From positions 1 through 52,428 of the forward strand of contig JAAYTX010000205.1 of assembly GCA_012523635.1 (NCBI GenBank): 52,428 bases of DNA, given 5' to 3'. The stretch comes from Elusimicrobiota bacterium (lineage in GTDB: Bacteria; Elusimicrobiota; Elusimicrobia; Elusimicrobiales; Elusimicrobiaceae). A program made the translations under genes and the position numbers. The notes below the pieces were generated by a model. The model searched no databases. It was not told where the DNA came from and worked only from the letters and a program-made list of their open reading frames with translations. Shown one piece after another: positions 1 to 52,428 of the stretch (positions within the stretch are counted from its first letter, which is position 1; each line of letters opens with the position of its first letter).

Positions 1-3
1 CTA

Positions 4-74
4 CTCCGGGACTAGGATTCGAACCTAGACAAAGCGGTTCAGAGCCGCTTGTGCTACCGTTACACCATCCCGGA
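4..74 (-). tRNA. tRNA-Gln (anticodon CTG)
   Basis: Read on the minus strand the sequence folds into a full cloverleaf. The acceptor stem is TCCGGGA/TCCCGGA, the anticodon stem AGCGG/CCGCT encloses the loop CTCTGAA, and the T arm carries GGTTCGAATCC. The anticodon CTG (positions 42-40) reads CAG, so this is a glutamine tRNA. A U1-A72 first pair and G73 discriminator are usual for bacterial tRNA-Gln. The 3' CCA is not encoded (TAG follows), so it must be added by tRNA nucleotidyltransferase. The downstream end of the transcript lies at the window edge. Confidence 0.95.
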
Positions 75-95
75 ATCTGTACTGCGTGTAAGATG

Positions 96-104
96 ATTCT
101 AACA
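96..104 (-). promoter_or_regulatory. Possible extended -10 promoter for tRNA-Gln
   Basis: The minus strand reads TGTTAGAAT, a TGn-TAGAAT extended -10 element, ending about 20 bases before the mature tRNA 5' end. No convincing -35 box is visible. The same TGn-TAnnnT pattern recurs upstream of several other genes in this window. This is inference from pattern only. Confidence 0.35.
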
Positions 105-180
105 ATTTCCGCTTCCGGCCTCAAGCCTCGGGCGGCGGACTAGGCCGCGACGCGTCTATATTACTACAATATCACCTATT

Positions 181-600
181 ATGACCGACAGCCGCCAACC
201 AAGCGCCCCAAGCCTGCCTCCCGGCTCGTTCGAGGAGAAATTCACCCGCAGCGGCGGGCATGGCGGGCAGAACGTGAACAAGGTGTCCACCACCGTGCAG
301 TTGCGGTTTTTCCCCCGCCTTGCCGGGCTGGAGCCTGAAACCATAGCCCGCCTTGAGCGCCTTGCCGGAAGCAAACTTACCGAAGGCGGCGACATACTGA
401 TTACCGCCAGCGAATACCGCACCCAGGAGCAGAACCGCCAGGCCGCGCGCCAGCGCCTGCTTGAACTGCTTGCCGCCGCGCACCGCCGCGAAAAAAAGCG
501 CAGGCCCACGCGGCCGTCCTTCGGCGCTAAAAAGCGCCGCCTTGAAGGCAAAAAGCGCCGCTCCGAAATAAAGCGCGGGCGCGGTGCGGATTATTTCTAG
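181..600 (+). CDS. arfB: Peptidyl-tRNA hydrolase ArfB (YaeJ-type ribosome rescue factor)
   Basis: A 139-residue protein, almost the same length as E. coli ArfB. It carries the release-factor catalytic motif GGQ at residues 28-30, in the context GGHGGQNVNKVST that is characteristic of the ArfB/ICT1 family. It is followed by a mixed alpha/beta core and a long, strongly basic C-terminal tail (about residues 100-135, rich in K and R). In the family that tail enters the empty mRNA channel of stalled ribosomes, and GGQ hydrolyses the peptidyl-tRNA. The ATG follows closely on a possible -10 (TACAAT, 165-170), so the leader would be very short and no Shine-Dalgarno is visible. The gene ends in TAG just before a strong stem-loop. 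Assignment is confident. Confidence 0.93.
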   Translation: MTDSRQPSAPSLPPGSFEEKFTRSGGHGGQNVNKVSTTVQLRFFPRLAGLEPETIARLERLAGSKLTEGGDILITASEYRTQEQNRQAARQRLLELLAAAHRREKKRRPTRPSFGAKKRRLEGKKRRSEIKRGRGADYF

Positions 601-620
601 CCCCCCCATTTCCGAAGGCA

Positions 621-653
621 AAAAAAAGGCCCTTCTCTCGAAGGGCCTTTTTT
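621..653. terminator. Bidirectional intrinsic terminator between arfB and the small Lys-rich gene
   Basis: The hairpin AAGGCCCTTC-TCTC-GAAGGGCCTT is flanked by A-runs on the left and T-runs on the right. It can therefore terminate arfB on the plus strand and the convergent 39-residue gene on the minus strand. Confidence 0.85.
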
Positions 654-667
654 GTGAAGCGAATAAA

Positions 668-787
668 CTACTTTCTCTTCTTGGAAGTCTTGCAGCCACA
701 GCCGCAGTGACATTTCGCTGTTTTCTTCTTTGCCACTTTCTTCGCGGCCTTCTTCACCGACTTCTTCGCAACCTTTTTCTTAGCCAT
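668..787 (-). CDS. Very small Lys/Ala-rich protein with CxCxCxC motif
   Basis: An open frame of 39 codons from ATG (787-785) to TAG (670-668). Reasons to think it is real: a strong Shine-Dalgarno (GGAGG, about 8 bases before the ATG), a promoter with both -35 and extended -10 boxes upstream, and a stem-loop terminator just downstream. Residues 1-25 are repeats of Lys, Ala and Val resembling a histone H1 or HU-tail sequence. Residues 26-32 read CHCGCGC, four cysteines spaced by single residues, which suggests a metal site. Residues 33-39 are again basic. The composition suggests a nucleic-acid-associated protein that binds or senses a metal. I do not recognise the family, and the function is inference. 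Confidence 0.7.
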   Translation of the reverse strand: MAKKKVAKKSVKKAAKKVAKKKTAKCHCGCGCKTSKKRK

Positions 788-819
788 CCCTAACCTCCGT
801 GTTGTAATAACCTGCTACT

Positions 820-847
820 AGCATAACAGAAATTTGGGATTTGTCGA
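820..847 (-). promoter_or_regulatory. Promoter of the small Lys-rich gene
   Basis: On the minus strand TCGACA (847-842) is followed after 16 bases by TATGCT (825-820). TGT sits directly before the -10, making it an extended -10 (TGTTATGCT). Predicted transcription would begin near 813 and give a leader of about 25 bases containing GGAGG. This is the most consensus-like promoter seen in the window. Confidence 0.6.
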
Positions 848-910
848 GGTTTTTTTTCAAAATTCATCCGGTTTATTAACACAAGGCCCAAGGTTTTATA
901 CCATGTAAAC

Positions 911-2692
911 ATGAACGCACTGCACCTGCTTCTGGTTTCACTTCTTGTTTTTGCGCTGGCTTACCGCTACTACGCCGCCTTCCTGGCGGCAAAAGTCCTG
1001 GCTTTCGACCCGGAGAAAACAACCCCCGCCCACTCGCTCAACGACGGGCACGACTACAAGCCCACAAACCGCTGGGTGCTGTTCGGCCACCACTTCGCCG
1101 CCATTGCGGGCGCCGGCCCTCTGGTGGGGCCGGTGCTTGCCGCGCAGTTCGGCTACCTGCCCGGCTTTGTGTGGATACTGGTGGGAAGCGTGCTTGCCGG
1201 AGCGGTGCACGACATGGTGATACTTTTCGCCTCGGTGCGGCACAACGGCCTTTCGCTTAACGAAATAGCCCGCATAGAAATAGGAAAACTGGGCGGCGGG
1301 GCAACCACCGTGGCGGTGCTGTTCATCCTCATCACTGCGCTGGCGGGGCTGGCGCTGGTGGTGGTGGGCGCGCTGGCGCAAAGCGCATGGGCCACCTTCA
1401 CCATAGCGGCCACCATACCCATTGCAATCCTCGTCGGGCTTTATATGGAAAAGTTCCGCCCGGGAAAAGTTTTCGAGGCTTCCTTCATAGGCTTCGTGCT
1501 TATCCTTATGGCCGTGACGCTTGGGGAACCCCTTGCCAAAAGCTCCTACGCCGGCTGGTTTCTGTTCGACAAAAACCGCATCACCATACTGCTGGCGGCA
1601 TACGGCGCGCTGGCCTCCATACTGCCGGTGTGGCTGCTGCTTGCGCAGCGCGACTATCTCAGCTCCTACCTTAAAATAGGCACCATCGGCGCGCTTGCGC
1701 TGGGCATACTGTGGGTGCGGCCCGAAATAAACGCCCCGGCGTTCTCGGCTTTCGTTGGCGGCGGCGGGCCGATAATCCCGGGCAAGGTATGGCCCTATGT
1801 GTGCATCACCATAGCCTGCGGCGCAATATCGGGTTTCCACAGCCTGATCAGCTCCGGCACCACGCCTAAAATGCTGGGTAGCGAACGAGACATCCGCTTC
1901 ATAGGCTACGGCGCTATGCTTACCGAAGCCTTCGTTTCGCTTATGGCGCTTATCGCCGCCTGCGCCCTCGCCCCCGGCGACTATTTCGCCATAAACGTGC
2001 CGGTGGAAACTTTCCAGAAGCTGGGCCTGTCCACGGTAAACCTGCAAAACATGAGCGCCGCTGTGGGCGAACAGCTTCAGGGCCGCGCTGGCGGCGCGGT
2101 CTCGCTTGCAGTGGGCATGGCGCAGATTTTCTCGTCCATACCCGGCATGAGGCATCTGCTGGCCTACTGGTACCATTTCGCCATAATGTTCGAGGCGCTG
2201 TTCATCCTCACCACCGTAGACGCCGGGACCCGCGTGGCCCGCTACATATTGCAGGAGGCGGGCGGACGCGTGTACAAGCCCATGGGCGACATACACTGGT
2301 GGCCCGGAGTGGTGATATGCAGCGTCGCCGTAAGCGCGGCGTGGGCCGCCATGGTGATGGGCGGCAACATCTCCACAATCTGGCCCATGTTCGGGGTTTC
2401 CAACCAGTTGCTGGCCACTATAGCGCTGGCGATAGGCACCACGTTCATCCTCAGGCGCACGTCAAAACCCGTCTACGCGCTGACAACCTTCCTGCCGTTC
2501 GTGTTCATGTTCGCCACCACGGTTTACGCAGGGGTGCTGAACATAGTCCACAACTACCTGCCCAAGGGCGGCACCACCGGTTATATAAATACTGCGCTGA
2601 CGCTGATCATGCTTGCGCTGTCCGCGCTGATAGCGGCGGTGTGTGCGCGGTCGTGGCTGTCCCTGCTTAACAAAGACAAAAACGCGGCCTGA
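911..2692 (+). CDS. cstA: CstA-type peptide/pyruvate transporter (carbon starvation protein A family)
   Basis: A 593-residue polytopic membrane protein. The N-terminal portion, with the sequence around NDGHDYKPTNRWVLFGHHF and the following AGAGPLVGPVLAAQFGYLPG stretch, is a hallmark of the CstA family. The segment HSLISSGTTPKMLGSERDIRFIGYGAML is another. The length is that of the shorter CstA/BtsT-like members. Members import peptides or pyruvate during carbon limitation. That fits a window rich in peptidases and with a pyruvate:ferredoxin oxidoreductase. The gene stands alone between two terminators. The Shine-Dalgarno is weak (an AAGG about 18 bases upstream). Confidence 0.9.
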   Translation: MNALHLLLVSLLVFALAYRYYAAFLAAKVLAFDPEKTTPAHSLNDGHDYKPTNRWVLFGHHFAAIAGAGPLVGPVLAAQFGYLPGFVWILVGSVLAGAVHDMVILFASVRHNGLSLNEIARIEIGKLGGGATTVAVLFILITALAGLALVVVGALAQSAWATFTIAATIPIAILVGLYMEKFRPGKVFEASFIGFVLILMAVTLGEPLAKSSYAGWFLFDKNRITILLAAYGALASILPVWLLLAQRDYLSSYLKIGTIGALALGILWVRPEINAPAFSAFVGGGGPIIPGKVWPYVCITIACGAISGFHSLISSGTTPKMLGSERDIRFIGYGAMLTEAFVSLMALIAACALAPGDYFAINVPVETFQKLGLSTVNLQNMSAAVGEQLQGRAGGAVSLAVGMAQIFSSIPGMRHLLAYWYHFAIMFEALFILTTVDAGTRVARYILQEAGGRVYKPMGDIHWWPGVVICSVAVSAAWAAMVMGGNISTIWPMFGVSNQLLATIALAIGTTFILRRTSKPVYALTTFLPFVFMFATTVYAGVLNIVHNYLPKGGTTGYINTALTLIMLALSALIAAVCARSWLSLLNKDKNAA

Positions 2693-2713
2693 AACTCCAA
2701 CCGCTTGAAAAGA

Positions 2714-2745
2714 GAAACGCCGCCTGTTAAGGCGGCGTTTTTTCG
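2714..2745. terminator. Bidirectional terminator between cstA and the RND operon
   Basis: The hairpin AAACGCCGCC-TGTTAA-GGCGGCGTTT is followed by T-runs on the plus strand. On the minus strand it is followed by TCTCTTTTC. It lies 22 bases after the cstA stop and 17 bases beyond the end of the convergent RND gene. Confidence 0.85.
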
Positions 2746-2761
2746 TATCTGAAAGACTGCG

Positions 2762-5700
2762 CTAACCCATCTGCGGCGGCGGTGGCGGAGGAGGCGGCGG
2801 TGCCGAAATGGCCGTCTGCTCGCCTGAAAGGCGGCGCGAAATCCTGTCGAAGTAGATGTAAAACACCGGGGTTACATACAGCGTCATCATCTGCGACACG
2901 AACAGGCCGCCCACCACGGCCACGCCCATGGGCGCGCGCGATTCGCCGCCCGCACCGAACCCTATGGCTATGGGCATGGTGCCCAGCAGGGCAGCCATGG
3001 TGGTCATCATAATGGGGCGGAAGCGCACAAGGCAGGCGTCATATATGCACTGCTCCGAGGGCAGGTGCCTGGCCCGTTCTATTTCCAGCGCGGCGTCCAC
3101 CATCATGATGCCGTTTTTCTTCACAAGGCCCACCAGCATGATGATGCCCACGAAGGCATAGATGTCCAGTTCCATATGGAACACCCACAACGCCAGCAGC
3201 GCGCCGAAACCGGCCAGCGGCAGCGACGACAATATGGTGATTGGGTGTATGTAGCTTTCGTACAGTATGCCCAGCACCACGTAGATGATGAAGATGGTGA
3301 TTATCAGCAGGAAGCCGAGGCTGCCGAAAGACTCCGCGAACGACTGCGCCGACCCATCGAATGACGGCGTTATGGTGGGCGGCAGGGTGTCGCGCGCCAC
3401 CTTGTTTATGGCGGCCATCGCCGGGCCTATGGACTGTCCCGGCGCCAGGTTGAACGAAATTGTAGCCGAGGGTATCTGCCGGCTGTGGTTCACGCTAAGC
3501 GGGGCCACAGTTTCCTCGATGTCGGCCATGGTGCTTAGTGCCACCATCTGGCCGCCTGGTGCGCGCAGGTACATTCCCGCCAGGGTGCTGGCGTCCTGCC
3601 GGAAGTCGGGCAACAGTTCCAGTATCACGTAATACTGGTTGGTGTCGCCGTAAATGGTGGAGACGTAGCGCGAGCCGTAGGCCGAGTACACGGCCTCCTC
3701 TATCTGCGACAGCGTAAAGCCCAGAGCCGAAGCCTTGTCGCGGTTGATGTGTATCACCAGCTTGGGCTTTTTTAGCTGAAGGTCAGAGTTCACGTCTGTA
3801 AGCCCAGGCAGGCCGGACAGCTTGGCCGTCATTATGGGGACGTACGTGTAAAGGTCCTCAAGCGTGGAGCTTTGCAGGTTGTACTGCCACAGCGCGTTAG
3901 TGGAGTGCGCGCTCACAGTGATGGGCGGCGGGTTGTTGAGGTAAGACACTATGCCGGGCACCTCCGCGAACCTTTGGCGCAGTTTCACTATCATCTGGTC
4001 AACCGAGACAGTGCGCTGGTCCTTTGTCACCAGTGACAGAAGCAGGAAGCCGGTGTTTATAGTGTCCATGCCGGCCACGGAAATGGCGTGCGACAGCTCC
4101 GGCACGGACTTGGCTATTTTGAGCAGTTCGGCCTGGTGGTCTTCCATCTGGGAGAAGGTGGCCTTGTCGTCCGCCTGCGTGTAGACGATCATATAATCCC
4201 GGTCTTCGCTGGGGATGAAGCCCTTGGGCATTATCTGGAAGAAAAACAGCGAGCCCACCAGCGCCACCGCCGTGAACACCAGCGAAAGCGACTTGTGGCG
4301 CAGGGCCACGGACAGCGTCCTGCCGTAGAACGCGGTGACGGAGTCCAGCACCCGCTCGGACCACGCGTAGACGGCGTTTTCCTTTTCCCCCTCCTTCTTG
4401 TGGCCGAAGCCGCGCAAAAGACGGCTGCACAGCATGGGCGTGAGCGTGACCGACATGAAGCCCGACACCAGTATGGCCATGCCGATGCTGACGGCGAATT
4501 CGCGGAACAGCCTGCCCACTATGCCGCCCATGAAGATGATGGGCACGAAAACCACCACCAGCGACAGCGTCATGGAAATGATGGTGAACTCTATTTCCTT
4601 GGAGCCGTTCATGGCCGCTTCCAGCGCGTCTTCCCCCTCCTCCATGCGGCGCACTATGTTTTCAAGCATCACCACGGCGTCGTCCACCACGAATCCCACG
4701 GAAAGCGTGAGAGCCATCAGCGACAGGTTGTTGAGACTGAAGCCGAGCACGTACATGACCGCGAACGTGGCCACCAGCGACAGCGGCACCACAATGCTGG
4801 GTATTATCGTGGCCTTGGCCGAGCGCAGGAACAGGAAAATGACGCCCACCACCAGCGCTATGGTGAGCAGCAGCGTGAACTGCACGTCGTTGATTGATTC
4901 CTCTATATAGTCGGACTGGTCGTAAATCTTGATGATTTCCACCGAAGGCGGAATTATGGTGCGCAGCTTGGGCAGCAGGTCCTGCACCTTCTTGGCCACC
5001 TGCACGGCGTTGGTGCCGGGCTGCTTGCGTATGGCCATGATGATGGTCTGGGCGTCACGCTTATGGTCGGCATAGCGGGCGACTGACTTGTCGTACTGCA
5101 CGCTGTCCGTGGCCGTGCCGATGTCCTTTACCTTGACCGGGTAGCCGTTCTGGTAGCGCACCACCAGGTCCGTATAGGCCTGGGCGTTCGTCAGCTGCCC
5201 TTTGGTCTCCACGGTGTAGGACTGGTTGGAGCCGTCTATCAGGCCGCCGGGCAGGTCCACGTTACCGGCGGAAACAGCCTGTTTCACGTCGTTAAGGTCC
5301 ATCGACTTGCCGAAAAGCTTGTTAGGGTCCACCTGCACTCGGACGGCGTATTTCTGCGAGCCGTAAATCTGCACCTGCGCCACGCCCTCGACCGAGGAGA
5401 AATACTGCGTCAGCGTGGTCTCGGCGTATTCGTTGACCTGCGACATGGGCAGGGTGTCCGAGGTAAGCGCGAAATAAAGTATCGGAGTGTCGGCCGGGTT
5501 CACCTTGCTGTAGGTGGGCTGCGACGGCAGGTTTGTGGGCAGGAACTGGGAGGCGGCGGCTATGGCGGTGTTGACGTCAAGCGCGGCCGAGTCTATGTTC
5601 CTGTCCAGCGAAAACATCAGCACCACCTCTGTGGAGCCCTGCATGCTTTTGCTGGTCATCGACTGCAGGCCGTTTATCGCCGCAAACTGCTTTTCCAGCG

Positions 5701-5896
5701 GCGTGGCCACTGTGGCGGCCATGGTTTCGGGCGTGGCGCCCGGCAGCGAAGCGTTCACCACTATGACGGGGAAGTCCACAGTGGGGAGGTTGTTGATTGG
5801 AAGCTTTTTGTAGCTGAGTATGCCGAAGAACAGTATGACGGTCATGACCAGCACGGTCATGACCGGCCTTTTAATCCACAGCCCGGAAATGTGCAT
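2762..5896 (-). CDS. RND multidrug efflux transporter, inner-membrane subunit (HAE1/MdtBC-like)
   Basis: A 1044-residue protein, the usual RND length. TM1 (about residues 10-28) is preceded by WIKRPVMT. A periplasmic porter domain follows, then TM4 with the proton-relay sequence GFVVDDAVVMLENI (paired Asp near 404-405). The second porter domain and the C-terminal membrane half complete the duplicated fold. The sequence around PIIFMGGIVGRLFREFAVSIG is closest to the MdtB/MdtC-type pumps. It is the last gene of a TolC-type, fusion protein, RND operon. Its Shine-Dalgarno (GCGGAG) overlaps the stop codon of the preceding gene. An oddity is the extreme C-terminus, a run of nine prolines before QMG, which the family does not need. 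Substrate cannot be told from sequence. Confidence 0.93.
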   Translation of the reverse strand: MHISGLWIKRPVMTVLVMTVILFFGILSYKKLPINNLPTVDFPVIVVNASLPGATPETMAATVATPLEKQFAAINGLQSMTSKSMQGSTEVVLMFSLDRNIDSAALDVNTAIAAASQFLPTNLPSQPTYSKVNPADTPILYFALTSDTLPMSQVNEYAETTLTQYFSSVEGVAQVQIYGSQKYAVRVQVDPNKLFGKSMDLNDVKQAVSAGNVDLPGGLIDGSNQSYTVETKGQLTNAQAYTDLVVRYQNGYPVKVKDIGTATDSVQYDKSVARYADHKRDAQTIIMAIRKQPGTNAVQVAKKVQDLLPKLRTIIPPSVEIIKIYDQSDYIEESINDVQFTLLLTIALVVGVIFLFLRSAKATIIPSIVVPLSLVATFAVMYVLGFSLNNLSLMALTLSVGFVVDDAVVMLENIVRRMEEGEDALEAAMNGSKEIEFTIISMTLSLVVVFVPIIFMGGIVGRLFREFAVSIGMAILVSGFMSVTLTPMLCSRLLRGFGHKKEGEKENAVYAWSERVLDSVTAFYGRTLSVALRHKSLSLVFTAVALVGSLFFFQIMPKGFIPSEDRDYMIVYTQADDKATFSQMEDHQAELLKIAKSVPELSHAISVAGMDTINTGFLLLSLVTKDQRTVSVDQMIVKLRQRFAEVPGIVSYLNNPPPITVSAHSTNALWQYNLQSSTLEDLYTYVPIMTAKLSGLPGLTDVNSDLQLKKPKLVIHINRDKASALGFTLSQIEEAVYSAYGSRYVSTIYGDTNQYYVILELLPDFRQDASTLAGMYLRAPGGQMVALSTMADIEETVAPLSVNHSRQIPSATISFNLAPGQSIGPAMAAINKVARDTLPPTITPSFDGSAQSFAESFGSLGFLLIITIFIIYVVLGILYESYIHPITILSSLPLAGFGALLALWVFHMELDIYAFVGIIMLVGLVKKNGIMMVDAALEIERARHLPSEQCIYDACLVRFRPIMMTTMAALLGTMPIAIGFGAGGESRAPMGVAVVGGLFVSQMMTLYVTPVFYIYFDRISRRLSGEQTAISAPPPPPPPPPQMG

Positions 5897-5901
5897 GTGT
5901 T

Positions 5902-6987
5902 TTACTCCGCGTCCTGGGTCTTTATCTGCACCTGCGAACCTTCCCTGAGCAGCATCTGGCCGTCGGTCACCGCGGTTTCGCCGGCTTTGAGGCCCGAGCT
6001 TATTATGCAGTCCTGGCCCACGACCCTGTCCACCTCAACCTTGCGCAAAGACACGGTGTTGTCCGGGTTCAGCACGAATACGGACGAACCGTCCTGGCTG
6101 GACTGTATCGCCGTGGGCGGCACCACAACGGCGCCGTCCTGCATGCCCAGCGTAAGCACCACGGCCGCGAACTGCCCCGGCCAGAGGCTCTGCTGCGTGT
6201 TGGAGAAAGTGCCCTTGAGCATTATCATGCCGGTGTCCTGGTTCACGGCGTTGTCTATGAAAGCAAGCTTGCCCTGCTGGGGCTGCGCGCCCGGAGGAGT
6301 GGCTGTCACGTCAAGCGGGGCAGAAGCGTTGGCCGAACTGACCTGCGCCAGGTATTTTTCCGGGACGGCGAACTGCACGTATATCGGGTCCACCTGGTTT
6401 ATCACAAGCAGGACGGTGTCGCTCTTCTTAACCACCGCGCCTTCGTTCACCAGGAAACCGCCGGCCTTGCCCGTAAGCGGGGCCGTGATGCTGGTATAGC
6501 CCAGGTCTATCTTCGCCTGCGCCAGGGCGGCTTGGTCGGCCGCCACCTTGCCGCGCGCCGTTTTGTAGTTGGTCTCGGTCTGGTCCGCGTCGGACTGGGC
6601 CGCCGCGCCCTGGCTGACCAGTTCAGCGTAACGCTGGGCCTGTATTTTGGCGAAGTTCATGGAATCGATGTCCTGCGCCAACTGGGCCTTCACCTGCTCG
6701 TATTTCTGCTGATAAGGGGCCGGGTCTATGAGCATGATGGGGTCGCCCTTAGTCACATGCTGGCCTTCCTTGATGTAAATCTTCTTAAGCGTGCCGTCCA
6801 CCTGCGAGGCCACGCTCACCTTGTCTATAGGCATGACCGTGCCGGTGGCCGATATGGAAACGGGCATGGTCTTGCTCTGAGCCTTTGCCACGGAAACTGG
6901 CACGGCCTGCGAGTTTTCCTGCGCGGTTTTTTTATGGCAGGCGCAGGACAGAATCAGCGCGGCGGATAAAAACAGGTACTTTTTCAT
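5902..6987 (-). CDS. RND efflux periplasmic adaptor (membrane fusion lipoprotein, HlyD/MdtA family)
   Basis: A 361-residue protein starting MKKYLFLSAALILSCACHKK. The sequence LSCAC is a lipobox, so it is expected to be a lipid-anchored periplasmic adaptor. A beta-barrel/lipoyl half (about 45-95), an alpha-helical hairpin (about 100-165, rich in Q, A and E) and a returning lipoyl segment (GYTSITAPLTGKAG) follow in the usual order. The C-terminal beta domain includes DNTVSLRKVEV. The start codon overlaps the stop of the TolC-type gene in an ATGA junction (6984-6987), indicating translational coupling. It bridges the outer-membrane channel and the RND pump. Confidence 0.93.
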   Translation of the reverse strand: MKKYLFLSAALILSCACHKKTAQENSQAVPVSVAKAQSKTMPVSISATGTVMPIDKVSVASQVDGTLKKIYIKEGQHVTKGDPIMLIDPAPYQQKYEQVKAQLAQDIDSMNFAKIQAQRYAELVSQGAAAQSDADQTETNYKTARGKVAADQAALAQAKIDLGYTSITAPLTGKAGGFLVNEGAVVKKSDTVLLVINQVDPIYVQFAVPEKYLAQVSSANASAPLDVTATPPGAQPQQGKLAFIDNAVNQDTGMIMLKGTFSNTQQSLWPGQFAAVVLTLGMQDGAVVVPPTAIQSSQDGSSVFVLNPDNTVSLRKVEVDRVVGQDCIISSGLKAGETAVTDGQMLLREGSQVQIKTQDAE

Positions 6988-8285
6988 TGTTTGCTCCCCA
7001 TAACTTTTTCAAGGTCAGCCCTGGCTATCCTATAGTCGTACAGCGACTGCAGGAGCGACAGCTTGGCCGTGTTGTACATCACCGTGGCGTCGGAAAGCTC
7101 CATAGGGGAGCCCAGCCCGGTCTTGTAGCGCAAAGTCGCTATTTGCAGATTTTCCATGGCCTGCTTGACCTGGTCTGTGGCGGTGATATAGGACTGGTGC
7201 GCCTTCTCCAGGTTAAGATAGGCTTGTTTTGCCGTCAGATAAATCTGCAGTTTCAGCGAATCGATATCGTAGCGCAGCGCGGCGAAGCGGTTTTCCTGCT
7301 CGGAAACCTTGGCGCTCTTGCGCAGGCCGGTAAAGACGTCAGCGGAAAGCGTAAGCCCCGCGTTCCACCCCTGCGACAGCGGAGAACGGCTGCCGCTGAA
7401 ATTATAACCCGCGTTGCCGCTTAACGAAGGGTAAAGGTCGCGGCGCGACGCCTTCAGTTCCGAAAGCAGGGCTTCGGCCTGAGCCACATAGGACAGGAGC
7501 TGCGGGTTCTGCGCATACGAAGCCGCGACCACGTCGTCCAGCACTGCGGGATAAACCACGAAATCGGTGCTTTCCTGCACCTCGTAGTCAGGCGCGTCCA
7601 CCAGGTTCATACTGTTATTCAGATAGGCCTTGGCCAGTTGCAGGTTGTTGGCCGCCTTGATGCGGTCAAGCTGGGAATTGCTCAGGTCCGCCTCGGCCTT
7701 GGTGACGTCATACTTTGGCCGTACCTTGGCCTGATAATGCGCCTTGGCGTACATAAGGTTAAGACGATACTGGCGCACTATCTCGTCGCTCAGTTCAAGC
7801 GCAAGCTTGGACAGCACCAGCCCATGATAGGCCTGCTTTACCGTATTGACCACGTTTACCACCTGGTTCTCCACGTTGAAGCGCGCGGAACGCTCTCCGG
7901 CCTGCCCGGCGGCTATTTTAGCCGGGGTCTTGCCGAAGTCGAAAATCAGCTGCTGGAGGGACAGACCGGCGCTTTTGCCGTCGTAGGTCCAGAAGGAGGA
8001 GGCCGCCGCATCGTTCACATTCTGCTGCACGGCATGATTGGAAAGATAGGACGCGGAAGCGGACACGCCCGGCAAATAGGACGAGAGCTGCTGGCGCATC
8101 GCGTCATGTTCCGCCTGGGCGGTATAGCGCAGGGATTTGATGTCCGGGTCGTTGGAAAGAGCTATGGAAACGCAGTCCTGCAAAGTAAGGGTGGAACCGG
8201 ACACTATAAGCGGCTCGGCGGCCGCCGTATGGGACAAGCAAACGCTTGCCGCTACTGAAAGAATGAGGTTTCTGAGCGATGTCAC
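6984..8285 (-). CDS. TolC-family outer membrane efflux protein
   Basis: The family is recognised from the sequence LTLQDCVSIALSNDPDIKSLRY soon after the signal peptide. Two repeats rich in long amphipathic helices follow (for example YLNLEKAHQSYITATDQVKQAMENLQIATLRYKTG split across the C-terminal half). The open frame extends upstream to an ATG at 8369. The GTG at 8285 is preferred because GGGAGGG lies 5 bases before it and the product then begins with a clean signal peptide (TSLRNLILSVAASVCLSHTAAAE). A tandem GTG at 8288 is the alternative. With this start the protein has 434 residues. It is the first gene of the operon and would supply the outer-membrane channel. Confidence 0.9.
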   Translation of the reverse strand: MTSLRNLILSVAASVCLSHTAAAEPLIVSGSTLTLQDCVSIALSNDPDIKSLRYTAQAEHDAMRQQLSSYLPGVSASASYLSNHAVQQNVNDAAASSFWTYDGKSAGLSLQQLIFDFGKTPAKIAAGQAGERSARFNVENQVVNVVNTVKQAYHGLVLSKLALELSDEIVRQYRLNLMYAKAHYQAKVRPKYDVTKAEADLSNSQLDRIKAANNLQLAKAYLNNSMNLVDAPDYEVQESTDFVVYPAVLDDVVAASYAQNPQLLSYVAQAEALLSELKASRRDLYPSLSGNAGYNFSGSRSPLSQGWNAGLTLSADVFTGLRKSAKVSEQENRFAALRYDIDSLKLQIYLTAKQAYLNLEKAHQSYITATDQVKQAMENLQIATLRYKTGLGSPMELSDATVMYNTAKLSLLQSLYDYRIARADLEKVMGSKQ

Positions 8286-8316
8286 CACAGCCCTCCCGCG
8301 TATTTTGAGTAGTTGA

Positions 8317-8325
8317 ATTATATCA
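8317..8325 (-). promoter_or_regulatory. Extended -10 promoter of the TolC-MFP-RND operon
   Basis: The minus strand reads TGATATAAT, a perfect TGn-TATAAT extended -10. It would start transcription near 8310, about 25 bases before the GTG. The surrounding AT-rich stretch (8313-8335) contains TTGA/TCAA half-sites in imperfect symmetry, which may be a repressor operator shared with the divergent MFS gene. The operator idea is inference. Confidence 0.5.
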
Positions 8326-8383
8326 ATTATATAAAGACTATTTATGCGCAAGCCGCTATTATGGTTCAATTGATACTCCGCCC

Positions 8384-9868
8384 ATGAAAGACACTATGAC
8401 GACAGCGGCCCCGCATAAACCGGACACAACGCTGGTCTTGCTGGCCACAGCCTGCGCCTCTTACCTGTCCAGGCTGGACAGCCACGTGGTTAACATCTCG
8501 CTGCCGTCCATAGCGGCACAGTTCGACATTGGCACCACCAAGGCCTCGGCAATTGTAGTGGCAAACCTGCTCACCAGCACCAGCGCGCTGATACTGGCCG
8601 GGAAAATAGGAGACAAGATAGGGCTGGTGCGCCTTTTCAAATGGGGCTACGCCATTTCGATTTTCAGTTCCCTGGCTTGCGCCTTTGCACCAAGCTTTTC
8701 ATTTCTGGTGGCGGCGCGCGCCGTACAGGGGTTAGGCTCGGCGATATTGCAGGCAATGGGCTTTGCCATAGTGGCGGCATATATGCCCAGGGAAAAGACC
8801 GGCAGAGCTTTCGCCACCGTCTCAACCGCCGCCGCGCTTGGCATGCTGACTGGGGCGCCACTGGGCGGCTTCATCACCCAACTGCTGTCCTGGCGCTGGG
8901 CCTTTATGGCGACGCCTCCCGTAGCCGTGGCGGCGATACTGACGCTTAACCGCGCCCTTCCGAACCAGAAAGGGGCCGACAGCGACGGGCATCAGCTTGA
9001 GGTATCAGGGGCGCTGAGCATATTCGCCGCGCTGTCGGCGCTGGTGCTGGGCCTGAACGCGGCAAAATACTACGGCTGGCATTCGCCGGCCACCGCGCTC
9101 TCGTTTACCGCCGCCGCCGTCGCGGCGCTCTTGTTCCTGCATTACGATAAAACAGCCGCCCGGCCGCTTTTCAAGTCCGCCGTCTTCAAAAACAAGGTTT
9201 TCCTGCATGCCAGCGTCGCACAGTTCTTTGCCTACATGCTGCTGACAGGCTCCAACTTTTTCTTTCCGTTCTACCTTGTGCTGTACCGGGGCCTAAGCAC
9301 GGCGCAGGCCGGGCTTTGCATGATGGTTTACTCGGTTGCCTACATAATCTTCGCGCCGCTGGCCGGGCGCATGGCCGACAGGGTTAATCCCCCGCTCCTG
9401 TGCACGGCGGGAATGGCCTCCGGCGCGCTGGCGGCTCTGCTGTTCCCGCTGGTGCTCAAAACCGGCGGGCATGCGGCGGGACTGATATGGCTTGTGTGGC
9501 TGGCCGCTTCTTATTCCTTTACGCTGGCCCCAAACAACGCCTTCGCCATGCGCGGAAATAAAGGCACTGACCAGGGAACCGCGGCCGGGATATACAACAC
9601 CATGGCCAATCTCGGCATGATACTGGGCGTGCTTTTCATGGAAACGGCTTTCGTCTGGAAACTTCCCTCGCACCAGGCCACCGTGCAGTATCTGTCGGCA
9701 TTGCCCAGGGTGGAACTGGCCGGGGCCTTCGGCCGCGCATACGCAGCGGGAGCCGTAGCCTGCCTGTTTTCCATGGCGCTGGCCCTGCTGATGCTGAGGG
9801 ACAGCCTGAAACTAGCACGGAGAAACCTCCAATGCAACCAGCCCAAAACAATAACCCCATTACCCTGA
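8384..9868 (+). CDS. MFS drug exporter (DHA2/EmrB-QacA type)
   Basis: A 494-residue polytopic protein. The sequence YLSRLDSHVVNISLPSIA matches the TM1 motif of the 14-helix DHA2 family (usually LDxTVVNVALP). GKIGDKIGLVRLFKWG is the cytoplasmic loop 2-3 motif A. RAVQGLGSAILQAMGFAIVAA is motif B with its Arg. GMLTGAPLGGFITQLLSWRWAFM is motif C of drug/proton antiporters. It is divergent from the RND operon, so the shared 8289-8383 region may co-regulate both. The last 37 bases overlap the next gene. No good Shine-Dalgarno precedes the ATG at 8384; a second in-frame ATG at 8396 is an alternative start. Confidence 0.88.
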   Translation: MKDTMTTAAPHKPDTTLVLLATACASYLSRLDSHVVNISLPSIAAQFDIGTTKASAIVVANLLTSTSALILAGKIGDKIGLVRLFKWGYAISIFSSLACAFAPSFSFLVAARAVQGLGSAILQAMGFAIVAAYMPREKTGRAFATVSTAAALGMLTGAPLGGFITQLLSWRWAFMATPPVAVAAILTLNRALPNQKGADSDGHQLEVSGALSIFAALSALVLGLNAAKYYGWHSPATALSFTAAAVAALLFLHYDKTAARPLFKSAVFKNKVFLHASVAQFFAYMLLTGSNFFFPFYLVLYRGLSTAQAGLCMMVYSVAYIIFAPLAGRMADRVNPPLLCTAGMASGALAALLFPLVLKTGGHAAGLIWLVWLAASYSFTLAPNNAFAMRGNKGTDQGTAAGIYNTMANLGMILGVLFMETAFVWKLPSHQATVQYLSALPRVELAGAFGRAYAAGAVACLFSMALALLMLRDSLKLARRNLQCNQPKTITPLP

Positions 9869-11301
9869 CCCTGCCCTGCGACGGCCGGTATCTGGGGGCC
9901 CTGGCCCTGTTCGTGGAACAGGCCGTGCTGGCCCGCGGGTTTTCCGACCAGGATGCAAAAAGCGCAGGGCTGGTAGTGGAGGAAACAGCCGCCAACGCCG
10001 TTCAGCACGCCTACGCGCCGGACGAGGCGGGGACGTTCACGGTAGTGCTGTCCTTCAGTTCTGCCGCGCTGACCATATCGGTAAAAGACATGGGACTGCC
10101 CATTACGGAAGCCGAACTGCTGGGACACGGCAGGCAGTCGCAGGAACACCTCGGCATGCTGTTGGTTGAAAACTCCATGGACGAGGTGCACCTGCTCAAC
10201 AACGGCAAGGACGGCAAGGAAGTGCGTATGGTCAAGTATGTGACCGGCGGGCACATCGAACAGATTCCAGAACAGGCCCAGGCCGACATACAGCCGCAGA
10301 CCGTGCAAAACCTTGAAATACGCCAGCTCCGGGAAGGCGAGGAGATAAAACTTTCACGCCTGCTGTACAATTCCTACGGCTATTCCTACCACAACACCAA
10401 CCTCTATTTTCCGGAACGCATAGCCGCCATGCACAGGCGCGGCGAACTGCTCCCTTTTGTGGCCGCCGCGACAGACGGCCAACTGCTGGGCCACACCGCG
10501 CTCATGGACCTGCGCCGGGATTCCACCAGCGCGGAAATGGGCGCGGCCGCAGTGGATTGCCGCTGCCGGGGGCAGGGAATCAGCGAAAAGATACTGGATA
10601 AAATCTACGCTACCGCTCCCTCGCTTGGCCTCACCGGCCTGTACGTGGAGGCCGTGACCTCGCACACCTCATCTCAAAAAGCGGCGCAGAAAGGCGGCCT
10701 CCGCGAATGCGCGCTTTTCATGGGGCTGGCGCTTTCTTCGGATTTCCGCCGGATAAAAACCAGCGTAAAGGAAAGGGAAACGCTGCTTCTGCTTTTCAAA
10801 TATCTGCGGCTACCGTCCGCGGTACGTCTGTTCGCTCCCGAAAAGCATAAGGCCATGTTGGCCAAACTTTTCCAGAACATAGGAGTGACTGCCGCTTTTG
10901 AAACGCCGGGCATTGACGCGCCGGCAAAGAAATACGAAGCTACCATTCTGGATGCGGAGTATCTCGAACAGGACCGTTGCGCCGCAATAACCGTCCGCCG
11001 CCCGGCCCCGGACTGCCACGAACAGGTAAAACAGCTGTTGCGGAGGCTGTGCCTTAGAAAAGCGGAAAGCATACTGCTTTACCTTGACCTTGAAGACCCG
11101 CGCACACCGGCCCTGTCCGAAGCGCTGGAACTGGAGGGCGCGTTTTTCGCCGGCATACTTCCGGGGCGCACATTCAGGAACACGCTGGTACTGCAATACC
11201 TGAACAACCTCGTGCTGGACTATTCGGCGGTGAACCTGCACTCGCCGCTGGCGTCGGAGCTCATGGCCTATATCAGGGAACTGGACCCCAACCAGCGCTG
11301 A
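9832..11301 (+). CDS. RsbW-like ATPase / GNAT acetyltransferase fusion protein
   Basis: A 489-residue protein starting inside the end of the MFS gene, with GGAGA about 9 bases before the ATG. Residues 10-140 are a GHKL ATPase of the anti-sigma (RsbW/SpoIIAB) type. They include the N box E50-E51-x3-N55, D86-x-G88 (DMGLP) and a G2-like stretch near GHLGMLL-type residues 106-111. Residues 160-310 look like a GNAT fold with the acetyl-CoA loop CRGQGISEKI at 244-253. Residues 310-489 are a further alpha/beta domain I cannot name. Such ATPases act as serine kinases on anti-sigma antagonists, and GNAT domains acetylate amines. Which activity is live here is unknown. Overlap with the exporter suggests co-translation and a related stress or resistance role. 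Confidence 0.7.
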   Translation: MQPAQNNNPITLTLPCDGRYLGALALFVEQAVLARGFSDQDAKSAGLVVEETAANAVQHAYAPDEAGTFTVVLSFSSAALTISVKDMGLPITEAELLGHGRQSQEHLGMLLVENSMDEVHLLNNGKDGKEVRMVKYVTGGHIEQIPEQAQADIQPQTVQNLEIRQLREGEEIKLSRLLYNSYGYSYHNTNLYFPERIAAMHRRGELLPFVAAATDGQLLGHTALMDLRRDSTSAEMGAAAVDCRCRGQGISEKILDKIYATAPSLGLTGLYVEAVTSHTSSQKAAQKGGLRECALFMGLALSSDFRRIKTSVKERETLLLLFKYLRLPSAVRLFAPEKHKAMLAKLFQNIGVTAAFETPGIDAPAKKYEATILDAEYLEQDRCAAITVRRPAPDCHEQVKQLLRRLCLRKAESILLYLDLEDPRTPALSEALELEGAFFAGILPGRTFRNTLVLQYLNNLVLDYSAVNLHSPLASELMAYIRELDPNQR

Positions 11302-11355
11302 ACCTCTTTATCTGCAGAAAGCCTGACGGAGGTCAATCTCCGCCGCGGGGCATTT

Positions 11356-11364
11356 TGCTATCCT
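11356..11364 (+). promoter_or_regulatory. Extended -10 giving a probably leaderless MATE transcript
   Basis: TGCTATCCT (TGn-TATCCT) ends 6 bases before the ATG of the MATE gene, so transcription would begin at or next to the A of the start codon. No Shine-Dalgarno exists before that ATG. A small hairpin (CGGAG...CTCCG, 11328-11343) lies just upstream. Confidence 0.4.
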
Positions 11365-11370
11365 AATCTG

Positions 11371-12732
11371 ATGAATAAACCGGCCCCCGGCTCGCCGCGC
11401 GAACTGCTGAACCTGGCCTACCCGCTGATTCTGTCAACGGCGTCGGCTACAATAATGCAGTTTGTGAACCGTGTTTTCCTCTCGCGCTACAGCTCCGACG
11501 CGCTGGCGGCCTGCGTTCCGGCCGGCATACTGGCGTTTTCCTTCGGCTGTTTTTTCATGGGCACGGCTTCTTACACCAACGCATTCGTGGCCCAATACCA
11601 CGGGCGGAAACTCCCATCAAAGGTCACGCTGTCGCTGTGGCAGGGGGTATGGCTTTCATTGCTGGCATGGATACTGCTCCTGTTCCTCACTCCGGCAGGG
11701 CTGTGGATTATAAACGCCTCCGGCCACGCGCCTTCGGTAAAAATACTGGAGGAACGCTACTTTCTCATCCTGAACTGCGGCGGCGGCCTTTCGATACTGA
11801 ACGCGGCGCTGGCCGCGTTCTTCGTCGGTAGGTCCAAAACAAAAGTGACCATGCTGGTAAACATTGCCAGCAACCTGCTGAACGTGCTGCTGACCTGGCT
11901 GCTGGTGTTCGGGGTAGGCCCGCTGCCGGAACTGGGCATAGAGGGCGCGGCGTACTCCTTCCTCGCCGGACAGACTGCGATGGCCCTCGCCTACATAACG
12001 CTGATTCTGACCCCGAAAAACCGTAAAAAATACCGCACGCTCCAACTGGCCCGGCTTGACAGGCCGCTTTTCCTTAGGCTGCTGAAGTACGGAATGCCAA
12101 ACGGCATAGGTTTCATGCTGGACGTAGCGTCCTTCACCGTCTTCATCTTTCTGGTCGGGAATATGGACAAGATATCGCTGGCGGCCAACAACGTGATAGC
12201 GTCGATAAACTCGCTGGCTTTCATGCCTGTCATAGGGCTGGGCATGGCCACGCTCACGCTTACAGGCCAGTACATAGGGGCCAGGAAGCGCGAAGTGGCC
12301 GAAACAGTGGCATACACCGGCATGAAAATCGCCGTTTCATACGCGCTAACCCTGAGCCTGATATTCGTGCTTTTTCCGCACGCGCTGGTGGATATGTTCG
12401 GCCAGCCCAATTCGCCGGATTACGCGGCGATACTTGAAGCCAGCCGTTCGCTGATGAAGATGCTGGCCGTCTTCATACTGTTTGACGCGGTGGGAATCAT
12501 TTTCGGGGACGCGCTGCGCGGCGCGGGCGACACCCGTTTCCAGATGACGGTGGCGCTGGTGTGCGCCTGGCTGATTTTCGTGCCGGGGATTTACTATCTA
12601 ACCCATGCGGGGCATGCGTCGCTGCAGGTTATCTGGTGGTGGGCCGCTTTTTATGTGTCCGCGCTGGCGGCTGTGCTGTGGATGAGAATCCGCTCCGGCA
12701 AGTGGCTGGAGACAGACATTCTGAAGCGTTGA
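11371..12732 (+). CDS. MATE family multidrug/sodium or proton antiporter
   Basis: A 453-residue protein with about 12 hydrophobic segments. The opening REL-LNLAYPLILSTASATIMQFVNRVFLS and the later GMATLTLTGQYIGARKREVAE are typical of MATE half-repeats, as is DALRGAGDTRFQM near residue 380. Length matches NorM/DinF-type members. It is the third export system within 10 kb but has its own promoter. It ends 13 bases from the convergent hemerythrin gene with no terminator between them. Confidence 0.9.
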   Translation: MNKPAPGSPRELLNLAYPLILSTASATIMQFVNRVFLSRYSSDALAACVPAGILAFSFGCFFMGTASYTNAFVAQYHGRKLPSKVTLSLWQGVWLSLLAWILLLFLTPAGLWIINASGHAPSVKILEERYFLILNCGGGLSILNAALAAFFVGRSKTKVTMLVNIASNLLNVLLTWLLVFGVGPLPELGIEGAAYSFLAGQTAMALAYITLILTPKNRKKYRTLQLARLDRPLFLRLLKYGMPNGIGFMLDVASFTVFIFLVGNMDKISLAANNVIASINSLAFMPVIGLGMATLTLTGQYIGARKREVAETVAYTGMKIAVSYALTLSLIFVLFPHALVDMFGQPNSPDYAAILEASRSLMKMLAVFILFDAVGIIFGDALRGAGDTRFQMTVALVCAWLIFVPGIYYLTHAGHASLQVIWWWAAFYVSALAAVLWMRIRSGKWLETDILKR

Positions 12733-12745
12733 CCCCGCGCCCCGG

Positions 12746-13399
12746 CTACATCTTCCTTCCGCAGCCGGTGCAGAACTTTACGTCAGGGGCAAGTGTGGCC
12801 CCGCAGTCCGGGCAACGGACATTCGCGGCAAGCTGGGCGCCGCAAACTCCGCAGAACTTCCCTTCCGCCTTGGCGCCGCACTTGGGGCAAAGTTTCTCGT
12901 CCAGGTTGGTGCCGCAGAAATTGCAGAATTTGCCCGCCGACGCAGGCTTGCCGCATTTGGGGCAGCGGCGCGGCTCGCTTCCTCCCGCATTCGGACTTGA
13001 CTGGGTCTGGAAGTACGTCACCCATTCCTTGTCGGTTCTTGCGACATGGTTCATAAGCCAGCCCACGACTTCCTTGTGCAGGGCAAGTTTCAGGTGTTCG
13101 GTTATCTGACCGGTCTCGTACTCGCGGTAAAGTTCCTGGAAGCGCTTCAGGAAATAGACGTGCTGGCTGTGGTGCTTGGGAAGGTCAGGGTAAGATTTTG
13201 AGGCCAGAAGCGCCTCTTCCGTGGAAAAATGATAGGAAACGTAGTCCTTGAGGAACTTGAACAGCTGGTCTATTTCCTCGTCGCCGCGCTCATCTGAAAT
13301 TGCGCGCACATACTTATGCACGCGGGCGAATAATTCCCGATGCTGTTTGTCTATTTCCTCATATCCGGTTTCGAGATATTCATTCCAATCGTGCGGCAT
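12746..13399 (-). CDS. Bacteriohemerythrin fused to three zinc ribbons
   Basis: Residues 1-130 are a hemerythrin four-helix bundle with the full di-iron ligand set visible: H20, H57, E61, H76 (or H77), H80, H118 and D123. Such domains bind or sense oxygen. Residues 146-213 hold three consecutive CxxC...CxxC zinc ribbons (C146/C149/C159/C162, C171/C174/C183/C186, C196/C199/C210/C213). Zinc ribbons normally mediate protein or nucleic-acid contacts, so the protein may couple oxygen or redox state to a partner. The usual bacteriohemerythrin is about 135 residues without ribbons. Shine-Dalgarno AGGA precedes the ATG. An oxygen-scavenging or sensing role would suit an anaerobe. Confidence 0.88.
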   Translation of the reverse strand: MPHDWNEYLETGYEEIDKQHRELFARVHKYVRAISDERGDEEIDQLFKFLKDYVSYHFSTEEALLASKSYPDLPKHHSQHVYFLKRFQELYREYETGQITEHLKLALHKEVVGWLMNHVARTDKEWVTYFQTQSSPNAGGSEPRRCPKCGKPASAGKFCNFCGTNLDEKLCPKCGAKAEGKFCGVCGAQLAANVRCPDCGATLAPDVKFCTGCGRKM

Positions 13400-13508
13400 A
13401 ACCCGTCCTCTCAGCTAGGCATATTCAAATATCAAGCCCCCGGCCAACAACTCCCCCCGGCTTAATTTACTATTATATACTCATTCTTTGGAATTTTCCA
13501 GATAAAGT

Positions 13509-13533
13509 TTCCGGAAGCTGGATTCTTCCGGAA
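13509..13533. repeat. Twin TTCCGGAA palindromes upstream of the MscS gene
   Basis: The 8-base palindrome TTCCGGAA occurs at 13509-13516 and again at 13526-13533, 17 bases apart start to start. The pair can form a hairpin with a 9-base loop, or act as a double operator with spacing of about 1.6 helical turns. It lies 33 bases before the MscS start codon. Function is unknown. Confidence 0.4.
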
Positions 13534-13565
13534 CTGGAACCGGGGCTACGAATTGCGGAGAAATT

Positions 13566-14621
13566 ATGAAATACAGCTCGCTGCTTAATTATACAGTGTA
13601 TAACAACACCATCCAGGACTGGCTGCTGTTCCTGGCCATTTTCCTGTTCGCCACCCTGCTGCTGATGGTATTCAAGAAGTCTGTGCTGGCTAAACTGAAA
13701 GTGCTTGCCAGCAAAACGGAAACCGACCTGGACGATTTCCTGATAGAACTGTTCGAAAAGCGCGTTTATCTCTACTTCTATTTCCTGGCCCTTATTTTCA
13801 GCAGCAAGTACCTGCATCTTAGCGAAAGCACCTCTCATGTCATCAACGTGGCGGCCAGAGTAGCGCTGTCCCTGCTTATCATCAGCGTGATATCCGATTC
13901 CGTCGCCCACATGGTGAAGGAATATCTTTTCAAGAACAAGACCAACAACGTGCAGCAGAAGCAGTTCAACGGAATTGTCGTGATAGCGCAGGCAATTATC
14001 TGGGCTTTCGGCGCCATACTGGTGCTGGACAACCTGGGGGTAAAAATAGGCGCGCTGATGACCGGCATGGGCATAGGCGGCGTGGCCGTGGCTCTTGCCG
14101 CGCAGACCGTCCTCAAGGACGTATTCAGCTATTTCGCGATTTTATTCGACAAGCCTTATGAGGTCGGCGACTTCGTGGTCGCCAACGACTATATGGGGAC
14201 CATCGAATATATCGGCCTTAAGACCACCAGGATACGCAGCCTTTCCGGTGAAGAGATAATCTGCCCCAACAGCGACCTGGTGGAAAGCCGCCTGCGCAAC
14301 TACAAGAGCATGAGGCGCCGCCGCGTCGTCTTCAATGTCGGGATTACAAAGGACACCCCGCAGGAAAAGGCCGCACAGATGACAGGACTGCTGGAAAGCA
14401 CAGTCAAAGGCGTGCCGGGCGTCACGCTGGACAGATCGCACTTCGCCTCTTACGGGGATTTCAGCCTGATTTACGAGACGGTCTACTATGTGGAATCGCC
14501 GGACTACAATATATATATGGATAAGCAGCAGGAAATAAACCTCAAAATAATGGACGCGCTGGCGGCGCGCGGAATCAAACTGGCTTACCCCACCCAGACG
14601 CTGCTGGTGGATAAGAACTAA
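13566..14621 (+). CDS. MscS-family mechanosensitive channel
   Basis: A 351-residue protein with about four membrane segments. The pore-lining helix is seen in IGALMTGMGIGGVAVALAAQTVLKDVFS, rich in Gly and Ala as in MscS TM3. It is followed by the beta domain (KPYEVGDFVVANDYMGTIEYIGLKTTRIR) and ICPNSDL, the usual MscS signature. The C-terminal alpha/beta vestibule domain completes it. The role is release of solutes on hypo-osmotic shock. GCGGAG stands 6 bases before the ATG. It overlaps the convergent pseudouridine synthase gene by 4 bases. Confidence 0.92.
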   Translation: MKYSSLLNYTVYNNTIQDWLLFLAIFLFATLLLMVFKKSVLAKLKVLASKTETDLDDFLIELFEKRVYLYFYFLALIFSSKYLHLSESTSHVINVAARVALSLLIISVISDSVAHMVKEYLFKNKTNNVQQKQFNGIVVIAQAIIWAFGAILVLDNLGVKIGALMTGMGIGGVAVALAAQTVLKDVFSYFAILFDKPYEVGDFVVANDYMGTIEYIGLKTTRIRSLSGEEIICPNSDLVESRLRNYKSMRRRRVVFNVGITKDTPQEKAAQMTGLLESTVKGVPGVTLDRSHFASYGDFSLIYETVYYVESPDYNIYMDKQQEINLKIMDALAARGIKLAYPTQTLLVDKN

Positions 14622-15283
14622 AAACTCTCCAGATAAGAACCCAGCCCCAGTTCGCGCGCCCCGGCCAGGAAGCTTTCCGGCAGGGGCGCGGTTATTTCCA
14701 GCGGAGTGCCGCCGTGGTTGAAGCGGATGCGCCAGGAGTGGAGCAAAAGGCGCGGGAAACAGGACTGTCCGGCCCTGTCCCCGTAACGCAAATCCCCGGC
14801 TATAGGAGCCCCCTCGCTGAAAAAATGCGCCCGTATCTGGTGGCGCCGCCCTGTTATCAGGCGCACACGGACAAGCGAGAAATCCCCCTCTGCGCCAAGA
14901 AGCTGATATTCCGTACGGCAGGGTTTGCCTTTTTCAAGGTCCACGCCGGTGCGTCCGGAACCGAACTGGCGCAAAGGCGCGTCAATCAGGCCGGATTCGG
15001 CGCGGGGATGTCCGCACAGAATTGCCGCGTAGAATTTGTCGGCCGTCCTTTCCATGAAAATTCTGTTGAGCGTGCGGTGAGAATCCGCGGTTTTGGCGAA
15101 TATAAGCGCGCCGCTGACCGCTTTGTCGAGCCGATGAACGACAAACAGTTTCCGTCCGCGTTCGGACTCAAGCAGCTCAAGCGCCGAAATGCCGCCCCGC
15201 ACTGACGGAATGGTAGGCACGCCCTCCGGCTTCGAGACCGCCAGAAGGGCGTCATCCTCGTAAATAACAGTTATTGCATGCAT
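14618..15283 (-). CDS. RluA-family pseudouridine synthase
   Basis: A 221-residue protein without an S4 domain. HRLDKAVSGALIFAKT carries the catalytic Asp (D53) of the RluA family, and the C-terminal GRRHQIRAHF sequence is the second family signature. The open frame continues upstream to 15595, but that part lies inside the histidine kinase gene and has no family similarity. The ATG at 15283 begins just before the first conserved strand (ITVIYEDDALLAVSKPEG). No clear Shine-Dalgarno is seen. A possible -10 (TACAAT) overlaps the divergent promoter region. It isomerises uridine in rRNA or tRNA; the target is not predictable. Confidence 0.87.
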   Translation of the reverse strand: MHAITVIYEDDALLAVSKPEGVPTIPSVRGGISALELLESERGRKLFVVHRLDKAVSGALIFAKTADSHRTLNRIFMERTADKFYAAILCGHPRAESGLIDAPLRQFGSGRTGVDLEKGKPCRTEYQLLGAEGDFSLVRVRLITGRRHQIRAHFFSEGAPIAGDLRYGDRAGQSCFPRLLLHSWRIRFNHGGTPLEITAPLPESFLAGARELGLGSYLESF

Positions 15284-15371
15284 AAGACGCGGCCAGATAT
15301 TGTAGAATTTCCAACGGGGAAGCACCAAGCCGCCGCCAGGCGCCAATAGACAGCATTTTGGGGGATGCCGT

Positions 15372-18300
15372 TTGACCATATTTGACAACAGTGCAGATAC
15401 TGACCAGGGCTTAAGCCGCGCGATTAAAAAGCGGATAGCGTTGTCCGCATCCGGCATTGCGGCTTTTGCGTCCGCGCTGATGTTGTTGAACTGGGCCGGG
15501 ACAGCCCTTCTGATTTCCATTTCAGCCTCGGCCCTCGTCGGCGCTATGTTTATTCTGGCCCTAGGCAGGCTTTGGCCCTCCCCCGCTCCCCACAAACATC
15601 ACCCGGCCCTGGATTCAGGCCGCTACCCGGCACTATGCCAGGACTCGGAGATGCGGCACGCGCTCATTTTCTCGGAATATGCGGATGCTATGTTTGTGAT
15701 GGACACCACCTCACGACAGATTATAGACTGCAACAAAAAAGCCGAAGCCCTCACAGGATACTCGCGGGACGAACTCCTGAAAATGAGCGCCCCACAACTG
15801 CATCCGCAAGACATTGTCGCAGAGGTGATGGCGGAGTTTCAAAAGCACATCGTGGGTCAAACCACAAAATCTGAAACTTTCATACAGACAAAAGACGGCC
15901 GGCGCGTCCCTGTCCTGATAAAAAGCTCCCTGTTCAGGCGCCACCCGTCAAACTGGATCATAGGGGTTTTTACGGATCTCTCCGCGCAAAAAGCAAAAGA
16001 GCGCGAACTCCATATAACCGAAGAAAAATACCGCCGCCTCTACGAGTCATCGCAGGATGCAATAGCCACCCTTTCTCCGCCGTCATGGCGCTTCACGGAT
16101 GCAAACCCGGCGGCGATAAAACTTTTCGGCGCGGCGGGAGCCCCGCAGTTCATCAACCAGAACCCCTGGAATCTCTCCCCTGAAATTCAGCCGGACGGAA
16201 CCCCCTCGGACCAAAAAGCTAAAGCCATGCTCGAAACAGCGCTCACTACGGGCTTCGCCTCTTTCGAATGGGAGCACGTCAGGCCCGATGGCAGCAGGTG
16301 GCAAGCGCTGGTTTCCCTGGCAAGGCTTGAACTTGCGGACAGGGTAGAAGTCCTGTCCACCATGCGGGATATCACAGCGCTCAAGCAGGAAGAAGCACGA
16401 AAAAACTCTTATACCTCAAGAATAGAGCGACAGAAGGAAGCTCTCTCGGCCGTTTCCGACATCACCGCCTCGGCCACACTCAAAGACAGGGAAAGCACCA
16501 TAAAGCACATCACGGAACTGGCCTCCAAAGCACTTTCGGTGCAGCGTGCCAGCCTCTGGCTGAGCGACATGCAGGCGGGGAAACTAGTCTGCTGCGACCT
16601 CTACGAAGCATCTCCCAACAGGCATTCTTCCGGCGAAACGATTGAAATGAAACACTATCCCCGGTATTTCGAAAGCATGAATGCTTCCGCATACATAAAT
16701 GCCGATGACGCGAATACTGATCCCAGGACATCGGAATTTTCCAAAGATTATCTTGTTCCCAATGGGATAACCTCAATGCTGGACATACGTGTCAAGATTG
16801 GAGGCGCGCAGTTGGGAGTGGCATGTTTTGAGCATGTTGGGCCGTCGCACGCGTGGCAGCCAGATGAAGTGCAGTTCGCGTCCGCAGTGGCCGCGCAATT
16901 CGCGCACACACTAGCCAGGATAGAGCGGGCGCAGGCGGAAGAGGCGCTGTTCCATGAAAAGGAAAGGCTGCTGACGACATTGCGCAGCATAGGAGACGGC
17001 GTTATCGTCACCGATGCGCAATGCCGAATAGTGATGATGAACCGGGAAGCGGAGCACCTGACAGCGTGGCCGGAAAATGCGGCCAAAATGCGCCCGCTGG
17101 CCGAAGTGTTCAACATAATAGACGAAAAAACGCTCGTCAACTGCGAAAACCCCGCTGAGAAAGCAATACGCACAGGCGGGGTCATCAGCCTTTCCAACCA
17201 CACCATCCTTATTGCCCGCGACGGAGCCCGCCGCGCCATAGCCGACAGCGGCGCCCCGATAAGAAATGAACGAGGGGAAATTATCGGCGTGGTGCTGGTG
17301 TTCCGGGATGTGACCGAAGCCTATGCCATGCGAGACCGCCTTCTGCGAAACGTCAGGGCGGTGGAATCATCCATAAGCGGCATTTTTCTCTTCGACATGA
17401 AGGGTGCCATAACCTACGCCAACAAGGCCTTTGCCGAGATGTGCGGATACTCCGGAGCGGCCGAAGTGACCGGCAAGCATGTACTGCAGTTTCTGGCCGC
17501 CGAAACCGCCCTCGAGACGGTTCTCGGCGAACATCCGGCCGACGCCTGGATAGGCGAAGTGCTGGGCTATGCCAAGAACAGCAAGCCTTTCCACGCACAC
17601 GTCTCCATAAGCGTTGTGAAAGACGAGGACGCCAGACCGGCATATATGATGGGTTCGGCGGTGGACATAACGCGCCAGAAAAGCAATGCGGACAAACTTT
17701 TCTCGCAGAACATGCAGCTTCTGGAGCTGAACCACGCCTCCAACGCCATAGTGAAGATGACAAGACGCCAGGACGTCTACGACAACGTCTGCGCCTATGC
17801 TGCGGCCATAGGAGGCGTGGATTTCGTGTGGATGGACATGCTGCACGAGGACGGCAGGACATTCTCCTCGGCCTGCAACGCAGGCAAGCTCCCGAACCAG
17901 ACCCCGGAGGCCTGCGCCCGCTTCCACGAGGATAATCTTCCCTCCCCCCCCACCGCCGCGGCCTTGAACACAAAAAATCACGTGCTGCTGCCGGAAGTGG
18001 GACAGGAGCCGCAATTCCCGGAATGGGAAAAACGGGCCAGGAACATGGGCGTACAGTCCGCCCTCGTGGTTACAATCACTTTCAAAAACGGGCAGGTGGC
18101 CGGCGTTCTGACGCTGCTTAGCTGCAGCCCTCGCCATTTCACCCTTCAGCAGACGGAGATATTTGAAATCTACTGCAACCAGATAGCCACCGCGCTGGAA
18201 AACGTGACCCTGCTGGAATCGCTTGAGCGCAGGATAGACGAACGCACCAAGGAACTTCGCCTGCGCCAAGCCGAAGCAGAACAAGCACGAAAGACCGCCG

Positions 18301-19067
18301 AAGCCGCGAACACCGCCAAATCAGCCTTCCTGGCCAACATGAGCCATGAGTTGCGCACCCCGCTGAACGTGGTAATCAGTTCAACGGATATACTGAAAGA
18401 ACAAATGTTCGGCCCGCTGAACGAAAAGCAGATTCAATACGCCACCTATATAAAGCAGAGCGCGCACCATCTGCTGAGCCTGATTAACGACATTCTGGAC
18501 CTGGCCAAAGTGGAATCCGGCAAAATGGAACTTTCCTTCTCCAAATTCCACCTTAAAAACCTGCTCGAAGAATCACTGCGGCTTTTTGGCGAACAATGCG
18601 CCAAAGCTCATATCAGCATGGATTTAGACATAGATTCGGAGGCGGACATCGCGCTGTTCGCGGACCAACGGAAAATCAGGCAGATAGTCTTCAACCTGCT
18701 CAGCAACGCCGTCAAATTCTCCGCCTCCGGCGGGAAAGTGGCCGTAAGCGCGCGCAAGACCGCAGACCTTTCCAGGCTGTCGGACACTGCCCGCTCGAAG
18801 CTCGCCCACGGCAACGAATACATAGTGGTGTCGGTCTCGGACAGAGGCGTAGGCATAAAACCCGAAGACGTCCGCAAGCTTTTCCAGCCGTTCATGCAGT
18901 TGGACGCGAGCAACGACAGGGAATACCAGGGCACCGGCCTGGGCCTTAGCCTGTGCCGCAAATTCGTCGAAATGCACAACGGGGCCATCTGGGTTGAGAG
19001 CGAATTCGGAAAAGGAAGCATTTTCTCCTTCGCCATACCCGTGTGGCAGCAAGACTCGCCACAGTGA
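15372..19067 (+). CDS. Multi-PAS/GAF membrane sensor histidine kinase (orphan)
   Basis: A 1231-residue protein starting at TTG, chosen because GGGGGA lies 6-7 bases upstream and no in-frame ATG precedes the membrane region. Two membrane helices (about 22-40 and 43-66) have almost no periplasmic loop. They are followed by two PAS domains (about 95-335), a GAF domain (about 350-515), two more PAS domains (about 525-775) and a second GAF domain (about 785-950). A coiled coil (950-985), a HisKA domain with phospho-acceptor H992 in MSHELRTPL and a HATPase (N box FNLLSNAVKF, DRGVGI, GTGLGLSL) complete it. There is no receiver domain, and no response regulator is encoded nearby. The domain mix implies sensing of internal small molecules, light or redox state. 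The ligand is unknown. Confidence 0.92.
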   Translation: MTIFDNSADTDQGLSRAIKKRIALSASGIAAFASALMLLNWAGTALLISISASALVGAMFILALGRLWPSPAPHKHHPALDSGRYPALCQDSEMRHALIFSEYADAMFVMDTTSRQIIDCNKKAEALTGYSRDELLKMSAPQLHPQDIVAEVMAEFQKHIVGQTTKSETFIQTKDGRRVPVLIKSSLFRRHPSNWIIGVFTDLSAQKAKERELHITEEKYRRLYESSQDAIATLSPPSWRFTDANPAAIKLFGAAGAPQFINQNPWNLSPEIQPDGTPSDQKAKAMLETALTTGFASFEWEHVRPDGSRWQALVSLARLELADRVEVLSTMRDITALKQEEARKNSYTSRIERQKEALSAVSDITASATLKDRESTIKHITELASKALSVQRASLWLSDMQAGKLVCCDLYEASPNRHSSGETIEMKHYPRYFESMNASAYINADDANTDPRTSEFSKDYLVPNGITSMLDIRVKIGGAQLGVACFEHVGPSHAWQPDEVQFASAVAAQFAHTLARIERAQAEEALFHEKERLLTTLRSIGDGVIVTDAQCRIVMMNREAEHLTAWPENAAKMRPLAEVFNIIDEKTLVNCENPAEKAIRTGGVISLSNHTILIARDGARRAIADSGAPIRNERGEIIGVVLVFRDVTEAYAMRDRLLRNVRAVESSISGIFLFDMKGAITYANKAFAEMCGYSGAAEVTGKHVLQFLAAETALETVLGEHPADAWIGEVLGYAKNSKPFHAHVSISVVKDEDARPAYMMGSAVDITRQKSNADKLFSQNMQLLELNHASNAIVKMTRRQDVYDNVCAYAAAIGGVDFVWMDMLHEDGRTFSSACNAGKLPNQTPEACARFHEDNLPSPPTAAALNTKNHVLLPEVGQEPQFPEWEKRARNMGVQSALVVTITFKNGQVAGVLTLLSCSPRHFTLQQTEIFEIYCNQIATALENVTLLESLERRIDERTKELRLRQAEAEQARKTAEAANTAKSAFLANMSHELRTPLNVVISSTDILKEQMFGPLNEKQIQYATYIKQSAHHLLSLINDILDLAKVESGKMELSFSKFHLKNLLEESLRLFGEQCAKAHISMDLDIDSEADIALFADQRKIRQIVFNLLSNAVKFSASGGKVAVSARKTADLSRLSDTARSKLAHGNEYIVVSVSDRGVGIKPEDVRKLFQPFMQLDASNDREYQGTGLGLSLCRKFVEMHNGAIWVESEFGKGSIFSFAIPVWQQDSPQ

Positions 19068-19105
19068 AGACGGCAGCCCAAAAGTGTTAAGATAAACTGC
19101 CTCTC

Positions 19106-19119
19106 CCGGCAAGTGCCGG
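19106..19119 (+). other. Short hairpin in the leader of the GalT-like gene
   Basis: CCGGCAAGTGCCGG forms a compact stem-loop ending 9 bases before the ATG at 19129. It lies after a possible extended -10 (TGTTAAGAT, near 19086-19094). It has no following T-run, so it is a leader element rather than a clear terminator of the kinase gene. The role is unknown. Confidence 0.3.
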
Positions 19120-19128
19120 ATATTTTAT

Positions 19129-20109
19129 ATGGAAATACGCGAAAACCTCGCCACCAGAGAACTTGTCCTGCTTGATTTGAACAATCTGCAGAGGCCCGAG
19201 GATTTCGTACAGAAAATGCAGCCTCCTGGTCCGGACAAGGTGCCCGGCTGCCCCTACTGCAGTGCCGACAAGATTCTCAAACCCCTGGCCTCGTTTCCCG
19301 TGGAGGGCGAGGCTCCGGTAATCGCCTACCAGCATCCCAGGCCGCTCCTATCCGATGCCGCAAAATCTCCCAGCGTAAAACTGCCCGGTTACAAGGCTAT
19401 GCCAGGAAAAGGCGTGCATGAAATAATAGTGGATTCGCCGCTGCACAGCCGCATTCCGGCCTTCTACACTGTGGCCCGCTACAAAACCATGCTGGCGGCC
19501 TACCGCAGCCGTTTTGTGGTGAACATGTCCCTGAGCACCCCTTTGCTTGTGCTGGTCCGCAACTGCGGCATATTCGCTAACGCTTTCGTGCCCCACCAGT
19601 GCACCGAACTGATGACCCTGCCTGTAGTGACCGAAGAGGTCAAGGTAAAGCAGCGCAACGCGCTGGGCTATTACAACGCCACCGGCGAATGCGTTTTCTG
19701 CAAGATGCGCCGCATGGAAATGGACGACGGCAGCCGGGCACTGCTGGACACCGAATATTTTTCCTCATTCGTGCCTTACGCCTCGCTTGAGCCCTTCCAT
19801 CTCTGGATACTGCCCAAGCGCCACGCCTCCTCATTCGGCGCCATATCAGACGAGGAAATAGCCGACCTTGCCTTGCACCTTAAAACCCTTCTGCTGAAGT
19901 TCTATCACGGCCTGGGCAACCCGGCCTACAACCTGGTAATAGAGTCTTTTCCGATGAACCTTGGGGCCGTGGAATCATATCACTGGTACTGCTTCCTGCT
20001 TCCGCGCCTGAACCAGGCCTCCGGGTTCGTGCTGGGAAGCGGCATGCACGCGAACAATGTGCTGCCTGAAGACTGCGCCCGCTTCCTGCGCGGCGTCAAA
20101 ATACAATAA
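19129..20109 (+). CDS. GalT-like (HIT superfamily) protein with altered active site
   Basis: A 326-residue protein laid out like galactose-1-phosphate uridylyltransferase. It has an N-terminal zinc pair C41/C44 (CPYC), a GVHEIIVDSPLHS segment with H97, and a second half with PFHLWILPKRH. Aligned by eye with GalT, the catalytic HPH reads H156-Q157-C158, so the nucleophilic second His is replaced by Cys. The late HWH reads H285-W-Y287. An additional CVFC pair (C188/C191) is present. The fold and zinc sites seem kept, but ordinary uridylyl or adenylyl transfer through a His intermediate is doubtful. It may act on another nucleotide-sugar or nucleotide substrate, or be non-enzymatic. The gene lies between the kinase and a terminator. 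Confidence 0.75.
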   Translation: MEIRENLATRELVLLDLNNLQRPEDFVQKMQPPGPDKVPGCPYCSADKILKPLASFPVEGEAPVIAYQHPRPLLSDAAKSPSVKLPGYKAMPGKGVHEIIVDSPLHSRIPAFYTVARYKTMLAAYRSRFVVNMSLSTPLLVLVRNCGIFANAFVPHQCTELMTLPVVTEEVKVKQRNALGYYNATGECVFCKMRRMEMDDGSRALLDTEYFSSFVPYASLEPFHLWILPKRHASSFGAISDEEIADLALHLKTLLLKFYHGLGNPAYNLVIESFPMNLGAVESYHWYCFLLPRLNQASGFVLGSGMHANNVLPEDCARFLRGVKIQ

Positions 20110-20114
20110 AAGAA

Positions 20115-20140
20115 AAGGCCCGCGCATAGGCGCGGGCCCA
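20115..20140. terminator. Terminator between the GalT-like and peptidase genes
   Basis: The hairpin GGCCCGCGC-ATAG-GCGCGGGCC has a T-rich tail on the minus strand (TTTTCTTTTAT). It therefore best serves the minus-strand peptidase gene ending at 20160, and may also stop the plus-strand gene. Confidence 0.75.
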
Positions 20141-20159
20141 TCTTCAAGCGGTTCTTCCG

Positions 20160-22163
20160 CTACTTCAGGTTTTTCAGCGCTGACGCGGCGGCCCGTATAA
20201 GCGGCTGAGCCGAAATGTCTTCCCCCACCGCCTTGCGCATCCACAAGGACGGGGTGACGTTTCCTGTGGAACACATGCGCTCCATCTCAGGCCCGAACTC
20301 TCGGCCTTTCATGTACTCCTGGATCTGCGCGGCGGCCAGATACCCCACCGGATAATTAGGCAGGTACAGCGAATACATGACCAAATGCGAATAGATGGCA
20401 AAAACCTGGCTGTCTTTTACGCCCAGCACCGGCGCATAGTATTTCTTCCATACGTCCGACGCTATCCCGGTCACGGCCTGTTTCAGTTCCGCAGGCGTGG
20501 CCTGCGGATTCTCGTAAAGCCAGCGCCAGGAATAAAGGTCCACCAGTGCCACGCCGGCTATTTCGCGCGCGTTCCAGAACATGTCCAAGGCGTGCAGGTC
20601 CTGCCCATCGGGTTTCACTCCCAGTATATCGTAGGTCTTGCCCTCGAAAATGAAGGCGAAAGCCTCGCTGAGGGCCGAATTAGGCACTCCGTTCAGCATG
20701 GAATAGTCCATGTTGTACAGCGAAAACGTCTGCTCTACGGTGTGGCCCAGTTCGTGCATGGCGACTGAGAAATTCTGCGCGTCCAGCTTCCCTTCAGGGA
20801 ACCTGGCCCGCAGGTGAGCCTTTTCGCCGCGCATCTCCGCGGAATAGGCGTGGCCGCCGCCGCGTCCCGGGTCCACCTGTATGCGGGAGGAAAGGAACCA
20901 GGCCTTGTCCTGGCTGAAGCCGAACTGCGAAAGGATTCCGGGCAACGAAGTCTGGAATACCGCGACGCTGGGATAAGTCTTTCCTATCATCGCGTCCAGT
21001 TCTTCATTAGAAAGCATGGGCCGCGCGCGGAAACCGTCGTACCAGATATCGAAGGGACGCAGTTTCCTTCCCAGGCGCTTTTGTATGGCTTTGGCCGCCA
21101 GTTTTCCCTCCGGGGCATTCAGCAGGTCCAGCAACAATTTTTCGCCCTGCTCCTCGGATATCTGCATATCGCGGTTGAAAGTGCGCGCCATATGGCTGGG
21201 AAGCGAAGAGTAATACTGGTCTGCATCCTTGATGGCCGAAAACATGGCCAGCCATTTCGCGTAACGGGTGTCCGGCTCAGCCTGGGCAGGTTTGCCGTCA
21301 ACTGTGTTTGACGCAGGGTTCCAATAAGCCGCGCTGCTGTTGATTACCTGCAGGGGTATTTCCTGGGCTATTATGCGCTCCATTATGGAGTAAATTATCT
21401 CCTGCCTGGGCAGGTTTTCAGCGGGCTTGGAATACATGGCTATAAGCTCGTCGCGCAGTCCCCAGTGCGAAATCAGCGACAGTCCGGGCCGGAACGGCGA
21501 CTTGCCGGAAGCATCAACCACCCTGTCCATGAAAATGTTGTAGTCGTTGATGTAGGCCGAAGCATCGGCCCCGGCAGCGGAGATGCGCTGGCCTTCGGAA
21601 GCGGGAACGCGGAACTCGAACTTCTCCGCAAGACGGGTCTGGGCCCAGTCCTTGCGGGACCAGGAGGGTCCGTCCGACAGCTTTTGTTCCAGAGAAGTCA
21701 GCGGAAAATTCAGCAAAGCAACAAAAGCCAGCTTGGTGGTGAACATATCGTCCACCACGTTAACAGACGGGCTGTAGGCCGCAAAAAGAGTGTCCGCTGG
21801 CAGCAGCGCGCCGGTATCAACCTCCACTTCACGGTGCAAGTCTATCTCCAGCGCGGTATTGTGGCCCTTTATCTTCTCCATCTTGGAGTCAAAACGCTGG
21901 AACAGCCTGTCCAAATCCTCCCCTACGTAGAAATTCGACAGGCAGAAAGCCTCGAATTCCTGTTCGCTTCCGTCAGCGGGCGTCCAGCGGGCGGCGGTCT
22001 GAGACACTCCCTTACGCGCGCGGTCGGCATCTTGCGGATATTTGGCGGAAAGTTTTTCCGCTGCGGAATCCGCCATGGCGGCAGACACCGCTGCGGCGGC
22101 GCCGCCGCACAGTGCGGGCAACAGTCCGGCTGAAAGCATCAGTGCGGCAGCTTTTTTCTTCAT
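20160..22163 (-). CDS. Exported HExxH zinc metallopeptidase (M3-like)
   Basis: A 667-residue protein with an N-terminal signal peptide (MKKKAAALMLSAGLLPALC...). The motif HELGH is at residues 470-474, and E500 in ALSEAFAF lies 26 residues further on, the spacing of gluzincins such as M3 oligopeptidases. The remainder is mostly helical, as in that clan. The open frame begins at 22184, but GGAG at 22173-22170 favours the ATG at 22163 (or the adjacent one at 22166). The likely role is cleavage of oligopeptides in the periplasm or outside the cell. It is divergent from an ATP-grasp ligase and an OPT transporter, which supports a peptide-use context. The exact family is uncertain. Confidence 0.8.
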   Translation of the reverse strand: MKKKAAALMLSAGLLPALCGGAAAAVSAAMADSAAEKLSAKYPQDADRARKGVSQTAARWTPADGSEQEFEAFCLSNFYVGEDLDRLFQRFDSKMEKIKGHNTALEIDLHREVEVDTGALLPADTLFAAYSPSVNVVDDMFTTKLAFVALLNFPLTSLEQKLSDGPSWSRKDWAQTRLAEKFEFRVPASEGQRISAAGADASAYINDYNIFMDRVVDASGKSPFRPGLSLISHWGLRDELIAMYSKPAENLPRQEIIYSIMERIIAQEIPLQVINSSAAYWNPASNTVDGKPAQAEPDTRYAKWLAMFSAIKDADQYYSSLPSHMARTFNRDMQISEEQGEKLLLDLLNAPEGKLAAKAIQKRLGRKLRPFDIWYDGFRARPMLSNEELDAMIGKTYPSVAVFQTSLPGILSQFGFSQDKAWFLSSRIQVDPGRGGGHAYSAEMRGEKAHLRARFPEGKLDAQNFSVAMHELGHTVEQTFSLYNMDYSMLNGVPNSALSEAFAFIFEGKTYDILGVKPDGQDLHALDMFWNAREIAGVALVDLYSWRWLYENPQATPAELKQAVTGIASDVWKKYYAPVLGVKDSQVFAIYSHLVMYSLYLPNYPVGYLAAAQIQEYMKGREFGPEMERMCSTGNVTPSLWMRKAVGEDISAQPLIRAAASALKNLK

Positions 22164-22213
22164 CATATTCTCCGGGAACGGCAAAATTTCAATAAGCCTG
22201 TTATTTCCTATTA

Positions 22214-22222
22214 TGGTATATT
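22214..22222 (+). promoter_or_regulatory. Extended -10 promoter for the ATP-grasp/OPT operon
   Basis: TGGTATATT fits TGn-TATATT. Transcription would start near 22229 and leave a leader of about 18 bases. No -35 box was recognised. Confidence 0.4.
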
Positions 22223-22246
22223 ACAAAAAACCAAAAGAGCGATATT

Positions 22247-23452
22247 ATGAAAAATTTTGTGATGATTTCCCCCAGCTATCCCCAGCGCCTGTACTTTTTC
22301 GCGGACAGGCTTAAAAAACGCGGACTGCGCGTATTCGGGGCTGGAGACCAGGATTTCTGGAGCCTCAGCGAAAACCTGCGCTCGGACCTTACAGAATACT
22401 GCCGCACCACTCTAAACTGCTACGACGACAACGGCAACCCCGGCGGACAGCATTTCGACTATGTGCGGGATGCCCTTGGCTACCTTCAGGGCAAATACGG
22501 AAAGCTGGACTATATAGAATCTTTTAACGAATGGTGGCTGCCGCTGGATGCTGCCCTGCGCGACAAATTCGGCGTGGAGGGAGTGCACCCGGAACAACTT
22601 ATCCGCCTCACCCGCAAGTCCCTGATGAAAGAATGTTTCGCGGCGGCCGGCGTGGAAGTGGCCCCCGGACAAATACTCGGCACTCTTCCGGAACTGCTTG
22701 AATTTCTTTCTGCCTGCGGCAACGACATTGTGGTGAAGCCGGACCGCGGCGTGGGCGCGTCGGACACATACCGTCTGCGCTCGGAGCAGGAAGCACGGGA
22801 GTTTTTTGAAAGACACAACCCGCACCGCAGCTATTTCATCGAAAAATTCGTTGACGCCCCGGACCGAGAACTGCTGTCTTTCGACGGCCTTGCGGGTGAG
22901 GACGGAACACCGCTGTTCTACACAGCCCATAAATACAGCAGCGGAATAATGGAAATAGTGGGCGGCAACCCGCTCAGCTACTGGAGCTATAAAAGTACGG
23001 AGCTTCCGGCTGGCCTGAAAGAAGCCGGGCTGGCGGCCCTCAAGTCGTTCGGGCTCAAAAAAAGCTTTTTCCATATCGAGTTCTTCAAAACCGGCGGCCG
23101 GATTATCGGCCTTGAAATAAACGCCCGTCCACCCGGTGTGTTGACGCTGGACATGATAAACCATGCAAAAGGCATAGACTGCTGGGACCTTTATGCCGCG
23201 ATGTGCGCGGGAGACAAACCGGAATACAAGCCCCATGGCGACGACGTTTCGGCCTACACGGCAAGGCTTTACGACGGCCGGGACTACCTGCTCACGCACG
23301 AGGACGTCCTCGCGCGATTCGGCGGGGAAATAGTTTTCCACATGCCCATGGACAGCAGGGTGATGGGCGATTACGCATACCTGCTCAAAACTTCGTCTCA
23401 ACAGCGCTGTTTTGAAATAATCAGCGAAATCTCCGCCACAAGGCAGGCCTGA
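22247..23452 (+). CDS. ATP-grasp carboxylate-amine (or thiol) ligase
   Basis: A 401-residue protein. A Rossmann-like N-terminal part (to about residue 110) precedes an ATP-grasp fold. IVVKPDRGVGASDTYRL (about 162-178) is the nucleotide-binding strand and glycine loop. FIEKFVDAPDRELLSFDG is the second ATP contact. FHIEFFKTGGRIIGLEINARPPG (about 267-289) holds the Glu and Asn that bind magnesium. Members join a carboxylate to an amine or thiol through an acyl-phosphate, and many make dipeptides or peptide-like metabolites. It is followed after one base by the OPT transporter gene. That suggests either product export/import or substrate supply by that transporter. The product is not predictable from sequence. 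Confidence 0.8.
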   Translation: MKNFVMISPSYPQRLYFFADRLKKRGLRVFGAGDQDFWSLSENLRSDLTEYCRTTLNCYDDNGNPGGQHFDYVRDALGYLQGKYGKLDYIESFNEWWLPLDAALRDKFGVEGVHPEQLIRLTRKSLMKECFAAAGVEVAPGQILGTLPELLEFLSACGNDIVVKPDRGVGASDTYRLRSEQEAREFFERHNPHRSYFIEKFVDAPDRELLSFDGLAGEDGTPLFYTAHKYSSGIMEIVGGNPLSYWSYKSTELPAGLKEAGLAALKSFGLKKSFFHIEFFKTGGRIIGLEINARPPGVLTLDMINHAKGIDCWDLYAAMCAGDKPEYKPHGDDVSAYTARLYDGRDYLLTHEDVLARFGGEIVFHMPMDSRVMGDYAYLLKTSSQQRCFEIISEISATRQA

Positions 23453-23453
23453 A

Positions 23454-25253
23454 ATGAACCGGACTATACAGGAACACATAACACAGGAATGCCACATCCA
23501 TCCGCCTGACCCGGCGCGCCAGCTTACGGTCAGGGCGGCGGTAACCGGCATGCTGTTGGGCGGCATGATGAGCCTGTCAAACCTCTACGTTTCCCTTAAA
23601 ACCGGCTGGAGCCTGGGCGTTTCCATCACCGCGGCCATACTGTCCTTCGCCATCTTCACCACGCTGATGAAATTGAAGCTGGTGAAAAAATCCTTCGGCC
23701 TGCTGGAAAACAACGCCGCAAAATCCGCGGCCAGCGCGGCAGGATACATGACGGGCGGCGGCACGGTGGCGGCAATCCCCGCCCTGATGATGATAACGGG
23801 GCAGACCATGGGCGGCTGGCAGATGTTTGCGTGGATAACCACCATAGCCATGCTGGGCCTTGTGATGGCCATACCCATGAAACAGCAGATGATAAACATC
23901 GAACAGTTGCGCTTTCCCACAGGGATAGCCACCGCCGAAACCCTCAAGGCGCTTTACGACGAATGCGGCGAGGGCGCAGGAAAGGCCCGCCTGCTTGGTG
24001 TTGGCGGTATCGTTGGCGCGCTGGTCGGCCTGTTCCGCGACCTGAAAGCCAAGTGGATGCCCTTCAACCTGCCGGAAAAGATACACATACCTTTCATCAC
24101 ACTCAAAGGAAGGCCGCTGGTTGATTACACGATTTCGTTCGAGGCCAGCCTGATAATGGTAGGCGCGGGCGCCATAATGGGCTGGCGCGCGGCCTGGAGC
24201 ATGCTGCTGGGCGCTTTTGTTAACTACGCGGTACTGGCCCCCTGGCTTTACGAACAGGGCGTGCTGAACCCCGCCCTGGGGTACCGGAACATAGTGGCCT
24301 GGAGCGTCTGGTTCGGCTCAGCCATGATACTGACGAGCGGCCTGCTTTCTTTCGCTTTCCAGTGGAAGTCTGTTGCCAAAGCGGTGAAAAGCGTCGGCGC
24401 GGCTTTCGGCGCGGGCGGCCAACCCACAAAGGAAGTGCCGATGTCCTGGTTCTTCATCGGCCTGGCCATAGTCTCGCCTGTTGTGATATTCCTTGAATGG
24501 TTCCTTTTCGGCATCAAAATCTGGATGGGCGTGCTGTCTGTGTTCATGTCGTTCTTCATCGCAATAGTGGCCTGCCGCGTCACCGGTGAAACCGACACCA
24601 CCCCCACCGGCGCATTGGGCAAAATGACGCAGATAACCTACGGCGTGCTGGACCCCGGCAACGCCACCACCAACCTGATGACTGCAAACGTCACCGGCGG
24701 CATAGGCCTGCATTCCGCAGACCTGCTGACAGACCTTAAAAGCGGCTATCTGCTGAATGCCGACGCAAAACAACAGTTCTGGGCGCAATTTCTGGGCGTT
24801 TTGGGCGGTTCGCTTTTCGTGGTGCCGGCTTATCGCCTGCTGATACCCACCGCCGACGTGCTTGGCACCGACCAGTGGCCCGCGCCCGGGGCGCAAACGT
24901 GGAAGGGCGTGGCGGAACTGCTGTCCAAGGGTTTCCATACCATGCATCCTACGGCACAGTGGGCGCTGTTCATCGGCGGGGCGCTTGGCATAGTTTTCGT
25001 GCTGCTTGAAAAGTTCCTGCCCAAATGCCGCAAATACATACCCTCGGCGGCAGGGCTGGGCCTGGCTTTCACCACCCCCGCAAACAACACCATCTCCATG
25101 TTTATCGGCGCGCTGCTGGCTCTGTATCTGGAAAGGCGCAGCGCGGCTTTGGCCGAGGAAACGGTGGTGCCGGTCAGCTCCGGCTTCATAGCCGGGGAAA
25201 GCATGGTTGGCGTACTGATAGCCGCCCTAATCGTGCTTGCAGGCCTAGGCTGA
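23454..25253 (+). CDS. OPT/YSL family oligopeptide or metal-chelate transporter
   Basis: A 599-residue polytopic protein. The opening QLTVRAAVTGMLLGGMMSLSNLYVSLKTGWSLG is the characteristic first segment of the prokaryotic OPT family. GFIAGESMVGVLIAALIV near the C-terminus is the typical last signature (about residues 577-594). Members import short peptides or metal-peptide and metal-nicotianamine-like chelates with protons. It is the second gene of a two-gene unit with the ATP-grasp ligase. The ATG follows the ligase stop by one base, with AGG in the overlap acting as ribosome binding site. Nothing in the sequence shows whether peptides or chelates are the cargo. Confidence 0.9.
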   Translation: MNRTIQEHITQECHIHPPDPARQLTVRAAVTGMLLGGMMSLSNLYVSLKTGWSLGVSITAAILSFAIFTTLMKLKLVKKSFGLLENNAAKSAASAAGYMTGGGTVAAIPALMMITGQTMGGWQMFAWITTIAMLGLVMAIPMKQQMINIEQLRFPTGIATAETLKALYDECGEGAGKARLLGVGGIVGALVGLFRDLKAKWMPFNLPEKIHIPFITLKGRPLVDYTISFEASLIMVGAGAIMGWRAAWSMLLGAFVNYAVLAPWLYEQGVLNPALGYRNIVAWSVWFGSAMILTSGLLSFAFQWKSVAKAVKSVGAAFGAGGQPTKEVPMSWFFIGLAIVSPVVIFLEWFLFGIKIWMGVLSVFMSFFIAIVACRVTGETDTTPTGALGKMTQITYGVLDPGNATTNLMTANVTGGIGLHSADLLTDLKSGYLLNADAKQQFWAQFLGVLGGSLFVVPAYRLLIPTADVLGTDQWPAPGAQTWKGVAELLSKGFHTMHPTAQWALFIGGALGIVFVLLEKFLPKCRKYIPSAAGLGLAFTTPANNTISMFIGALLALYLERRSAALAEETVVPVSSGFIAGESMVGVLIAALIVLAGLG

Positions 25254-25271
25254 ATATAGGCCCAACGCTCC

Positions 25272-25300
25272 TTGTGTCGGATTCCAAGCGTTATTATTCT
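25272..25300 (+). promoter_or_regulatory. Promoter of the C11 peptidase gene
   Basis: TTGTGT (25272-25277) and TATTCT (25295-25300) are separated by 17 bases, a conventional sigma-70 arrangement, 30 bases before the start codon. A downstream alternative -10 TATAGT lies at 25304-25309. Confidence 0.45.
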
Positions 25301-25330
25301 ATGTATAGTAGTTAATTCCGGAGGAGAGAA

Positions 25331-26740
25331 ATGACAAGATATTTGATAGCAGCAGCCGGACTCGTCATAGCAGGCGCACAGCTAGCCTCGGCCGGTTCAG
25401 CGGCGAAATCGCTGGGAAAGATTCCGACAGTCAATCTGCCCAGGCCCGCGCTTGAGGACAGCACTCCCAAAATCAAGCCCCTGCCCGCGAAAGAATGGAC
25501 TGTCATGGTCTACATGAACGGCAAAAATAACGTGTCCAGCGCCGCAGACATGAATCTAAACGAAATGGAAGCCGTCGGCACCACCGGCAACGTGAACGTC
25601 GTGGCCGAAGCCGGTTTCCTCAAAGGCAAGACCTATTCGGTTGCCCGCTACGTTGTTGAAAAAGACGCGGACCCCAAGAAAATCGGCTCTCAGGCGGTCG
25701 AATCCTTCAATTTCCGCGACATGGGCGACTACAAGAATGCCATTGATTTCGTGAAATGGGCAAAGACAAACTTCCCGGCCAAGCATTACATGCTTGCCAT
25801 CTGGAACCATGGTACCGGGTTTTTTGACCACAAAACGGCCCCCGCCAAGGCAAAGAGCAAGGGCATTTCGTTCGACGACGAGACTGGCAACTACATAACC
25901 ACGCCCCAGCTGCGCCAGATACTTTCAGCCGCGGGCGGCGTGGACGTGCTGGCCTTCAACGCCTGCCTGATGTCATCAGCCGAAGTTTACGAGGAGCTGA
26001 ACGGACAGGCCAAGGCGGTAGTGGCCTCCGAGGACGTGATGTCCGCAGTCGGCTTTGACTATGCCTCGACCATAGCGACTCTGGATGCCAATCCCGGAAT
26101 TTCCCCCGCTCAGGCTGCCAACGTGGTTGGCGCCGGCTACCTTGAGCGCATTAAAATGGTCATGAAGCACGGCGTGTCCGGCGGACAGATCACCATAGTG
26201 GACCCGTCCAAAACAACAGGCCTGGATGCAGCCATCAAGGCCTGGACCCAGACGGTCATCTCTTCCAAGGGCGACCCGGCAGTGATGAAAGCCATTCAGC
26301 AGGCCCTGTTGCAGACCCCGCGCTACAAAACCCTGCTTACCGACAAGGACAAGCAGAATATCACCAGCTTCATGGGCGACCTGGGCGTATTCGTCATGCT
26401 GGTCAACGAAGGTCTTAAGAAGGCCGATTCCCCCGCTGCGGCAGCCATAACCGCCAGCGGCAGCAAGCTCTTCGCCAGCCTGAAAGGCATGATACTCGCC
26501 TACGACTCGGTCGGCGGCGACGACGCCGGCATCCCGTATGAATATTCCACGGGCATCTCGGTCTATCTGCCTCCGCGCCTGGACACCATAAGCCAGGAAA
26601 CGCTGGAAGGCCAGGCCTTCGCGCAAGAGTATGCGGCAAGCGCATTCGCCAAGAGCAGCGGATGGGGCACATTCGTAAAATGGCTCTATTCCGCCAGGCC
26701 TAAAATAACCGGCAACGATGCCGCTCCGGCAGCCAACTGA
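25331..26740 (+). CDS. Clostripain-like cysteine peptidase (family C11), secreted
   Basis: A 469-residue protein with an N-terminal signal peptide (LIAAAGLVIAGAQLASA). EWTVMVYMNGKNNVSSAADMNLNEME is the family's first strand. The catalytic dyad is visible as H160 in WNHGTG and C212 in FNACLMSSAEVYEEL, with the spacing of clan CD peptidases. GGAGGAG stands 4 bases before the ATG. Clostripain cuts after Arg and commonly works outside the cell. Here it would release peptides for the OPT and POT importers encoded in the same window. It is monocistronic, with its own promoter and a strong terminator. Confidence 0.92.
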   Translation: MTRYLIAAAGLVIAGAQLASAGSAAKSLGKIPTVNLPRPALEDSTPKIKPLPAKEWTVMVYMNGKNNVSSAADMNLNEMEAVGTTGNVNVVAEAGFLKGKTYSVARYVVEKDADPKKIGSQAVESFNFRDMGDYKNAIDFVKWAKTNFPAKHYMLAIWNHGTGFFDHKTAPAKAKSKGISFDDETGNYITTPQLRQILSAAGGVDVLAFNACLMSSAEVYEELNGQAKAVVASEDVMSAVGFDYASTIATLDANPGISPAQAANVVGAGYLERIKMVMKHGVSGGQITIVDPSKTTGLDAAIKAWTQTVISSKGDPAVMKAIQQALLQTPRYKTLLTDKDKQNITSFMGDLGVFVMLVNEGLKKADSPAAAAITASGSKLFASLKGMILAYDSVGGDDAGIPYEYSTGISVYLPPRLDTISQETLEGQAFAQEYAASAFAKSSGWGTFVKWLYSARPKITGNDAAPAAN

Positions 26741-26760
26741 GCGAAACTGCAGTTTAAGAG

Positions 26761-26790
26761 AAAAAACCCGGAGAAATCCGGGTTTTTTTT
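26761..26790 (+). terminator. Intrinsic terminator of the C11 peptidase gene
   Basis: AACCCGGA-GAAA-TCCGGGTT is followed by a run of eight T, 21 bases after the stop codon. The GAAA tetraloop makes it very stable. Confidence 0.9.
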
Positions 26791-26805
26791 CGCCCTTTTA
26801 TCAGT

Positions 26806-26811
26806 TATAAT
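26806..26811 (+). promoter_or_regulatory. Possible -10 box upstream of bioY
   Basis: A perfect TATAAT lies 40 bases before the preferred bioY start. No good -35 is present because the preceding sequence is the terminator T-run. I saw no BirA/BioR-like palindrome, so biotin control is not evident. Confidence 0.4.
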
Positions 26812-26851
26812 CTAGCAGGTGGAGTTTGATTCCGAGCATACGGGGGTACAA

Positions 26852-27424
26852 ATGCCCGCAATACAGCAGATTCAGGAAAAAAATTACGCGCTGGCGCCGT
26901 CCATGGCGCGCACGGGCGCGGCCATAATAGGCGGTTCTCTTTTAATAGCGCTTCTGGCCCAGGTTTCCATGAGGCTCCCGTTCACGCCGGTTCCGGTTAC
27001 GCTCCAGACTCTGGGCATCTACCTGGTCGCGGCGGCGCTTGGCCCCCGCAAAGGCGCGCTGGCTGTGATGGCTTATCTGACAGAAGGCTTTGCAGGCCTG
27101 CCCGTTTTCACGCCGGGCAACTACGGCTTCGCAGCGCTGCTTAGCCCCACGGGCGGCTATCTGCTGGGTTTCCTGCCAGCCGTAATGATTTCAGGATATA
27201 TGCTGGAAAAGCTGCCTAAATCAAGGCTTATGGCCGCGGCCGCTTTCCTGTGCGGAGCCGCCGCACTCTATGCCTGCGGCGTTCTGAGGCTGGCCGGGCT
27301 GCTGCCGTCCAATATTCTTTTCGCGGCTGGCGTCCTTCCCTTCGCCGTTGGCGAAATCTTCAAGATAACCTTAGCCGCGACTCTGGCCAAAACCGCCGGC
27401 AAAATAACTCGCAGGCTGGCCTGA
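26852..27424 (+). CDS. bioY: BioY biotin transporter substrate-binding (S) component
   Basis: A 190-residue membrane protein. The sequence LPFTPVPVTLQTLGIYLVAAALGPRKGALAVMAYL split around residues 40-75, followed by EGFAGLPVF, is diagnostic of BioY. The frame also opens at a GTG 33 bases earlier, but the ATG at 26852 follows GGGGGT and starts the family-like part. BioY binds biotin in the membrane and works alone or with ECF energising subunits, which are not encoded here. It heads a run with PilZ and RMD1/YagE genes. Import of biotin suggests biotin auxotrophy; no bio synthesis genes are present in the window. Confidence 0.93.
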   Translation: MPAIQQIQEKNYALAPSMARTGAAIIGGSLLIALLAQVSMRLPFTPVPVTLQTLGIYLVAAALGPRKGALAVMAYLTEGFAGLPVFTPGNYGFAALLSPTGGYLLGFLPAVMISGYMLEKLPKSRLMAAAAFLCGAAALYACGVLRLAGLLPSNILFAAGVLPFAVGEIFKITLAATLAKTAGKITRRLA

Positions 27425-27431
27425 AACCAAA

Positions 27432-27848
27432 ATGGACGGCATAAACAAGCGCAAGTTTTTTCGCGTGTGGCGGGCGCGGCTTAAAATGTCGCGCCTGCTT
27501 ATAGGCAATGCCAAGCCGTTTCAATCAAGCAAGAACATTACCGCCGAGGGAATGCAGTATGAATCCATCGGCGTCTGCAAGAATATCAGCGCTGGCGGCA
27601 TACTGTTTGAATCCATGGTGCCGATGCTGCCCGGTTCGCTGCTGGACTTCAAAATAGCGCTTGCCGGGTTCTCCAAATACCGCAGCGGCGACGACTGCAC
27701 CTCCGACGAAATATGCGGCCAGGCCAAGGTGATACGCGTGCAGCCCGCCAAGAGCGGGCCGGAGTTCGACATAGCCATGGAATTCATGGACCTCGACCAG
27801 AACACCCGCCAGGCCCTGGACAACTTCATCCGTTCCCACAAGCCCTGA
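27432..27848 (+). CDS. PilZ-domain protein (putative c-di-GMP binder)
   Basis: A 138-residue protein with RKFFR at 7-11 giving the RxxxR half of the PilZ site. NISAGG (51-56) gives the (D/N)xSxxG half, so the c-di-GMP contact residues are present. The rest is a small beta-barrel, ending in EFMDLDQNTRQALDNFIRSH, common at the end of PilZ proteins. The ATG follows the bioY stop by 7 bases and lies one base before the start of the RMD1/YagE gene, so the three are probably co-transcribed. The effector target is unknown. Confidence 0.87.
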   Translation: MDGINKRKFFRVWRARLKMSRLLIGNAKPFQSSKNITAEGMQYESIGVCKNISAGGILFESMVPMLPGSLLDFKIALAGFSKYRSGDDCTSDEICGQAKVIRVQPAKSGPEFDIAMEFMDLDQNTRQALDNFIRSHKP

Positions 27849-27849
27849 G

Positions 27850-28977
27850 ATGGAAAACTCCCCGCCGATACTGATACGCAAAGGCAGCATACTTGTTTAC
27901 CGCGCATACGACGTCAGCGAGGAGATAAACCTCTCTTCCGCGGAAAAGCTGCTGCTTTCTTACGGCGAGGCGGGACGCCTGCGCCTGGTGACCGACCTGC
28001 GCAAGGCAATAATCATCAAGGAAGCCCCGATAGTCGTGGAGCTGCCCGGCGAAAAGCTGGAACTGGGCGGACGCCCCATTGAAACCGCCGTCACCGCCAA
28101 GGTGTGGGATTACGGCGTAATTTCCATAACACTCAAATTCCAGATACCGCCCGCCACCGACTGGAAGGGTTTGGTGGACCTGGCCTGGCTGATGGAAAAC
28201 TCCCCACAACTGGACAAGCTGGCACAGGACCGCAAGCAGCTGCTCCTGACCCAACTGCTCCCGGCGGCCAAGAACCTATACAGCTGGACGGTGGCGGAAG
28301 ACTACATCACCTACTGCATAGAAGGTTATGAGGGAGCCGCCTCGCCAAGGGAGCTGCTTAACAAAGCCGACATCGCCGCCCTGATACTGGCGGAGAACAA
28401 AGACAAGCTTTCCGAACAAAGCCGCGAACTGATACTCAAACACGCGCTTCAGTACAGCGCTTCTGACATCGCGGTGATAGACTGGAACTCGGCCCTGCTG
28501 ATAGACAACGAAATGCCGCGCGATATCGCCGACACCATAGAATTCTGCCTCACGCACCTGCTGGTGATGCGCCACTACGACGAAATGCTGGACAGAAAGC
28601 TTTCGGCGCTATACGACAGCATGGAAAACCGCGGCAAGCAGGGGTTCCTGCGCCGCCTGCTGGACGATTTCTACTCGCGCATGGAAGAAGAAACGGCGCA
28701 GAAATACATAGAATTTTCCGAATTCCTGACCCGCGTGGAAAACTCGCTGAAAACAGTAGGCGATTCGTATCTGGCCACCATTTTCCGCATGGCGGGACAC
28801 GAGTTCCGCTTCAAGGACTGGCAGGGAAGCGTGGACCGCAAAATGTCCACGCTGGAGCGAATAACACAGATTCTTCAGGGCGAAATCAATTCGCGCCGCA
28901 GCCACTGGCTTGAAATAATAGTCATCGGCCTGATTGCGCTGGAACTGATACCGCTGTTAGATCACTTCACCAAATAA
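27850..28977 (+). CDS. RMD1/YagE family protein (DUF155)
   Basis: A 375-residue protein. The C-terminal part, with LERITQILQGEINSRRSHWLEIIVIGLIALELIPLL, is the conserved end of the RMD1/YagE family: a helical coil followed by a single membrane segment (about 356-372). The N-terminal half is an alpha/beta region with no catalytic motif that I recognise. Eukaryotic members sit in mitochondria and affect translation and microtubules; bacterial function is unknown. It follows the PilZ gene by a single base. It ends 3 bases from the convergent TauE gene without a terminator. Confidence 0.8.
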   Translation: MENSPPILIRKGSILVYRAYDVSEEINLSSAEKLLLSYGEAGRLRLVTDLRKAIIIKEAPIVVELPGEKLELGGRPIETAVTAKVWDYGVISITLKFQIPPATDWKGLVDLAWLMENSPQLDKLAQDRKQLLLTQLLPAAKNLYSWTVAEDYITYCIEGYEGAASPRELLNKADIAALILAENKDKLSEQSRELILKHALQYSASDIAVIDWNSALLIDNEMPRDIADTIEFCLTHLLVMRHYDEMLDRKLSALYDSMENRGKQGFLRRLLDDFYSRMEEETAQKYIEFSEFLTRVENSLKTVGDSYLATIFRMAGHEFRFKDWQGSVDRKMSTLERITQILQGEINSRRSHWLEIIVIGLIALELIPLLDHFTK

Positions 28978-28980
28978 CGC

Positions 28981-29742
28981 TTACCTAAAAACCCTGTAAA
29001 ACAGCACCGCCACCATAGCACCGGACATGCACAGCAGCAAAGGCCTTACAAAAGCCGGACCGCGCTTTATAGCCATTGACGCGCCTAGACGGCTGCCAAG
29101 CAACTGCCCTATGGCCATCACGGCCCCTATTTCATAGGAAATGTTGCCGCCTATGACAAACAAGCACAGCGCAGCCGCATTGCTGGAAAAATTCATTATT
29201 TTGGCGTAGCCGGTGGCACCCAGCAGTTCCAGCCCTCCCAGGCCGACCAGCGCCGCAGCCCAAAGCGTGCCTGTGCCCGGGCCGAAAAACCCGTCATAAA
29301 ACCCAAGCGCCAGGCCAAGGCCGCACAACAGCGGACGCAGGGCAAAACGAGCCGCGCCGCGAGACTGCCCGAACCCCGGAGAGAACAGCATATACGCCAG
29401 CACGCCCGATAACAGGAACGGAAGAAGCCAGGCCAACAGGCGCGGGTCAAGGCGCTGAAGCAGCCACGCGCCGCACAGCGAGCCCAAAAACGCTGCCAGC
29501 GCACCGCGCAGGGCCACCGCCTTGTCCACATGTCCTGAAGACGCGAAGCGCCAGGAGGCGGCCATGCTTCCGAACGTGGATTGCAACTTGTTGGTGCCTA
29601 TTGCAAGGGCGGGCGGAAGCCCCAGGTTAAGAAGAAAAGGAAGAGTGAGCAGCCCCCCGCCTCCGGCTATGGCGTCTATCCAGCCGGCTACGGCGCTCAC
29701 CGCGAAAGCAAGGACTACAGCAAGGCAGGAATCAGCGAACAT
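28981..29742 (-). CDS. TauE/SafE-family sulfite/sulfonate-type membrane exporter
   Basis: A 253-residue protein with about eight hydrophobic segments. The opening VSAVAGWIDAIAGGGGLLTLPFLLNLGLPPALAIGTNKLQS is the family's glycine-rich first repeat. GLGLALGFYDGFFGPGTGTL is the second repeat, as expected for the duplicated TauE/SafE fold. Members move sulfur oxyanions or organic acids; the substrate cannot be assigned. It lies 32 bases downstream of murB on the same strand and is probably co-transcribed with it. No Shine-Dalgarno is evident before the ATG. Confidence 0.85.
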   Translation of the reverse strand: MFADSCLAVVLAFAVSAVAGWIDAIAGGGGLLTLPFLLNLGLPPALAIGTNKLQSTFGSMAASWRFASSGHVDKAVALRGALAAFLGSLCGAWLLQRLDPRLLAWLLPFLLSGVLAYMLFSPGFGQSRGAARFALRPLLCGLGLALGFYDGFFGPGTGTLWAAALVGLGGLELLGATGYAKIMNFSSNAAALCLFVIGGNISYEIGAVMAIGQLLGSRLGASMAIKRGPAFVRPLLLCMSGAMVAVLFYRVFR

Positions 29743-29774
29743 GCGTCAGGGCCATAACTGGAACGGCTGCGAAG

Positions 29775-30692
29775 CTAACGCGCATCCTGGAAATCGCCGA
29801 GCAGTATCTGCTCCAGCTCCAGTTCGACGCCTGTTTTGCCCTTAACCTCGGCTATCACTTTCTTTATCAGGGCATAAACGTCCGAAGCCGTAGCGCCGCC
29901 GGTGTTGACTATAAATCCGGCATGTTTTGGCGAGACCTGGGCCCCGCCTATTGAAAATCCCTTTAAGCCGCAAACATCGATGAGGCGCGAGGCGAAATCG
30001 CCCTGAGGACGCTTGAACACGCTCCCGGCAGAAGGATATTCAAGCGGCTGTTTGACGGCCCGCTGCGACAGTATCCCGGCGCGTATTTCCTTTAGCGCGG
30101 CGGCGTCCCCCGCCTTTAGCGCCCAGCGGGCGGAAAGCACCAGAAACCCGGCAAGGCCCTCTACCTTCCTGTAAGAAGGCTTAAGTTCCGATTTCTTAAA
30201 GGTTTTAACCGCCCCGGCGGCGTCCATTACTTGGACGTCTATAAGGCAGTCGAAGGTTTCCTGGCCGAAAGCTCCCGCGTTCATCCACACTGCTCCGCCG
30301 ACACTGCCAGGAATGCCCGAAAGCTTTTCCATACCCGACAGGCCTGCCGAGGCGGCCGCCTCAGCAACCTCATCCAGTGCCGAACCCGCCCTGGCGGTTA
30401 TGGTTTCCCCTGCACGCTCAATGCCGCGCATTCCGCGCGTACAACACACGATTCCGGGAACACCGCCATCGCTGGCCAATATATTGGACCCCAGCCCCAG
30501 CATGGTAAGCGGGACTTTCGCTTCCCGGGCAGTGTTAAGCACCAGGCGGAGTTCGTCGGCCGTCTCCGGGAATGCCAGCACCTGCGCCGGACCGCCAACT
30601 TTATAGGTGGTGTAAAGCGACAGGAACGCACCCTCGAAACAGCGGGGACCAAGCCGCGCTTTAAGTTGTTCGCCCCAGGGGGTTTTAATCAT
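29775..30692 (-). CDS. murB: UDP-N-acetylenolpyruvoylglucosamine reductase MurB
   Basis: A 305-residue protein of the shorter (type II) MurB class. YTTYKVGGPAQVLAFP is the FAD-domain start, LGLGSNILASDGGVPGIV the FAD phosphate loop and GIPGSVGGAVWMNAGAFG a further FAD contact. YPSAGSVFKRP carries the catalytic Ser. HAGFIVNTGGATASDV is the C-terminal substrate-domain signature with Glu following. It reduces enolpyruvyl-UDP-GlcNAc to UDP-MurNAc in peptidoglycan synthesis. The frame opens at 30800, but that stretch runs through the rocD terminator hairpin. The ATG at 30692 is the first codon compatible with family length. It stands alone, away from the usual mur/fts cluster. Confidence 0.93.
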   Translation of the reverse strand: MIKTPWGEQLKARLGPRCFEGAFLSLYTTYKVGGPAQVLAFPETADELRLVLNTAREAKVPLTMLGLGSNILASDGGVPGIVCCTRGMRGIERAGETITARAGSALDEVAEAAASAGLSGMEKLSGIPGSVGGAVWMNAGAFGQETFDCLIDVQVMDAAGAVKTFKKSELKPSYRKVEGLAGFLVLSARWALKAGDAAALKEIRAGILSQRAVKQPLEYPSAGSVFKRPQGDFASRLIDVCGLKGFSIGGAQVSPKHAGFIVNTGGATASDVYALIKKVIAEVKGKTGVELELEQILLGDFQDAR

Positions 30693-30706
30693 AAGAGGGG
30701 TGGCAA

Positions 30707-30733
30707 AAGCAAAGCCGCCCAAAGGCGGCTTTG
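30707..30733 (-). terminator. Terminator of rocD
   Basis: On the minus strand GGCAAAGCCGCC-TTTG-GGCGGCTTTGCTTTTGCC forms a strong stem with a short T-rich tail, 21 bases after the rocD stop and 15 bases before the murB start codon. Confidence 0.7.
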
Positions 30734-30753
30734 CCAGCCATATGGTTTCCCGT

Positions 30754-31983
30754 TCAGGGCATCCTGAGCACTTTCTTGATACGCCTGAGAGCCCAGTCAA
30801 CCTGCTTTTTCTCTATCACCAGGGGCGGCGCGAAACGGATTATGTTCTCGTGCGTCTCTTTGCAGAGTATGCCCTCGTTCTTCAGCGCCTCGCAGAAGCG
30901 GCGCGCGCCGCCAGCGGTGGGCGTAAGCTGAAGGCCGATGAGAAGGCCGCGCCCGCGCACCTGGGCTATGTGGGGAGACTTTATCGCCCTAAGCCCCTGC
31001 ATGAAATGCTCGCCCAACTCTGCCGAGCGCTCGACAAGCTTTTCCTCGACCAGGACGCGCAGGGCCTCGCGCGAGACGGCGCAGGCCAGCGGGTTGCCGC
31101 CGAACGTGCTGCCATGCTGGCCCGGCTTGAACACGCCCAGCACTTCCCTGGAGGAAACAACGGCGGAAATCGGCATCACGCCGCCGCCCAAGGCCTTGCC
31201 CGCTATCAGCATGTCGGGGCGTTCGCAGAAATGCTCCCAGCAGAACATCTTGCCGGTCCGGCCGAAGCCGGTCTGTATCTCGTCGGCTACGAAAAGCACC
31301 CTGTTCTGGCGGCACAGCTGCTGCGCTTGGCGCAGGTAGTCGGCCGGGGGAACGTTTATGCCGGCCTCGCCCTGGATAGGCTCGAATATGAAAGCCACAG
31401 TGTTGGGGTTGACGGCGGCTTTAAGGGCTTCGATATCGCCGTACTTAACTATTTTGAAGCCGGGAGTGAAGGGGCCGAAGCCGTCGCGGTAATCCTCCTC
31501 GGTGGAGAAGCCGACTATAGTGACCGTCCTGCCATGGAAGTTGTCGGAACAGACTATTATTTCAGCCTTGTCCTTTTCCACGCCTTTTACCTTGTAGCCC
31601 CACTTGCGCACGGCCTTGAGGGCGGTTTCCACGGCTTCCGCGCCGGTGTTCATCGGCAGGGCCATTTCATAGCCCGAAATTTCGCACAGTTCCTTGAGCC
31701 AGGGGCCAAGCTGGTCGTTGTGGAAGGCGCGGGAAGTGAGCGTAACCTTCTTGGCCTGCGCCAGCAAAGCCTTCATGATGCGGGGATGGCGGTGCCCGTG
31801 GTTAAGGGCGGAATAGGCGCTAAGCATGTCCAGGTACTTTTTGCCTTCCGGGTCCTTCACCCATATGCCCTTGGCTTCGGATATCACTATGGGCAGGGGG
31901 TGGTAGTTGTGCGCCCCGTAGGTATCGCCCATCTCTATCAGCTTTGCGCTTTCAGCGCCCATCGTAGGTGTTGTTTCAGTCAT
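30754..31983 (-). CDS. rocD: Ornithine--oxo-acid aminotransferase (PLP fold type I)
   Basis: A 409-residue class III aminotransferase. [17 protein letters not shown] near residues 23-39 and [15 protein letters not shown] are specific to ornithine aminotransferases. The PLP lysine is K263 in [10 protein letters not shown], and D234 in [12 protein letters not shown] pairs with the pyridine nitrogen. It moves the delta-amino group of ornithine to 2-oxoglutarate, forming glutamate semialdehyde. That links arginine and ornithine to glutamate and proline. GGGAG stands before the ATG. It is 12 bases downstream of the outer-membrane gene on the same strand, and a hairpin follows. In this peptide-related window it likely works in amino-acid catabolism. 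Confidence 0.92.
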
Positions 31984-31995
31984 TTGTCTGCTCCC

Positions 31996-32739
31996 TTAGA
32001 ATTTTACGCCTGCGCCGCCCTGAAACCCCGTCTGCCCGTGGCTGCCGGAAACGGCGGCGAACAGGTAGGCGAAGGGCCATGGCGTGACGTTCAGACCTGC
32101 TGTGTAGCGTACTTCCGAAACCGACACATGGTCGCCGGAGGCGACATCCAGGTTCGAGACCTTGCTTTCAAGGCGGCTGCTGTCGAAGCCAAGCCCCACA
32201 TAGGGCTTGAGCACCGGCAGGTCCAGCCCTGCGGCGATGTCCATCGAGAAATGGCGGAACTTCATATAATCGTTGCTGAAAGTGTCGTAGAATGCGCTGA
32301 CGGTGAGGTCAGGCAGGAATTTGGCGGCGGTGTGGCGGAAAATGCTGTAGCGCAGACCGGCGCCCAGCACGGGCGCGCCGTCGCTGATTGGCAGGCTGCG
32401 CAGAACCACGCCGAAATTCTTGGGCAGGCCGACTTCAGCCTGCACTATGGGAAGGCCGAAAGCGTCAACCCCGGCGTCGCGCAGTATCGAGTTGCCGGTG
32501 TCGGGCTTGGTCTGGAATACTCCCGCTACGCCAATATCGAAACCGGGGAAGCCCATGGTGCGGGCGGAATGGAAATCCGCCGAACCTAAAAGCCCGCCAA
32601 GGTCTTTGGCAAAGGGTTTCATTGAATCCTGAGTAACCCTGGAGCCGAATTCTGAAAAAACGTTAAGGGCGTTGGCTTCGCCCGCGAAATTCAATGCGAA
32701 CAGCGAAAAAACAGCCGCGAACACCGTTTTTTTATGCAT
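31996..32739 (-). CDS. Putative outer-membrane beta-barrel protein
   Basis: A 247-residue protein with a signal peptide (HKKTVFAAVFSLFALNFAGEANA). Alternating hydrophobic strands follow, and the C-terminus is Phe (GGAGVKF), the usual last residue of a barrel inserted by BamA. Strands such as PVLGAGLRYSIF, DLTVSAFYDTF and LKPYVGLGFDSS support an approximately 8-12 strand barrel. The frame opens at 32772, but GGAGGG lies 5 bases before the ATG at 32739, which begins the signal peptide. It is directly upstream of rocD on the same strand. I do not recognise the family; the partner could be an amino-acid or peptide-uptake role, but that is inference. Confidence 0.65.
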   Translation of the reverse strand: MHKKTVFAAVFSLFALNFAGEANALNVFSEFGSRVTQDSMKPFAKDLGGLLGSADFHSARTMGFPGFDIGVAGVFQTKPDTGNSILRDAGVDAFGLPIVQAEVGLPKNFGVVLRSLPISDGAPVLGAGLRYSIFRHTAAKFLPDLTVSAFYDTFSNDYMKFRHFSMDIAAGLDLPVLKPYVGLGFDSSRLESKVSNLDVASGDHVSVSEVRYTAGLNVTPWPFAYLFAAVSGSHGQTGFQGGAGVKF

Positions 32740-32778
32740 TAACCCTCCATCCTGTATGCGTTTGGCGGCCAAAGGCCC

Positions 32779-32794
32779 CCTTACATTAGTAAGG
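32779..32794. promoter_or_regulatory. Palindrome CCTTACATTAGTAAGG, possible operator
   Basis: A perfect 6-base inverted repeat with a 4-base spacer, 40 bases before the outer-membrane gene and 77 bases before the divergent RsuA-type gene. It overlaps AT-rich sequence likely to be the promoter of the outer-membrane/rocD unit. A regulator is not identified. Confidence 0.35.
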
Positions 32795-32870
32795 TTAATA
32801 CAAAACTCCGTCTCAAATCAAGCTTTATGAACAATGCCGCGATTGCCGCGCCAAGCCCCAAAAAAGTACC

Positions 32871-33497
32871 ATGGTTTTCTCTATGGAACACCTGCCCGGC
32901 AAACCGTCGCGCGCGATACTATTCAACAAGCCTTACGGCGTGATATCGCAGTTCCGCGCCACCGAAAAGCATCAGACGCTGGCGTCTTTCGGCTTCCCCC
33001 CGCGATTCAACCCGGCTGGACGTCTGGATGCCGACAGCGAGGGCCTGCTGTTGCTGACTTCCGACGGCGCTTTGCAGCACGTTCTGTGCGAACCGCGCTA
33101 CGGGCATCCGCGCACCTATCTGGCACAGGTGGAAGGAATACCCAACGATGCGGCATTGCAAAAGATACGCGGAGGCATCGAAATACCGGGCCACAAGTGC
33201 CTGCCCTGCCGCATCGCGCTTGGGCATGACACGGCACTGCCGCCGCGCACCCCGCCAATACGCTTCCGAAAAACAGTACCCGATTCGTGGGTGGAGCTTA
33301 CTATTACCGAAGGGAAGAACCGACAGGTGCGGAAAATGCTGGCCGCCGCAGGCTACCCGGTGCTTAGGCTTTACAGAAAAGCAATAGGGGCGCTTTCGGA
33401 TGCCGGCCTTCCCCCCGGCCGCTGGCGCTACCTCACTGAAGAGGAAATCAGCTTAATAGCTAAATACGGCGACAAGACTACTGTTGCCAAGAAATAA
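32871..33497 (+). CDS. RsuA/RluE-type pseudouridine synthase
   Basis: A 208-residue protein without an S4 domain. PAGRLDADSEGLLLLT holds the catalytic Asp (D53) of the RsuA/RluB/E/F family. ITEGKNRQVRKMLAAAGYPVLRLYR is the second conserved motif. A short version without S4 matches RluE, which modifies U2457 in 23S rRNA. The start could instead be the ATG at 32883, four codons later. The gene is divergent from the outer-membrane gene and followed by the AT-rich region. Confidence 0.85.
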   Translation: MVFSMEHLPGKPSRAILFNKPYGVISQFRATEKHQTLASFGFPPRFNPAGRLDADSEGLLLLTSDGALQHVLCEPRYGHPRTYLAQVEGIPNDAALQKIRGGIEIPGHKCLPCRIALGHDTALPPRTPPIRFRKTVPDSWVELTITEGKNRQVRKMLAAAGYPVLRLYRKAIGALSDAGLPPGRWRYLTEEEISLIAKYGDKTTVAKK

Positions 33498-33772
33498 GCG
33501 TCACCCCTTGCCGGAACAATACAAAACGATATCCGCTGTTTTCGGCCATGAAGCCGTGGAGATGGAATCAAGCGGCCTGGAGACAGCACCCTCAATATGC
33601 GCTGTTTGATATTCGGCTATTGAGCGCACATCCGCCGCATGGATTGCTGGACACGGCGGCGCATTGTCGCGCGATTGGCTCTCGTAAAATTAGCGGCTAT
33701 TGGCATAAATTAATTAAGCGCTATCCCTATTTCCCATTTCTAGTCTTATAATGTAGTATAGACTCTGCGCCA

Positions 33773-34156
33773 TTAATGTCTCACAGGATTTCCATATTCC
33801 ACTAATATCTCCCACTTACCATTATTTTTAATTTCTAATAATATTAGCTGCCATGAAACACCCTTTTTTATCACATCAGCATGAATCACAAGTTCAGTCC
33901 CACTAGCTTCTGCTTCTTCTGTTACTTGTACTATATATTCATTTTCAACAATGCTAAATTTTAAATTACTTATTTTCCCAAGTTTTATATTTTTATACTT
34001 AGATGCAATTATTTGAGAAGATAAAATCGTTTCATTAATATAATTTACACCCTCATTTATCGTTGGTTTATGTTTCAAATAAAAAACATAAAACCAACCT
34101 ACCACTGTTAGCAGTATAAATATAATTACTATTAATTTCATTTTTTTATTAATCAT
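33773..34156 (-). CDS. Small single-pass membrane protein, AT-rich
   Basis: A 127-residue protein with a basic start and one membrane helix (about residues 7-27). An extracytoplasmic domain of about 95 residues follows, with alternating strands (ISNLKFSIVENEYIVQVTEEAEASGTELVIHADVIKKG). AGGA lies 4 bases before the ATG. The arrangement is like Coa1-type proteins (membrane anchor plus a small beta domain), but that comparison is weak. Codon use is AT-biased, unlike every other gene in the window, suggesting recent transfer. I do not assign a function. Confidence 0.55.
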   Translation of the reverse strand: MINKKMKLIVIIFILLTVVGWFYVFYLKHKPTINEGVNYINETILSSQIIASKYKNIKLGKISNLKFSIVENEYIVQVTEEAEASGTELVIHADVIKKGVSWQLILLEIKNNGKWEILVEYGNPVRH

Positions 34157-34322
34157 AATATCCTAATAGAACGTAAATTGTATAGCAACTGAAGCAGAAG
34201 CAGCTAGCCCATAAAAACGCCTTATTTTGTCAAAAACTATATTTAAGTATTCCTGAATTTCACCCGTCTATGGATACATTAGCCAGCTTTCTAGGAAATA
34301 GCATAGTGCGAATTCATGTGTT

Positions 34323-34526
34323 TCATTTTGACTTCCTTGTGTTCTTATCCCAAGGCAACCGCAGTAACATGTGTAAAACAATAATTGTTATCGTCCCTGA
34401 TAAAATTCCAGCTGCGAGTTTGCCATTATTCGGAAACAATTTCTCACATAATGGATAAAACATACCCAAGATAACAGGACACACAAAAAGAACAAGCACC
34501 ATAAACACACTTTCTTTTTTATGCAT
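34323..34526 (-). CDS. Small membrane protein, AT-rich
   Basis: A 67-residue protein with two hydrophobic segments (about 7-27 and 38-54) and basic ends. GGAGAT is placed 7 bases before the ATG, the best support that it is expressed. Composition matches the neighbouring 127-residue gene rather than the chromosome. It lacks motifs I can name. Confidence 0.45.
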   Translation of the reverse strand: MHKKESVFMVLVLFVCPVILGMFYPLCEKLFPNNGKLAAGILSGTITIIVLHMLLRLPWDKNTRKSK

Positions 34527-34862
34527 ATATTATCTCCATATTACTTCGCACTGAACCTGAGTAGGTCTATCAGTCATGGGAAGCAGATAATCCAGTTATA
34601 GACAATAAGTAAAGAGGCACTATTTATACAAGCCCGCAATTAAAACGCATTTATGTTCTCATGCGACCTGAAACACCCTTGCCGTTCCCCCAGTGAATTC
34701 TACTTATTTCCGCCAAAACATGCACCCTGCCCGTGCCACGTGAAGGCGGGAAATCTGCGCTGGCACGCTCTATAAAAGCTAAGAGTTGCTATAATTGTTT
34801 CTTAACGGGCGGCTGGCGCGCCGCACGGCGGGAAACGCGATTAATCCCCGCCGGACAGCAAC
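34527..34862. other. Intergenic region left of radC
   Basis: No gene can be supported here. The composition returns to G+C-rich from about 34680. A GTGCCA...TGGCAC inverted repeat (34734-34766 approximately) and the radC promoter are the only elements I see. Confidence 0.5.
34787..34795 (+). promoter_or_regulatory. Extended -10 promoter of radC
   Basis: TGCTATAAT is a perfect TGn-TATAAT, with transcription expected near 34802. The leader of about 60 bases is G+C-rich. No -35 box is needed or seen. Confidence 0.55.
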
Positions 34863-35573
34863 ATGGACGAACAGAACAAAGAAACCTCCCCCCATGAAGG
34901 GCACCGCTCACGGATAAAAAAACGCTTCCGCGACGGCGGCCTCGACGGCTTCCTCGACCATGAAGTGCTTGAGCTACTGCTTACCTACGTAATACACCGC
35001 CGCGACACAAAACCGATTGCCTGGGCGCTGATGAAAAAGTACGGCTCGCTTTCCGCCGTGCTGGACAAGAACACCGACGAACTTTGCGAAGTGCCAGGCA
35101 TGGGCCCGGAAGCTGCGCTGTTTCTTACGTTCCAGCGCGCGCTGATACGCCGCTATTTTCTGGACAACATGAAAGGCAAAAACGCCCTGAAAAGCCCGGA
35201 GGACGTGGTGCAGTACTGCCGGGCCTCGCTTGAAGGCGAAAAATATGAAAACTTCGAGGTAATCTACCTTACCACGAAAAATACAGTCATCAATTCCGAA
35301 AAAATATCGATAGGCACTATAGACAGGGCCTCGGTTTCACCAAGACGCATTGTGGAAAACGCCCTGAAATCGCGCGCCGCAGGGCTGATTTTTGTGCACA
35401 ACCATCCATCGGGAAGCCCCAACCCTTCGAAAGACGACATCCACCTTACCGACGAACTGGGCAAGGCCGCGCGCACTCTGGGCCTGACTGTGCATGACCA
35501 CATAATAGTGGGCAAAAGCAGCTACTACAGTTTCCGCGCCAACGGGCTTATAAAACCTCAGGAGGAAAAATGA
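34863..35573 (+). CDS. radC: RadC-family JAB/MPN protein
   Basis: A 236-residue protein. An N-terminal helix-hairpin-helix-like part (about 20-95, with LCEVPGMGPEAAL) precedes the MPN domain. The JAMM metal motif is complete: H179-N-H181 followed by S189 and D192 in HNHPSGSPNPSKDD. The E of the motif lies in the preceding strand. Despite the name, a DNA-repair role is not established for this family. The last four bases overlap the next gene (ATGA at 35570-35573). Confidence 0.93.
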   Translation: MDEQNKETSPHEGHRSRIKKRFRDGGLDGFLDHEVLELLLTYVIHRRDTKPIAWALMKKYGSLSAVLDKNTDELCEVPGMGPEAALFLTFQRALIRRYFLDNMKGKNALKSPEDVVQYCRASLEGEKYENFEVIYLTTKNTVINSEKISIGTIDRASVSPRRIVENALKSRAAGLIFVHNHPSGSPNPSKDDIHLTDELGKAARTLGLTVHDHIIVGKSSYYSFRANGLIKPQEEK

Positions 35574-36871
35574 AAAAGAAAACTTTGCTGAAACAGGTGC
35601 TTGAACACCAGGTGTTCCCTGCTTTGGGGTGCACCGAGCCCGTATCAGTAGCGCTGTGCGCAGCCTACGCCGCCAAAGCTCTTGGCGAGCCGGTAAAGGA
35701 AGCCCTGTTTCTGGTGGATTCCGGCACGTTCAAGAACGGAATGGGCGTCAACATCCCTAACACCGGCGGCGGCAAAGGCAACCTCTTGGCCGGGGCTTTG
35801 GGCGCGCTGATAGCCAAACCGGAACTGAAGATGCAGATTTTAAGCAAATCATCCCCTGCCCTGCTGGCCGCCGCACGTAAAATGGTGAAATCCGGCGCGG
35901 CAAAGATAGAACCGGTCTCAGGCAAGAAGGGCATACACATCGAGGCCAGGCTCTCAGGCGCGAAAAACCGCGCCGTCTGCATAATAGCCGCCAGCCACAC
36001 CCACGTCACAAGGCTGGAGAAAAACGCCCAGGTGCTTATAAACGAGAAGCCCGAAGCCTGCCAGGAACAGAGCTATAAGAAAGAACTGGCGAAGGAAACC
36101 ATACTGTCGCTTGCAAAACTGGCCGCAAAAGCCGACAAGGACGACCTTGCCTATATCAGGAAAGGCGTGGAGATGAATCTTGCCGCAGCTGCGGCAGGAT
36201 CGAAGATGAAAAAGGTGGGTTTCTACCTAAAGGACCTCAAGAAACGCGGCTTTCTGCTGGACGACGTTTTTTCATCTTCCAAGATACTCACCGCCTGCGC
36301 CACCGACGCCCGCATGGAAGGCCTGCCCGTACCGGTGATGTCCAGCGGCGAATCGGGCAACCAGGGCATCGTGGCCTCACTGGTGCCATATAACGTGGGC
36401 AAAGCCTTCAAGGTGCCGGAAAAGAAAATCCTGCAAAGCATAGCGCTGTCCCATATGCTGAACGCCTATGTGAAGGTGCATACCGGCGGGCTGGCCCCAA
36501 TCTGCGGCTGCGCCATAGCGGCAGGCGTGGGCGCCGCCGCGGCGATAGTTTTCCAACTGCGCGGGCCGGACAATGCCGCCATGTCGCTTGCCGTAAATAA
36601 CCTTATAAGCGACATAGGGGGCATGCTTTGCGACGGCGCCAAGGCTGGCTGCGCGCTGAAAGTGGTAAGTTCCACTGACGCCGCCATACGCTCGGCCTAC
36701 ATGGGCATACACCACTACGGCATAACAGAGGTAGAAGGCTTCGTGGGCCGCACTGCCGAAGACACCATCCGCAACCTGGCCAGCATCTCCACCGTCGGGA
36801 TGCAGAAGGTTGACCCGCTGATAGTCAACATCATGGCAAACAAGCAGAATAACCGCACCTGCTTAAGCTAA
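35570..36871 (+). CDS. UPF0597-type iron-sulfur L-cysteine desulfidase / L-serine dehydratase-like protein
   Basis: A 433-residue protein. It has the family opening HQVFPALGCTEPVSVALCAAYAAK with C21, DSGTFKNGMGVNIPNTGGGKG, and the cysteines C312/C314 (PICGCAI), C354 and C361. Relatives of the L-serine dehydratase alpha subunit fold and cysteine desulfidases use such cysteines to bind a [4Fe-4S] cluster. They remove ammonia with or without sulfide, giving pyruvate. That would feed the pyruvate:ferredoxin oxidoreductase. It overlaps radC by 4 bases, so it is translated with it. The precise substrate, serine or cysteine, cannot be settled from sequence. Confidence 0.85.
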   Translation: MKKKTLLKQVLEHQVFPALGCTEPVSVALCAAYAAKALGEPVKEALFLVDSGTFKNGMGVNIPNTGGGKGNLLAGALGALIAKPELKMQILSKSSPALLAAARKMVKSGAAKIEPVSGKKGIHIEARLSGAKNRAVCIIAASHTHVTRLEKNAQVLINEKPEACQEQSYKKELAKETILSLAKLAAKADKDDLAYIRKGVEMNLAAAAAGSKMKKVGFYLKDLKKRGFLLDDVFSSSKILTACATDARMEGLPVPVMSSGESGNQGIVASLVPYNVGKAFKVPEKKILQSIALSHMLNAYVKVHTGGLAPICGCAIAAGVGAAAAIVFQLRGPDNAAMSLAVNNLISDIGGMLCDGAKAGCALKVVSSTDAAIRSAYMGIHHYGITEVEGFVGRTAEDTIRNLASISTVGMQKVDPLIVNIMANKQNNRTCLS

Positions 36872-36894
36872 AAATCCTTAAAGCATATGCAAAA

Positions 36895-36930
36895 GAAGAA
36901 CCCCCGGAGGTTGCTCCGGGGGTTCTTCAG
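36895..36930. terminator. Terminator between the UPF0597 and TPR genes
   Basis: The long hairpin GAAGAACCCCCGGAG-GTTG-CTCCGGGGGTTCTTC has a tail TTCTTCTTTT on the minus strand. It best serves the TPR gene ending at 36947 and may also end the plus-strand unit. Confidence 0.75.
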
Positions 36931-36946
36931 TTAAAGAAAGAACAGC

Positions 36947-38347
36947 TTATTGCTTCATCAGCGAGTCTATGCGTTTCTGCGCCGTCTTGGCGTTGGAATT
37001 GCCAGCATATCCGCCGACTACGCGCTCGTACAGCTCCTTGGCCTTGTCCTTGTTGCCAAGATGCTCGGAGTAGATGTCGCCTTCGTCAAGCAGGGCCACC
37101 GGGGCTTCCTTGGAGCTGGGATATTCAGCCGCTATGCGGTCCAGGGCATCGGCAGAAAGCTTGAAATCCTTGATGTCTTTCTGCGCGACCTCGGAGGCCA
37201 GCAGCATGGCCTTTATGGCGCGGGCTTCGCCCTTGAACATATCGGCCTGCGCGTTAAGCGTGTCGTAAGCTTCCTTGGGCATGGCCAGCTCTTTGCGCTG
37301 TATGCGGGCCTTGGCCTCGAAAGCGTTGTAGGCCGAGTCGCTCTTGGGATAAAGCGCGATTATCTTGTCATACACGCTGACAGCCAGGCTGAACTTCTTG
37401 CGCAGTTCGGAAAGCTCGCCGATGCGCACATAAGACTGCGCGGCCTCGGGGGTTCCGGGATGCTCGTTGGTTACGTCCTGGTATATCTCTATGGCCTGGT
37501 CGTAGTTCTTCAGCTTGTCGGAAAGGACGGCGGCGATGTCCATGCGCACCGAGGCCTTCATGGAGCTGGCGGGATATACGGACAGCAGCTTGCTGTAGGC
37601 CATCACGGCCGCCAGCGGCTGATTGCGGGAAACGAACACGCCGGCCAGACAGCGCTGAAGCTTGTCGGCGCTGGGATAGTCAGGGTAGTCGGCCGAGAAA
37701 TCCACGAACTCCTGCACCAGGGCTTGGTAGAAGAACTCGGAAGTCTCGCCCGACATCTGCTCCAGCATGGAAGCCAGCCTGTCGGACTTCTTTTCCGCAG
37801 AGCTGCCCTTCGCTATGGCATTTACGGGACCCTTGAGCTTTCCAGCCTTTGCGTCCACAAGCCCGGCCAGCTGGCTGCGCACCGTCAGGTTCACGTTTGA
37901 ATTTGGATAGGCGTAGATGTGCTTTATATAGGTAAGTATCGCGCCCCTGTAGTCCTTGAGCTCGTTCTGTATCTTTGCCTTGAGTTCCAGCACCTTGTCG
38001 GCGTCCTTCTTGTCGCTGTTGATGCTGAGCCACGCGTTCACGTCGCTGAGCAGATAGCTGAGGGATTCGCCTTTGTCCTTCTTGGCCTCGTCAAACTGTT
38101 TATCGAAGTAAGTCCACTGGGCTTGCGCCAGCTTGTCCAGGTTTATGGACAGCTTCTGGTGCTGCACCGGCTTCTGTTCGGGCACCAGCGCCGGGGCGGG
38201 CTCCGCCGGGACCGGGGTTTCGGCGGCCGGAACGGCTGCCGCTACTGTTTCCGCCGCGGCCACTTCCTCGGCAGACTGCTGTGCGGACGCTATTCCTGAC
38301 ACGGAAAGCGCCAGCACCGCCGCCGCAATTATACGCATATTTTTCAT
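36947..38347 (-). CDS. Exported TPR-repeat protein (YbgF/BamD-like repeats)
   Basis: A 466-residue protein. A signal peptide (NMRIIAAAVLALSVSGIASA) is followed by an Ala/Glu/Pro-rich linker (23-60). Then come helical repeats of about 34-38 residues, such as NYDQAIEIYQDVTNEHPGTPEAAQSYVRIGE, FSLAVSVYDKIIALYPKSDSAYNAF and DKAKELYERVVGGYAGNSNAKTA (shown in parts). Such repeats scaffold envelope complexes. GGAGGGG lies 6 bases before the ATG. It is transcribed divergently from the NCS2 permease with a shared -10 region. It has no Pal- or Tol-neighbours here, so a TolB/BamD-type role is inference. Confidence 0.8.
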   Translation of the reverse strand: MKNMRIIAAAVLALSVSGIASAQQSAEEVAAAETVAAAVPAAETPVPAEPAPALVPEQKPVQHQKLSINLDKLAQAQWTYFDKQFDEAKKDKGESLSYLLSDVNAWLSINSDKKDADKVLELKAKIQNELKDYRGAILTYIKHIYAYPNSNVNLTVRSQLAGLVDAKAGKLKGPVNAIAKGSSAEKKSDRLASMLEQMSGETSEFFYQALVQEFVDFSADYPDYPSADKLQRCLAGVFVSRNQPLAAVMAYSKLLSVYPASSMKASVRMDIAAVLSDKLKNYDQAIEIYQDVTNEHPGTPEAAQSYVRIGELSELRKKFSLAVSVYDKIIALYPKSDSAYNAFEAKARIQRKELAMPKEAYDTLNAQADMFKGEARAIKAMLLASEVAQKDIKDFKLSADALDRIAAEYPSSKEAPVALLDEGDIYSEHLGNKDKAKELYERVVGGYAGNSNAKTAQKRIDSLMKQ

Positions 38348-38390
38348 TAATACCCCTCCGCAACTTTATTTCGGAACGATAACTGCCTTT

Positions 38391-38400
38391 TATTATAATA
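38391..38400. promoter_or_regulatory. Palindromic TATTATAATA, possible shared -10 of two divergent genes
   Basis: TATTATAATA is its own reverse complement and contains TATAAT on both strands (38394-38399 plus, 38397-38392 minus). It lies 44 bases before the TPR start and 63 bases before the NCS2 start. The arrangement suggests overlapping promoters that cannot both fire at once. No clear -35 boxes were found. Confidence 0.4.
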
Positions 38401-38462
38401 ATTTAGCGGCTCGCAAGCACCAGAATGCGCTATGCGCGCCCGAACTCCAACAAGAGGAAACT

Positions 38463-40070
38463 ATGAACACACAAACGCAGCCCTGCAAGTACCGCTGGTT
38501 CGTGCTGGGCGACATAAACGGCTTCTTCGGCCTTATGTTCGACAACATGACGGTGCTGTCCTTCCTGGCCGGCATAATGATTTTCGGCTTCGGCTATCCG
38601 GCGGACATCGTGTACACCAGAATGTTCCCTGGCACCGCCTTCGGCGTGCTGTTCGGGGACATCATCTACACCTGGATGGCGTTCCGCCTGGCCAAAAAAA
38701 CGAACAACCCCAATGTGACCGCAATGCCGCTGGGGCTGGACACACCCTCCACCATAGGAATAGCTCTGGCGGTGCTGGGCCCGGCGTTCATAGGCCTCAA
38801 GGCGCAGGGCATCCCGGAGCGGGAAGCCGCAATCCTGACCTGGCAGATAGGCATGGCCACCATGGTTTTCATAGGAGCGATAAAGGTGGTGTTTTCGTTC
38901 ATCGGCGGCTGGGTGCAGCGCGTAGTGCCGCAGGCCGGGCTGTTAGGTTCCCTGGCCGGAATAGGCATGGCGCTCATAGGCTTCATACCGATAGCCGAAG
39001 TCTTCGGCATGCCGCTGGTGGGAATGGTGTCGCTTGGGCTTGTGTTCTACACGCTGGTCGCGGGCATACGCCTGCCGAAAAATTTCCCCGGAGTGCTGGC
39101 CGCTGTCGTGGTAGGCACAGTCCTGTATTACCTGCTGGCCCCGCACGGCCTCACCGGCGGCAATTACCAGCCCTTCTCTTCCGAACTGCATCTGGGATTT
39201 CCGATACCCACGCTGGGTTTCCTTGACGGCTTCGGCCACGCGCTCAAATACGCCCCTATAGCCGTGCCTTTCGCGCTGCTGACTGTGGTGGGCGGCATAA
39301 ACGTGACAGAAAGCGCCCGCGTCGCCGGCGACGACTACAAGACGCGCGACATACTGCTTACCGAGGCTTTCTCCACGCTGGTGGCCGGCGTCTGCGGCGG
39401 CGTGGCGCAATCCACACCCTACATAGGCCAGCCGGCCTACAAACAGATGGGCAGCCGCGCTGGCTACACCCTGCTTACCGGCCTGTTCATCGGCTTGGGC
39501 GGCATATTCGGCTATGTGGGCTATATCGTGGAACTGATACCAAGGGCCGTGATAGCCCCGATACTTATCTTCGTGGCGCTGGACATAATGTGCCAGGCTT
39601 TCAAGGCCTGCCCGGCGCGCCATGCCCCGGCGGTAGCGCTGGCGTTCTTCCCCACGCTGGCCCGCCTGCTGCAGATAAAGCTCTCCACCCCGGAAATAGT
39701 GCCGGTGGAAAACTTCAGCGCACTGATGGTGAAAACCACCAAGGCGCTGCCGGACATGCAGGTGCTTGTGGCGCTGGGAAACGGCTTCATTCTGACTGCA
39801 ATGCTCTGGGGCGCTTTCATGGCGAAGCTGATAGACAGGAACCTGCGCCAGTCGACCTTTTACCTGCTGATCTGCGCGGCAATGACGTATTTCGGGGTGA
39901 TACATTCGGCCCTGCCGGACGGAAACATGTATCTGCCTTGCAACCTACCGGAACTGGCGCGGCAGGTGCCTTACCAGTTCGCTACCGGCTACATAGTGCT
40001 GGCGCTGATATTCTTCGCGTTGTCCTACACCAGGGAAAGCAAAGAACCCCCATCTCCGGAACATTGCTAA
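38463..40070 (+). CDS. NCS2/AzgA-type nucleobase permease
   Basis: A 535-residue polytopic protein. GDINGFFGLMFDNMTVLSFLAG and FGDIIYTWMAFRLAKKTNNPNVTAMPLGLDTPSTIGIA are the characteristic early segments, and ESARVAGDDYKTRDILLTEAFSTLVAGVCGGVAQSTPYIG is the later membrane signature (shown in parts). Members import purines or xanthine/uracil-type bases with cations; the exact base is not assignable. The frame opens far upstream, inside the divergent TPR gene. The ATG at 38463 is chosen because GAGGAAA lies 3-8 bases before it. It is flanked by a terminator. Confidence 0.87.
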   Translation: MNTQTQPCKYRWFVLGDINGFFGLMFDNMTVLSFLAGIMIFGFGYPADIVYTRMFPGTAFGVLFGDIIYTWMAFRLAKKTNNPNVTAMPLGLDTPSTIGIALAVLGPAFIGLKAQGIPEREAAILTWQIGMATMVFIGAIKVVFSFIGGWVQRVVPQAGLLGSLAGIGMALIGFIPIAEVFGMPLVGMVSLGLVFYTLVAGIRLPKNFPGVLAAVVVGTVLYYLLAPHGLTGGNYQPFSSELHLGFPIPTLGFLDGFGHALKYAPIAVPFALLTVVGGINVTESARVAGDDYKTRDILLTEAFSTLVAGVCGGVAQSTPYIGQPAYKQMGSRAGYTLLTGLFIGLGGIFGYVGYIVELIPRAVIAPILIFVALDIMCQAFKACPARHAPAVALAFFPTLARLLQIKLSTPEIVPVENFSALMVKTTKALPDMQVLVALGNGFILTAMLWGAFMAKLIDRNLRQSTFYLLICAAMTYFGVIHSALPDGNMYLPCNLPELARQVPYQFATGYIVLALIFFALSYTRESKEPPSPEHC

Positions 40071-40084
40071 GAGAAGCTGTCCGC

Positions 40085-40118
40085 AAAAAACGCCGCCCCG
40101 GCAAGGGCGGCGTTTTTA
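40085..40118. terminator. Bidirectional terminator between the NCS2 permease and pepT
   Basis: AAAAAACGCCGCC-CCGGCAAG-GGCGGCGTTTTT has A-runs on the left and T-runs on the right. It serves the plus-strand permease and the minus-strand pepT, which ends at 40135. Confidence 0.88.
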
Positions 40119-40134
40119 ATTGATTAATAAAGGC

Positions 40135-41361
40135 TTACTTGGCCCAGAGCTGCGCCAGCTTTATCAGCACCCTCGCGGATTTTTCCATTCCCTGCACGGA
40201 CACCCACTCGTGCCTGCCGTGGAAGTTGTTGCCGCCCGTGAAAATATTGGGGCAGGGGAGGCCCATGAACGAAAGGCGCGCGCCGTCGGTGCCGCCGCGT
40301 ACGGGCTTGTGTATCGGGGCAACGCCTTCAGCCTCAAGCGCGGCATAAAGCCTCTCCATCACCCGGGGCTGCTTGTCCAGCATCTGGCGCATGTTGCGGT
40401 ACTGTTCCCGAAACTCAAGGCTTATTTTTGCCAGCGGGTATTTCAGGCGCTTCTCGGCCACCACGGCTTTAAGCAGGCGCTCAAGGCGCTTGAGCTTCTG
40501 AAGGTCATGTTCGCGCACTATGCCGTCCAGCTCTGCCTTCTCTATGGAGGACTCGCAGGATGTAAACATCACAAAGCCCTCCCGGTTTTCAGTGGTCTCC
40601 GGCAGCATGTTTTCGGGGAACGAGGCCATTATGTCCGCCGCGATGCGCACGGCGTTGGCCATGGAATTTTTCGCGCTTCCGGGATGCACGCTTTTGCCCT
40701 GCACGGTTATCTTCAGCCCGTCGGCGTTGAAAGTCTCGTCCTCAACCGTGCCAACCACGTCGCCATCCACGGTATAGGCATATTTGGCGCCGAATTTTTT
40801 TACATTGAACAAGTCCACGCCGCGGCCTATCTCCTCGTCCGGCGTGAAAGCCACCTTAATCACGCCGTGAGGCATTTCCGGGTGCCGCGCGAGATGTTCC
40901 ATGGCCCCCATGATTATGGCCAGCCCGGCCTTGTTGTCGGCGCCGAGCAAAGTGTCGCCGGAAGCAGTCAATATATCGTGCCCGACACAGTCGCCAAGCC
41001 CGTGGCTGTCAGCAGGGCTGATGGCAACGCCCTGTTTGGCGCTGATAACTATTTTACCGCCCCGGTAATTCCTGTGCAGTTGCGGCTTCACGTTCTCGCC
41101 GCTGGCGTCGGGGGCGGTGTCCATGTGCGCCAGGAAAGCCAGAACCGGACCCTTGGCGGTGGCGGGCAGTTCGGCGGTCACATAGCCGTTTTTATCAATG
41201 GCGACTTTTTTCAGACCGACGGCCCGCAAATCCTTTGCCAGTTCGCGGCCAAGCGCAAGCTGTCCCTTAGAAGACGGACAGGTTGAAGAGCCCTCGTCGC
41301 TGGCGGTGCTGAATTTGACGTACTTCATAAAACGTGAAAGTATGCTGTCTTTGAGTTCCAT
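40135..41361 (-). CDS. pepT: Peptidase T (tripeptide aminopeptidase)
   Basis: A 408-residue M20B peptidase. The metal ligands are seen as H79 and D81 in FLAHMDTAPDASG, the Asp in LLGADNKAG, the EE pair in FTPDEEIGRG, and the late His in TGGNNFHGRHEW. FTPDEEIGRGVDLF and SVHPGSAKNSMANAV are PepT-like in particular. It cuts the N-terminal residue from tripeptides in the cytoplasm. It is divergent from a POT-like peptide transporter, a natural pair for using imported peptides. GGGAG stands about 9 bases before the ATG. Confidence 0.94.
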   Translation of the reverse strand: MELKDSILSRFMKYVKFSTASDEGSSTCPSSKGQLALGRELAKDLRAVGLKKVAIDKNGYVTAELPATAKGPVLAFLAHMDTAPDASGENVKPQLHRNYRGGKIVISAKQGVAISPADSHGLGDCVGHDILTASGDTLLGADNKAGLAIIMGAMEHLARHPEMPHGVIKVAFTPDEEIGRGVDLFNVKKFGAKYAYTVDGDVVGTVEDETFNADGLKITVQGKSVHPGSAKNSMANAVRIAADIMASFPENMLPETTENREGFVMFTSCESSIEKAELDGIVREHDLQKLKRLERLLKAVVAEKRLKYPLAKISLEFREQYRNMRQMLDKQPRVMERLYAALEAEGVAPIHKPVRGGTDGARLSFMGLPCPNIFTGGNNFHGRHEWVSVQGMEKSARVLIKLAQLWAK

Positions 41362-41387
41362 GGTCTTGCGCTCCCTTTTGACGGCGT

Positions 41388-41417
41388 TTTAAACTGCCTG
41401 TTGGGAAATATGATAAT
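41388..41417 (+). promoter_or_regulatory. Promoter of the POT-like transporter gene
   Basis: TTGACG (41388-41393) and GATAAT (41412-41417) are spaced by 18 bases. The predicted start near 41424 gives a leader of about 33 bases with GGAG before the ATG. It lies between the divergent pepT and transporter genes. Confidence 0.5.
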
Positions 41418-41456
41418 CTTTTCCTAGCCGCAAAGAAAGCCGTCACGGAGAAAACA

Positions 41457-42824
41457 ATGGCAGAAACCGAAGAAAAGAAAGAAGACCTTTCCATAATAGA
41501 GACCCTCAAAATACTGTTCGGCGCGTCTAAAGGCTTCTGGCTGGTGAACATAGTCAACTTCGGAGACGGCATAGCCTATTTCGGCATACTGACGCTGCTT
41601 ACCCGCTTCCTGGGCACGCGCGTGGGAATGCCTGACGGCACCACCGGCATGAGCGTGTCCATGTTCACGGGCATGGTGACGCTGTTCATGTTCGGCTGCG
41701 GCTTCATAGCCGACAAGATGGGCGTGCGCCGCGCGCTTACGCTGGCCCTTGGCGTTCTGCTTCTGGGCCGCCTGATGCTGGTCATGGCCCCGGGCGCGCA
41801 CGGCGCCAACTACATAGCCTGGGCCAGCCTTATAATAATGGCTTTCGGCTCCGGCATAATGCAGCCGGCCCTCTACTCCGGCGCCAAAGAGTACACCGAT
41901 TCGCGCACCGCCACCATCGGCTACAGCCTGATATATTCGATAATGAACCTAGGAATAGTGTCGGAAAACTTCCTCTCGCCCTATGTGCGCACCGGGGACC
42001 CCTTCATAAAAGTGGGCGGCAAGCAGATAAACGGCCTGGGCCTTGGCGTGGACGGCGTGTATCTGGCCTGCATCGCCATAACCCTGCTGATGCTTTTGGC
42101 GCATCTGCTGTTCTTCACCAAAAAAGTGGAGCAGACCTGCCGCGTCGCGGCAGAGGCCGAAGCGCAGAAAGAGGACGCGCACAAATCCTTCAAGGAAAAG
42201 ATGATGGAACTGCCGTTCATGGACGCGCGATTCATGTTCTTCATCTTCATCCTGCTGCCAGTGCAAACGCTGTTCGCGCACCAGTTCCTCACCATTCCGG
42301 ACTACGTTTTCCGCGACTTCCCGGCCGAAGTCAGCGCGAAGTTTGAATGGATAAGCGGCCTGAACCCGCTGATAATAGTGATTTTCGTGCCGCTGATAGC
42401 CGCCTTCACCCGCAAGGTGAACATAGTGACGATGATGATTATCGGCACCACCATCTCGGCCCTCACCACCTTCCTGCTGGTGCCCGGCCCGGGACTCACA
42501 AGGCTGCTGCTGTACGTCATCATCTTCTCGCTGGGCGAGGCTGTATGGTCCTCGCGCTTCTATGAGCACGTGGCCGAAATGGCGCCTCCCGGAAAGGTGG
42601 GCGCGTACATGGGCTTGGCCGGACTGCCGTGGTTCATGGCCAAGTTCACCACCGGACTGTATTCGGGCAGGATGCTGGAGGCCTTCATCCCCAAGGAAGG
42701 CCCGCATGATTCCGGAACTCTGTGGCTTATTTACGCGATTATAGCGTGCGTCACGCCGGTGGGCCTGCTGCTTAGCAAACGCTGGCTGGACATAAAGCAT
42801 CCCGGCGAAGGCAAGACCTGCTGA
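41457..42824 (+). CDS. POT/PTR-like peptide MFS transporter
   Basis: A 455-residue polytopic protein. The motif GDGIAYFGILTLLTRFLG at the first helix resembles the start of the proton-dependent oligopeptide family (usually EFxERFxYYG). GFIADKMGVRRALTLALGVLLLG is the loop 2-3 MFS motif, and later helices carry GEAVWSSRFYEHVAEMAPPGKVGAYMGLAGLPWF. Its divergence from pepT supports a peptide cargo. The family fit is less perfect than that of the OPT gene, so a related MFS cargo remains possible. GGAG stands 6-7 bases before the ATG. Confidence 0.75.
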   Translation: MAETEEKKEDLSIIETLKILFGASKGFWLVNIVNFGDGIAYFGILTLLTRFLGTRVGMPDGTTGMSVSMFTGMVTLFMFGCGFIADKMGVRRALTLALGVLLLGRLMLVMAPGAHGANYIAWASLIIMAFGSGIMQPALYSGAKEYTDSRTATIGYSLIYSIMNLGIVSENFLSPYVRTGDPFIKVGGKQINGLGLGVDGVYLACIAITLLMLLAHLLFFTKKVEQTCRVAAEAEAQKEDAHKSFKEKMMELPFMDARFMFFIFILLPVQTLFAHQFLTIPDYVFRDFPAEVSAKFEWISGLNPLIIVIFVPLIAAFTRKVNIVTMMIIGTTISALTTFLLVPGPGLTRLLLYVIIFSLGEAVWSSRFYEHVAEMAPPGKVGAYMGLAGLPWFMAKFTTGLYSGRMLEAFIPKEGPHDSGTLWLIYAIIACVTPVGLLLSKRWLDIKHPGEGKTC

Positions 42825-42833
42825 AAAACCGGA

Positions 42834-43859
42834 TTAAAGTTCCAGTTCGAATTTGTCGCCATAGACGGCTTCTTTGTTGAAGTAGCCGGTGTCTATCAGC
42901 GTGGCGTTAATGTTCTCTTTGGTGACCAGAACCGGGGCAAGCAGGCGAGATTCCACATCCATGAAGCCGTTGTTGATTTTGCCGTCGGCATGCGGCTGGC
43001 GGCCCGCTATGATGTCTGCGGCCGCCTCTATGGCGGCGGAGGCAAGCTGCCTGGTGTCCACTAAAACCGTCATGCCCTGGGTTCCGCGCAGCAGCCGCCA
43101 CACGGCGGCAAGCTCGGCATCGTGGCCGGTGACAACCACCTTGCCGTCCAGCTTGTAACGGGCCAAAGCCTCGATGACAGCCCCGGCGGTCGCATCGTTA
43201 GGCGCCAGAACAGCGTCTATCCTGCCGGCTGTCGCGACAAGGGCGTCCTCGGCTATTTCACGGGCGTATTCCGGGCTCCAGTCCTCCACAGGCTTGTCCA
43301 CGACTACTTTTATCGCGCCGCTTTCAACCAGCGGACCAAGACGCTTCATGGCCCCTTTCTTGAGCAGGCCGGAATTGTTGTCGGTAGGCGCCCCGGAAAG
43401 AAAAACATAGGAACCCGCGGGCACCTTGGAGGCCAGATATTCCCCCTGCATCTGGCCTATCTTCTCATTATCGAAAGCCACGTAGAAATCCGGCTTTGAG
43501 TCCAGCACCAGCCTATCGTAGGCTATTACCTTCACCTTCCTGTCATTGGCGTAGTTCACTATGGCGGCCGCGGCCTTGGCGTCGTGCGGGGCCAGAATCA
43601 GCACATCGACTTTCCTTTCTATCAATTCACGGCACTGCTGTTCCTGCGTGGCGGCGTTGTTTTCGGAGATGCGCATTTCAACGCGGAAACCGCGCTTTAC
43701 GGCCTCGTCGGAGAGACGGTTGCCGTCGCGCCGCCAGCGTTCCTCGCGCTGGGTTGGCAGCGAAATGCCTATTACAGGAGGGCCCTTGTGCCTGTCGGAA
43801 CAGGAACAGGCCAGCACGCTGGCTATCAGGCACAGGGCAAGACGGATATGGAATTTCAT
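42834..43859 (-). CDS. XylF-like periplasmic sugar-binding lipoprotein
   Basis: A 341-residue protein. The signal peptide ends in a lipobox (SVLAC-SC), so it is expected to be lipid-anchored. The fold is that of the type I periplasmic binding family: IGISLPTQREERWRRDGN, then DVLILAPHDAKAAAAIVNYAND, VFLSGAPTDNNS, VLAPNDATAGAVIEAL and VVTGHDAELAAVWRLL are the usual XylF/RbsB marks. Frame opens at a TTG at 43865, but the ATG at 43859 is preferred. It lacks neighbouring ATPase and permease genes, so the transporter partner must be elsewhere or the protein works as a sensor. It is the last gene of a unit with scpB and the AlkD-type gene. Confidence 0.85.
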   Translation of the reverse strand: MKFHIRLALCLIASVLACSCSDRHKGPPVIGISLPTQREERWRRDGNRLSDEAVKRGFRVEMRISENNAATQEQQCRELIERKVDVLILAPHDAKAAAAIVNYANDRKVKVIAYDRLVLDSKPDFYVAFDNEKIGQMQGEYLASKVPAGSYVFLSGAPTDNNSGLLKKGAMKRLGPLVESGAIKVVVDKPVEDWSPEYAREIAEDALVATAGRIDAVLAPNDATAGAVIEALARYKLDGKVVVTGHDAELAAVWRLLRGTQGMTVLVDTRQLASAAIEAAADIIAGRQPHADGKINNGFMDVESRLLAPVLVTKENINATLIDTGYFNKEAVYGDKFELEL

Positions 43860-43867
43860 TGGCAAAC

Positions 43868-44611
43868 CTATTTTCTGGAGGATTCCAGCACAGCTTTGCG
43901 CTGTTTTGGCGGCAGTTTCTCTATGGCGTAGCGCAGCATTGTGCGCGGCATTACAGAAGCGTGCTCGGACAAAAAACCCTCAAGAACAGTTTTATCACGT
44001 TTTCCGGCCTCGCGCAACATCCAGCCGGCGGCTTTATGAATAAGGTCATGCTTGTCGTGAAGCAGGACTTCGGCGATTTTCAGAAAATCAGCGAAATCGG
44101 ATTTGCGTATGAAATGAAAGCAGGCCACAACGGCCATGCGCCTTTCCCACAAATTCGCCGAATGGACCAGCCTGAACAGCGGCTCACGGGAGGCCTTTTC
44201 AAGATGCGGCCCCACTATTTTGGGCGCAGACAAGTCGACCAAATCCCAGTTGTTTATCCAGCGGACGCCGGCCATGTAAAAATCATATATGGCTTTTTTC
44301 TCTTCGGGGGAGCCTTTGCGGTAAAGTTCGCAAAGCATCAGCAAGGCGGTCAGCCTTTCCTCATGTACTGGGGATTCAAGCAGCTCGCTAGCGGCAGCAG
44401 GACCAAGCGAAAGATACTTCTTTGCCAACTGCCTGCATTGCGGGACTACCAGGCCTATGAAAACATCACCCTCGCCATACTGGCCGGGGCCTGTCTTGAA
44501 AAAGCCCGACAGTATCATGGCTTTGGACGGGCTGGCCAATGCGGCGGCCTCGGCCCGAAGCGCGCGCAATGACAATGCGCTAACGTCGTTTATTTTCCGC
44601 AGCATGGGCAT
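43868..44611 (-). CDS. AlkD-like DNA alkylation repair protein (ALK repeat)
   Basis: A 247-residue helical protein. INNWDLVDLSAPKIVG (about residues 117-132) is the typical sequence of the COG4912/AlkD group, where the Trp-Asp region faces the damaged base. LHDKHDLIHKAAGWMLREAGKRD is a second conserved repeat. AlkD removes N3- and N7-alkylated purines. The frame opens at 44635, but GGAG five bases before the ATG at 44611 decides the start. It is in the middle of a three-gene unit. Confidence 0.87.
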   Translation of the reverse strand: MPMLRKINDVSALSLRALRAEAAALASPSKAMILSGFFKTGPGQYGEGDVFIGLVVPQCRQLAKKYLSLGPAAASELLESPVHEERLTALLMLCELYRKGSPEEKKAIYDFYMAGVRWINNWDLVDLSAPKIVGPHLEKASREPLFRLVHSANLWERRMAVVACFHFIRKSDFADFLKIAEVLLHDKHDLIHKAAGWMLREAGKRDKTVLEGFLSEHASVMPRTMLRYAIEKLPPKQRKAVLESSRK

Positions 44612-44658
44612 TTTTGCTCCGCAATCAGCAGACATGGAAGTGGTTGCCTGGCGCGGCG

Positions 44659-45438
44659 TTATTTGCCGGTGAATTTTGGCTTGCGCTTTTCCAGAAACGC
44701 GCGCACGCCTTCCTGATAATCCTTGCTTTTGTAAGCGCGGCGGCGCAGGCCCAGTATCCTTTCGAAGCCGTCCGGGTTTATGGGGTGGGCGTTGGAAAGA
44801 ATCCTGAACTGCTCCTTTATGACGCTTATGGTGAGAGTGGAATAGGCGGCTATCTTCCCGGCCATGTCGGCGGTGAAAGCCTCCAGTTCTCTGGCGGGGA
44901 CAAGGTGGTTGAGCAGGCCCACCTGCAGGGCGCGGTCGGCTTTTATCGGGCGTGCCGTGAAAAACATCTCCTTGGCTATATTGAGGCCCACGCGGTTGAT
45001 GAAGTGGAGTATGCCGCTGGCATTGTACGGAAGCCCTATCTTTACCGGCGTTATGGCGAAGGAGCAGTTCTCGTCGCCGATTATAAGGTCGCAGGTAACC
45101 GCTATGTCGCAGGCCCCGCCCCAGACGCTTCCGTCCACCATGCAGATGACCGGGCCCGGATAGTGCTGGATGGAGCGCAGGAGTTGTTCCATGGGGCTGT
45201 CGTAGGAAAGGGGGTCGTGGGCCTGCTGGCCTATCACGTTGATATCGAACCCGGCGGACCAGACGCCCTTCCCCCCCTCGGTCCTGAATATTACGACAGG
45301 AATTTCCTCGCCCTTGAGGCGGTCCAGCGTTTCAATAAGTTCGTTAAGCAAATCAGGCGACAGGGCGTTGCGCTTTGCAGGGTTGGAAAAAGTGACCCAA
45401 CCCACCTTGTCTTTCACTTCGCAGGAAACGTAATTCAT
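44659..45438 (-). CDS. scpB: Methylmalonyl-CoA decarboxylase (crotonase fold, ScpB/YgfG type)
   Basis: A 259-residue crotonase-fold protein. The match to E. coli ScpB is strong in several places: DPLSYDSP, MVDGSVWGGACDI, TPVKIGLPYNASGI (with the Tyr of the decarboxylase active site) and YKSKDYQEGVRAFLEKRKPKF at the end. It would turn methylmalonyl-CoA into propionyl-CoA and CO2. GGAG lies 5 bases before the ATG at 45438; the longer frame to 45681 is not needed. No mutase or CoA-transferase gene is in the window, so the whole succinate-to-propionate path cannot be inferred. It heads the scpB, AlkD-type, XylF-like unit. Confidence 0.9.
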   Translation of the reverse strand: MNYVSCEVKDKVGWVTFSNPAKRNALSPDLLNELIETLDRLKGEEIPVVIFRTEGGKGVWSAGFDINVIGQQAHDPLSYDSPMEQLLRSIQHYPGPVICMVDGSVWGGACDIAVTCDLIIGDENCSFAITPVKIGLPYNASGILHFINRVGLNIAKEMFFTARPIKADRALQVGLLNHLVPARELEAFTADMAGKIAAYSTLTISVIKEQFRILSNAHPINPDGFERILGLRRRAYKSKDYQEGVRAFLEKRKPKFTGK

Positions 45439-45490
45439 ATATGCTCCGTGTAAACCGAGGGCGGGAATCGCGCCGCCGCCCTCTGAAATC

Positions 45491-45506
45491 GTATAATTGA
45501 TTATAC
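45491..45506. promoter_or_regulatory. Inverted repeat GTATAAT-TG-ATTATAC with a -10 on each strand
   Basis: A perfect 7-base inverted repeat contains TATAAT on the plus strand (45492-45497) and on the minus strand (45505-45500). It lies between divergent scpB and the EamA gene and so could act as overlapping promoters, an operator, or both. It resembles the TATTATAATA palindrome at 38391-38400, which is also between divergent genes. Confidence 0.45.
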
Positions 45507-45544
45507 AGAAATGGCGGGCGGTGTCACCCGCGCCATACACAACA

Positions 45545-46420
45545 ATGTCCCCGCTTACAGCGCTTTGGAGCAACTGGCTCATCACAGGCACCTGGCCCGT
45601 GGTGGGCAAATCCGCGCAAAACCTGCTTTCCCCCGCGCTGTTAACCTGGTTTGGCGCCCTGCTGGGAACCCTGTACTTCACGCCCTATCTTGTTAAAAAC
45701 GCAAACTGGCGGCGTCTTTTCGACAAAAAGCTGGCCCCCGGCCTTGCCGCCGTGGGCATCATGGGCACGGCCATTCCGCTGACGGTCATCCTTTACGCGC
45801 TTAACTACACCACGCCGGTCAACGCCTCGATAGTGGCGCAGGTGGAAGTGATTTACTCGCTGGTGATAACGGCACTGCTGCTTGGCGAAAAGCCCTGCCG
45901 CAGACAGCTTGCGGGCACGGCGCTGGTGCTGTTCGGGGCGCTTCTTATAGCATTCAAGGACAGGCTCTCCCCCCACTGGAAAGGCGACCTGATAATAATG
46001 CTGGCCCCTGTGTTCTACCAACTTTCGCACACCTGCGCAAAAAAGCTGCCAGCCGGCATAGAGCCTAACCTTATAGCCGCTGGCAGGATGTTCTACGCGT
46101 TCATCGGGCTGACGCCCATCGTGATGTTTTTGGGGTTCACCGGCCACATTTTTCTGGTGCTGGCGCCCGCCACGCTGGGCCTGGTGCTGTTCTGGGGACT
46201 TATCAACAACGGCATGAACTCGCACCTGTGGTATATGTCCATACGCTATATGGACCTTTCCAAGGCCACCGCCATAATACTTTCCTACCCCGTCCTGACC
46301 CTGATACTTTCCGCGGCAATCGGGATAGAGAAGATACACGCCTATCAGGTTTTGGGCCTTGCCTGCGCCCTTTCAGGGGCGCTGTGGGTCACCAGCCTTT
46401 CCGGCAAATGCACTAAATAG
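45545..46420 (+). CDS. EamA/DMT-family transporter
   Basis: A 291-residue protein with about ten membrane helices in two EamA repeats. The first repeat ends with TTPVNASIVAQVEVIYSLVITALLLGEKPCRRQLAGTALVLFGALL. The second ends with MDLSKATAIILSYPVLTLILSAAIGIE and the following helix (shown in parts). The frame opens at 45497, but the ATG at 45545 begins the first helix region. Members export amino acids, nucleotides or drugs; the cargo is not assignable. It ends in TAG. Confidence 0.85.
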   Translation: MSPLTALWSNWLITGTWPVVGKSAQNLLSPALLTWFGALLGTLYFTPYLVKNANWRRLFDKKLAPGLAAVGIMGTAIPLTVILYALNYTTPVNASIVAQVEVIYSLVITALLLGEKPCRRQLAGTALVLFGALLIAFKDRLSPHWKGDLIIMLAPVFYQLSHTCAKKLPAGIEPNLIAAGRMFYAFIGLTPIVMFLGFTGHIFLVLAPATLGLVLFWGLINNGMNSHLWYMSIRYMDLSKATAIILSYPVLTLILSAAIGIEKIHAYQVLGLACALSGALWVTSLSGKCTK

Positions 46421-46470
46421 CAGCCAGTTTTCCATTACAAATCAAAACACAATTCGCTATTGCTGATAAA

Positions 46471-46505
46471 AAAGCGGGGCCGGCATCAAGCCGGCCCCGT
46501 TTCTT
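46471..46505. terminator. Terminator of nifJ and the EamA gene
   Basis: GCGGGGCCGGC-ATCAA-GCCGGCCCCG has a TTTTTT tail on the minus strand, which fits nifJ, and TTTCTTTC on the plus strand. Confidence 0.85.
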
Positions 46506-46523
46506 TCAATTGCTTTACTGCGC

Positions 46524-47897
46524 TTATGCCGCGGCGGCAACCTTATCCTTCTGGCCGACGTCGCAGGTCATGGCGGCCAGCTGCTGGTACACGCTCATGC
46601 GCCAGGCGTATTCGGCCTCGGCCAGCTTGAGCAGGCGCTGCGCCACTTCGGGGTTGCTGTTCATCAGCCCGCGGAAGCGGTTTTCGCCCCTCATATACTC
46701 TTCCAGCGCCAGCGTAGGCTTGCCGCTGTCTATCGTCAGCGGGTTCTTGCCCTGGGCCCTCAGCGCCGGGTTGAAGCGGTACAGTATCCAGCGTCCGGCG
46801 GCTACAGCGCGCTTGGCCTCGTTCATGCCGCTGCGCATGTCTATGCCGTGGGCGATGCAGTGCGCGTAGGCGATGATGATGGCAGGGCCGTCATAAGCCT
46901 CGGCTTCGGCCATGGCCTGCACCACCTGATTGTAGTTGGCGCCCATGGCCACGGAGGCCACGTAGATGTTGCCGTAGGTCATGGCTATCATGCCCCGGTC
47001 TTTCTTGGGCAGGGTTTTGCCGCCCGCGGCAAACTGCGCCGTGGCGCCCAGCGGGGTGGCCTTGGACATCTGGCCGCCCGTGTTGGAATAAACCTCGGTA
47101 TCCATGACCAGCACGCGCACCTTTTTGCCGGAGGCGAGCACGTGGTCAAGGCCGCCGTAGCCGATGTCGTAGGCCCAGCCGTCGCCGCCCAGTATCCAAA
47201 CCGATTTTGAGACCAGATGGTCGGCCAGGCTGAGCATCTTGGCGCTCTCAGCGTCCTTCTTGGAGGAAAGGGCCTTTTTCAGGTCGGCCACGCGGCCGCG
47301 CTGCTGCTCGATTTCGGTCCATTCCGACTGCTTGGCTGAAAGCAGGTCTTCGGCCAGCTTCTTGTCCGCCTTGCCGGAAGAAGCCATGGCGGAGAGGGCC
47401 TCGCGGGCCTCCTCGGCCAGCTTGTCGTAGGCCAGGCGCATGCCCATGCCGAACTCGGCGTTGTCTTCAAACAGCGAGTTGGACCACACCGGCCCCTTGC
47501 CGTCGTCGCGCTTGGCATAGGGGGTGGTGGGCAGGTTGCCGCCGTAGATGGACGAACAGCCGGTGGCGTTGGCCACGGCCATATGGTCGCCGTGCAGCTG
47601 GCTGAGCAGCTTCACGTAAGGGGTTTCGCCGCAGCCCGCGCAGGCGCCCGAGAACTCAAACAGGGGCTTCATGAGCTGGCTGCCCTTTATGGAGCTGCGC
47701 TTCACCTTGGAAGAACCGGTGTCCTTGAGATTAAGGAAGAACTTGAAGTTCTCTATCTCAGTCTCGCGCAGCGGGAACTGGGGCGCCAGGTTGATGGCCT
47801 TCTTTTCCGGGTTGGCCTTGGACTTGGCCGGGCAGTTGTACACGCAGGCGCCGCAGCCGGTGCAGTCCTCGACCGCGACCTGGACGGTGACCTTCAT
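46524..47897 (-). CDS. nifJ: Pyruvate:ferredoxin oxidoreductase, C-terminal part (after in-frame TAG)
   Basis: The frame that continues after the TAG at 48054-48056 runs in phase from 48053 to 46524; its first ATG is at 47897. It contains the rest of the 2x[4Fe-4S] domain, including CTGCGACVYNC as the second cluster. The catalytic domain follows: GACAGCGETPY and NATGCSSIYGG give the third cluster and pyruvate site, and WILGGDGWAYDIGYGG binds TPP-Mg. From the TAG onward the 52 codons to the ATG contain no ATG, GTG or TTG. They carry the first cluster motif CIQCGICSLVC, so starting at 47897 would remove half the ferredoxin domain. See the separate entry on the stop codon. Confidence 0.9.
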   Translation of the reverse strand: MKVTVQVAVEDCTGCGACVYNCPAKSKANPEKKAINLAPQFPLRETEIENFKFFLNLKDTGSSKVKRSSIKGSQLMKPLFEFSGACAGCGETPYVKLLSQLHGDHMAVANATGCSSIYGGNLPTTPYAKRDDGKGPVWSNSLFEDNAEFGMGMRLAYDKLAEEAREALSAMASSGKADKKLAEDLLSAKQSEWTEIEQQRGRVADLKKALSSKKDAESAKMLSLADHLVSKSVWILGGDGWAYDIGYGGLDHVLASGKKVRVLVMDTEVYSNTGGQMSKATPLGATAQFAAGGKTLPKKDRGMIAMTYGNIYVASVAMGANYNQVVQAMAEAEAYDGPAIIIAYAHCIAHGIDMRSGMNEAKRAVAAGRWILYRFNPALRAQGKNPLTIDSGKPTLALEEYMRGENRFRGLMNSNPEVAQRLLKLAEAEYAWRMSVYQQLAAMTCDVGQKDKVAAAA

Positions 47898-48053
47898 GCC
47901 CTTGAGGTCGGTCTTGCCTTCGGCCGACTTGAAGCTCTTGGGCGCCTTCGACAGCTCGGCGGCGTCGTAGGCCTTGATGCGGATAGCAGCGTGCGGGCAG
48001 ACCAGCGAGCAGATGCCGCACTGTATGCAGGTCTCCGGGTCCCAGACAGGGGA
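47898..48053 (-). other. nifJ coding stretch with first [4Fe-4S] motif but no start codon
   Basis: This 52-codon stretch reads without a break in phase with both flanking parts of nifJ. Its cysteines (692, 695, 698 and 702, numbering through the TAG) make a canonical CxxCxxCxxxCP ferredoxin site. Translation can only reach it by readthrough of the TAG or initiation at a non-standard codon. Confidence 0.85.
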
Positions 48054-48056
48054 CTA
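48054..48056 (-). other. In-frame TAG inside nifJ
   Basis: The codon after KRNIAL is TAG, and the next residues SPVWDPETCIQC continue the family sequence in the same frame. 682 residues, the stop, 52 codons and 457 residues give 1192 positions, the normal full length of pyruvate:ferredoxin oxidoreductase. There is therefore no insertion or deletion. The position often holds Glu or another residue in relatives, so a single substitution such as GAG to TAG would explain it. Confidence 0.9.
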
Positions 48057-50102
48057 AAGCGCTATGTTGCGCTTCTCGTACTGAGAGGTTCCGGTTGGGA
48101 ACACGCCGCCGGGCGTCAAGGCCGAAACCGGCAGTTCGTCGCCGCGGTTGGCTATGGCCATACCCAGCACGTTCTTCACGAAGTCCGGGGAATCGGCTGG
48201 CACGGGGGCCTTGCGGGTGATAGGGGAGTTCACAGGGCCCGGCTTCACTTCCTCAAGGGCCTCTATGGTCCTGTCCACGGCTGCGAAGTTCTTCTTCACC
48301 ACTTCCTCGCCTTTCTTGGAGTAGGACTTCTTGATGGCATTCTTGATGGAGGCGACGGCCTCGTCCTTGGGCAGCACGCCGGAGATGGCGAAGAACGCCG
48401 TCTGCATGATGACGTTGGTGTGCGCGCCCATGCCGGTTTCCTTGGCTATCTCGGAAGCGTTGATGACGTAGAACTTGAGCTTCTTGTCCACGATGTTCTT
48501 CTGGTCTTCCTTAGGGATGTGGTTCCACACCTCGGAAGCGGAATAGGGGCTGTTGAGCAGGAACACGCCGCCGTCGGCCACGCAGCCGGTGATATCGAAC
48601 TTCTCAAGGAAGGCGAACAGGTGGCAGCCCACGAACTGCGCCTTGGAGATGAGGTAAGGCGCACGGATGATGTCCTTGCCGAAACGTACATGGGACACCG
48701 TCATGGAACCGGCTTTCTTTGAGTCGTACACAAAGTAGCCCTGTGCCATGTTGTCGGTGTCGCCGCTGATGATTTTCATGGTGTTCTTGTTGGCGCCGAC
48801 CGTGCCGTCGGAACCCAGGCCGTAGAACATGGCGCGGAACACGTTTTTACCCTCGACAACCCAGGCCGGGTCGTAATCGAGGCTGAGATTGGTCACGTCG
48901 TCCTTGATGCCGACGGTGAAGCCGTGCTTGAGGGTGGCTTTTTTCATGCCGTCAAACACCGCTTTCACCATGGCCGGGGTGAATTCCTTGGAACCCAGGC
49001 CGTAGCGGCCGCCGGTGATTGTCGGGATTCCGCCGAAAGCAGCGGCGACTTTCTTGTCCGCGAAAACGGTGCAGACGTCCTGGAACAGCGGCTCGCCCAG
49101 CGCGCCGGGTTCCTTGGTCCTGTCCAGCACGGCTATGGACTTCACGGTCTTGGGCAGCGCATCCGCGAAGGCGGCTATAGAGAAGGGCCTGAACAGGCGG
49201 ATTTTGAGCACGCCCACTTTTTCGCCCTCGGAAACCAGGCGGGAGACGGCGCTCTCGGCCACTTCGGCGCCGGAGCACATGATGACTACGACGCGCTCGG
49301 CATCCTTGGCGCCGACGTACTCGAACAGGGAGTACTTGCGGCCCGTCAGCTTGCCGAACTTGTCCATGGCCTTGGCCACTATGCCGGGGCAGGCGTCGTA
49401 ATACTTGTTGACGGTTTCGCGGCCCTGGAAGTAAACGTCGGGGTTCTGGGCCGTGCCTTTCATCATCGGGGCTTCGGGGCTGAGGCCAGCATTATGGTGC
49501 GCGGCCACCAGTTCATCGGTTATCATGGCTTTCATAACGTCCATGGACGGGATGTCCACCATGTTCAGCTCGTGCGAGGTGCGGAAGCCGTCGAAATAGT
49601 GCAGGAACGGTATGCGGGACTCAAGCGTGGCAGCCTGGGCCACCAGCGCCATATCGGCGCATTCCTGGGGATTGTTGGCGGCAAGCATTGCCCAGCCGGT
49701 CTGGCGGCAGGCCATGATGTCGGAATGGTCGCCGAAGATGGAGAGCGCGTGCGCCGCGATGGCGCGGGCCGACACGTGGAACACCGTGGGCGTGAGTTCG
49801 CCGGCTATTTTGTACATGTTCGGAATCATCAGCAACAGGCCCTGGGAGGCCGTGAAGGTGGTGGTGAGCGCGCCGGAGGTGAGCGAGCCGTGCACCGCGC
49901 CGGCGGCGCCGCCCTCGGACTGCATCTCGGTCACGTTCGGAATAGAGCCCCAGATGTTCTTCTGGCCCTTGGCGGACTTTATGTCGCACAATTCGCCCAT
50001 CACAGAGGAAGGCGTAATAGGATAAATAGCGATAACTTCATTGGTGGCGTGCGCGACTTCGGCCACCGCGGTGTTGCCGTCCATAGCCGTCATTTTAGCC
50101 AT
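48054..50102 (-). CDS. nifJ: Pyruvate:ferredoxin oxidoreductase, N-terminal part (to in-frame TAG)
   Basis: 682 residues. The N-terminal sequence MDGNTAVAEVAHATNEVIAIYPITPSS is the family's first domain with the pyruvate-binding Thr. Following are the gamma-like and delta-like domains (residues about 260-680), with GRYGLGSKEFTP and SVSHVRFG-like marks of the middle of the enzyme. The enzyme converts pyruvate and CoA to acetyl-CoA, CO2 and reduced ferredoxin. The product would lack the ferredoxin and TPP domains unless the TAG is read. AAGGAG precedes the ATG by 10 bases. A TTGCGC-N18-TATAAT promoter lies 90-120 bases upstream. Confidence 0.93.
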   Translation of the reverse strand: MAKMTAMDGNTAVAEVAHATNEVIAIYPITPSSVMGELCDIKSAKGQKNIWGSIPNVTEMQSEGGAAGAVHGSLTSGALTTTFTASQGLLLMIPNMYKIAGELTPTVFHVSARAIAAHALSIFGDHSDIMACRQTGWAMLAANNPQECADMALVAQAATLESRIPFLHYFDGFRTSHELNMVDIPSMDVMKAMITDELVAAHHNAGLSPEAPMMKGTAQNPDVYFQGRETVNKYYDACPGIVAKAMDKFGKLTGRKYSLFEYVGAKDAERVVVIMCSGAEVAESAVSRLVSEGEKVGVLKIRLFRPFSIAAFADALPKTVKSIAVLDRTKEPGALGEPLFQDVCTVFADKKVAAAFGGIPTITGGRYGLGSKEFTPAMVKAVFDGMKKATLKHGFTVGIKDDVTNLSLDYDPAWVVEGKNVFRAMFYGLGSDGTVGANKNTMKIISGDTDNMAQGYFVYDSKKAGSMTVSHVRFGKDIIRAPYLISKAQFVGCHLFAFLEKFDITGCVADGGVFLLNSPYSASEVWNHIPKEDQKNIVDKKLKFYVINASEIAKETGMGAHTNVIMQTAFFAISGVLPKDEAVASIKNAIKKSYSKKGEEVVKKNFAAVDRTIEALEEVKPGPVNSPITRKAPVPADSPDFVKNVLGMAIANRGDELPVSALTPGGVFPTGTSQYEKRNIAL

Positions 50103-50147
50103 GAGTTTGTTTCTCCTTGGGAACTGTTATTTGTTGCAGCAAAACGT

Positions 50148-50163
50148 TGCGGCAGTTGCCGCA
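50148..50163. other. Hairpin in the nifJ leader
   Basis: TGCGGCAGTTGCCGCA (given on the plus strand) forms a 6-base stem with a 4-base loop in the 88-base leader, 46 bases before the start codon. The leader also has nearby GC-rich repeats. Regulation through this structure is possible but unproven. Confidence 0.35.
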
Positions 50164-50196
50164 GATGGCGGCAGGGGCCGCCCATGCGACTATCAG

Positions 50197-50226
50197 ATTA
50201 TATAACTTAGGCCGCGAACGGCGCAA
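50197..50226 (-). promoter_or_regulatory. Promoter of nifJ
   Basis: On the minus strand TTGCGC (50226-50221) is followed after 18 bases by TATAAT (50202-50197). The start would be near 50190. It directly abuts the end of the upstream YfhO-type gene (stop at 50227-50229), so nifJ has its own promoter. Confidence 0.6.
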
Positions 50227-52320
50227 TTAAGCCTTAAAAAGAGCCGCTACGCCAACGCAAAGGCCCAGGGCATATAATAGGAGGGATACTGACACCAGCG
50301 CAGGGCGGAACTCAAAACGTAGCAGATGCTCACCGGCTGGCAATGAAACCTTCTTGAACACAGCATCGTAAACGCCGATATTGTCCGGCTTGCCGTCCAG
50401 ATAAACGCGCCATCCGGCATGAAATCCGTCCAGATAGGAAAATTCCCCCGCCAGCGCCGCGCTTGTCCTGAAAACCGCGTAATTCGGCCCGTACTCCTGT
50501 ATGCGCACTGCCGCTCCCGGCATAGCTTTGCCGTCCGCGCCGCGAATAACAGCCTTTGGGGCGCTTATGCCGAGCCTTTCCCGCCAGCCATCAGGAGGCG
50601 GCAGGGAAGAAGCGGAAAATGAAGCCAGCTTCATATCCCCAAGCCATTTGTAATAGCGGCGAGAAATGAAAAAACGGAGATTGTCGGCAAAAAATGCGCT
50701 GTCCTGATAAAGCAACAACGGTTCGCCATAGGTGAAACAGATTAATTCGCCGTAAAGCGCCTCAGCACCAGGAATATGCGGGACAGTCCAGCGTCTATAC
50801 TGGTTATACTCAAATTTCGGCGGCACATACTCAGAAAGGAAGCGCGGCGCCTGCGCAAAAAACCGCCCTTGCGAGGTAAAGCGGTTTCCAACAGCATCAA
50901 GCCCGATAAACAATAAAAGCACGGAAAGGGCGGCCGCACCAGTACGCCTTAAAAAAAGCAAGTTTAGCAAAAGCGCAAGCGCAAACCCGTAAAAGGTGCA
51001 AACCGCCATAGCATGATGGAAAGGCCAAGGGTATAACCCTCCCCCCGCAGCGCAAAGACCAACCAAAAACACGGACCACAACAATCGCCTTTGAATAAAA
51101 GCCGCGCGCAAAGCCGCGTAATTTTCCGCTGCGTAATCAAAACCGTATACGGCCAGCGCCGACATGGAAAAAATCGTGAACGGCATGAACATTTCCATAT
51201 GCCGCACGGCAGTGAAACCGGGCACAAGCCCAAGTACTGTGGAAAACCCGAACTTAGCCCCCAATGAAGCCCAAAAAGAAAGGAAGGTGGCGACAATAAA
51301 AGCAATGCGCCCCCCGCCTTTGCCGCGCACCATGCCCAGCAAGGCCAGAGCAAACACCGGGAATGTCAGGTAAAGAGGAAGCTCACTCGCCGAAGCCATG
51401 GTTACGGCCAGCGGCAGAAAACCGGACAGCACGTCGTGCGGGAAAGACGGCACGCCCTGATTATCCAGCGAAGGCGGCAACATCAACCCGAACTGCGGGA
51501 TGAAAGACCCGCTTGCCACGCGCGCTATCGGGAACAGGGAACGGCTTTCCAGCAATACGGAGAAAGCAGGCAGCAGGCAGGCAACAAATGCTGCGCACCC
51601 GACGCCCAGCAGCAACAAATTGCCGGGCTTGGCAACAAAGGCGCCAACGCGCGGCAGGAGCGAAGCGCCGCGCTCCATTTTGTGTTCTATGAAAAAACCA
51701 AAGGCAAGGAAACCCAAATACGAGTATAAATATACGGGAATATAAGAACAGGCGGCGGCCCCAAGGCAGGCGCAGGCGGGAATTAAATATGCTTTACGTC
51801 CCCCCGCAAATCCGTGCAGAAAAAACAGTATCCATGGCAGAAAGACAATAGCGTCCAACGACCCGAAAGACTGTATCCACGCGCAAAGGCTTATGCCGCC
51901 CAAAGCCAGCCCGCAGTAGGCAGGCAGCACGCTCCACGCGCTTTTCCCGAGACGGGAGAGAAGCAGAAATGACCCGCACAGAAAAAAGGCCAGCGCCGCA
52001 AACACTTCCCAATGAAACAGACGCAACAACGGCAGGCCCGGCAAAAGCTTGTGCAGCAGGATGAATAAAAACATATCCGGCTTCAGCAGGCCGGAGGCGG
52101 TTAGATAAGGGAAGAAGGCCTCGCCCGAATGCGTGAACGGAGACCAAAGCGGAGGAACAAGCCCGTCAAAATTATGAATGAAATAAGCGAAAAAAGGGAA
52201 ATGCTTTAGCGTGTCGTGGCGGCAAACCGCCCCGCCGAACAGTACCGGCGCGCAAAGCGCCGCCAGCACAGCCAGGGGAAGGATAAAAAACAGCAATCCC
52301 TTCCGCGACTCTGCGGTCAT
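50227..52320 (-). CDS. YfhO-family polytopic membrane protein
   Basis: A 697-residue protein with roughly twelve hydrophobic segments. It ends in an extracytoplasmic domain carrying FHAGWRVYLDGKPDNIGVYDAVFKKVSLPAGEHLLRFEFRP (split across about residues 630-675) and a final helix, as in YfhO/GT-C-like proteins. In Bacillus YfhO transfers sugar to lipoteichoic acid; in Gram-negatives the substrate is likely an envelope glycan or lipid carrier. The TM regions contain several acidic residues in the first loop (CRHDTLKHFPFFAYFIHNF), typical of GT-C enzymes. No other glycan genes are close by. Confidence 0.8.
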   Translation of the reverse strand: MTAESRKGLLFFILPLAVLAALCAPVLFGGAVCRHDTLKHFPFFAYFIHNFDGLVPPLWSPFTHSGEAFFPYLTASGLLKPDMFLFILLHKLLPGLPLLRLFHWEVFAALAFFLCGSFLLLSRLGKSAWSVLPAYCGLALGGISLCAWIQSFGSLDAIVFLPWILFFLHGFAGGRKAYLIPACACLGAAACSYIPVYLYSYLGFLAFGFFIEHKMERGASLLPRVGAFVAKPGNLLLLGVGCAAFVACLLPAFSVLLESRSLFPIARVASGSFIPQFGLMLPPSLDNQGVPSFPHDVLSGFLPLAVTMASASELPLYLTFPVFALALLGMVRGKGGGRIAFIVATFLSFWASLGAKFGFSTVLGLVPGFTAVRHMEMFMPFTIFSMSALAVYGFDYAAENYAALRAAFIQRRLLWSVFLVGLCAAGGGLYPWPFHHAMAVCTFYGFALALLLNLLFLRRTGAAALSVLLLFIGLDAVGNRFTSQGRFFAQAPRFLSEYVPPKFEYNQYRRWTVPHIPGAEALYGELICFTYGEPLLLYQDSAFFADNLRFFISRRYYKWLGDMKLASFSASSLPPPDGWRERLGISAPKAVIRGADGKAMPGAAVRIQEYGPNYAVFRTSAALAGEFSYLDGFHAGWRVYLDGKPDNIGVYDAVFKKVSLPAGEHLLRFEFRPALVSVSLLLYALGLCVGVAALFKA

Positions 52321-52428
52321 TGAAATGAGTAATTCACTATAAAGCGGAAGCTTGTATAACTGGCCCCAGCACTGCTTTGTGAATTGGTCACATTTGAAAA
52401 TTTCATCGTAGCCGCAAGGCCGCGCAAA
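52321..52428. other. Upstream region of the YfhO gene, at window edge
   Basis: AT-rich sequence with possible -10 boxes on the minus strand (TATAGT near 52337-52342) and no supported gene in the 108 bases shown. Confidence 0.3.

What the first reader, a model, noticed from the sequence alone, without database searches (positions are those of the whole stretch)
668..787. Histone-like Lys/Ala peptide with CxCxCxC metal motif
A 39-residue gene has its own strong promoter, GGAGG and terminator. It joins an H1-like repeat of Lys and Ala to CHCGCGC. Small basic proteins with clustered cysteines between basic arms are unusual. It could be a DNA- or RNA-binding peptide controlled by a metal, or a metal-storage peptide. 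It is too short for most gene callers, so it may be missed in relatives.
Basis: partly seen in the sequence, partly recalled or inferred. Interest (0 to 1): 0.6.

Follow-up and report, generated by a model that had tools for sequence, protein, structure and literature searches.

The report
Tiny histone-like protein with cysteine cluster
The 39-residue gene is very probably real: it looks like one member of a set of tiny lysine/alanine-rich, histone-H1-like proteins found across the bacterial phylum Elusimicrobiota, many of which carry a small cysteine cluster whose position and spelling differ between lineages, hinting at metal- or thiol-controlled DNA packing that nobody has tested.

Summary
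The minus-strand ORF at 668-787 encodes MAKKKVAKKSVKKAAKKVAKKKTAKCHCGCGCKTSKKRK. It has GGAGG six bases before ATG, a plausible sigma-70 promoter, and a strong terminator shared with the convergent neighbour. The window is from an Elusimicrobia MAG; no other genome of its genus was available. Across the phylum I found about 45 similar free-standing genes (20-130 codons) with the same layout: promoter, AGGAG, Lys/Ala/Val repeat, terminator. Cysteine clusters recur in different forms: KACAKKACAKKAC, KKCCAKKCCKK, KKGCGCKK, RCGCRCK, MPCCCK, and CHCGCGCK here. They are absent from most of the sister family f2. Lys/Ala tails fused to other proteins in the same genomes almost never contain Cys (2 in 1269 residues, against 118 in 4245 in free-standing regions), so the Cys are probably selected rather than a by-product of the repeat. 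Best reading: a miniature H1-like nucleoid protein whose basic arm coats DNA or RNA, and whose thiol cluster joins peptides through a metal ion or disulfide, as in protamines. Nucleic-acid binding is inferred from composition and known H1-like proteins; metal binding is untested. Pure metal storage is less likely because apparent counterparts lack Cys. It is a new variant of a known kind.

The parts
668..787 (-). 39-codon gene, MAKKKVAKKSVKKAAKKVAKKKTAKCHCGCGCKTSKKRK plus stop
   Evidence: only copy in the genome; about 45 free-standing analogues in the phylum
713..784 (-). N-terminal Lys/Ala/Val arm, residues 2-25 (H1 C-terminal-domain-like; single-sequence AlphaFold helix 4-25, mean pLDDT about 70)
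692..712 (-). CHCGCGC cluster (residues 26-32)
671..691 (-). C-terminal basic tail KTSKKRK (residues 33-39)
794..798 (-). Shine-Dalgarno GGAGG, six bases before ATG
   Evidence: relatives mostly have AGGAG in the same place
820..847 (-). sigma-70-like promoter TCGACA-16-TATGCT with TG before the -10
   Evidence: relatives have TTGCAT...TATTAT-like elements about 45-60 bases before ATG
622..653 (.). intrinsic terminator, 14-bp stem, shared with the convergent arfB-like gene
181..600 (+). convergent neighbour: RF-1-domain (ArfB/YaeJ-like) peptide release protein
   Evidence: PF00472, E 2e-19
911..2692 (+). divergent neighbour: carbon starvation protein CstA
   Evidence: PF02554, E 1.3e-206

Best explanation
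The gene encodes a miniature H1-like nucleoid-associated protein. The Lys/Ala/Val arm (residues 2-25, helix-prone) and the KTSKKRK tail bind DNA (or RNA) without sequence preference through their charge. The CHCGCGC cluster between them is an add-on that links peptides through bound Zn(II), Cu(I) or Fe(II), or under oxidation through disulfides, so compaction of nucleic acid would depend on metal or redox state, as for Cys-containing protamines. Shown: the gene structure, a phylum-wide set of similarly built genes, and recurrent Cys clusters in them that are almost absent from comparable Lys/Ala tails. Inferred: nucleic-acid binding, from composition and known H1-like proteins. Not shown: expression, metal binding or cross-linking.
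For: About 45 free-standing Lys/Ala/Val genes of 20-130 codons, typically with a promoter, SD and terminator of their own, occur in families f1, f2, f13, f20 and f21 of the phylum. The closest short match, in another family of the class, is MAKKKVAKKVAKKKVAKKKSMGKRCGCRCK (L084/L146). In genus g6 the proteins use only K, A, V, T, P and C (63 Cys and 1 Gly besides the five repeat letters, in 1709 residues); Cys is 3.7% against 1.56% in neighbouring proteins of g6 and g3 loci. Lys/Ala tails fused to longer proteins in these loci carry 2 Cys in 1269 residues, free-standing regions 118 in 4245. Local gene order suggests orthology across Cys spellings: g2 (GCGC) and g6 (CAKKAC) appear to share an upstream CYTH-like gene judged by eye, and g3 (CCAKKCC) and g5 (no Cys) share two nearby genes that look like rnc and fabG. 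Longer members score weakly to chlamydial HC2 (E 6.7e-5) and Burkholderia H1-like models (E 2.5e-4), below curated cut-offs. H1-like Lys repeats bind DNA in AlgP (PMC9239181) and Hc2 (PMC2848022); protamine 2 Cys bind zinc and protamine 1 Cys form disulfides (PMC5175393).
Against: Homology between repeats made of so few residue types cannot be proven by sequence; the window gene (between arfB and cstA) shares no neighbour with relatives, and no same-genus genome was held. The Cys cluster is absent from most of family f2 and from some f1 species, so it is not essential to the basic function. No expression, DNA-binding or metal data exist. The genome also encodes an HU-type protein, so this would be an extra nucleoid protein.
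Confidence: 0.5

Rival explanations
1. H1-like nucleoid (or RNA-coating) peptide in which the Cys cluster has no metal or redox role and is tolerated drift within a repeat.
For: Cys clusters vary in number, spelling and position, and are missing in many counterparts; tandem paralogues in L212 include one with and one without Cys.
Against: In g6 the only residues beyond K, A, V, T and P are 63 Cys and 1 Gly; Lys/Ala tails on other proteins in the same loci have almost no Cys.
Confidence: 0.2
2. Metal-binding or metal-storage peptide (metallothionein-like) in which the basic residues only balance the metal-thiolate cluster.
For: CHCGCGCK has the CxC spacing typical of thiolate metal clusters (general knowledge); four Cys and one His in seven residues.
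Against: Cys-less counterparts with the same gene layout (L142, most of f2, L119, L132); no Pfam, NCBIfam or PDB match; adjacent genes are arfB and cstA.
Confidence: 0.1
3. Ribosome- or RNA-associated tiny basic protein, comparable in size to bTHX or other very small basic ribosomal proteins.
For: Size of 22-39 residues and extreme charge; monocistronic with good SD; family f2 genes have a hairpin right before the SD with two-sided changes, as could serve autoregulation.
Against: H1-type KKVAKK repeats expand to 130 residues and vary in repeat number, unlike small ribosomal proteins; weak profile matches are to H1-like proteins.
Confidence: 0.12
4. Polyphosphate or granule partner, working like AlgP/PhaF tails.
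For: AlgP's Lys-rich H1-like tail is needed for polyP granule spacing (PMC9239181).
Against: No granule-binding N-terminal domain in a 39-residue protein; no granule gene adjacent.
Confidence: 0.05

Closest known systems
Chlamydial histone H1-like Hc2 (PF07382; hctB)
   Same: Lys/Ala/Val/Thr/Pro repeats, length variation by repeat number, simple composition; a longer relative (g6) scores E 6.7e-5
   Different: 165-237 aa, repeats with Arg, conserved flanks; the paper text searched does not mention cysteine. The window protein has no match, and relatives stay below the gathering cut-off.
AlgP / PhaF C-terminal KPAA tails
   Same: Lys/Ala-rich H1-like repeat that binds DNA (PMC9239181)
   Different: A tail of a larger two-domain protein; KPAA rather than KKVA repeats; no Cys cluster described in the passages read
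Bordetella BpH1 / Burkholderia H1-like protein (NF038053)
   Same: Free-standing bacterial H1-like protein; weak profile match of a g6 relative (E 2.5e-4)
   Different: Much longer; model cut-off (80 bits) not reached (21.4 bits)
Mammalian protamines 1 and 2
   Same: Very small basic chromatin proteins with clustered Cys; zinc or disulfide links (PMC5175393)
   Different: Arg- rather than Lys-based, eukaryotic, no homology; works-like comparison only
Metallothioneins
   Same: CxC spacing next to Lys
   Different: Cys cluster is short and optional among counterparts; no profile match

Membership tests
Histone H1-like HC2 (PF07382) | Profile match above gathering score | tested here: not met
   Window protein: no hit. 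g6 relative 23.5 bits against a cut-off of 40.
Histone H1-like HC2 (PF07382) | Lys/Ala-rich short-unit repeats of variable number | tested here: met
H1-like nucleoid proteins (functional class) | Binds and condenses DNA | not testable with these tools
   Inferred from composition and precedent (PMC9239181, PMC2848022)
Protamine-like (works like) | Small, very basic protein with Cys clusters | tested here: met
   (sequence anatomy only; residence in chromatin not tested)
Protamine-like (works like) | Zinc binding or disulfide cross-linking by the Cys | not testable with these tools
   Needs peptide chemistry
Metallothionein | Profile match to a metallothionein family | tested here: not met
   No Pfam hit at E up to 1; NCBIfam only an irrelevant hit at E 1.5
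Metallothionein | Cys retained in orthologues | tested here: inconclusive
   Cys-less counterparts L142, L119, L132 and most of f2, but their orthology to the window gene itself is not proven
Small basic ribosomal proteins | Present in ribosomes | not testable with these tools
   No sequence match in PDB, which is only weak evidence for so short a query

The most novel reading that the evidence does not exclude
Elusimicrobiota use a phylum-wide, tiny protamine-like chromatin protein in which metal- or redox-responsive cysteine clusters arose several times independently, at the N-terminus (MPCCCK), in the middle (KACAKKAC, KKCCAKKCC, KKGCGC) and near the C-terminus (CHCGCGCK, RCGCRCK), making DNA compaction respond to metal or thiol state.
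Probability: 0.3. Interest if true: 0.75.

Novelty: new variant of a known kind. Interest (0 to 1): 0.55.

Why it matters
Bacterial H1-like proteins are known, but I found no report of free-standing ones of 22-40 residues or of ones with recurrent cysteine clusters. If the clusters bind metal or cross-link, this would be a bacterial counterpart of the Cys/zinc logic of protamines, arrived at repeatedly in one phylum. It is directly testable: peptides of 30-75 residues can be synthesised, and one carrier (G001, a single 1,643,562-base contig, which from memory is the Elusimicrobium minutum Pei191 chromosome) appears to be a cultured species.

Tried and rejected
No match for the window peptide in Pfam, NCBIfam, PDB, plasmids or 31 genomes of other phyla (an empty answer without a positive control, and tblastn's low-complexity filter may hide such queries). 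A CHCGCGCK codon-pattern scan of viral contigs found nothing. The arfB-based search of genome contigs gave Elusimicrobia loci that lack the gene next to arfB, so that gene order is not conserved. Apparent synteny through CstA in L148 was a distant paralogue about 3.7 kb away and was rejected. The hit in L002 (G037) lies in a 265-aa open frame and was not taken as a free-standing gene. RNA families at the locus: only tRNA.

Full report
What is there. The minus-strand ORF 668-787 encodes MAKKKVAKKSVKKAAKKVAKKKTAKCHCGCGCKTSKKRK. GGAGG (794-798) precedes the ATG by six bases. A sigma-70-like promoter with TG before the -10 lies at 847-820. A 14-bp terminator hairpin (622-653; -22.7 kcal/mol, z -4.4) follows, shared with the convergent arfB-like gene (181-600). 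On the other side cstA (911-2692) is divergent. In simulations of the intergenic stretch, an ORF of this length is common (29%), but none of 20,000 had 40% Lys or more. The CxCxCxC codon pattern alone is not rare in the genome: 25 DNA-level matches, 16 in the reversed control.

Source. The window is contig C107 of a 2.35-Mb, 209-contig genome (94% complete) with no other genome of its genus in the held set. The nearest named arfB relatives are Elusimicrobia MAGs. The genome carries one copy of the peptide and one HU-type gene.

Relatives. A search of 341 genomes of the phylum gave, in another family of the class, the 30-codon MAKKKVAKKVAKKKVAKKKSMGKRCGCRCK (L084/L146), and in the sister family MPKAKKKVAKKAVKKIAKKTSKRK (L106/L147). 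A codon pattern for the Lys/Ala repeat hit 134 of 341 genomes, though many hits are tails of other proteins. Reading the loci out gave about 45 free-standing genes with a common layout: a TTGCAT...TATTAT-like promoter about 45-60 bases before ATG, AGGAG, the repeat, a terminator. The layout was read by eye from the printed flanks; it was not scored statistically.

Cysteines. Family f1: g6 usually 2-3 Cys as KACAKKACAKKAC (21 of 23 proteins have at least two), g3 KKCCAKKCCKK or TCTKKACAKKACAKKAC, g2 KKGCGCKK, g4 KKCATKKCAK, g1 (window) CHCGCGCK, g5 none. Family f2: none in the 15 proteins counted, one Cys in g14. Family f13: RCGCRCK. Family f21 (Endomicrobia-like): MPCGCK, MACCTK, MPCCCK; L212 has a neighbouring pair, one with three Cys and one with none. 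In g6, residues other than K, A, V, T and P are 63 Cys and one Gly in 1709 residues, and Cys is 3.7% against 1.56% in neighbouring proteins. As an internal control, Lys/Ala tails fused to longer proteins in the same loci have 2 Cys in 1269 residues, against 118 in 4245 in free-standing regions. The sequences are related by descent and the free set may include some out-of-frame ORFs, so I give no P value, but the contrast argues against Cys being a by-product of the repeat.

Homology. Proteins with so few residue types cannot be proven homologous by sequence. Local gene order supports orthology within parts of the set: five g3 loci share an upstream gene, g6 loci share flanking genes, g2 and g6 appear to share an upstream CYTH-like gene (by eye; not detected by the BLAST), and g3 and g5 share two nearby genes that look like rnc and fabG. 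The window locus shares none of these, so its membership rests on similarity of sequence and layout.

Function. Longer members match HC2 and Burkholderia H1-like profiles weakly, below cut-offs. Lys-rich H1-like repeats bind DNA in AlgP (PMC9239181) and Hc2 (PMC2848022). AlphaFold on the single sequence gives a helix 4-25 and an unstructured Cys tail at modest confidence (mean pLDDT 70), which says little. The protamine comparison (PMC5175393: zinc on protamine 2 Cys, disulfides in protamine 1) is a works-like argument. If the hosts are anaerobes, as gut members of the family are from general knowledge, metal coordination is more likely than stable disulfides; this is inference.

Novelty. Full-text searches for Elusimicrobiota with histone and for small H1-like Cys-bearing bacterial proteins found no description of this set in the titles and abstracts returned, within an open-access library only. 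Other phyla were hardly sampled, so restriction to Elusimicrobiota is not established. I rate it a new variant of the known kind 'bacterial H1-like protein'.

Noticed in passing
L147, L156-L161, L163-L168 (family f2), upstream of the start codon: A 4-5 bp inverted repeat sits directly before the Shine-Dalgarno in 13 of 15 f2 genes, with two-sided changes by eye (GCGC/GCGC, GCAC/GTGC, GCCC/GGGC, GCGT/ACGC). It could be an autoregulatory or mRNA-stabilising hairpin; the MAFFT alignment misplaces some arms, so it was not scored formally.
   Followed up: partly
L228 1501-1722 (own genome); L188, L189, L196; L199-L216; L154, L155: A small two-repeat protein (KVGVKREDGYLYFIDKDGDVSRA...) stands alone before a folD-like gene in the window's genome, lies about 3 kb from the tiny H1-like gene in f2 genus g10, and is fused to an H1-like tail (some with KACAKKACKK) in f21 and g11. 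This hints at a functional link; no significant Pfam or PDB match.
   Followed up: partly
L143 (G001:C1:1433300-1443300): The KKGCGCKK version lies in a genome of one 1,643,562-base contig, which from memory is the size of the cultured Elusimicrobium minutum Pei191 chromosome.
   Followed up: no
L111, L117, L118, L131 (AAA+/Lon-like proteins); L128, L129, L133, L138 (sigma-factor-like proteins); L162, L169: Several ordinary proteins in Elusimicrobiales have Lys/Ala H1-like C-terminal tails, almost without Cys. The protein names are by eye.
   Followed up: partly
window 3-75 (-): tRNA-Gln (CTG anticodon) at the contig end.
   Followed up: no
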